Positions 1-28,821 of a stretch of 28,821 nt of DNA are shown one piece after another. The stretch's first letter is position 1. Each line of letters begins with the position of its first letter. The position numbers and the translations under genes are program-made. The stretch spans positions 1 through 28,821 of IMG/VR virus record IMGVR_UViG_3300030450_002583. One strand, written 5' to 3'. Under the pieces are notes generated by a model. It worked only from the letters and a program-made list of their open reading frames with translations. It searched no databases and was not told where the DNA came from. The DNA is from a virus.

Positions 1-143
1 CGCAAGCGCGCGCCTTGAATGAAATGGGTATCGACTTTCGGAAACGCCCCGATGGTAAGGTGATTGTCGTGGATGCAGATTTACCACTCCGCAACCGCGC
101 ACCAACACACAACACCGACGAGGCTTTTGTCTTTGGGTCGTAA
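1..143 (+). CDS. DUF4224-type small phage protein, C-terminal part
   Basis: Reading from base 3, an open frame with no stop runs to a TAA at 141-143 and gives 46 residues. The start lies left of the window. The visible part begins QARALNEMGIDF, then a basic stretch, then DGKVIVV. This matches the usual ending of DUF4224 proteins, short phage proteins (about 60-80 aa) encoded directly upstream of tyrosine integrases (family knowledge). They are suspected to act as recombination directionality or DNA-binding factors, but that is not established here. It overlaps the proposed integrase start by about 11 bases, so the two are probably translated together. The last 15 residues (NRAPTH... to GS) look unconserved. 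The family assignment rests on a short stretch plus gene context. Confidence 0.65.
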   Translation, partial: QARALNEMGIDFRKRPDGKVIVVDADLPLRNRAPTHNTDEAFVFGS

Positions 144-1242
144 GCGCACAACACACCACGGCTTGCCAGAACGATGGGCCTTTCAGCACGGCGCATACTA
201 TTATCGTGTGCCGCCTGGTGACAGTTCGCAATGGGACGGCAAAAAGCTGTTTCGACTCGGCACCGTCTATTCAGAGGCACTTGAGGTTTTCGCGGGTCGC
301 ATCGCGCAGGGAACAATCACCACGTTCGATCAACTCATCGATTCGTACATCATTTCGATCCTACCGTTAAAAGCAATAAGCACACAAACAGAAGATCGCC
401 GGACGCTGGACATTCTACGCCGCTTCCTGGGGGCGCAAGATGTGGCGAAGTTTCGCCCGAGCGATGGCCCGCGCCTGGAGAAACTTTTATTTGCGCGCAT
501 CGACGAAAACAACAAACGGCGCGAGAGAAAGTTTAACGGTTATCGGAGCGTCAAAAAGCAAATGTCGATGGCGCGCGATCTATTTGCTTTTGCCAAAACC
601 GAAACACTCATCGAAGGCAATCCTCTCGCAGACTTTCAGATGGACAAGCGACGGCGTGCAGCTCGCAACAAGAGCAAGGCACCGGCATTTATTCCATCAT
701 TTGCCCATATCGAAAAGTGTTTACCCTATGCCCCCGAGTGGCTAGGGCTCTACATTAGATTGAAAGTTTTAACAGGTGTACGACAGACCGATATTCTGCG
801 AATGGATGAAACCGTGAACATTCGCCAGGAGGGGTTATTCGTGGACGGTCACAAAGTCCTCGGCCATCGATCCGTTAAGGCACAGATTTTCACCTGGACT
901 AACGAGCTGCTGCTGGTCGTTTCAGCGATTCAAAAGCTGTGGCCCCACTCGCCGCTGTTTTTCCCTCGTCATGGGTTTAATTCGAAGGGTAAGCCCGAGG
1001 GGTTTAATGACGCCTGGGGCCGCTTCCGAAAGAAACTCGAAGGGGCGGGCCTGGAGCCCTTTGCAGAGCGCTATATACGCAATCGCGTGGGCTCCGAGGG
1101 GAGTGTCGCCGAGGCCCAAGAACGCCTCGGACACGCTGATTCTGCGACGACAGAGAAGTTTTATCGAGTCGATCCGGTTGTCGTGCAGCCGCTCGGATCG
1201 AATGGCAAATCGAAAAATATAATACAACCCCCTAAAATATAA
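133..1242 (+). CDS. int: tyrosine-recombinase integrase
   Basis: Site-specific tyrosine recombinase expected to integrate the phage into tRNA-Arg through the att core about 40 bp downstream. The frame is open from 64, but I prefer the TTG at 133. It sits 9 bases after GAGG (120-123) and gives an N-terminus starting GRKRTTHHGLPERW, as in integrases that follow DUF4224 genes. TTG 127 is an alternative. The product is 369 aa, a normal length. Numbered from TTG 133: an N-terminal arm-binding region with HGAYYYRVP (about 19-28), a core-binding region (about 55-180) and a catalytic domain. Catalytic residues are R217 (TGVRQTDI), K249, R316, H334 (LGHADSATTE) and nucleophile Y344. The usual HxxR box reads RYIR, with Arg in place of His at 313. 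The gene end overlaps the first arm-type repeat, so gene and attP are physically linked. Confidence 0.93.
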   Translation: MGRKRTTHHGLPERWAFQHGAYYYRVPPGDSSQWDGKKLFRLGTVYSEALEVFAGRIAQGTITTFDQLIDSYIISILPLKAISTQTEDRRTLDILRRFLGAQDVAKFRPSDGPRLEKLLFARIDENNKRRERKFNGYRSVKKQMSMARDLFAFAKTETLIEGNPLADFQMDKRRRAARNKSKAPAFIPSFAHIEKCLPYAPEWLGLYIRLKVLTGVRQTDILRMDETVNIRQEGLFVDGHKVLGHRSVKAQIFTWTNELLLVVSAIQKLWPHSPLFFPRHGFNSKGKPEGFNDAWGRFRKKLEGAGLEPFAERYIRNRVGSEGSVAEAQERLGHADSATTEKFYRVDPVVVQPLGSNGKSKNIIQPPKI

Positions 1243-1246
1243 TACA
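1214..1246 (+). repeat. direct repeats, P-arm (AAAATATAATACA x2)
   Basis: Two perfect 13-bp copies begin at 1214 and 1234, a 20-bp period (about two helical turns). The first lies inside the last codons of int and the second covers its stop codon. The same TATAATACA core recurs beyond the tRNA core, so these are proposed integrase (or excisionase) arm-binding sites. Confidence 0.7.
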
Positions 1247-1284
1247 CCACACTGTTTGTATGGTGACCTAAGTCATTGATTTAA

Positions 1285-1333
1285 TGGCGCGCCCGGCAGG
1301 ACTCGAACCTGCAACCTACGGCTTAGAAGGCCG
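1285..1333 (-). other. att core: 3' half of a tRNA-Arg(TCT) gene
   Basis: On the minus strand this reads from the anticodon stem (CGGC) through loop CTTCTAA (anticodon TCT, at 1325-1327), the variable loop, the T arm (GGTTCGAGTC) and the acceptor end to an encoded CCA (1285-1287). The sequence 5' of it does not form a D arm or a 5' acceptor strand, so this is not a functional tRNA gene. Such tRNA 3' halves are the classic core of phages that integrate in tRNA genes, because the phage copy rebuilds the host tRNA after recombination. The acceptor end faces int. The core's left limit is certain from CCA. The exact limit near 1333 depends on the unseen host sequence. Confidence 0.88.
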
Positions 1334-1382
1334 AGGGCTGAAATGGTCTAACTAATTGTAAAGACTGACGATATACGGAACC

Positions 1383-1459
1383 ACTGTATTATATAAATGC
1401 GAGTTTTAACTATTTTTCGCTACGTTTTATCGTCTTGTCGTACCTTTATATAATACAGT
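1383..1459. repeat. 15-bp perfect inverted repeat, P'-arm
   Basis: ACTGTATTATATAAA at 1383-1397 is the exact reverse complement of 1445-1459, with 47 bp between. Both carry the TATAATACA motif of the P-arm repeats in opposite orientations. The right copy ends one base before the stop codon of the last late gene (1461). It may also form a weak stem at the end of the late transcript, but the loop is long and there is no U-run, so arm-site function is the better reading. Confidence 0.7.
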
Positions 1460-1460
1460 T

Positions 1461-1760
1461 TCAACTCGGTTGCCTGGGTGCAGTTAGCTTCTGCATTTTC
1501 TCCCACCACTCGGGGCCAGCGTCCGAATTGATCCCATGTTGTGCTCCCCATTTCCATAACGCCTCGAGCGCTTGCGCTTTGTTTGATGCTGCCATCACAG
1601 CAGCGCGCAGCTCGGGAATTGACATCCTCGGTTGTTGTGGCGGTTTAACCACGACCGGACAGGAAAATTCTCGCAGAGCCGGATCGGGCTCCAGGTGTTC
1701 GGGATGCCATAGGCGACCTAATTTATGTCGAGTTTGGAGATTGGTAATTCCATTTCCCAT
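1461..1760 (-). CDS. unknown 99-aa protein, last gene of the late operon
   Basis: Not recognised. It begins at ATG 1760 and overlaps the 3' end of the preceding 63-aa gene by 43 bp. No later start codon precedes the compact, conserved-looking block RLWHPEHLEPDPALREF. A second possible start, at MSIPELRAAV, would give a roughly 54-residue helical protein. The C-terminal half is rich in Ala, Trp and charged residues (EALWKWGAQHG, EWWEKMQKL) and is predicted soluble. No signal peptide or membrane segment is seen. Position, immediately beside attP at the end of the transcription unit, is typical of accessory cargo genes in temperate phages, but nothing in the sequence gives a function. Confidence 0.55.
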   Translation of the reverse strand: MGNGITNLQTRHKLGRLWHPEHLEPDPALREFSCPVVVKPPQQPRMSIPELRAAVMAASNKAQALEALWKWGAQHGINSDAGPEWWEKMQKLTAPRQPS

Positions 1761-1909
1761 ATATCGGACATGAGCCTCTCGGCTTGTTCTTGGGATACAT
1801 GCAGTTCAACCGTTGCGCCCTTCTCCCCTTCCGCCAGGCGCACGGCGAACACATCATTGCTTTCGAAATTGATGATCGACCCCGACCCTAAGATGGCGGC
1901 GTATTTCAT
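1718..1909 (-). CDS. unknown 63-aa protein
   Basis: Not recognised. ATG 1909 overlaps the stop of the upstream metallophosphoesterase gene (ATGA), a coupled start like most in this operon. The protein is small, acidic and soluble. The N-terminal part (KYAAILGSGSIINFESNDVFAVRLAEGE) looks like alternating beta strands. It is followed by a helix (SQEQAERLMSDIWEME). There is no Cys pair, helix-turn-helix or membrane segment. The overlapping downstream 99-aa gene shares its last 43 bases in another frame. Confidence 0.6.
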   Translation of the reverse strand: MKYAAILGSGSIINFESNDVFAVRLAEGEKGATVELHVSQEQAERLMSDIWEMELPISKLDIN

Positions 1910-2931
1910 TTTTTCGCACGGGCCCAGGTGAGATAATCAGCACCCGCCTCGAGGTCGGCGAAACATTGCACCATCGCGCTATCGGTTTTTGCGTTCGAGT
2001 CGAACACACTGAGGATTGTCGCCCCGCCTTCCTGGGGTGAGTGTCCAAGTAGGTCGGCGTAGTCGTCGAGGAATTTGTAGCCTCGAGCTCGCGCCAGCCA
2101 ATAGGTGAACTCGCGGCTCGCACTTTCCTCCTGGTGCAACGCCCAATTATGGGTGTGTCCTGCAACGTAGAGGTGCGCCTGGTCTTTCATGTGCGCCTGC
2201 TTTTGTGCCCCGTGCAGACTGTTCCACATCGAATGTCCCTTGAAATTGTGAGCCGCATGAACCCGCGCCTCGCGTCCATTGGGAAACTCGAGCGTAATGC
2301 GAGCTGCCCAATCCTCCAGCGGTACTTTCAACGAGTGGCTAATCCAAAAGATCGGATCGTCTTTCTTCTCATTCGTCCACATGTCATGGTTGCCGCGCAG
2401 CAACAGCATCCAGTTCACACCGCTATCGCGCAGCAACCAATCACACAGCTTTATCGCGGTACTTCGAGATTGTTCTGATTCAGCGTACAAGCGCGTAAGG
2501 CGACCGACCCAATTGTCCGTGTGGTCGCCAATCGATGCACCATAAAGCCCTGGGGTATCCGCCATGATTCGACAGTGCTCGCGAAGCAGCGGCCAATTAC
2601 AACCGTTCGAGTCAACATGAGGATCACCGACCCAGGCGATGCCGATGGGTTTCTTGTCCTTAACCTTGTACTTCATCCACTGGCGGGCGCGATAGGCTTG
2701 CTGTCTGCGCGTAAACCGGCGCGACATTTGATCGATGATTTGATCGACCGGTATGTCGTCCTCCGGCAACTCGGGGAAATCGAGCGCGTTTTTCTCGATT
2801 GCTTCTGCCGTATCGATCCGTTTAACCGCTTTGCGAAATGTGGTACGCGGCACCTGGAGGAGTCGAGCGGCTGCGCTTTGATTGCCGGCGGTTTCTTCCA
2901 ATGCGTTAAGAACAACTTGTGGTTCTAACAT
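1906..2931 (-). CDS. Fis-type HTH fused to calcineurin-like metallophosphoesterase
   Basis: The 341-aa protein has two parts. Residues about 1-45 (LEETAGNQSAAARLLQVPRTTFRKAVKRI) look like a Fis/NtrC-type helix-turn-helix. Residues about 95-320 carry the metallophosphoesterase motif set: D103xH105 (GDPH), GD136HTDN140, GNHD (180-183), H228 and GHTH (258-261). These are the metal ligands of the calcineurin-like fold, so it should be an active, probably Mn/Fe-dependent phosphodiesterase or phosphatase. The substrate cannot be read from sequence. Phages carry related enzymes that act on DNA ends or nucleotides (family knowledge). It overlaps the preceding gene by 7 bases (ATGTTAG). The DNA-binding domain suggests nucleic acid as target or recruitment site, which is inference. 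Confidence 0.85.
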   Translation of the reverse strand: MLEPQVVLNALEETAGNQSAAARLLQVPRTTFRKAVKRIDTAEAIEKNALDFPELPEDDIPVDQIIDQMSRRFTRRQQAYRARQWMKYKVKDKKPIGIAWVGDPHVDSNGCNWPLLREHCRIMADTPGLYGASIGDHTDNWVGRLTRLYAESEQSRSTAIKLCDWLLRDSGVNWMLLLRGNHDMWTNEKKDDPIFWISHSLKVPLEDWAARITLEFPNGREARVHAAHNFKGHSMWNSLHGAQKQAHMKDQAHLYVAGHTHNWALHQEESASREFTYWLARARGYKFLDDYADLLGHSPQEGGATILSVFDSNAKTDSAMVQCFADLEAGADYLTWARAKK

Positions 2932-3206
2932 GGTTTACAAGGCACTCCCTTGATCATTGTTTCAACCTTATGGACGCAGCCCAGGGGGAACCTGGACAAA
3001 CCACCCCAAACATCACCGCCCATGTGAGTGTCGGCCAGGTAGAGGTAATCCTCGTCTTTATCGACAAGCAACCCGTAGGAATGGATAAGATTGTTGCGCG
3101 CCTGGTCGCGCTTATGCTCCGACCAACCAGCCGTCTGGTCTACATCGACCCATACGACACGGATTAGCTGGTGGTTGCATTTACTTTCGCGCTTTGTTTT
3201 TGTCAA
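2925..3206 (-). CDS. conserved small phage protein, about 93 aa
   Basis: The frame is open from an ATG at 3242, but that would overlap the holin gene by 62 bases. TTG 3206 (overlap about 26 bases) is my preferred start, since no ATG/GTG/TTG occurs nearer the conserved block. The visible core is LIRVVWVDVDQTAGW, then GLLVDKDEDYLYLADT, then an acidic/Gly stretch and FPLGCVHKVETM. Short proteins with this pattern (a V-W-x-D strand, then a LVDxDxDYLYLA strand) are widespread in phages with no known function (family memory, not checked). It is predicted all-beta and soluble. It lies between the holin and metallophosphoesterase genes. Confidence 0.65.
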   Translation of the reverse strand: MTKTKRESKCNHQLIRVVWVDVDQTAGWSEHKRDQARNNLIHSYGLLVDKDEDYLYLADTHMGGDVWGGLSRFPLGCVHKVETMIKGVPCKPC

Positions 3207-3585
3207 AAGATCGCATCGCGCCAAGACCCAACATACCGACAATGATGGGTGTGATGGCGTCCATTGGTATGTCGGGCAACGTCAGGATGAGTGGTGCCCA
3301 TCCGGTCGCTGCATAAATTGTTAACAAGAGCGGCTTGCCTATCCATGAGTACACCAGGGCAGCAGTACCCGCCCAGGCGATGGACGGTCGCCACCCGTAC
3401 TGCCAGAAATGATTCGACTGCGCGTCGATTGCGTTGATGTAGGTCTGCGCGTTGTCTGCCTTTGCAAGAATTTCGAGGACGCGTATTCGCGCTAGAGATC
3501 GCTCCTCATCAGAGGTAAACAATTCATCGAGCCCACCCATCACAGAGTCGGCTACCTTGCCAACCCCAAAGAGGTCGAGTTTCAC
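3181..3585 (-). CDS. three-TM holin (gene-transfer-agent holin type)
   Basis: A 134-aa protein starting at GTG 3585, whose TGA overlap with the upstream 37-aa gene indicates coupling. It begins with a soluble helical segment (about 1-65, GGLDELFTSDEERSLARIRVLEILAKAD). Two hydrophobic stretches follow around GWRPSIAWAGTAALVYSWIGKP (about 67-88) and LLLTIYAATGWAP. A last one is MDAITPIIVGMLGLGAM (about 109-125), before a basic tail (SFDKNKARK). The GWRPxIxW motif and layout fit the 3TM holin family known from gene transfer agents and many phages. Expected role: timed permeabilisation of the inner membrane. The endolysin is encoded about 24 kb away in this window, at the other end of the operon. 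Confidence 0.8.
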   Translation of the reverse strand: MKLDLFGVGKVADSVMGGLDELFTSDEERSLARIRVLEILAKADNAQTYINAIDAQSNHFWQYGWRPSIAWAGTAALVYSWIGKPLLLTIYAATGWAPLILTLPDIPMDAITPIIVGMLGLGAMRSFDKNKARK

Positions 3586-3695
3586 CCTGCGGCGAGCCCC
3601 TGGACAGCCGCCATTAGCACCGCGAGCGCGAACACACAGACAACCAACTTAACGCCCATCGATTGATCGCTCCACCACTCCTTGAGTTTGTCCAT
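3582..3695 (-). CDS. 37-aa single-pass membrane peptide
   Basis: This short gene fills the gap between the coiled-coil membrane protein gene and the holin. ATG 3695 follows a good ribosome binding site (AGAGG at 3702-3706). The stop TGA (3582-3584) overlaps the holin GTG start. The product has a charged head (MDKLKEWWSDQSMG), then one hydrophobic segment (VKLVVCVFALAVLMAAV), and ends QGLAAG. The strong binding site, exact overlap and lysis-block context make it a real gene. It could be a pinholin-like or antiholin-like partner of the 3TM holin, but that is inference. Confidence 0.75.
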   Translation of the reverse strand: MDKLKEWWSDQSMGVKLVVCVFALAVLMAAVQGLAAG

Positions 3696-3697
3696 TG

Positions 3698-3973
3698 TTA
3701 TCCTCTTATGGTTAATCGGTCGATTTTGGTTTCGAGTCGTTGAATCATTCCTTTCAGCTCGTTGAATGCAATACTTGTTCGTTCCTCGCTCTTCTCCACT
3801 TGCCGCTCCAATGATAGAAATTTAGTCTCTAACAGTTGCACCTCGGTATCGATTCCCGACACATAGGAGATTCCACCAAAGACCATTGATACCGTTACCA
3901 GGAGATGAGACAGGTTTAGACTTTTACTCACCGCCCAACTTCCGCGACGCTCGGGGCCATCGTACTCAGGCAT
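3698..3973 (-). CDS. membrane-anchored coiled-coil protein, possible i-spanin-like
   Basis: A 91-aa protein. ATG 3973 overlaps the end of the preceding gene. The N-terminus (MPEYDGPERRGSWAVSKSLN) is cytoplasmic-looking. One transmembrane segment covers about residues 21-42 (LSHLLVTVSMVFGGISYVSG). The rest (about 45-88) is a heptad-rich coiled coil (LLETKFLSLERQVEKSEERT, then LKGMIQRLETKIDRL). This is the topology of inner-membrane spanin subunits and of several other phage lysis-block proteins. No lipoprotein-type outer spanin with a lipobox is visible next to it, so the spanin idea is only tentative. It sits two bases upstream of the 37-aa peptide gene. Confidence 0.75.
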   Translation of the reverse strand: MPEYDGPERRGSWAVSKSLNLSHLLVTVSMVFGGISYVSGIDTEVQLLETKFLSLERQVEKSEERTSIAFNELKGMIQRLETKIDRLTIRG

Positions 3974-4322
3974 CGGTCTTCTCCTCTGGTATTTCTATCG
4001 GTGGGTTGTCAATCGCAATGAACTCCGTGCCACTCCAAACCATGCACGTTTCTGATCCCGCTGCGGTGGCTCGCGTAACGACCACGCTGATCGTTTTGTT
4101 CTTTTTATTCTCGGTTATCCACAGCGCAAACTGCACCTGATCGGTGGACAGCAATTCGCCGTGATATGCAATGCGTTCGCCTACCCTTTCCTCCAGCGCC
4201 TCAAACATGACAGCGGCGTCGGTTGCACAAAGCATGTTGAACATTCCGCGCTGTGGGTATAACGCTGCTGATGCGTTCGACGTTGCCAGGAGTAACGCAA
4301 CGAGGATTGCTTTAAGCATCAT
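3966..4322 (-). CDS. exported protein of unknown function, 118 aa
   Basis: It begins MMLKAILVALLLATSNASA, a clear Sec signal peptide with a signal peptidase I-type site after ASA (about residue 19) and no lipobox Cys. The mature part is about 99 aa with two Cys (CATDAA; ETCMVW) that could form a periplasmic disulphide. It ends in an acidic, proline-rich tail (IDNPPIEIPEEKTDA). The beta-rich stretch FALWITENKKNKTISVVVTR looks like a small folded domain. Proteins of this general shape occur in the lysis or tail regions of aquatic phages (memory, not checked). Its start overlaps the previous stop (ATGATGCTTAA), so it is in the same operon. Function unknown. Confidence 0.7.
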   Translation of the reverse strand: MMLKAILVALLLATSNASAALYPQRGMFNMLCATDAAVMFEALEERVGERIAYHGELLSTDQVQFALWITENKKNKTISVVVTRATAAGSETCMVWSGTEFIAIDNPPIEIPEEKTDA

Positions 4323-4500
4323 TCGAGTTACCTATCGGCGCGAAATAACCACGCTGGCTATAGCTTGCAAATGTTTCCGCAAACCCATCGCGCCACTCTT
4401 GGAGACATATGGGAAACGCCTCCGGCGCTATCAAAAAAGCCCCAACCGATAGCGGCAGCAACATCCATTTGACCATCGTGAATGTGCGCCAGAAAAACAT
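4312..4500 (-). CDS. small membrane protein, 62 aa
   Basis: Start ATG 4500 shares its A-T with the TAA stop of the upstream gene (TAATG), and the stop overlaps the next start, so it is locked into the operon. Residues about 9-30 are hydrophobic (MVKWMLLPLSVGAFLIAPEAF) and could be a membrane anchor or uncleaved signal. The remaining 32 residues are polar (CLQEWRDGFAETFASYSQRGYF). Not recognised. It is the first gene after the tail-tip genes and the first of four consecutive small exported or membrane proteins, so a lysis or envelope role is plausible. Confidence 0.65.
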   Translation of the reverse strand: MFFWRTFTMVKWMLLPLSVGAFLIAPEAFPICLQEWRDGFAETFASYSQRGYFAPIGNSNDA

Positions 4501-4835
4501 TACGGTTTCGGGATCGCCGCTTTAATCTTTTCGCGCTCGATCTGCAACTGCACTGCCGCCGCGCTGTCGTCTGCAAACACACTCTCAAACGTGGCGATGG
4601 TCAGTGCTTGCATTGTGCATCCTGCGGCGTCATATGCCTCGCGGCGTTTGCGGGCATATTCCTGTGCGTCGTGATTGCTTACCCATGCCGCGTGCGCTAC
4701 TTCAATATCCGCAACTGTCGGTCGCTGTTCGCTGCTTATCCAATCTTTAATGTAAGTCCCATTCCCATCGTCCTGCAGAACGAAATCCTTTTCTGGAACA
4801 AAACCTAGCTCTTTCAGTCCTTCGGATGTAATCAT
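4500..4835 (-). CDS. tail-tip accessory protein, second copy
   Basis: This 111-aa protein is a paralogue of the 96-aa product at 6503-6793. Both read LGFxPxxDFxLxD near the N-terminus, then Wxx...P...I...AAWxS, then RKRxxxY, and end in K...KA..PK. Here the pieces are LGFVPEKDFVLQD, VAHAAWVS, ARKRREAY and KAAIPKP. Proteins of this kind usually follow tail-fibre or tail-tip genes and act as assembly helpers or minor tip components (family memory, XkdW-like style). Its start overlaps the stop of the 209-aa tail-tip protein (ATGA), so the two form a translationally coupled pair, as at 6503-7400. Confidence 0.7.
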   Translation of the reverse strand: MITSEGLKELGFVPEKDFVLQDDGNGTYIKDWISSEQRPTVADIEVAHAAWVSNHDAQEYARKRREAYDAAGCTMQALTIATFESVFADDSAAAVQLQIEREKIKAAIPKP

Positions 4836-5461
4836 GACAATTTATACCCACTGCAAAATGTATTAGCTTGCCCTCCCAGCATCACACCTGATGCCGCGTT
4901 TTGATTCATGAGTGCGTAAAATTCAATAGCATCCCCAACAGCTAAATCAAGCACCGCTGTCAAATTTTGCCCTAACAAAGTTGCCCTAGAACCATCAGTA
5001 TCTCTTTTAATCTGCTTGAACGCAGCGGCAGAACCACCAGAAGGGGTTTTATAAATAGCAAGCCAACCGTGACGGACTGCCTGACCGCCGCCAGTGTCAT
5101 CAAAAGTTGTCGTGATAGAAAAACTGTATTTACCGGCTTCACCCGACGGAACTGTAAAGCGATAATTTGTTGAATGATCAAAAGCAGAATCTGTATCCCA
5201 CTCTTCTGTGTTCATTGTTACTTTTGTCCAAGTATCATTAGATAGTCCTTGGTTTGCCGCAAGATACGCACCAAAGGATGGGGTATTGTCTCCCACCGTC
5301 AGCGTCACCCAACTCGCATCACCATCAGCGTCGGACTGTAAATACTTACCAGCACCAGGCGTTCCACCTGGTAGTTTGATTGTCTGCGTGCTCGTCCCGA
5401 TTGTGAGGACACTAGTGCCACCGGCTCTTGTTTCGATGGCGTCGGTTTTGAGTGTGCTCAT
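4832..5461 (-). CDS. putative tail-tip/receptor-binding protein, second copy
   Basis: A 209-aa protein in three parts. The N-terminal strand-rich stem (STLKTDAIETRAGGTSVLTI) probably docks onto the tail. The linker GAGKYLQSDADGDASWVTL (about residues 36-54) with VGDNTPSF is nearly identical to that in the product at 6795-7400. The C-terminal domain (about 65-209) contains EEWDTDSAF and FTVPSGEAGKYSFSITTTF and ends GYKLS. That domain resembles the C1q/TNF-like jelly-roll used as trimeric receptor-binding heads in phages (fold guess from the FxVPxxGxYxF pattern). Base composition is AT-richer than the capsid genes. Likely a surface recognition protein in a tail-tip array. Which receptor it binds cannot be told. 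Confidence 0.75.
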   Translation of the reverse strand: MSTLKTDAIETRAGGTSVLTIGTSTQTIKLPGGTPGAGKYLQSDADGDASWVTLTVGDNTPSFGAYLAANQGLSNDTWTKVTMNTEEWDTDSAFDHSTNYRFTVPSGEAGKYSFSITTTFDDTGGGQAVRHGWLAIYKTPSGGSAAAFKQIKRDTDGSRATLLGQNLTAVLDLAVGDAIEFYALMNQNAASGVMLGGQANTFCSGYKLS

Positions 5462-5739
5462 ATTCCGAATGCCTCTCTCACTTCGTCCGTAGTTAAGCCG
5501 AGCGATTCGAGTTTTGTTTTGACAGAATCAAGCCGCTCTTGTCGGGCTATTTGTTCTGCTGTTGGTTCTGGCGCAGGAGGATCAACAAATGTAAAGACGC
5601 TGCCGTCCCAACTACCGCCGATACGGGCATCGGCAGTCGCCTCGATCAATTCCGCATCACTAACGGGCGGCTCACCATGACCATTCCAGATAATCATATT
5701 CTCTACAACACCGTTTTTAACGACCGCATAATCTGTCAT
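5458..5739 (-). CDS. tail-tip accessory protein, third type
   Basis: A 93-aa protein that follows the glycine-rich adhesin gene. It starts MTDYAVVKNGVVENMIIWNG, a pattern common in small phage tail proteins (xxYAxVxNGxVxNxIxWxG). It then has GGSWDGSVFTFVDPPAPEPT and ends in a helix (ARQERLDSVKTKLESLGLTTDEVREAFGI). It is not an obvious paralogue of the other two accessory proteins (4500-4835, 6503-6793), but it sits in the same place relative to its tail-tip gene. Its stop overlaps the next start (ATGA). A tail-fibre assembly or attachment role is inferred from context. Confidence 0.65.
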   Translation of the reverse strand: MTDYAVVKNGVVENMIIWNGHGEPPVSDAELIEATADARIGGSWDGSVFTFVDPPAPEPTAEQIARQERLDSVKTKLESLGLTTDEVREAFGI

Positions 5740-5741
5740 TG

Positions 5742-6506
5742 TTACAGGTACTCCGTGATGATGCAGAGACCTGGTGCGCCCGCTCCGCCATATGCCAAGT
5801 CTGCTCCGCCGCCGCCGCCAGACCCATAACCTTCTCCGGCTGCTGGTATTGATGTGATTTCATTTGTTCTCGCTGAACCACCGAAACCATACATGCTGTT
5901 GCCACCCTGGGCTGAACCGGCATTTTGTGTGCGTCCACCTTGCCCGATAATATTTAAGTCGCCACCTGATGCTGTCCCTGACGTTCCAGGCGTGTAGTTG
6001 CTGATTGTTCCACCTCCACCGCCCCCTGCTGTAAGAGTTGTAAAGCTAGTTCCTGACGCAGTGGCAAAACTCGTGCTCCCACCAGCCGATCCTGCCGCGC
6101 TACCACCACCAGCCGCTCCTCCTGCACCGATAGTGACCGTCATTGTGTCCGTGCTAACAACGGTCAATGTTTTTCTAACATAACCCCCTGCTGCACCGCC
6201 ATTAACCTTTGGGCCATCCCCCGATCTTTGTGAACCACCGCCGCCACCCCCTAAAACTTCCACTACAATTTTGGTTACCCCTGAGTTGGGGGTATAACCT
6301 CCCGCAGAGGTGCTAGAGGTGTAAACCACTTGCCGTTCAAATCCAGCAGAGAACCCGCTTGCAGTTCCACTGTTGGCGATAGTTGCACCACTCGCTATAG
6401 CTAGAGTTGCACCCGACGGCACAGTAAACGTATCGCCGGAATCACCAAGCGTAATTGCTGTCCCGGTCGTTGGGGACAGTTTCAAAAGCTTGACTTCGCC
6501 GCTCAT
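5742..6506 (-). CDS. glycine-rich tail-tip adhesin
   Basis: A 254-aa protein. The N-terminal region (about 1-65) has the strand-rich GDTFTVPSGATLAIASGATI pattern of tail-tip stems. From about 75 to the end come repeated glycine runs (VLGGGGGGSQ, GGAAGGYV, TIGAGGAAGGGSAAGSAGG, AGGGGGGT, GSGGGGGADLAYGGAGAPG), closing with LCIITEYL. This is the look of phage adhesins whose receptor domain is a polyglycine-II helix sandwich, such as the S16-type gp38 (family knowledge). The VEVLGGGGGG opening and GGAGAPG-xxIITEY closing are typical of that class. ATG 6506 overlaps the previous stop (ATGA). Likely a host-range determinant. Fold assignment is by pattern only. Confidence 0.75.
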   Translation of the reverse strand: MSGEVKLLKLSPTTGTAITLGDSGDTFTVPSGATLAIASGATIANSGTASGFSAGFERQVVYTSSTSAGGYTPNSGVTKIVVEVLGGGGGGSQRSGDGPKVNGGAAGGYVRKTLTVVSTDTMTVTIGAGGAAGGGSAAGSAGGSTSFATASGTSFTTLTAGGGGGGTISNYTPGTSGTASGGDLNIIGQGGRTQNAGSAQGGNSMYGFGGSARTNEITSIPAAGEGYGSGGGGGADLAYGGAGAPGLCIITEYL

Positions 6507-6793
6507 TTTGGATACCTCGCTTTCACAGCCGCTCGTTTCTCTTGAAGCGCAACAAGACCATCATCAAGAATTGCGTGAATACACTCCTCGATTGATGGGT
6601 ATTCTGCTTTGCGTTTGCGGGAGTATGCTAAAGAATCCCATGCGGCTTGACCTTCTGCAATTTCTGATTCCGACGGTTGAGGTTGATCGCTCAACCACTC
6701 CATTTGCTCACCATTGCCATCACTATTGTCATATAACCTAAAGTCAACGAGAGGCTCAAAACCTAACTGCACTAATGCATTTCCTTTACCCAT
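6503..6793 (-). CDS. tail-tip accessory protein, first copy
   Basis: A 96-aa protein directly after the 201-aa tail-tip gene and one base from its stop. It reads LGFEPLVDFRLYDNSDGNGE, then EWLSDQPQPSESEIAEGQAAW, then SRKRKAEYPSIEECIHAILDD, and ends KRAAVKARYPK. The RKRxxEYPSIEexI element is frequent in small phage proteins that accompany tail fibres (XkdW-like, from memory). The 4500-4835 product shares the LGF-P-DF-L-D, AAW-S and RKR motifs, so the two genes probably arose by duplication together with their partner tail-tip genes. Predicted soluble. Role as chaperone or structural minor is inferred. Confidence 0.7.
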   Translation of the reverse strand: MGKGNALVQLGFEPLVDFRLYDNSDGNGEQMEWLSDQPQPSESEIAEGQAAWDSLAYSRKRKAEYPSIEECIHAILDDGLVALQEKRAAVKARYPK

Positions 6794-6794
6794 C

Positions 6795-7400
6795 CTAAAC
6801 TCCTGCTAACCGGAAACCAGACATATGAGCGTACTGGATGTTGTCGGTATTGCTATAAATCAAAACCATCAGCTCCACATAATCTGATGCTGACAAATTT
6901 AATATCGCGTTTGCCGCTAAATAATGATGATTCGCATCTGGATCAGCGCTCCCAATGACTGTGTAGTCGTTCTTCGTCCCGTTCACCTTCAACCCCATAT
7001 ACACATTATTACTGGCGTTTATGTTGTTAAATTTCGCGCCATACGATATTGAATATTTGCCGCCTTCTCCTGATGGAACAGTAAATTTATTCGATGCGAA
7101 AGCACTATCTGTATCCCAATTTTCCGATCCCAGCGTTGCAACCGTTTCTGTGTCTGCAGTAATACTTTGAGTTGAAGCGTTATATGCAGACCACGACGGA
7201 GTGTTGTCTCCCACCGTCAGCGTTACCCAACTCCCATCACCGTCGGCATCAGACTGCAAATACTTTCCCGCGCCTGGTGAACCGCCCGATATTTTTATCG
7301 TGCCAGGAACTACAACCTTATCGCCCCCGCCCGATGCGCCTAGCGTTAAATCCGTGGTTGCGCCTTCTGGCTCGACCGTATCAACGAATAGTGTGCTCAT
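6795..7400 (-). CDS. putative tail-tip/receptor-binding protein, first copy
   Basis: A 201-aa protein whose ATG 7400 overlaps the tail-fibre stop (ATGA). It has an N-terminal stem (STLFVDTVEPEGATTDLTLG), a linker GAGKYLQSDADGDGSWVTL followed by VGDNTPSW (about residues 42-70), and a C-terminal domain with ENWDTDSAF, FTVPSGEGGKYSISYGAKF and a final SGFRLAGV. Stem, linker and WDTDSAF/FTVPSGExGKYS blocks are shared with the 209-aa product at 4832-5461, while the loops between them differ. This suggests paralogues with diversified binding surfaces. The C-terminal part looks like a trimeric C1q/TNF-type jelly roll (pattern guess). Likely displayed at the tail fibre end. Confidence 0.75.
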   Translation of the reverse strand: MSTLFVDTVEPEGATTDLTLGASGGGDKVVVPGTIKISGGSPGAGKYLQSDADGDGSWVTLTVGDNTPSWSAYNASTQSITADTETVATLGSENWDTDSAFASNKFTVPSGEGGKYSISYGAKFNNINASNNVYMGLKVNGTKNDYTVIGSADPDANHHYLAANAILNLSASDYVELMVLIYSNTDNIQYAHMSGFRLAGV

Positions 7401-8773
7401 AAAATAATCCAGGCTGAACCGCTAGGCACCGTTACAGTGACGCCGCTCGCCACGGTAATCGGGCCGGTTGTGAGGGCGTTAAAGTTTGTACTGATCGTGT
7501 AGTTGTTATCGATCTGGTTTTCGTTTTCAACAAACACTTGCTCGCCAGATCCGCCCGTTGCACCACCACCGACCGGCGCCCAGGCGCTCCCGTTGTGTCC
7601 CTCGAACGAAGATGTCGTCGAGTTAAATCTCAAATAACCCGCGCTAGGCGATCCGTCGCGTTGTCCTGTGGTGCCGCTTGGCAATACGCCCGAACCTGTG
7701 GCGCTAGTCTTGGCTACAACCGTCGCGCTATCGAGTGCAACATCAGCCCAGGCCGAACCTGAGTACACACGCATCCGGTCTGTCGCAGTGTTGAAATACA
7801 GGTCGCCCGCCGTAAGCGCATCGCCGTCATTATCGACAGTCGGATCGCTCGATTTCGCGCCGAGATAGATGTCGTCGAAACTATCTAGCGCGGCCGCAGC
7901 CGATGTTGCCGACGCTGCCGCTGCCGTAGCCGATGATGCGCTCGCGGTTGCACTGGTTGCCGCTGCAGTTGCGCTTGTCGCTCCCGCTGTGGCGCTTGTC
8001 GCTGCTGCCGTCGCGCTGGTTGCTGCTGCGGTCGCCGACGTTGCCGATGCTGTTGCACTGGTGGCCGCTGCGGAAGCCGAGGTCGTCGCACTCGCAGCAT
8101 CAACAATCAACGACCATTTCGCCGCGTCCGTGTTCGAGGAAAGGGGTTGCGCTCCCGAGCTGGTGTGCGCGACTGTGCAGATATAAATGTTGTTGTTGCT
8201 GGTGTCTTTAACCAGGTCACGAATCACATACGCCGTACTCGCTGCCCAATTCCCCAAGAACGTGCCCAACTCCTGGGTAATGTTAGGCGATCCATCGGCT
8301 GCGAAGGCTAATACCTTATTCGCTCGATCCGTTGCGGATTCTGTGAACTCTGCCAGGGGTATGCCCGTCGTGAACTGACCAAAGCGTAACGTGCGCTGGT
8401 CAATATCGCGCTCGACTTGCTGCACCATTTGTACAATCTTGTCGAGGTCGTCGTTTAGCGTTTCCGCTAGTAAATCACCGCCCGTCTGATAATCCGAGGT
8501 GCGTGATACCGGCAAATCCCGGTAGATGGTAACAATGTCGCCAGCGGTAAGACCCGCGCCGAATGTGACGTTACCCCCGGCCGTCGTACCCGCGCCCGAT
8601 ACCTGGTAACTCGTATTGTTCGACGCCGAGCTCAAGGTCATTAAGGTTGAACCCTTATAAACCTTTAGATCGGTATCAACAAAGATCGAAAACCCGTAGG
8701 CGAAAACGGTTTGCGATGCGGATGCTGTGTATTGCACCCGTGGCGTTACATCATTAACGAGTAGCGTCGCCAT
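7397..8773 (-). CDS. tail fibre with T7-type N-terminal domain
   Basis: A 458-aa protein. Residues about 1-140 match the T7 tail-fibre attachment domain (ATLLVNDVTPRVQYTASAS, then YRDLPVSRTSDYQTGG, then LNDDLDKIVQMVQQVERDID), which fixes the fibre to the tail tube. Residues about 174-223 (NWAASTAYVIRDLVKD, IYICTVAHTSSG) look like a small carbohydrate-binding module of the CBM5/12 type. Residues 226-297 are an Ala/Ser/Thr repeat, a flexible or coiled-coil shaft. Residues about 300-345 (GDLYFNTATDRMRVYSGSAW) and 375-402 (GYLRFNSTTSSFEGHNGSAW) are two related short fibre modules. The protein ends with beta-rich repeats (PSGSAWIIL). It is shorter than T7 gp17 (553 aa), and the C-terminal receptor head seems to be supplied by the following genes. 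Confidence 0.88.
   Translation of the reverse strand: MATLLVNDVTPRVQYTASASQTVFAYGFSIFVDTDLKVYKGSTLMTLSSASNNTSYQVSGAGTTAGGNVTFGAGLTAGDIVTIYRDLPVSRTSDYQTGGDLLAETLNDDLDKIVQMVQQVERDIDQRTLRFGQFTTGIPLAEFTESATDRANKVLAFAADGSPNITQELGTFLGNWAASTAYVIRDLVKDTSNNNIYICTVAHTSSGAQPLSSNTDAAKWSLIVDAASATTSASAAATSATASATSATAAATSATAAATSATAGATSATAAATSATASASSATAAAASATSAAAALDSFDDIYLGAKSSDPTVDNDGDALTAGDLYFNTATDRMRVYSGSAWADVALDSATVVAKTSATGSGVLPSGTTGQRDGSPSAGYLRFNSTTSSFEGHNGSAWAPVGGGATGGSGEQVFVENENQIDNNYTISTNFNALTTGPITVASGVTVTVPSGSAWIIL
7883..8098 (-). repeat. in-frame repeat encoding Ala/Thr/Ser shaft (ATSATAA units)
   Basis: Residues 226-297 of the tail fibre are built from about nine imperfect seven-residue units (ATSATAA, ATSATAG, ATSATAS and so on). 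They are encoded by GC-rich, roughly 21-bp repeats rich in GCTGCDG/GCACTGG words. Unit number in such shafts commonly varies by slipped recombination between related phages. Confidence 0.85.
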
Positions 8774-11212
8774 TTAGCCCCCAAACAGTGCCCCTATGTT
8801 TGGCTCCCTGGACGGTGATACTTGTCCTGGGCGCCACCAATGCTCCTGGTCGTAGTCTTTTCGACGATTGCGTTCTTCGCGTCGAAAGCTCCGACCAGCT
8901 TTAGAGTCAACCGCATTCTGGAGTTGATCCCACATCGCTCGCTCGAGGGCGAGGCGTGAGTACCAAAGTGAACCACCTGGGGAATACCGCTCGGCGAATT
9001 TTAGCATTTCCCGCCCCAGGTTGGTATCATCACCGTGCGTTAACTCGTACAGGTTTCCCGCTGTTAATTTCCATGCGTCATCGATAAACCCTGCCGCCGG
9101 GCCCATCGTTGTCGAAACAATGCCCTTACCGAATCGACTCTCGGCAGAGTATAAAAAGTCACCAAATATTCCCGCGCCACCACCCTGTATAAATGCAGCC
9201 GACCAGAATTTTGCGCTGGTCATATCTCGAGGATCGCGACCTCTTGCCAGGTCTTTCATGGTCATTGCAACCGCGCCCATTACCGTCGTCGATACCGCCA
9301 GGCTGCCGAGGTACGCCGCCTTGTCTTGCCATCCACTCTGGCGAGCTCCCCTCATTAAATGCGAGGTGATGATGGTTATGGGGAAGGACTTAAATTGTCC
9401 GACACTTCTGGCAAGCTCGCCGATTAACGTGCCGCGTTTTTGCCCCCAGGTGGTAAATGTTCTCGATCTGGAATCCGGCACAGGAACGGCGAAATCTGTT
9501 TCGCTAAAAATCATTTCCTGTATACGCGTTGTTAGATCCATTCGGGCGCCTTCATCCACATCGGCACGTTTCATCAGGTTCTCGACACTAAAAAACCCCA
9601 CATCCTTATGTTTGATTAGATCGGTGCCACGCATCACATCCCATTCGCTCGCCTTAATCCCATAACCCTCGAACGTATCGCGCAACGGTTTCGGTAAATC
9701 TTTGAATTGTTTGCCTACGTTGTCAGCGATGTACCCCATAAACTCCATGCCGAACGCTTTACGCATTGAATCCGTCCAGGTCGAGAGCAACGAGGCGCGC
9801 ATTGTGAAATCGGCCACCTTTGCCGAGAACCCCGCACCCGTCACCTCGACATGACGATTACCGCCCAATGCCCGCACGACCCACGCATCGGCAGTTAATC
9901 CAGCTCGCACCGCAAACATTCGGTCGTCAGGGCTCGACATAATTTCCAACCCACGCTTTAACACCTTAGTCGCACCCATGCCGTTGAACTTCGCGGTATG
10001 ACGAACGAACGCGATATCAGATATTGCACTTAGCATCGCACCGCCTAAATGCGCTGCGGTTAAATAATTCCTCACCGCACCGGAGAAGTTAGCCAGCATC
10101 ACATTCTCGACTGCGTTCGCTTTGCCACTCACAACATTCCAATGACTCTCGAGCATTTCTTTGTTGTTCCACGAAACACCCGCCCCATCGAGCTCGCCCC
10201 GTTTGATTGCCATATCCCGCAAATAGCGAAACGTTGCATCTGGATTCGGGCCCAATACTTCGAGCTTGGCAATATCGTGCGCCATACCGTTAAGGTGATC
10301 GGTTAGCGTCGTATAAAGATCGGCGTGCCCAAACTCATCGTGATACTTCAACCAGGAATCAGCGTCCTTGAAATGCAATACGCGATGATCCTGGCGACGG
10401 TTCGCCAACTTACTGCCTCCCATTTGCCCAGGCGTAAGATCAGACAATCCATTAGTTCGAATTGTGTTGTAGGCTTTCTCGAGCATGATGCGAAACTCTG
10501 CATCGTTTAATGGGATGCCCACCTCGTTCGTTATCTTGCTGCGATCAAGCAGCGGCGTAATCTTATCCATCCACTCGCCGACCGCCATACGCCCCACTAA
10601 TACCGAATCGTGGAATTGCGGCATACCCCAATCAGCCAGTTTTGGGATCGATCCACCCGCGCGATTGAATCGTCGGCGAGCAGCCTCGGCGACATCAGAC
10701 CACAGCGTCGCCGCTTCTTTGGCTGATGCGTTGCCCGTGCTTTCACCCATGAGCTCACGCAGCATTAATCGAGGTAATTCGACATCCTGAGAAAGCCCGA
10801 GGTTTGTGGTTCGCATCTTGTTCATTGCATCCGCGAATTGCGAGTGCAGCCAACCTTTAACAGCAGTTGCGCGTTGATCGATATTTGATACTCGCGCCTC
10901 GCGCCCTGGGTCTTTCGCTAATAATCCCCATATACCCTCGACAAACCCCCTCGGATGCGCGAGCGCAGCCTGTGTTGCCTGGTGGGTTTTAATGGCTTGC
11001 AGCCCTGCTTGTCGGCGTTTAAGCGCGGTGTCACGCTGTTTCGCAAGCAATACCGCTTGCTCTGCCTGTGTCCTGGCGGCCTCGGGCGATACTTCACCGC
11101 GCAGCGTTAGTGAGTTTTGTAGCGCGTCGATTTGACCAGCGACATGCTGCGCCTCTGCCCTGGTGATTCGACCAGCGGCTACAGATTCCTCTAGGCAATC
11201 GTTAAAGTTCAT
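8774..11212 (-). CDS. internal virion (ejection) protein, 812 aa
   Basis: It starts at ATG 11212, overlapping the stop of the 1182-aa gene (ATGA), and ends one base before the tail fibre start. N-terminal residues 1-90 are helical and charged (ITRAEAQHVAGQIDAL, EAARTQAEQAVLLAKQR). The middle is a long mixed helical region. At about 655-685 lies a hydrophobic stretch (YLGSLAVSTTVMGAVAMTM). It ends EHWWRPGQVSPSREPNIGAL, a closing motif I recall from large internal proteins of temperate podoviruses. Size, position between internal proteins and tail fibre, and lack of any enzyme motif suggest a core or ejectosome component, in the place of the C-terminal part of T7 gp16. No lytic transglycosylase motif is seen. 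Function by position, not by homology I can name. Confidence 0.75.
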   Translation of the reverse strand: MNFNDCLEESVAAGRITRAEAQHVAGQIDALQNSLTLRGEVSPEAARTQAEQAVLLAKQRDTALKRRQAGLQAIKTHQATQAALAHPRGFVEGIWGLLAKDPGREARVSNIDQRATAVKGWLHSQFADAMNKMRTTNLGLSQDVELPRLMLRELMGESTGNASAKEAATLWSDVAEAARRRFNRAGGSIPKLADWGMPQFHDSVLVGRMAVGEWMDKITPLLDRSKITNEVGIPLNDAEFRIMLEKAYNTIRTNGLSDLTPGQMGGSKLANRRQDHRVLHFKDADSWLKYHDEFGHADLYTTLTDHLNGMAHDIAKLEVLGPNPDATFRYLRDMAIKRGELDGAGVSWNNKEMLESHWNVVSGKANAVENVMLANFSGAVRNYLTAAHLGGAMLSAISDIAFVRHTAKFNGMGATKVLKRGLEIMSSPDDRMFAVRAGLTADAWVVRALGGNRHVEVTGAGFSAKVADFTMRASLLSTWTDSMRKAFGMEFMGYIADNVGKQFKDLPKPLRDTFEGYGIKASEWDVMRGTDLIKHKDVGFFSVENLMKRADVDEGARMDLTTRIQEMIFSETDFAVPVPDSRSRTFTTWGQKRGTLIGELARSVGQFKSFPITIITSHLMRGARQSGWQDKAAYLGSLAVSTTVMGAVAMTMKDLARGRDPRDMTSAKFWSAAFIQGGGAGIFGDFLYSAESRFGKGIVSTTMGPAAGFIDDAWKLTAGNLYELTHGDDTNLGREMLKFAERYSPGGSLWYSRLALERAMWDQLQNAVDSKAGRSFRREERNRRKDYDQEHWWRPGQVSPSREPNIGALFGG

Positions 11213-14200
11213 CGTCTAATGCAAGTGAATAGATCAAGTGTGTGTGCATCTTCTTCGGCCAGCTCCTCGAACACCTGGCGCGCGGTTCTGATTTCGGTGA
11301 TGATTTCGCCGTTTTCGTCAACGCGTGATGCTGGTATTTCCAGGTCGGGGTTTTCTCTAAGCGCCTCGCGCAGCTCGAGCGCTTCCGTTTCTGTATAAGC
11401 GGTTAATTCGGGATCGTCTTCTAATAATTCTTTAATGTTCTCGTTATATTCCCGCTCAAATTTGTTCCACTCCATGCGGTACATCTCATCGGATTGTTGC
11501 GATATGGTTAGGTTGTCCCAACCATCAATACCCCAACCCTCGCCCTGTCTTTCGGGTATAATTTGACCCATGGCAGGCCCACCAGATTCACCACCCTCGG
11601 ACAACGTAATTGCCCGTCTTTCCTGGGACGGTATGCCCGTCGTAGTAACTCGCGACCCTGCCGATAATGCGCTGTCTGCCTGGTCTAGTGTTAAGCCTGG
11701 CAAGCGTTGGCGCGCGGTTCCCGTTCCGGTTGTACTAGACGAAGCGCGCAACCTATCAGAGAGTGATTGGAACTCTAGGTTTGATCGTTGGTTTGCAGCG
11801 TCATAGAGCACCGCCATCTCATTCTGTAATCGGTCATAGTCGGCCTGATTCTTGATTATTGTTCTGCCGTCCTTCCCCACTTCAAAGGTTTCGCGCCACA
11901 CATAATAAAGATCGTGTCCGCCTTCTTTGAATTTGGCCGTCCACATTTCGCGACCAATAATTTGCACTTCGCCGATTCGCCCGTCTGAATGACGAATTAG
12001 AATTTTATTGTCTACATAGCCTTGTACCGCGTGCCGGTTCCATCCCTCATCGATTAGCGCCAGGCGCTTACTTAATGCGCTAATAATGGCTGCCGCTTGT
12101 GCTGGTGTATCCACAACAAACGAGGTGCGCGTCACATCGGTAATTTCTGAATATTCCCCATCGTATTTATCCGCCACCTTGCGCTCGATACTCTCACGAT
12201 CTTTATGTCGCCACCCTGTGCCCTCTTGCGCCGGTGGTGGAACGTGCTCCCCACCCACCTCGGCAGCTACCTCGTCAGCAATTGCCTCGAGCTTGTTCTG
12301 GTTTGCTATTGCTATCTTGTCGTCAGTACCGACCAGACCGCGAATGGTCTTGACCTTTAGCTGTGACGACCTAAATGCCGCTTCGACTAAATCTTTCTCG
12401 ACCTCTGTTAGTGTTTGCAGCGCAATCGGGCGCCCCACTTCCGGCGTTAAATCAGGCGTTAACTCGGCGGGCGAAGGCGCGCGGTTCTCTGCTTTAATGC
12501 GCGCGCGTATGTCGTCATATAACGCTTGATCCCTTAGTGGTGATCCATCACTGGCGGTTGGGGTTGTTTCGAGCGGGCGTCCGCCAGGGCCATCCGCAAC
12601 CCGTCCGCTATCGCTAACAACTCCTCCCCGTCGAGCGAGTCTAAATTCGTTTCCCTCGAGAAAAGCCCGAGTGACAAGTCCGACGTTTTCTCCGTTTTTG
12701 ATCCTTTGGGCCGCTTTGTTGAGCGCTTCCGAGATGGGGCCTTTCGTGTTGGCGAGTCTCGATAGGGCTTCGATTGCTGTGTCATCTTCTGCAAACCTCT
12801 CTAGGTTAGCCTCGCGATTCATTCGATTGCCGAGGCCGGTTAACGCCGCATCCTTATCGAGTACCGTTCTGAGTAATGCACGGTCTTGTTTAAGTAAACG
12901 CAACGAGTTTTCGAGCACCTGGGCGCGCTCCTTAAATAACGTTTCTGCTAACGTCATACCGCCGAATAGGTCTTGTGTTTCGACGCGCTGAAACCCCGCT
13001 ACCTTTATTTGTTCTGTAATCATGCGCGCCTGGAGGCGATTGGCTGGATTACTTCGTACCAATGCTTGCAGCGCGGCGATCTGCCCTGGCCCTTGCGGGA
13101 TTAACTCACCAACAACCGCCGCCAGGCGGTGCTCTTTTGGCTTGAGTGCGTTAGCTGCATACTGAAACGCCTCATCGTCAAGGCGCGCCATGTTGCGGCC
13201 GTCGCGCACCAGGGCAGAGTTAGGCGGTAATACGGCGTTGTAATCGTCGCCCATTTCTCGCAACACCTTGGCAACGTCGAGAATGCTGCCCGTGTCTTGC
13301 TGAATATTCGTGATGGCTGCGCGGATTCGCACATCGCGCGGTGTGTACCCATCAGCCTCTCGATAGATTCGCGCGCCGATTTTAATTGTTTCTGGGTCTG
13401 CGCCTTCTGCAATCAGTCGATTCGCTAGGCCGATACGCTGGTGCCCATCAACCACAAACCGCTCGCCCGCCTTATTCTCGAAAACAGTGATTAAACCGGC
13501 TGCTTCTTCATCCCATTTGCTAACGCCTTTCAGCCTGGCGGTAACGCCCGCTGCATCGCCGCCCTCTTTGAATTGGAATGTTTCGGCGTCTACTTTTATC
13601 TTTTGCGGATCAACGCGCACCGGATCGGGCACATCGCCCATCCGTATCGGTTGATGCTCTGGTTTGACCGGCATTGAAGCCGTTGGCGCCTCACCTCTTG
13701 AAAGGCTATCCCAGGCGATATCGAGATTCGTAACGTGCAGCAGCTCATCATCAGGACGCACAACAATCGTTAACGCTCCATCTGCACCGACTTCCCAACC
13801 GCGCGGGGTTTCCCCTACCGCATCCGCCCATCGCCACATTACCTCTGCGGCTTCTGTTTCTCCCTCAACATTTAATCGATTGCCAGTGTCACGAAGTACC
13901 GCCGCCGCTTCTTCTTTGGTATGTGTATCGCGCAGCGTGCGATATAACGCCTTGCCACTTAACGCACCGCCCTCGAGGATGCCGCGAAACGCAGCCGCGC
14001 CGCCACTCACCATTAACGTGACCATCGCAGCATCGGCTATTGTGTAATCCCTGCCGAGTGCTTGCTTTTGAAAATACACATGTGGCTGAATAATCGACGC
14101 CTCGATGCCACCAAATATCGCCGCGTCGGTTTTCATTCCGTGAAAGATTTTGCCCGCAGTCCCTAGATGCGCGGCCTTTGCTGCGGTTAACGGCCAGGAG

Positions 14201-14757
14201 AGAAACATCGTACCGGCGACAACAGGATCTTGCATTGCGCCCACCGCCACACCGCCGAGCTGCCCCCAGAACGCATCATGTGGTGATGCCGTATTCTTTG
14301 CGGTTTGGGCGCGTTTATGCAGCGCATCAATGTCGGCAATGGTTTTCGGTTCGAGCTCTTCCCAGGTTAAAAAGTTTGTGCCGTGTTTTTTGTTGATCTC
14401 TTTAATTCGGTCACTTTGGGACTTGTACCAAATCGCATTAGGACTATCTTTGTTGATGTTGAGAAGACCACCCACTTGATGGCTAAACTGGTGCGACCGA
14501 AACGAGCCAGACGGGGGAATGTTGTAATACTTAAACTCTGGATCGACTTCTCCAATCGCCTCCATTTGATCGTAAATGGCTTTTTCTTGAAAGCGATGAA
14601 CGCCCCCCGTCGTGTCTTCTGTCGCGAATGATTTACGCACCGCTGAAAACACCTCACCGCCCGTATATCGTTCTTGCGCTTCTTCTGGACTACTGACTAC
14701 GTTAAGACTCGCCAACCGTCGGCGTCGGTCTGTCACATCAGTATAGAAGCCAACCAT
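11209..14757 (-). CDS. ejected polyvalent protein with ParB/DdrB-like and RelA/SpoT-like domains
   Basis: A 1182-aa protein. Residues 1-150 are helical and unassigned. Residues about 160-265 are hydrophobic and Gly/Ala-rich (QLGGVAVGAMQDPVVAGTMF; VTLMVSGGAAAF), perhaps membrane-inserting on ejection. Residues about 385-590 resemble a ParB/DdrB-like domain, with the signature VVDGHQRIGLANRL (D437-R441) followed by helices. Residues about 845-960 resemble a RelA/SpoT nucleotidyltransferase: R850xK852 and SIERK (856-860), ITDVTR with D874, GY914, GEVQI with E930, and H948DLYY. The C-terminus is acidic. Such multi-domain 'polyvalent' proteins are described in phages and plasmids and are thought to enter the host with DNA. 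It lies between a 1035-aa protein and an 812-aa protein, where T7 has gp16. It is probably carried in the capsid and injected. Enzyme activity is inferred. Confidence 0.8.
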   Translation of the reverse strand: MVGFYTDVTDRRRRLASLNVVSSPEEAQERYTGGEVFSAVRKSFATEDTTGGVHRFQEKAIYDQMEAIGEVDPEFKYYNIPPSGSFRSHQFSHQVGGLLNINKDSPNAIWYKSQSDRIKEINKKHGTNFLTWEELEPKTIADIDALHKRAQTAKNTASPHDAFWGQLGGVAVGAMQDPVVAGTMFLSWPLTAAKAAHLGTAGKIFHGMKTDAAIFGGIEASIIQPHVYFQKQALGRDYTIADAAMVTLMVSGGAAAFRGILEGGALSGKALYRTLRDTHTKEEAAAVLRDTGNRLNVEGETEAAEVMWRWADAVGETPRGWEVGADGALTIVVRPDDELLHVTNLDIAWDSLSRGEAPTASMPVKPEHQPIRMGDVPDPVRVDPQKIKVDAETFQFKEGGDAAGVTARLKGVSKWDEEAAGLITVFENKAGERFVVDGHQRIGLANRLIAEGADPETIKIGARIYREADGYTPRDVRIRAAITNIQQDTGSILDVAKVLREMGDDYNAVLPPNSALVRDGRNMARLDDEAFQYAANALKPKEHRLAAVVGELIPQGPGQIAALQALVRSNPANRLQARMITEQIKVAGFQRVETQDLFGGMTLAETLFKERAQVLENSLRLLKQDRALLRTVLDKDAALTGLGNRMNREANLERFAEDDTAIEALSRLANTKGPISEALNKAAQRIKNGENVGLVTRAFLEGNEFRLARRGGVVSDSGRVADGPGGRPLETTPTASDGSPLRDQALYDDIRARIKAENRAPSPAELTPDLTPEVGRPIALQTLTEVEKDLVEAAFRSSQLKVKTIRGLVGTDDKIAIANQNKLEAIADEVAAEVGGEHVPPPAQEGTGWRHKDRESIERKVADKYDGEYSEITDVTRTSFVVDTPAQAAAIISALSKRLALIDEGWNRHAVQGYVDNKILIRHSDGRIGEVQIIGREMWTAKFKEGGHDLYYVWRETFEVGKDGRTIIKNQADYDRLQNEMAVLYDAANQRSNLEFQSLSDRLRASSSTTGTGTARQRLPGLTLDQADSALSAGSRVTTTGIPSQERRAITLSEGGESGGPAMGQIIPERQGEGWGIDGWDNLTISQQSDEMYRMEWNKFEREYNENIKELLEDDPELTAYTETEALELREALRENPDLEIPASRVDENGEIITEIRTARQVFEELAEEDAHTLDLFTCIRR

Positions 14758-14760
14758 TCG

Positions 14761-17700
14761 TTATTGTCCAGGCGGGAATCGAAACACAAATAACCCCCCG
14801 TTCTTGTTTGCGATGTATTTCTCATTACCAGACTGTAATAACCAATAACCGTTAGCGCGTTCACCAAACCCACCAGCGGGCACAAATTTATAAATCGAAC
14901 CCTGGTTGCTGATAAGGCCAACGCTGCCTCGAATCCCTTTTAATACTTCGGCCGCGTCGTGGTTTTCATGTAGGCCACCCATCGCCACAATATCCTCTGA
15001 TGTGATGGCTCGCCGTGCTTTTATCCAATCGTCTTTCGTCCATCCACGCTTGGGGGCGAGTATCCTGTATTGCAGATCACGACCCCCGCTCGATTCATCC
15101 CAATCAACCGTGATGATTCCGCCCGTAACATCGTTTACTGCCTGGGTTAAGGTCGTGCCGTAATTGTCGCGGAATGATTGGGGATCAAACCCCGAATCGG
15201 TTTGCCCCATTTTGATAAAGGCTTTGTACGCCATGCTTGCAACAACAGTATCGACCATTGCCTCTAACTCTCGCGGGTCGTCGCTTGGCGGCATTGCTGT
15301 AGCCAGCTCTTGCATGATATCTAGCCGTAGCTGCTTATGCTCTGGCATGAATGGGGCGTTAACTTGAGTGCGCCCTATCAGGACTTCGCGAGCAACACTC
15401 GGCGCCCCATCAGTCATTAACACACCCGCCATTCCAATCTCGATTGCGCCCTTCTTATCGAACTGCCCAAAAATCTGCTGCGCTCCAGATGTACCGAGAC
15501 TTTCGACCATTGCCTCAATCATCATTAGCTGCTGCTCTGGGCCCGCTGCCGTCATGTGCTCTACTAATCGATCCACCTCTGCGGGTCTTAATGCGGGCAC
15601 ATCAAAGCCCACACCCCGCCGCCCTGGTATGCGTGTTTCTTCTGGATCGACATCACCCTCGAGGTAACGCACCGTTTGCGGCCCAATGCCCGCCTCTGCT
15701 GTCATTGCCGCATCCGCGCGCATCGTTAGGAAATTGCTGAAATTTCTGATATCGCCAAAATCCAGATCGGACATTGCGGGCAAATCATTCGCATCTAATA
15801 AACCCATATCGACCGCGACACCCAACCCGTCGCCCGCTTTGATGCGGTTGAGTGCTTGGGAGTGCCAAGCTGCAATGTGATCGTAAACTTCTGCCTCAGT
15901 TGAACCAAACGCCTCGCCCTTTTGTTCCAGTAACCAGGACGCTTGGCTCTGACGACTACCATCAACCGACACCGGCGGCAACATTTGAAACTGGTTTAGC
16001 GCGTCGTGTTTTTGGCGGGCGAGCGCGAGGGGTTTTTCGTATTTTGTGTTTCTTGCAGCGTCTTCAAGTAAAGCCCACTCGCCGGGTTCGATTTTCTTAT
16101 CCGTTAACAGCGCGGTTTTCATGTTATTCACTTGCGCTGCTATCTCGGTTTCTTTCTCCGCTATCAGTTGATTGTGTAGCGGCTCCAGGCGGGCGAAAAG
16201 TTCTGCGGTGTAGGGGTTAGACTCTTTCGACCTTTTCCATGCGTCCATCATGGCAACTCGTTGGTCTTTCGGTAAACCGAGCGCCTTGCCGACTTGTTCG
16301 TAAAACTCCCGTTCCCTGGTTAACTTTTGGTGTAGGTCAGTGCCTTCGACTGCCGTTAACAGCTCCTCTAGTTTCCCCTCGTCTATCTTTAACTCTGGAT
16401 TGCCTGGGCTCATCACCGACACCAGGGTTTTCATTTCGTCAATCATCAGATCAACGGCGGTGCGATTATCTTCTGTTGTCTTCGCCTGGCGCGCCTTATA
16501 GACCTTTTCAATAATCGTCAGTGATCGCATGGCGAGATCACCTAATTCGTCTTTCGATTTATAAAAGTTAATCGCGGCCTCAACCTCGCGCAGCGGCATT
16601 GCTTTGTAATACTTCACCCGTTCGTGAATGTTCGACCACTTCACAAAACGGGCGCGATGCGTTGGATTGTCAACGGTCGCCTGATTAAGCGCCTTTAATG
16701 TTTCTTCTGGCGGCGACATTCCATTTTTAATGGTGTTTTCTATATTGGTTAACTCTTTTGCAATCTGCTTATCGACCGCCGATTGCCCCGCCTTAACGCG
16801 TGCTTGCTCCGCTTTAGCCCGTGAACGTGCCGAACTGATTTCGGTTTTTGCTTCTCGAATTAATCGCTCGCGCAATGCGGGCGTTAAATGCATTTTGTCG
16901 AGGTAGGCTCCATCGGGGTCTATATTGCCTTCTCGATCAACCGACACTCTAATCCCGATCTCATCCGGCGGGGTTTCCTCGAACCGCTTTAATGCCGCCT
17001 CTGCTGCCGCTAATCCTTCATTCTTAATCGTTCTAACAAACGTGCCTTTTAAGGTTTGAACCAACAAATCATCCTGTAACTTAAACAGCGCCTTATCAAC
17101 ATCATCTTGCTCTAACAATCCACTCTCGACGCCCTCCTGTAAATTATTTTCGAGTTGCGCGTATTTGATAAACGCCTCTTGGGGATCGCCATTAAACGCG
17201 TCGATGGTGATCTCGTCGGTTAATGCTTTCGCATTGCGAACAATGTGTGCCGCATCGTGTTTGCGTGAGCTCTCAAGTGCCCGCTCTCGAATCTTTACTA
17301 ATGAGCGTGCGGCCCGCGTATTGATTTCGTTATTGACAAATAGCTTGTTCTTTCCGGTTAATCCGTCGGTCATGCCCGAACGGTATGCCTCAACGCTGCC
17401 GCTATAGGCTTCTTCATTCTCTGGATTTTCGAGCTCCAGGCGCGCCATCGTTGTGATAACGTCGGTTTGTGTTGCGCTCTTATAGGCCGCCATTTGCCCG
17501 TTGTAATAGGCTTTTGAGCGAACGCTGATATTGTTTGTATCAAGCTCTGGCGGTATTAATTCCCCAGTCTCAGGGTCGCGATGATTCCCCGCCTCGATCC
17601 CTTCGGCCTCGGCCTCGATTGCGATTTTTTCTGCGGCTTGCTCGTATAACGTATCTGACCATTGACTGAGCATTTGCGTTAATTGTGAGCCTTCCTGCTT

Positions 17701-17868
17701 TGCTGCTTGCGCCTTGGCAAGCCCTGGCGTTGTCCGTGGTCGTCGCAGATTAGGAGCTGGTGGTGGCGGCGTTAACCTGGGCGCAGCGGGCGTGGTAATC
17801 CCTTCCGCGTAACGGTACGGATTCATCCCTGGTTTATATTGCGCGTCGCTTTTGTAACGTTCAACCAT
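14761..17868 (-). CDS. internal virion protein, 1035 aa (gp15 position)
   Basis: A long, almost wholly helical, charged protein that starts with a proline-rich segment (AAPRLTPPPPAPNLRRP, about 28-45), then helices rich in Ala/Glu/Lys. No catalytic motif was found. The end (GYWLLQSGNEKYIANKNGGLFVFRF) is beta-rich. Placed directly after the gp14-like gene (6 bp gap) and before the polyvalent protein, it takes the position of T7 gp15, a tube-forming ejection protein of 747 aa. It is longer than gp15. The next gene begins 3 bp after its stop. Homology to gp15 is not visible by eye, so the role is inferred from order, size and helical content. Confidence 0.75.
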   Translation of the reverse strand: MVERYKSDAQYKPGMNPYRYAEGITTPAAPRLTPPPPAPNLRRPRTTPGLAKAQAAKQEGSQLTQMLSQWSDTLYEQAAEKIAIEAEAEGIEAGNHRDPETGELIPPELDTNNISVRSKAYYNGQMAAYKSATQTDVITTMARLELENPENEEAYSGSVEAYRSGMTDGLTGKNKLFVNNEINTRAARSLVKIRERALESSRKHDAAHIVRNAKALTDEITIDAFNGDPQEAFIKYAQLENNLQEGVESGLLEQDDVDKALFKLQDDLLVQTLKGTFVRTIKNEGLAAAEAALKRFEETPPDEIGIRVSVDREGNIDPDGAYLDKMHLTPALRERLIREAKTEISSARSRAKAEQARVKAGQSAVDKQIAKELTNIENTIKNGMSPPEETLKALNQATVDNPTHRARFVKWSNIHERVKYYKAMPLREVEAAINFYKSKDELGDLAMRSLTIIEKVYKARQAKTTEDNRTAVDLMIDEMKTLVSVMSPGNPELKIDEGKLEELLTAVEGTDLHQKLTREREFYEQVGKALGLPKDQRVAMMDAWKRSKESNPYTAELFARLEPLHNQLIAEKETEIAAQVNNMKTALLTDKKIEPGEWALLEDAARNTKYEKPLALARQKHDALNQFQMLPPVSVDGSRQSQASWLLEQKGEAFGSTEAEVYDHIAAWHSQALNRIKAGDGLGVAVDMGLLDANDLPAMSDLDFGDIRNFSNFLTMRADAAMTAEAGIGPQTVRYLEGDVDPEETRIPGRRGVGFDVPALRPAEVDRLVEHMTAAGPEQQLMMIEAMVESLGTSGAQQIFGQFDKKGAIEIGMAGVLMTDGAPSVAREVLIGRTQVNAPFMPEHKQLRLDIMQELATAMPPSDDPRELEAMVDTVVASMAYKAFIKMGQTDSGFDPQSFRDNYGTTLTQAVNDVTGGIITVDWDESSGGRDLQYRILAPKRGWTKDDWIKARRAITSEDIVAMGGLHENHDAAEVLKGIRGSVGLISNQGSIYKFVPAGGFGERANGYWLLQSGNEKYIANKNGGLFVFRFPPGQ

Positions 17869-17874
17869 TACGGG

Positions 17875-18639
17875 TTAGCCGGTCAGTGATTGATAACGAT
17901 TGATGCCGCTAAACAATGTATTCATGCCGCTCATAAATCCCTGGCGTTGTGCTGATCGACCTTGTATGCGGTACGAATCGGCCTCGAGCGCGTAAGATCG
18001 CCGCATACTGCTGGCCTGCATTTCGTATGCGGTTTCAGTGAGACTCGCCGACGACAGTGCGCTCGCCAGTTCAACACCAGCAATCTCGCGCATTAGCGAA
18101 TTACGCTCACGCATCAGCTTCGCGCGTTCACCACCAAAGAATTTAAGATCGACAATACGCTCGGCAGTATCTCCTCGATCAATCGCTTTATCTGCTTCGT
18201 ACTCGAGGAAATCGACGCGCTGCATATGCAACGGACTCCCGTCAAACGCAACAATGCCCTGGGCAGCTCGCGCTGCCGTTTGGTTACTCAGTGTGTCGAG
18301 GATGCTTTTGGTTCGCATCATCATTCGATCACGCGCTGCGCGTTTCTCATCGCGAATATCTTTTTTAACACCCTGCTCGAATAGATCGACTTTTTTATCT
18401 TCGAGCCTGGAGCTCTTTATCGCGAAATCGTGCTTATAAGCCGCTTGCTCTTGTTGATAGGCAACCTGTAATGCGCCAAACTCCTCGACGTTCGTTGCAT
18501 CTTCTTCGCCAAATTCTTCGATCAGGCTCGCGTGTTCGTACAGTCCGGCCTTGGCTTTACTTCCAGCAGAGGCAGACATAATGCCGGATACAGCAGACAT
18601 TCCCAACGACATCGCTGGAGAAGCAGCAGCAGCGCCCAT
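17875..18639 (-). CDS. gp14-like internal virion protein
   Basis: A 254-aa protein. I chose ATG 18639 over the longer frame from 18729 because it follows GGAGG by 7 bases and begins 2 bp after the tail tubular protein B stop. The longer form would overlap that gene by 88 bp. The N-terminus is hydrophobic and small-residue rich (GAAAASPAMSLGMSAVSGIMSASAG), then long helices. The segment LSNQTAARAAQGIVAFDGSP (about 150-170) is the recurring motif of internal virion protein B of T7-type phages (family memory). The likely role is the outer-membrane channel component ejected first during infection. Context, with tail tube genes upstream and large ejection proteins downstream, matches T7 genes 11-12-13/14-15-16. 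Confidence 0.83.
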   Translation of the reverse strand: MGAAAASPAMSLGMSAVSGIMSASAGSKAKAGLYEHASLIEEFGEEDATNVEEFGALQVAYQQEQAAYKHDFAIKSSRLEDKKVDLFEQGVKKDIRDEKRAARDRMMMRTKSILDTLSNQTAARAAQGIVAFDGSPLHMQRVDFLEYEADKAIDRGDTAERIVDLKFFGGERAKLMRERNSLMREIAGVELASALSSASLTETAYEMQASSMRRSYALEADSYRIQGRSAQRQGFMSGMNTLFSGINRYQSLTG

Positions 18640-18641
18640 AA

Positions 18642-20528
18642 TTAAGCCTCCACCTCTATCGCTAAACCGAGCAACGTAAACGGTTGCGGGTCTTGTTGTG
18701 TAATGGTGATTTGCGCCAGGCGATCCCAACCCAATAAATGCGTTTCTTTGATTCCGGTAAATCCTGGTGGTGTGGTGTCGAGAATGTCCTCGCCGAAATC
18801 CCTATCAGCCAGGTAAATGTCATTCACATAGACGCCGAGTGATTGGTAGAGATCCGTCACTACACGCACCAAACGCTTGTACCTGGTCAATATCGGCCCG
18901 TTCTGAAAGTCAGAATTCAGCGGCATGGTCTTCACTGTGATGTCGTAGTCGAGCCCAACCTCTACCGTTGTGCCATTACGCGCCAGAGTAATCGCACCGC
19001 CGGACGGCGTAGCGTTATCCATGATTGAGCTATCCGCTCTTACTCGACAGGACTGTCCGTTGAGGTGCGCGAGCCCTGAGACTGCGGTGCCTGGTGAGCC
19101 AAGGGTTTGCAGTTTGTTCGCATCGGTATAAGTGTTTTCGTCCGCCTTCTCGAGAAAGCGAACCGCAACGGAATTAATCGTACGCAAGACGGAAAAATAA
19201 ACCTCATCGACAATAACCGCGACCGATTCGATGGTTCCGGTGGTGCTCCATTTCGTCCAGCCACCGACTTCCTGGTGTCGTAGCGTGTTAAAAACCGCCA
19301 TCGTGCCGTCAGTGTTAACGAGGTATACATAGTTCGCATCATCCGTTGAAGTGCCCCGCCTGGCGTCCATATCGACCGGCCCGCTGATTAAATGCGATGC
19401 CATCAACGAGGAACTATTTGAGGTGTACGCTTCTTCTTCGTATGTCCACAAAAACTCGCGCGCTGCTTTGCCCGATCTTTCAATAAAGAGAATTGCACCA
19501 TCGATATTGATCGGCCGCACACTGCCAGAGCCGAATTGTGTTTGTCGCTTAACAGAGGAGTTAGATGGCGTGATCGGTGAGTCGCTGATATAAAACTCTG
19601 CGCCCGAGGTGAATATCGTTAGATGGCGACCGGCGTATACCGCTTTAATTGCGTTTACCTGGTCAGTGTCGAGCGTGATATCAATCGCATCATCGGCGGC
19701 GCCTGTGCCCACATTGAAATTAAAGAAGTCACTAATCACAGATGCCCACAACGTCTGCGGTCGATTCTTCGATCCACCAAACCATAACCGCTGCTCGTAA
19801 AATGTCGCTGTTTTTGGATAGCCAGCGGTCGCACTCCATACAGGCTCATCGGTGCTAGTGACCACAGCATTATCCGAATGACTTGCGGCAGATGTAGAGC
19901 TGGCGCCACGCGTGCAGCCGGTGAATGTTGTTGCTGTAACGCCCGTGTAACTAATCGTTTCACTATCAATCACGATACTGCCAGCGGTAGCAAACCCCGC
20001 CGTACTGTCTACCGTAATCGTTGTAACAGACGCATCAATCGCCCCGTTGAGTGCATCGGTTGTCGCATAGTTAAACGTTGGAATATTTAATAGCGTGATA
20101 TCTGATAGCGTCCAGGCGGTGTGCGAACCGCCGCGTACCAGCTTCGCGGGCGCGTGATCCTCATGGACAATAATCATGGTGTCTGCTGATTGCGTCCAGT
20201 TAAGATCGAATAGCTGCGCCTCGGTATAGGTAGAGGTAACGTCTGCCTGTTTAACGCCGTCTTTATATATCGCGATGTTGTTGTTCGAGAACGCAATCAA
20301 ATAGGTTTGCTCGACGTTGAACGCAAACATACAGATGCGCGACTTACCTGGTAGCGTTGCCTGGTACGCCATCCCAGGGCGTCGCTTTAATCCGCCCTGC
20401 GGTAACGATAGAACGTTGGTGCCCTCCGCGCAGCCCTGGTAATACTGTTTGATATCCGTACGCGCGGCTAGGCGCGGGTCTAATACCCCCGACACAAAAT
20501 TGGTCTGAAAGTTTAGAACGCGCGGCAC
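18642..20528 (-). CDS. tail tubular protein B (T7 gp12 type)
   Basis: A 628-aa nozzle protein of the short tail. The N-terminal signature is FVSGVLDPRLAARTDIKQYY, then GCAEGTNVLSLPQGGLKRRPG, the classic opening of T7 gp12-type proteins (xGxLxPRLxxRxDxxxYxxG...N...PxGGxxRPG). A beta-rich body follows (for example TITVDSTAGFATAGSIVIDS, an inserted fibre-like module at about residues 165-205). It ends LGLAIEVEA. T7 gp12 is 794 aa, but many marine and temperate relatives are 600-700 aa. Its ATG overlaps the stop of tail tubular protein A by 1 base. Late structural gene. Confidence 0.93.
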   Translation of the reverse strand: MPRVLNFQTNFVSGVLDPRLAARTDIKQYYQGCAEGTNVLSLPQGGLKRRPGMAYQATLPGKSRICMFAFNVEQTYLIAFSNNNIAIYKDGVKQADVTSTYTEAQLFDLNWTQSADTMIIVHEDHAPAKLVRGGSHTAWTLSDITLLNIPTFNYATTDALNGAIDASVTTITVDSTAGFATAGSIVIDSETISYTGVTATTFTGCTRGASSTSAASHSDNAVVTSTDEPVWSATAGYPKTATFYEQRLWFGGSKNRPQTLWASVISDFFNFNVGTGAADDAIDITLDTDQVNAIKAVYAGRHLTIFTSGAEFYISDSPITPSNSSVKRQTQFGSGSVRPINIDGAILFIERSGKAAREFLWTYEEEAYTSNSSSLMASHLISGPVDMDARRGTSTDDANYVYLVNTDGTMAVFNTLRHQEVGGWTKWSTTGTIESVAVIVDEVYFSVLRTINSVAVRFLEKADENTYTDANKLQTLGSPGTAVSGLAHLNGQSCRVRADSSIMDNATPSGGAITLARNGTTVEVGLDYDITVKTMPLNSDFQNGPILTRYKRLVRVVTDLYQSLGVYVNDIYLADRDFGEDILDTTPPGFTGIKETHLLGWDRLAQITITQQDPQPFTLLGLAIEVEA

Positions 20529-21079
20529 TACTGCCTAATCTCGGTAAATGGCGAATCGGCAATGCTGCTCGGTGGGCGCGCTTGCGAGTCGAGATATTTA
20601 GATCGTCTTAGTTGCGCCTCGTACATCGCCATATAAAGCTCTCCCGTTGATTTGTTGCTGGTCACGGGTACGGCGAACTGTGCCGCTAGGTTGTACTCCA
20701 TCATTTTGACAAAGTACGCGGGCAGTCGAGATTCGTCGGGCTTAAAAATGTAATCAAGTGCAACGCTGCTTGCATCTGCGTATAACTTGTTTTCGTATAT
20801 CTCGTAATCCACATCGGGATATACCTTGATGCCCAGGAGATAACCGGACGGCAGCGAATACGCATACGTCCATTCATTTAATGGCGTGGCCGTCAGTTGT
20901 GAGAGTTGCGCCTTTGCACTAGCAAAACGCCAGCGGTGCATCGTCAAGCAGGATTCATAACTGCTCGTATAGAGATTTGCCGCTACGGTTGCGCCAGCCC
21001 CGCCCTCGGTAAAGCTGGATATCGTGCCGTGCCCTATCATCAACAGGGCGTTCGAGCACAAAGAAATATCGGTAGCCAT
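20528..21079 (-). CDS. tail tubular protein A (T7 gp11 type)
   Basis: A 183-aa adaptor between portal and nozzle. The motif ISLCSNALLMIGHGTISSF at the N-terminus and LTMHRWRFASAKAQLSQL (about 44-62), with WTYAYSLPSGYLLGIKV, fit the gp11/gp4-type gatekeeper family, of similar length (T7 gp11 is 196 aa). ATG 21079 has a good ribosome binding site (AGGTAGGA, 4-11 bases upstream). The start is 12 bases after the terminator tail, so this gene is the first of a block that must be read through the terminator or from a promoter I did not find. Confidence 0.92.
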   Translation of the reverse strand: MATDISLCSNALLMIGHGTISSFTEGGAGATVAANLYTSSYESCLTMHRWRFASAKAQLSQLTATPLNEWTYAYSLPSGYLLGIKVYPDVDYEIYENKLYADASSVALDYIFKPDESRLPAYFVKMMEYNLAAQFAVPVTSNKSTGELYMAMYEAQLRRSKYLDSQARPPSSIADSPFTEIRQ

Positions 21080-21090
21080 TTCCTACCTCG

Positions 21091-21121
21091 TTAAAAGAGT
21101 GGGGGCGCGAACGCCCCCACA
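21091..21121 (-). terminator. strong intrinsic terminator after the capsid genes
   Basis: On the minus strand the stem GTGGGGGCG pairs perfectly with CGCCCCCAC around a TTCG tetraloop (21100-21121) and is followed by TCTTTTAAC. A 9-bp GC-rich stem with a UUCG cap and U-rich tail is a textbook rho-independent terminator, though the T-run is short, so partial read-through is likely. It sits between the 88-aa capsid-associated gene and tail tubular protein A. T7 has its T-phi terminator at the same place, between gene 10 and gene 11. Confidence 0.85.
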
Positions 21122-21171
21122 CTCCCCAGGTGACACTCTCCAGTTTTTGGCTGGATCATGTACAGAACTAC

Positions 21172-21438
21172 TTAGTCGGAGTCAGTCTCTGCGATGGCGG
21201 TGCCATCGGAAATGTCAACGACTCCCGACGCGTTGGAAAGCACGCTACAAATATGCGTTGTGGGCGTATTGGTATCGCACACAAAAATAATGTCGCGCAC
21301 TTGCAACAAATCAGAGGCGGAATTGAAATATGCCGCTGTATTGACTGTTGCTATAGCGTCGGTTGTTGAGTAGACCCAAATGCGGGGTGCATTCCCACCA
21401 GGGCCGACTTGCTGCAAACCACTTAATGCATATGCCAT
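21172..21438 (-). CDS. small capsid-associated protein, 88 aa
   Basis: It begins 12 bp after the major capsid stop and ends before the terminator, so it belongs to the capsid expression unit. The sequence starts MAYALSGLQQVGPGGNAPRI, followed by YSTTDAIATVNTAAYFNSAS, LLQVRDIIFVCDTN and a final SGVVDISDGTAIAETDSD. I recall closely similar small proteins (MAYxxSxLxxxG...W.Y.TTDA..TVdt.gYFn) directly after capsid genes in podoviruses and siphoviruses. They are beta-rich and thought to be head decoration or fibre proteins. Function is therefore suggested, not shown. High expression is expected from its location. Confidence 0.78.
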   Translation of the reverse strand: MAYALSGLQQVGPGGNAPRIWVYSTTDAIATVNTAAYFNSASDLLQVRDIIFVCDTNTPTTHICSVLSNASGVVDISDGTAIAETDSD

Positions 21439-21450
21439 GATGTAATCCCC

Positions 21451-22275
21451 TTACTGGTAGCTAACGGATACAGAACCGTCGCCGTCGCGTGAAACCGCGC
21501 CCGCCTTTAGAACTCCATTACAGAGCCAAGAGGTTTTCTGCGGTACATAGTTGACCTCGGATTTGATATCGATACCGATAGCAAGGCCGATTGCGCTTTC
21601 GTGCCAGGCAAAACCTTCTGTCGTACCACCAGAAACGGTTAGCCCGCCTTCGCCGCGTGTCTCGATCATGTGCCATTTGAAGCCCATCCACGAATCCATC
21701 TCACCGGACATAAGCAGACGTACAGAGTTGTAATCTGCGCTGGTGACGGTTGAGATATTTAAGAGGTCTTCGAGGCCAGCAGCGGTGATTGCAAAATGCC
21801 GCCCATCCCCAGGTACGCCCTTGTCGTTGAGGTGCTTAGATGCTTCAACCACTTTCGCCACCGTCATGCCAGCCGAACCATGTGCAATGGTTCCCGCCGG
21901 ACTCGACTCAGCGCCCAGGGCGTCGATGATTAGCTGGTCAAGGCGACGACCCAACGCACCCGCGATGGTTTGTGCCAATTCCCGCTGCTCGTCGAAATTC
22001 ACCTCGGCGGCGTCGAAAATGTCGGTGTACTCTGGTGCGTTCCAATTCTCCAGAGTGCAGTTGATTAGTGAATGGGTAACGTCCATTGGCGTGACATCAG
22101 CCTGGCTTGCCTTCTGGTTTGCCGTGCCTTTGCCCATCTTGCGGAATTTGTAGATATCGCCAACGACGCCATTTCGAATTGTGACGGTGTTTCGCAAGCT
22201 GCCTGCCGTTTGGAAAGCGTGCTTAACATCGTCATCAAACTGCTGTTGTGCAGCAGCCGATAGAGTTTTAGACAT
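21451..22275 (-). CDS. major capsid protein
   Basis: The frame runs up to 22344, but ATG 22275 is the likely start. It follows GGAGAGA by 5-6 bases and gives an N-terminus starting SKTLSAAAQQQFDDDVKHAF. The product is 274 aa. The sequence has AGSLRNTVTIRNGVVGDIYKF, KMGKGTANQK, DVTHSLINCTLENW, EVNFDEQRELAQTIAGALGRR, KHLNDKGVPGDGRHFAI and WMGFKWHM. This is a characteristic HK97-fold coat family of temperate and marine podoviruses (family memory). The scaffold gene upstream, T7-type portal, and tail tube genes downstream support it. It is preceded by a long structured leader and followed by a small gene and a terminator, so its expression is set apart from the neighbours. Confidence 0.92.
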   Translation of the reverse strand: MSKTLSAAAQQQFDDDVKHAFQTAGSLRNTVTIRNGVVGDIYKFRKMGKGTANQKASQADVTPMDVTHSLINCTLENWNAPEYTDIFDAAEVNFDEQRELAQTIAGALGRRLDQLIIDALGAESSPAGTIAHGSAGMTVAKVVEASKHLNDKGVPGDGRHFAITAAGLEDLLNISTVTSADYNSVRLLMSGEMDSWMGFKWHMIETRGEGGLTVSGGTTEGFAWHESAIGLAIGIDIKSEVNYVPQKTSWLCNGVLKAGAVSRDGDGSVSVSYQ

Positions 22276-22544
22276 TGCTAGTCTCTCCGGTGTCGTAAAA
22301 ATCACGCTCTTTCGAGCGTCCTTTGACGATCCGGGTGTCCGCACAAAGCGGGCCGGTTCTAACGCAAACGCGCGTTTAACTCGGCTCCGTTTAGCGGGCT
22401 CGGGAACTTGGGCTGCTCAAGGTGTCCGCATTGCGCGGGCTCGAGCAGCTAACCCCAGGTACTTATCGAGGTGTCCGTTTCACAGGAGCTACAACAAAAC
22501 ACAATATATAGTATTTTAGGGTTAATGTATACCCATATATAGGG
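22276..22544 (-). promoter_or_regulatory. structured leader of the capsid gene with repeated hairpins
   Basis: This 269-bp stretch holds no gene and is the largest gap in the late operon. Read on the minus strand, a 19-base element CCCGC-N5-GCGGACACC occurs at 22421-22439 and 22334-22352. Weaker forms lie at 22470-22488 and about 22383-22399. The offsets between starts (49, 38, 49 bp) suggest an old ~87-bp tandem duplication. The 22421 copy is closed by a 7-bp outer stem GCTGCTC/GAGCAGC (22412-22418 with 22443-22449). The 22334 copy is closed by CCGG/CCGG. The palindrome AAACGCGCGTTT lies between. Just before the capsid start is ACGCTC-GAAA-GAGCGT then ATTTTTA (22304-22319). A role in capsid mRNA stability, processing or regulation is inferred. 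Confidence 0.65.
22304..22319 (-). other. hairpin 29 bases upstream of the capsid start
   Basis: A perfect 6-bp stem (ACGCTC/GAGCGT) with a GAAA loop on the minus strand, followed by GATTTTTA. It resembles a short intrinsic terminator, but the stem is small and it sits inside the leader of the most highly needed gene. A processing or 5'-protecting hairpin is at least as likely. Confidence 0.5.
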
Positions 22545-22547
22545 TTA
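22517..22547 (-). promoter_or_regulatory. AT-rich operator/promoter-like repeats at the scaffold stop
   Basis: Two direct copies of TAGGGTTA (22517-22524 and 22540-22547) lie 23 bp apart. They flank GTATAC and the inverted repeat ACCC-ATATATA-GGGT (22531-22545). This island is the most AT-rich part of the surrounding 3 kb and overlaps the scaffold stop codon. It could be an extra promoter for the capsid unit: TATACA at 22527-22532 on the minus strand with TGACGC about 18 bp upstream is a weak sigma-70-like pair. It could also be a protein-binding site. No transcript start is known. Confidence 0.35.
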
Positions 22548-23342
22548 CTGCGTCACCTGTACTTCCATAGATTGCTCCCCGTAGTAGTCTTTATATGCCG
22601 ACTCGACGCGCTTTTTATAAGCCGGATCGACTGCCATGCGTAACTGACCTTGCTCTGTTTTTGCATAACGCATCTTGCGTAAATCATCGGGTGTATTGGT
22701 ATTCGCTGTCGGTGTTGCTTTCGCTAACGGCGCCTCGCGTGATTTACTAACCAATGCCTCGAGTAGCTCGACCCCTTCGGCGGTTGATGCGACCGCTTTA
22801 TAAACTTCCCATTGTTGGGCAGACAAATTGCCCTGCCCCCAGGAGGCGAGTGTTTTTAATCTCGATTGTGCTTGCGGGCCCAGGGCGTTCATTTCTGCTG
22901 CTCGGTCGTGGTTAACCTCGCGCACCTGGTTTTCAATATAGCCCGTTAACATCTGATTAAATGATTCTTGCCCCAGGTTCGCCTCTTTCGCGGCCGACTT
23001 AAACCAATCCAGCATCGGGTCGCCTTCCAGCATCGCGGCGTTAATTGTTTCGGGTAGCACCACCTCGTATTCCTCTGGCGCTGCCTGGCCGACCTTCTTC
23101 TCGAGCTCGGTATACGCCTTCGCCTGGTCTGCGACGGTTTTGTACTTGTCAGCTTTGAACCATTCGGGCTGATCGCCTTCGCCGTTGATACCTTCAACCC
23201 AATGCCAATCACCCGTGACCGCCCTCGCTTCTGGTGTTTCGGCTATACCCTCGAGCAAACTGCTATCGTCGGATGTAGGCTCGACTACTGCTTCGGTTTC
23301 TTGCGGTGCTTCTGCTGCTTCTGCCTGGGGTTCATCACTCAT
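22545..23342 (-). CDS. capsid assembly scaffold protein
   Basis: A 265-aa acidic protein just upstream of the capsid gene. The N-terminal 45 residues are Glu/Ala/Pro/Ser-rich and probably disordered. Residues about 59-88 (PEWFKADKYKTVADQAKAYT, then ELEKKVG) are a recurring motif of T7-type and related scaffolds. Long helices follow. The C-terminus is basic (RKMRYAKTEQGQ; DPAYKKRVESAYKDYYG), as usual for the coat-binding end of scaffolds. T7 gp9 is 307 aa. It overlaps the upstream Bbp19-like gene by 8 bases. The role is to guide procapsid assembly, with loss before DNA packaging. Confidence 0.9.
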   Translation of the reverse strand: MSDEPQAEAAEAPQETEAVVEPTSDDSSLLEGIAETPEARAVTGDWHWVEGINGEGDQPEWFKADKYKTVADQAKAYTELEKKVGQAAPEEYEVVLPETINAAMLEGDPMLDWFKSAAKEANLGQESFNQMLTGYIENQVREVNHDRAAEMNALGPQAQSRLKTLASWGQGNLSAQQWEVYKAVASTAEGVELLEALVSKSREAPLAKATPTANTNTPDDLRKMRYAKTEQGQLRMAVDPAYKKRVESAYKDYYGEQSMEVQVTQ

Positions 23343-23658
23343 TGAAAAGCGCTCCTGGTTTATCGGTTTCTGCTATATCGAGCTGTGCGAGTATCTGGCG
23401 AACTAAATCGGCGCGACCTTCTCTAATGCCCGCCTCAAATTGTGTTGCTGTCGGCGTAACAGTTGGTCGCAGCACGGTAATCTGGATTAGTCGATTAAGA
23501 ACGTAGCGCCCCGAATCAGTACGGAAACACTCATGAAATCGTGTTGCTATTTCACGCGATTCATTAGCCTGGGCGTGCCGACTCCTGGCCTGCGCTAAGT
23601 CATCAATCTCGAGCGCGTCCCAACCGGACTGCTCGAGTAACTTGTCAAGCGCCGCCAA
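23335..23658 (-). CDS. Bbp19-like phage protein
   Basis: A 107-aa protein between portal and scaffold. It overlaps the portal by 14 bases and the scaffold by 8. The core FHECFRTDSGRYVLNRLIQI (about 42-61), then TQFEAGIREGRADLVRQILAQ (about 73-93), matches the small Bbp19 family of podovirus proteins encoded at this place (A..F..vF.s..GR.vL..L ... EG.R.lv..I). The function of the family is not established to my knowledge. It may have a role in head assembly. Predicted alpha-helical and soluble. Confidence 0.78.
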   Translation of the reverse strand: MAALDKLLEQSGWDALEIDDLAQARSRHAQANESREIATRFHECFRTDSGRYVLNRLIQITVLRPTVTPTATQFEAGIREGRADLVRQILAQLDIAETDKPGALFNE

Positions 23659-25189
23659 TCGCTGCCGCTTCTTGCTGTTGCTGTGCTGCCTGTGCTGCCT
23701 GTTCTTGCATTTCCTGACGCTCTGCCTCGTCGCGTAACAGGTCTTGATCGATCCCTAGTTTCTCGCCAACAAAGGCCGGTAGATCCTCGAGCTTAGTGCC
23801 TAGTGCGAGCACTTCGGGGCCGAGCTGTCCTATTGTCGAAAGGTATTGATTAAGCGCCACTAAGTCCTCTTGGTCTTGTGCCCTAGCCAGCGGCGAGGTG
23901 TGTTTTATCGTGACCTCTCGGCCATCGACGGTAATCGGTGGAATCTTGCCCGCGCGTGTCAGTATGTAGACAGCACGTCGCAATACTTTCTCGACGAACT
24001 CGGTTTGCATACGACCGAACGCGCTGCCCGCATCCTGTACCAGCTCTTGGTTGCGTAACGCCATTTCAGTCGCGCTCTTAACGGGTTGATCCATTTCGCC
24101 GAATGGTTCAGCGAATAACGCTTTGTTGATGCGCGTGCGTAAGTCTTCGAGTACCAGGGCGCCGAGCTGAATATCGCCGGAACGCTCGAGCGGTCGTAAG
24201 CTCGGGTTCGCCCTGTCGTTTGAACCCACAGGGATAATCGCACCAGGCGCGAGTCGTATCGAGTAGGGATTAATCACACCGTCATCGGCTGCGGTATACA
24301 CACCAGAGATCGATAGCGCTGCATTACGCAACACATACTCGACAATCTTGTTACACGTTTTGACATCCGGCAGCACTTGCATCAATCGGCCGCGTCCTAG
24401 CGTCTCACCAGGCACAACGTATTCGCGAAAAACAATCCAGGGCGATACTTCGTAATCCTGGGTGAACACCACATGCTCGGAGTCGCGCTCGATAACGCAT
24501 TGGTAATAGAGCTGTGTTTTCGGCTCGTATACGGTGCCCTCGATTAGTTCTATTTTTTCGTCTGGGTCTTCTCTTGACTTCTTTTTTACGCTGGCCGGTA
24601 AGGTTGCACCCGTCCACAATCGCTCCACATGACGCGCGGGCACGGAATGACTGCGCCACACTGTCTCGATAGAGCCCCAGGGCCCCGCTTCGGGGTAAAT
24701 CTCAGCCAGTGGCGCAGCATGAAACTCGAGCAAATCGGGCCCGTCAGATTCTTCTAGACTCATCACACCCGTTGATACTGCCAAGTCGAGGAACGCCTCA
24801 TGCGACTGCTGCGCGAAGTTACTGTGATTGATGTGGTCGAACACTATCTGCGTGATATCGTCGAGCGTGCGCTGCACTTCTTCGTGCTCTTTCTCTGGAA
24901 TCTCCGAGCCTGGTGCGAGGATTGACCATCGGCGCCAGGGCGGAACGAGTGCCGCCTGGAGGCGCGACGCAAACTTTTGCACACCGATCACAGCGGTCGC
25001 GTCGTATATGTCGGTGTTCTTTTTCTTGCCTGGAGAGTGTGCGGTGAACGTTTCACGTTGAGGCAATGCGTATTCGTAACACTCACGCAAATGGGTTGAC
25101 CAGGTTTCGCGTGCAGCTTTCGCTGTATCGAATCGACTGATTAAGTCTTTAACGCTGCCGAGTGTCGGCGGTATGCGATATTTCGCCAT
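23645..25189 (-). CDS. portal / head-tail connector protein (T7 gp8 type)
   Basis: A 514-aa protein, near the usual 500-540 aa. Features include LISRFDTAKAARETWSTHLRECYEYALPQRE at the N-terminus (a typical connector opening), LQAALVPPWRRWSILAPGSE, WRSHSVPARHVERLW and PWIVFREYVVPGETLGRGRLMQVLPDVKTCN. FGEMDQPVKSATEMALRNQEL, which I recall as a hallmark of the Head_tail_con family, follows. The C-terminus is Gln/Ala-rich (EQAAQAAQQQQEAAAIGGA), as in many members. It forms the dodecameric ring at the packaging vertex, to which terminase and then tail tubular protein A bind. It lies three bases downstream of the previous stop. Confidence 0.95.
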   Translation of the reverse strand: MAKYRIPPTLGSVKDLISRFDTAKAARETWSTHLRECYEYALPQRETFTAHSPGKKKNTDIYDATAVIGVQKFASRLQAALVPPWRRWSILAPGSEIPEKEHEEVQRTLDDITQIVFDHINHSNFAQQSHEAFLDLAVSTGVMSLEESDGPDLLEFHAAPLAEIYPEAGPWGSIETVWRSHSVPARHVERLWTGATLPASVKKKSREDPDEKIELIEGTVYEPKTQLYYQCVIERDSEHVVFTQDYEVSPWIVFREYVVPGETLGRGRLMQVLPDVKTCNKIVEYVLRNAALSISGVYTAADDGVINPYSIRLAPGAIIPVGSNDRANPSLRPLERSGDIQLGALVLEDLRTRINKALFAEPFGEMDQPVKSATEMALRNQELVQDAGSAFGRMQTEFVEKVLRRAVYILTRAGKIPPITVDGREVTIKHTSPLARAQDQEDLVALNQYLSTIGQLGPEVLALGTKLEDLPAFVGEKLGIDQDLLRDEAERQEMQEQAAQAAQQQQEAAAIGGA

Positions 25190-25192
25190 TAG

Positions 25193-25744
25193 TTATCCAC
25201 CGAGTAATGAGGGTATACCAACCTCTGATCCCGACATCAAAGAGAATCGGCCAAACTTGCGCGGGTCTTTAAGCCTGAGTTTTCTACGCGCTTCGATTTG
25301 TTCTAGCAGTTTTTGGCGAGTAACCCGAGCGGTTTCCGCCTCACTCATTGCCTGAGTTTCTGCGGCGTTTGCGTACGACATACGTGTCGATCCACCACCG
25401 TCGTCGCCACCACCATCATTCGAGGCAGGCGCGGGAGCGGGGCCTGGAGCTGGGGCTGGAGCACCTGGGCCTGGAGCGGGAGCGGGCGCTTGGTATATAT
25501 CTTGCGGGCCGAGCGTTCGCACGGGGTTCCAGCTTCCGCCTTGGTAATCATCCCATTGCATCAAGGTACTACCCTGCACCGCGTAGTTTGACGATTGACG
25601 GGTATTACCAGGCATCGTGACAGCGTACATTCCCTCGCGGACTGATGAGTCCCGACGGTCGCCTGATGGCATCCGAGTGCCACCGGCTTCGTCTGCTACG
25701 ATATAGGTTGATCGAGTGGTTGCTGGTGTTCGCTTCTTACCCAT
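25193..25744 (-). CDS. unknown 183-aa protein with Pro/Ala linker (T7 gp6.7/7.3 position)
   Basis: It starts MGKKRTPATTRST, with a beta-rich N-terminal half (about 1-85). Next come a Pro/Ala/Gly linker (QAPAPAPGPGAPAPAPGPAP, about 85-107) and a Gly/Asp stretch (SNDGGGDDGGGST). The C-terminus is basic and helical, with RKLRLKDPRKFGRFSLMSGSEVGIPSLLGG. The ending (basic helix, FGRxSLxSGS, Gly/Leu end) recurs in small proteins encoded just before podovirus portals. T7 genes 6.7 and 7.3 occupy the same place and encode virion proteins ejected early, with a similar MGKK start and SL-S-S-GGG end in gp7.3. Homology is not proven. A minor head/tail protein is the best guess. Confidence 0.68.
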   Translation of the reverse strand: MGKKRTPATTRSTYIVADEAGGTRMPSGDRRDSSVREGMYAVTMPGNTRQSSNYAVQGSTLMQWDDYQGGSWNPVRTLGPQDIYQAPAPAPGPGAPAPAPGPAPAPASNDGGGDDGGGSTRMSYANAAETQAMSEAETARVTRQKLLEQIEARRKLRLKDPRKFGRFSLMSGSEVGIPSLLGG

Positions 25745-26147
25745 CTGCGCCCCCTAAATGGCGATAGAGTTGATACGGCGTTAAGACCCAGAACGCACGA
25801 ATACCGAGCAAGCTTTTCACTTGCTCGACGCACGTTTGAGGAGCGACCACCCAGGGGACGCGAATGCGTGCAGTATCCACCCATCCGCTAAACCTGATTA
25901 TAACGCGATCATCGACGAATCGCACGACATCCTCGAGCTTACCCATGACCGCAAACGCCTCGGTCACGCCCAATCCGGTATGGAATATCACCCATAGATC
26001 GCCCTGGCGACGCAGCGCCCAACAGTGCTGAAACCCTGGCTTTAATATGTGGTTCCACCAATGCCTCTCGCCCGTATTGCCAAACACCACATACCAATCA
26101 ACATACCGTTCGTTCTCGAACTCGAGCAGCGTTTGCGTGCGCGCCAC
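25737..26147 (-). CDS. conserved phage protein next to terminase, 136 aa
   Basis: It starts at GTG 26147 immediately after the terminase TAG and overlaps the next gene by 8 bases. It is rich in Trp, with VDWYVVFGNTGERHWWNHIL, KPGFQHCWALRRQGDLWVIF, and a C-terminal part VEQVKSLLGIRAFWVLTPYQLYRHL. This GFxHCWAL ... C.xxVKxLLGIra ... TPxQLYxhL pattern is found in small proteins encoded beside terminase genes of many phages. Its function is unknown to me. Predicted mixed alpha/beta, cytoplasmic. The location suggests a packaging or head-completion function (inference). Confidence 0.75.
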   Translation of the reverse strand: MARTQTLLEFENERYVDWYVVFGNTGERHWWNHILKPGFQHCWALRRQGDLWVIFHTGLGVTEAFAVMGKLEDVVRFVDDRVIIRFSGWVDTARIRVPWVVAPQTCVEQVKSLLGIRAFWVLTPYQLYRHLGGADG

Positions 26148-27548
26148 CTAAAAGACTTGCCATGATGTATCAGCAGACGGTTGTGGTTGTGTTGCTCGAG
26201 GTTGATGGTGACGTATCACCGCCCTGCCTTCACCAGCTCCCAACATGAGATATTGGGCCGCCTCACATGGATGTGAATACGCATTCTTGTCGGGTTTGTC
26301 GTGGAATCGTTCATCGCCCGACACCTGGACGCGCTTGTAGTTGTAACCGCCTCCCATTCCCTTGCGAACGGTGCGACACGTTGGAGAAATCATTAGCCCA
26401 GGCACGCCATCAATAAGGCGGGATAATGGCTGCGCGACTGCCTCACGGCGTAACGTAAAGTCGTTACTCGGGGCGGGTCGAGCTCGCAACCCTCGAGCAC
26501 TGAGAATCTGGAACGGCGTACGTTCATCGACCTGGCTGCGCTGTTCTCCAGCCGGATCGCCGTAAATCTGGAACTCAAACCCACCGAACTCTCGCTGCAT
26601 TTCGGTAGCCAGTAATTCAGAGAAACGCACCGCGCCCATGTCTTCGGTTACTAACTCATGCAACCACACCCATCGGCCCAGGTTGTCACGCTGGCCAAAG
26701 ACCGCAGCCGGTGTTAAACCGAAGTCGATACCCACAAAAATAGGATCGCCTGGCCTCGCTGCTATGGGAGCTGCTGCGATGTGTAAGTTATCCTTAAACT
26801 CAGGATAGACGGGTCGGCCTTCACTGATGAAACCGTACTCGCCATCGACATAAACGCGAATCCACTCTTGATCCTTACCCGCCTCGAGTCGTTCGTAATA
26901 GCCATCGGGTAAGTTCTCGGTATTCTCCGCGTGCTCGGATCGTCCCGAGGGTTGATGAAAGATCGCCCAACCCTGCGGCAGCTCCTCCTCGAACATTCGA
27001 TAAAACCATGAATCCGAATCTGGTGGGTTGGTGTCGAGAATCACACCGAACCAGGTGGGCCCACCGTCACGCTTCGATGGATAGCGACCGACGCGGCCTT
27101 GCAGCATATCCATGACAGCGCGCGGTACTTCTTTGCACTCATTCACCCAGGCGCCCGTTAGCTCGAGCGATAGCAGTTTCTTCACATCCTGGGGTCGATC
27201 CAACGCACGAAACAACACCTCGCACTCGACATCCTGGTAACGGATTCGATGCGTCATATCGGATTGAGTGAGTGTGCCCAGGTGCTCCTCTGGGAACCAA
27301 TCGAGCCACGTTTTCACCGTCGTATCGGCGAGCTCTCTATAGGTGTTGCGAACGATTGCCCATCGTGATCGGCGTATCCCATCCGGCCCTGGTTCTTGCT
27401 CCTGGGCGCGTCTGAATAGCTCCCAACAACACGCACTCGACTTGCCACTACCCACCGGCCCCATTACTGCCCGTACAAATGCCTGGCAAGTGTGGAACCG
27501 TTTAAGCGTCGGGCTCGCTTCGTACCTTATCGTCTTCGCTTGTTCCAT
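26148..27548 (-). CDS. terL: terminase large subunit
   Basis: A 466-aa packaging motor and nuclease. ATG 27548 is preferred over TTG 27551, one codon earlier. The ATPase domain has Walker A GPVGSGKSS (30-38) and a Walker B-like LTGAWVNE (about 130-137) ending in the catalytic Glu. The motif DTNPPDSDSWFYRMF is typical of podovirus and Mu-type large subunits. The nuclease domain has VGIDFG (D275) and IYGDPAG (D331), with SHPCEAAQYL near the end (the third acidic residue is probably E429). It cuts concatemers and pumps DNA through the portal. It overlaps the small terminase gene by 47 bases. Length is typical (450-590 aa). Confidence 0.95.
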   Translation of the reverse strand: MEQAKTIRYEASPTLKRFHTCQAFVRAVMGPVGSGKSSACCWELFRRAQEQEPGPDGIRRSRWAIVRNTYRELADTTVKTWLDWFPEEHLGTLTQSDMTHRIRYQDVECEVLFRALDRPQDVKKLLSLELTGAWVNECKEVPRAVMDMLQGRVGRYPSKRDGGPTWFGVILDTNPPDSDSWFYRMFEEELPQGWAIFHQPSGRSEHAENTENLPDGYYERLEAGKDQEWIRVYVDGEYGFISEGRPVYPEFKDNLHIAAAPIAARPGDPIFVGIDFGLTPAAVFGQRDNLGRWVWLHELVTEDMGAVRFSELLATEMQREFGGFEFQIYGDPAGEQRSQVDERTPFQILSARGLRARPAPSNDFTLRREAVAQPLSRLIDGVPGLMISPTCRTVRKGMGGGYNYKRVQVSGDERFHDKPDKNAYSHPCEAAQYLMLGAGEGRAVIRHHQPRATQPQPSADTSWQVF

Positions 27549-27930
27549 CAATCACCATTTCAAAGCGAACGCCCTCGGCGCCCTGTATCTGCTGTTTATC
27601 GACTAGCAGCCCGTGCAGCTTGGCTTTGCCCATCGATGCCTGGACTGCGGCCGATGCGTTGCTCGATTCCATTGCAACCATCCGTGCATCCTCGAGCTCG
27701 AGCGTTACCGTATCGACCGAGACAGAATGACGCTCTCGAGCAGCCTCTCGCAGCCTGTCAATCTCCTGGGCAATCTCGGGTATCTTGGAAAGAATCACCG
27801 CCTGGCGCTTGGAACTGTTGGGATTCATGTTGTTGAACTGCCCATACGATTGACGATATGCCTCGTTATAGTTGCCTGTCTCGACGACGACCTGGCAGAA
27901 CTTTTCCTGCTTCGGTGTTAGCGGTTTCAC
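27502..27930 (-). CDS. terS: terminase small subunit
   Basis: GTG 27930 overlaps the endolysin TGA (GTGA) and gives the usual family opening KPLTPKQEKFCQVVVETGNYNEAYRQSYG, a helix-turn-helix for recognising the packaging site. ATG 27957, nine codons earlier, is an alternative, and the frame stays open to 28035. The middle (RQAVILSKIPEIAQEIDRLRE, then RHSVSVDTVTLELEDARMVA) fits the oligomerisation helices. The end is acidic. The product is 142 aa (151 with the other start), in the range for small terminases. It provides DNA recognition for the large subunit encoded next. Confidence 0.88.
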   Translation of the reverse strand: MKPLTPKQEKFCQVVVETGNYNEAYRQSYGQFNNMNPNSSKRQAVILSKIPEIAQEIDRLREAARERHSVSVDTVTLELEDARMVAMESSNASAAVQASMGKAKLHGLLVDKQQIQGAEGVRFEMVIDGTSEDDKVRSEPDA

Positions 27931-28466
27931 GGCAACAGCTTGGCGCGTTTCATCCATCCATCGATAAAGCGCTCGAGCTTGGGTGATCGCTTCACCAGGC
28001 GACGATAGTGCGACGCTTGACGCTTGGATACCCAACGCATCACCGCCATCACATCATCGCAATCGTGGCTCGCTGTGATCGTCATCCGACCAATCAACCC
28101 GTCCACCTCGAGATCGGCACCTGTTTGATTGAGTCCCGCTTGCATCCATGAATGAGCACGAACCGGCCCAACATTCACGGCGGTATCCATCACCTTGATT
28201 GCCAGGCGAGGCGGTAGCCGGTCGTAGTGGTACATCATCCACCAGTCCCGCCAATAGATCTCGCGGGCATCCTCGACTGTGATATCCGTAATGATGAGGT
28301 TGGGGTATGACTTCGAGCTGATGCCGAACGCCGTACCACCACCAGGATCGACGGGATCGTTAACGTAACCGCCTTCATGGTCGAGCACATATTCAAAAGC
28401 CTGGCCGAACGCGTGCGAGTTAGTGACGCTCATCAAGAGCACCAGGGCGAACAATGTACGCCGCAT
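27927..28466 (-). CDS. secreted endolysin, GH108 N-acetylmuramidase
   Basis: A 179-aa protein. Residues 1-19 (MRRTLFALVLLMSVTNSHA) form a Sec signal peptide with an AxA-like site. The catalytic domain starts at about 23 with LDHEGGYVNDPVDPGGGTAFGIS, where E31 is the proton donor of GH108 muramidases. Then come EIYWRDWW, LPPRLAIKVMDTAVNVG and the C-terminal peptidoglycan-binding-3-like region (LEVDGLIGRMTITA). It hydrolyses the glycan of peptidoglycan at the end of infection. The signal peptide means export does not need the holin hole, so the holin would act by depolarising the membrane. It is unusually placed between rusA and terS, far from the holin. Start ATG overlaps the rusA stop (TAATG). 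Confidence 0.92.
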   Translation of the reverse strand: MRRTLFALVLLMSVTNSHAFGQAFEYVLDHEGGYVNDPVDPGGGTAFGISSKSYPNLIITDITVEDAREIYWRDWWMMYHYDRLPPRLAIKVMDTAVNVGPVRAHSWMQAGLNQTGADLEVDGLIGRMTITASHDCDDVMAVMRWVSKRQASHYRRLVKRSPKLERFIDGWMKRAKLLP

Positions 28467-28804
28467 TAGATAGGATCAATCTCGACCTCCAGGGCGCCGC
28501 CTGGGCGAATGTCACGACGAATCACCACCAGATGATCGACCTGGTTGTCGTTGTCGAACACGCAGCCCTCGAGCGCATCGAGTGTGGCTTTCGTGAGGTT
28601 ATCAATGTCGCGCTTACGTCGGTCGGGTGGGTAGGCATCAATCGCCACCAATAGACGAGCATCCGGCCCGAACGTATCCACGTTCGCGAGTCGTGCTCGA
28701 ACGAGCTCTCGAAAGGTGCGGCCTTCTGCACTGATGACGGTACGCCCTCGCCAGTTTCGCCAATACCGATTGACGGATGGCGGCCAGGGCAGATCGATCC
28801 TCAT
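28466..28804 (-). CDS. rusA: RusA-type Holliday junction resolvase
   Basis: A 112-aa endonuclease, typical length (about 120). It starts RIDLPWPPSVNRYWRNWRGR, the standard RusA opening (PPSxNxYWR). YPPDRRKRDIDNLTKATLDAL (about 58-78) carries acidic residues D66 and D68 and Lys72, followed by VFDNDNQVDHLVVIRRD with Asp at 84-90. These correspond to the catalytic aspartates of E. coli RusA. It resolves branched replication or recombination intermediates before packaging. It is the first gene of the visible part of the minus-strand operon. Genes to its right, likely replication, are outside the window. Confidence 0.92.
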   Translation of the reverse strand: MRIDLPWPPSVNRYWRNWRGRTVISAEGRTFRELVRARLANVDTFGPDARLLVAIDAYPPDRRKRDIDNLTKATLDALEGCVFDNDNQVDHLVVIRRDIRPGGALEVEIDPI

Positions 28805-28821
28805 TCGACATAACGCCTACC

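What the first reader, a model, noticed from the sequence alone, without database searches (positions are those of the whole stretch)
11878..12225. RelA/SpoT-like nucleotidyltransferase domain inside a predicted ejected virion protein
Residues about 845-960 of the 1182-aa protein carry the ordered landmarks of the (p)ppGpp synthetase fold: RxK...SIxxK (850-860), IxDxxR with D874, GY914, GEVQI with E930, and HDLYY (948-952). Both acidic residues needed for catalysis seem present. The gene sits among ejection-protein genes, so the enzyme would enter the host with the DNA. RelA/SpoT-fold enzymes make (p)ppGpp or (p)ppApp, or pyrophosphorylate tRNA 3' ends (toxSAS). An injected version could arrest translation or exclude rival phages at entry. 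No antitoxin-like partner is obvious next to it.
Basis: partly seen in the sequence, partly recalled or inferred. Interest (0 to 1): 0.78.

Follow-up and report, generated by a model that had tools for sequence, protein, structure and literature searches.

The report
Swappable enzyme slot in phage injection protein
A short-tailed phage's probable DNA-injection protein carries a built-in enzyme domain related to bacterial alarm-signal ("magic spot") synthetases, and in related phages the same slot holds either this enzyme, an unrelated toxin-like kinase or nothing, which suggests that these viruses swap enzyme payloads delivered at the moment of infection.

Summary
Residues ~846-960 of the 1182-aa protein (window 11209-14757, minus strand) are a RelA/SpoT-type synthetase domain. 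The window sequence alone gives only a weak Pfam match (E 0.015), but a profile of 29 related phage domains matches Tas1/Apk1 at E 4e-25, and an AlphaFold2 model (pLDDT 93.6) finds only alarmone synthetases among its 50 listed PDB hits. K852, K860, D874 and R877 are invariant in 41 relatives; E930 is kept wherever sequence is available. The domain lies nearest Tas1/Apk1 and SaEAS, not tRNA-modifying toxSAS. Its acceptor motif (D916-x-K918, 34 of 35) differs from both known signatures (SxH, GxN), so the substrate is open.

In about 80 relatives that slot holds this synthetase, a zeta-toxin-like kinase (Pfam E to 5e-39), or nothing; states changed repeatedly on the ParB tree. No immunity gene fits between the overlapping genes.

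RelA/SpoT domains in phage polyvalent and MuF proteins were known. A podoviral slot alternating with zeta kinase was not found in the literature searched. Presence in virions, injection and activity are inferred, not shown.

The parts
11209..14757 (-). Gene for the 1182-aa multidomain, probably ejected virion protein
   Evidence: ORF; 84% identical protein on IMGVR_UViG_3300031801_000036; 45% identical full-length relative L009
13627..14757 (-). Residues 1-377: N-terminal region, with one mildly hydrophobic stretch at 243-261 (Kyte-Doolittle mean 1.52)
   Evidence: Profile NT matches relatives; hydropathy; function inferred
12628..13626 (-). Residues 378-710: DdrB/ParB-like domain with the DGHQR motif, followed by a helical extension
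   Evidence: phrog_10691 E 1e-53, ParB-like PHROG E 0.024; DGHQR invariant in 39 relatives; AF2 model pLDDT 89.7, best PDB fold KorB prob 0.99 but E 0.0098, sulfiredoxin weaker; no Pfam hit
11758..12405 (-). Residues 785-1000: RelA/SpoT-type synthetase cassette (modelled region)
   Evidence: AF2 pLDDT 93.6, pTM 0.88; Foldseek top hits Tas1 and SaEAS; profile E 3.9e-25 to Tas1
11878..12222 (-). Residues 846-960: core with K852, K860, D874, R877, Y914, D916, K918, E930, Q932, H948, Y951
   Evidence: Conservation in 41 relatives; dN/dS 0.168 against the 84% relative
11212..11436 (-). Residues 1108-1182: C-terminal tail conserved whatever the slot holds
   Evidence: Terminal sequences of all relatives; 81% tail identity between L009 (cassette) and L029 (no cassette)
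8774..11212 (-). Next gene, 812 aa, virion structural protein (phrog_684); starts inside the end of the 1182-aa gene, leaving no room for an immunity gene
   Evidence: phrog_684 E 8e-197; homologue in 74 loci, next to the slot gene
14761..17868 (-). Preceding gene, 1035 aa, probable ejection protein in the T7 gp15-like position
   Evidence: Homologue in 64 loci, directly upstream; no Pfam, PHROG or PDB identity
17875..18729 (-). 284-aa gene in the T7 gp14-like position
   Evidence: Homologue in 42 loci; role inferred from position
18642..20528 (-). Tail nozzle protein
   Evidence: Phage_nozzle PF25675 E 7e-12, phrog_376 E 3e-149

Best explanation
The 1182-aa protein is a podoviral internal virion (ejection) protein of the polyvalent type: an N-terminal region, a DdrB/ParB-like domain, a slot for an exchangeable enzyme, and a conserved C-terminal tail. 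In this phage the slot holds a pyrophosphokinase of the RelA/SpoT superfamily, closest to Tas1/Apk1 and SaEAS. It would be packaged in a few copies, ejected ahead of the DNA, and present its enzyme in the host cytoplasm, where it transfers pyrophosphate from ATP to the 3'-OH of a nucleotide-type acceptor (most likely an adenine or guanine nucleotide), shifting the first minutes of infection in the phage's favour. Shown computationally: fold, family, catalytic residues, selection, slot exchange, gene context, no adjacent immunity gene. Inferred: packaging, cytoplasmic delivery, activity, acceptor, benefit.
For: Profile of podoviral domains only: Tas1 E 3.9e-25, SaSAS 4.5e-5, RelA ribosome structures about 0.008. 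AF2 pLDDT 93.6; the listed Foldseek PDB hits are all synthetases, Tas1 first at 2.1e-8, SaEAS second. K852, K860, D874, R877 in 41 of 41, E930 in 40 of 40 with sequence. dN/dS 0.168 in the core against 0.163 for the gene. D874/R877 spacing, E930 and Q932 match the published SaEAS/Apk1 residues D121, R124/R330, E182/E382, Q184 (PMC12691689). Slot states: 39 synthetase, 28 zeta-like, 16 neither; 25 of 27 alternative tails match Zeta_toxin, best E 4.9e-39. L009 with cassette and L029 without are 68% identical upstream and 81% in the tail; L061 (synthetase) and L090 (zeta) 70% and 69%. At least 15 changes of the synthetase label on the ParB tree, 8 forced by well-supported branches. Gene order nozzle, 284, 1035, 1182, 812, tail fibre resembles T7. 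The T7 gp16 C-terminal region is presumed to enter the host cytoplasm (review PMC8954989).
Against: No experiment; no cultured phage with this domain was found. Virion presence rests on gene position and a PHROG label of the neighbour. If the enzyme were as fast as Apk1/SaEAS (about 1e5 per min, PMC12691689), four to six copies could consume an ATP pool of a few million within minutes (own estimate), which would also harm the phage; activity must then be regulated, slower, or aimed elsewhere. The acceptor motif D916-x-K918 differs from GxN and SxH, and the position of Apk1's ATP-contacting N370 is K918 here. Only the donor/catalytic side is clearly conserved.
Confidence: 0.62

Rival explanations
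1. The domain is an active (p)ppApp/(p)ppGpp-type toxin whose role is to shut down host metabolism at entry or kill co-resident or superinfecting competitors, as proposed for MuF-Apk2 polymorphic toxins, and the phage tolerates it because it is made late.
For: Closest solved relatives Tas1/Apk1 and SaEAS are potent synthetases (PMC12691689); MuF-Apk2 domains of prophages make only (p)ppApp and are toxic (PMC12226406); the alternative slot content is another toxin-family enzyme, zeta.
Against: Apk1 and Apk2 loci carry immunity genes; here the neighbouring frames overlap or abut the slot gene in the loci examined. Draining ATP at entry would harm the infecting phage. The acceptor motif is different.
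Confidence: 0.4
2. Counter-defence: the synthetase and the zeta-like kinase both modify a hydroxyl of a nucleotide-type molecule, and act on a host immune signal or cofactor (for example NAD+ or ADP-ribose derivatives) rather than on bulk ATP/GTP.
For: The acceptor motif departs from both known signatures and is itself conserved, D916-x-K918 in 34 of 35; no immunity gene; repeated swapping fits an arms race; zeta tails also match AvrRxo1 (E 1.7e-4), which from general knowledge is a 3'-NAD kinase.
Against: No substrate evidence at all; the shared-substrate idea is inference.
Confidence: 0.2
3. tRNA 3'-CCA pyrophosphorylation, as in toxSAS FaRel2/PhRel, blocking translation.
For: Same superfamily; phage-encoded PhRel exists (PMC12691689).
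Against: Arg sits three residues after the catalytic Asp (Apk/EAS spacing) in all 41 relatives, and the nearest structures are Tas1 and SaEAS.
Confidence: 0.1
4. A catalytically dead structural remnant kept as part of the virion protein.
For: The domain is only weakly matched by Pfam and one canonical motif residue (R850) is not conserved.
Against: Catalytic residues are invariant across 41 sequences, most only 19-36% identical to the window's; dN/dS 0.168; relatives without any domain in the slot are otherwise intact, so it is not needed structurally.
Confidence: 0.06

Closest known systems
Tas1/Apk1, type VI secretion effector of Pseudomonas aeruginosa (PDB 6ox6), and SaEAS, exported alarmone synthetase (PDB 8vx3)
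   Same: Fold, catalytic Asp/Glu, DxxR spacing, E-x-Q; best sequence and fold matches
   Different: Delivery by a virion protein rather than PAAR/T6SS or Sec; no immunity gene (as in SaEAS, unlike Apk1); acceptor motif D-x-K instead of GxN
MuF-Apk2 polymorphic toxins of temperate phages (PMC12226406)
   Same: Phage structural protein with an Apk-type synthetase; MuF proteins also carry zeta-type kinases (PMC5512222)
   Different: N-terminus is a MuF head protein, toxin domain at the C-terminus, with IapK and Aph1 immunity genes; here an internal slot of a podoviral ejection-type protein, no immunity gene
Polyvalent proteins of phages and conjugative elements (Iyer et al. 2017, PMC5512222)
   Same: Multidomain proteins with DdrB-like ParB and effector enzymes, predicted to be injected; RelA/SpoT reported with DdrB-ParB in Helicobacter prophages
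   Different: RelA/SpoT was reported for epsilonproteobacterial and spirochaete (pro)phages and MuF; zeta for MuF and conjugative elements; the podoviral slot alternating between the two was not described in the passages searched
T7 gp14-gp15-gp16 ejection proteins
   Same: Gene position between nozzle and tail fibre; large last proteins
   Different: No detectable sequence similarity; four proteins here; no payload enzyme of this kind in T7

Membership tests
RelA/SpoT (RSH/SAS) synthetase superfamily | Synthetase fold | tested here: met
   AF2 pLDDT 93.6; listed PDB hits at E<=1e-3 all synthetases; profile E 3.9e-25
RelA/SpoT (RSH/SAS) synthetase superfamily | Catalytic Asp and Glu plus basic residues | tested here: met
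   K852, K860, D874, R877 in 41/41; E930 in 40/40 with sequence
RelA/SpoT (RSH/SAS) synthetase superfamily | Pfam PF04607 above gathering score (a threshold of the library, not a biological requirement) | tested here: not met
   16 bits against cut-off 27; the family is diverged from the model
RelA/SpoT (RSH/SAS) synthetase superfamily | ATP-dependent 3'-pyrophosphokinase activity | not testable with these tools
   Needs biochemistry
Apk1/EAS-type ((p)ppApp-capable) branch | Arg three residues after the catalytic Asp (SaEAS D121/R124, Apk1 R330) | tested here: met
   D874/R877 in 41/41; published positions
Apk1/EAS-type ((p)ppApp-capable) branch | Syn3 acceptor motif GxN (RSH: SxH) | tested here: not met
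   D916-x-K918 in 34/35 podoviral members (motif definitions)
Polyvalent proteins (DdrB-ParB type) | Multidomain protein with ParB-like domain and effector enzyme beside structural genes | tested here: met
   one relative also matches ART-PolyVal
Polyvalent proteins (DdrB-ParB type) | ParB/sulfiredoxin fold of the middle domain | tested here: inconclusive
   KorB best hit prob 0.99 but E 0.0098, sulfiredoxin weaker; no Pfam ParB match in 39 members
Toxin-immunity pair (toxSAS, Apk1, Apk2) | Adjacent immunity/antitoxin gene | tested here: not met
   Neighbouring frames overlap or abut in window and relatives
Podoviral ejection protein | Gene position between nozzle and tail fibre, among large virion proteins | tested here: met
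Podoviral ejection protein | Present in virions and delivered into the cell | not testable with these tools
   Needs virion mass spectrometry and infection assays

The most novel reading that the evidence does not exclude
Podoviruses of this large, uncultured group use a polymorphic 'entry payload' slot in an ejection protein. The slot swaps between a RelA-fold pyrophosphokinase with a new acceptor specificity and a zeta-fold kinase, both aimed at nucleotide-like host molecules such as immune signals or cofactors, so that host defence or metabolism is disarmed before any phage gene is expressed.
Probability: 0.22. Interest if true: 0.87.

Novelty: new variant of a known kind. Interest (0 to 1): 0.72.

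Why it matters
Alarmone-type synthetases have been found in T6SS effectors, toxin-antitoxin modules, MuF phage proteins and secreted enzymes. Here the same fold is built into a probable DNA-ejection protein of short-tailed phages, without an immunity partner, and trades places with a zeta-toxin-like kinase. If the payload is active, these phages change host nucleotide chemistry before transcription of their own genome, and the natural swap series (synthetase, kinase, empty) gives ready-made comparisons to find out why. The conserved but unfamiliar acceptor motif makes the substrate question directly testable.

Tried and rejected
Full-length single-sequence searches (Pfam, NCBIfam, PDB) found no RelA/SpoT match; the two PDB hits are chance. 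Domain tblastn in 50,697 phage records: nothing, also with two other relatives. Two genome-contig scans found no prophage or host relative, so the host is unknown; the pattern filter of that tool may miss distant ones. An alignment-based viral scan with two close sequences found only the known relative; a degenerate DNA pattern around E-x-Q...AK found the distant relative L009 and synthetase fusions in minor-capsid-like proteins, but more than half of its hits were unrelated. No transglycosylase or known ejection protein could be recognised in the 1035-aa neighbour. A dead remnant was rejected on conservation and selection. A tRNA-modifying toxSAS was ranked low on the Asp-Arg spacing. No tRNA genes in the window.

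Full report
What was checked. Residues 846-960 correspond to window 11878-12222. Taken alone the sequence is only weakly recognisable: Pfam RelA_SpoT E 0.015, 16 bits against a cut-off of 27, and nothing for the full-length protein. Relatives were therefore collected.

Relatives of the domain. IMG/VR holds one 81-84% identical locus. A degenerate DNA pattern around the E-x-Q motif added a more distant full-length relative, L009 (45% identical), and seven loci with the same domain in 470-510-aa proteins, most of which look like phage minor capsid proteins (judged by eye, not profile-tested). A three-sequence alignment of the whole protein then found 225 loci, of which the best 80 were kept.

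Fold and family. A profile of 9 domains matches Tas1 (6ox6) at 2.4e-16, of 41 domains at 2.4e-27, and of 29 podoviral domains without the capsid-type ones at 3.9e-25, followed by SaSAS, 3l9d, 2be3 and RelA on the ribosome. AlphaFold2 on residues 785-1000 with 41 sequences gives pLDDT 93.6 and pTM 0.88. Foldseek against the PDB gives 51 hits at E<=1e-3; the 50 listed are all RSH or SAS synthetases, at least through rank 50, Tas1 first (2.1e-8), SaEAS second. TM-scores are moderate (0.59 for Tas1). In BFVD the best hit is a 1129-aa 'DdrB-like domain-containing protein' of an uncultured phage, so proteins of this kind already lie in public databases. The RelA/SpoT assignment is secure.

Active site. 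In 41 distinct relatives K852, K860, D874 and R877 are invariant, and E930 is present in all 40 with sequence there; Q932 in 37. R850 is not conserved. The Arg three residues after the catalytic Asp, the Glu and the Gln coincide with SaEAS D121, R124, E182, Q184 and Apk1 R330, E382 (PMC12691689). The acceptor (syn3) motif is SxH in guanosine-specific RSH and GxN in Apk2 (PMC12226406). Here it is D916-x-K918 in 34 of 35 podoviral members. Donor binding and catalysis look intact, acceptor choice looks changed, and this is why I do not name the product.

Selection. Against the 84% relative, dN/dS is 0.168 in the domain core, 0.163 for the whole gene, 0.468 in the linker before it.

The slot. Profiles for the N-terminus, the ParB-like domain, the synthetase and the tail were run on all loci. 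Of 83 slot genes, 39 have the synthetase, 28 a zeta-like kinase and 16 neither; the last group includes about six fragments cut by contig ends and two giant proteins, leaving about seven or eight intact proteins without cassette. Twenty-five of 27 alternative tails match Pfam Zeta_toxin, best E 4.9e-39, and epsilon-zeta structures at 1.8e-12. The C-terminal tail is recognisably the same in all three states. L009 (synthetase) and L029 (no cassette) are 68% identical up to the slot and 81% in the tail; L061 (synthetase) and L090 (zeta) 70% and 69%. On a ParB-domain tree of 68 rows the synthetase label needs at least 15 changes, 8 of them forced by well-supported branches; synthetase against zeta alone needs 13. 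The tree was a quick one, and recombination within the gene would produce the same pattern; either way the cassette moves relative to its surroundings. Frequencies are biased upwards for the synthetase because the query carried it.

Context. The order is head-tail adaptor/portal-like protein, capsid, tail tube, nozzle, 284 aa, 1035 aa, 1182 aa, 812 aa, tail fibre. Homologues of the 1035-aa and 812-aa neighbours occur in 64 and 74 loci, beside the slot gene. This is the place of the T7 core proteins gp14-gp16, whose largest member is presumed to send its C-terminal part into the host cytoplasm (PMC8954989). No sequence similarity to T7 core proteins was found, so the ejection role is positional inference. 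Frames on both sides overlap or abut, leaving no room for an immunity gene (the single large outlier, L052, seems to be a split neighbour, and L027 has a 31-base gap). The middle domain has an invariant DGHQR motif and its model most resembles KorB, a ParB protein, with weak statistics.

Interpretation. The protein fits the polyvalent class described in 2017 (PMC5512222), which already included RelA/SpoT with DdrB-ParB in Helicobacter prophages, and zeta kinases in MuF proteins and conjugative elements. The MuF-Apk2 toxins are the closest phage precedent with known chemistry. What I did not find described is a podoviral ejection-type protein with one slot that alternates between these two enzymes, without immunity, and with a diverged acceptor motif. 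The literature library lacks many subscription papers. Published rates near 1e5 per minute and a few copies per virion would suffice to exhaust ATP (own estimate), so either the enzyme is controlled, or slower, or works on something scarcer. I favour an active entry-phase pyrophosphokinase and leave open whether it slows host metabolism or removes an immune signal.

Noticed in passing
window 64-1242 (+): Integrase gene (phrog_1 E 1.6e-14; Pfam below cut-off), on the opposite strand to the structural genes: the phage may be temperate. No tRNA gene lies in the window.
   Followed up: partly
L034, L037-L040, L050, L074, L075, L077, L081-L085, L089-L093, L095, L096, L098, L103, L104, L106: Zeta-toxin-like kinase in the slot where the window has the synthetase; tails also match AvrRxo1 weakly.
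   Followed up: yes
L005, L006, L010, L014, L015, L020 (and L018 in another context): Same synthetase domain at the C-terminus of ~474-aa proteins resembling phage minor capsid proteins; the acceptor motif there mostly ends in M rather than K.
   Followed up: partly
alignment A7 members: Single relatives match ART-PolyVal, DUF3990 and a transglycosylase-like domain, hinting at further exchangeable contents.
   Followed up: no
L026 (Ruegeria phage 45A6) and L080: The same ParB-like domain lies inside giant proteins of about 3,900-4,060 aa.
   Followed up: no
window 4832-5461 and 6795-7400 (-): Two ~200-aa proteins downstream of the tail fibre share the stretch GGxPGAGKYLQSDADGDxSWVTLTVGDNTPS and differ in their C-terminal parts.
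   Followed up: no
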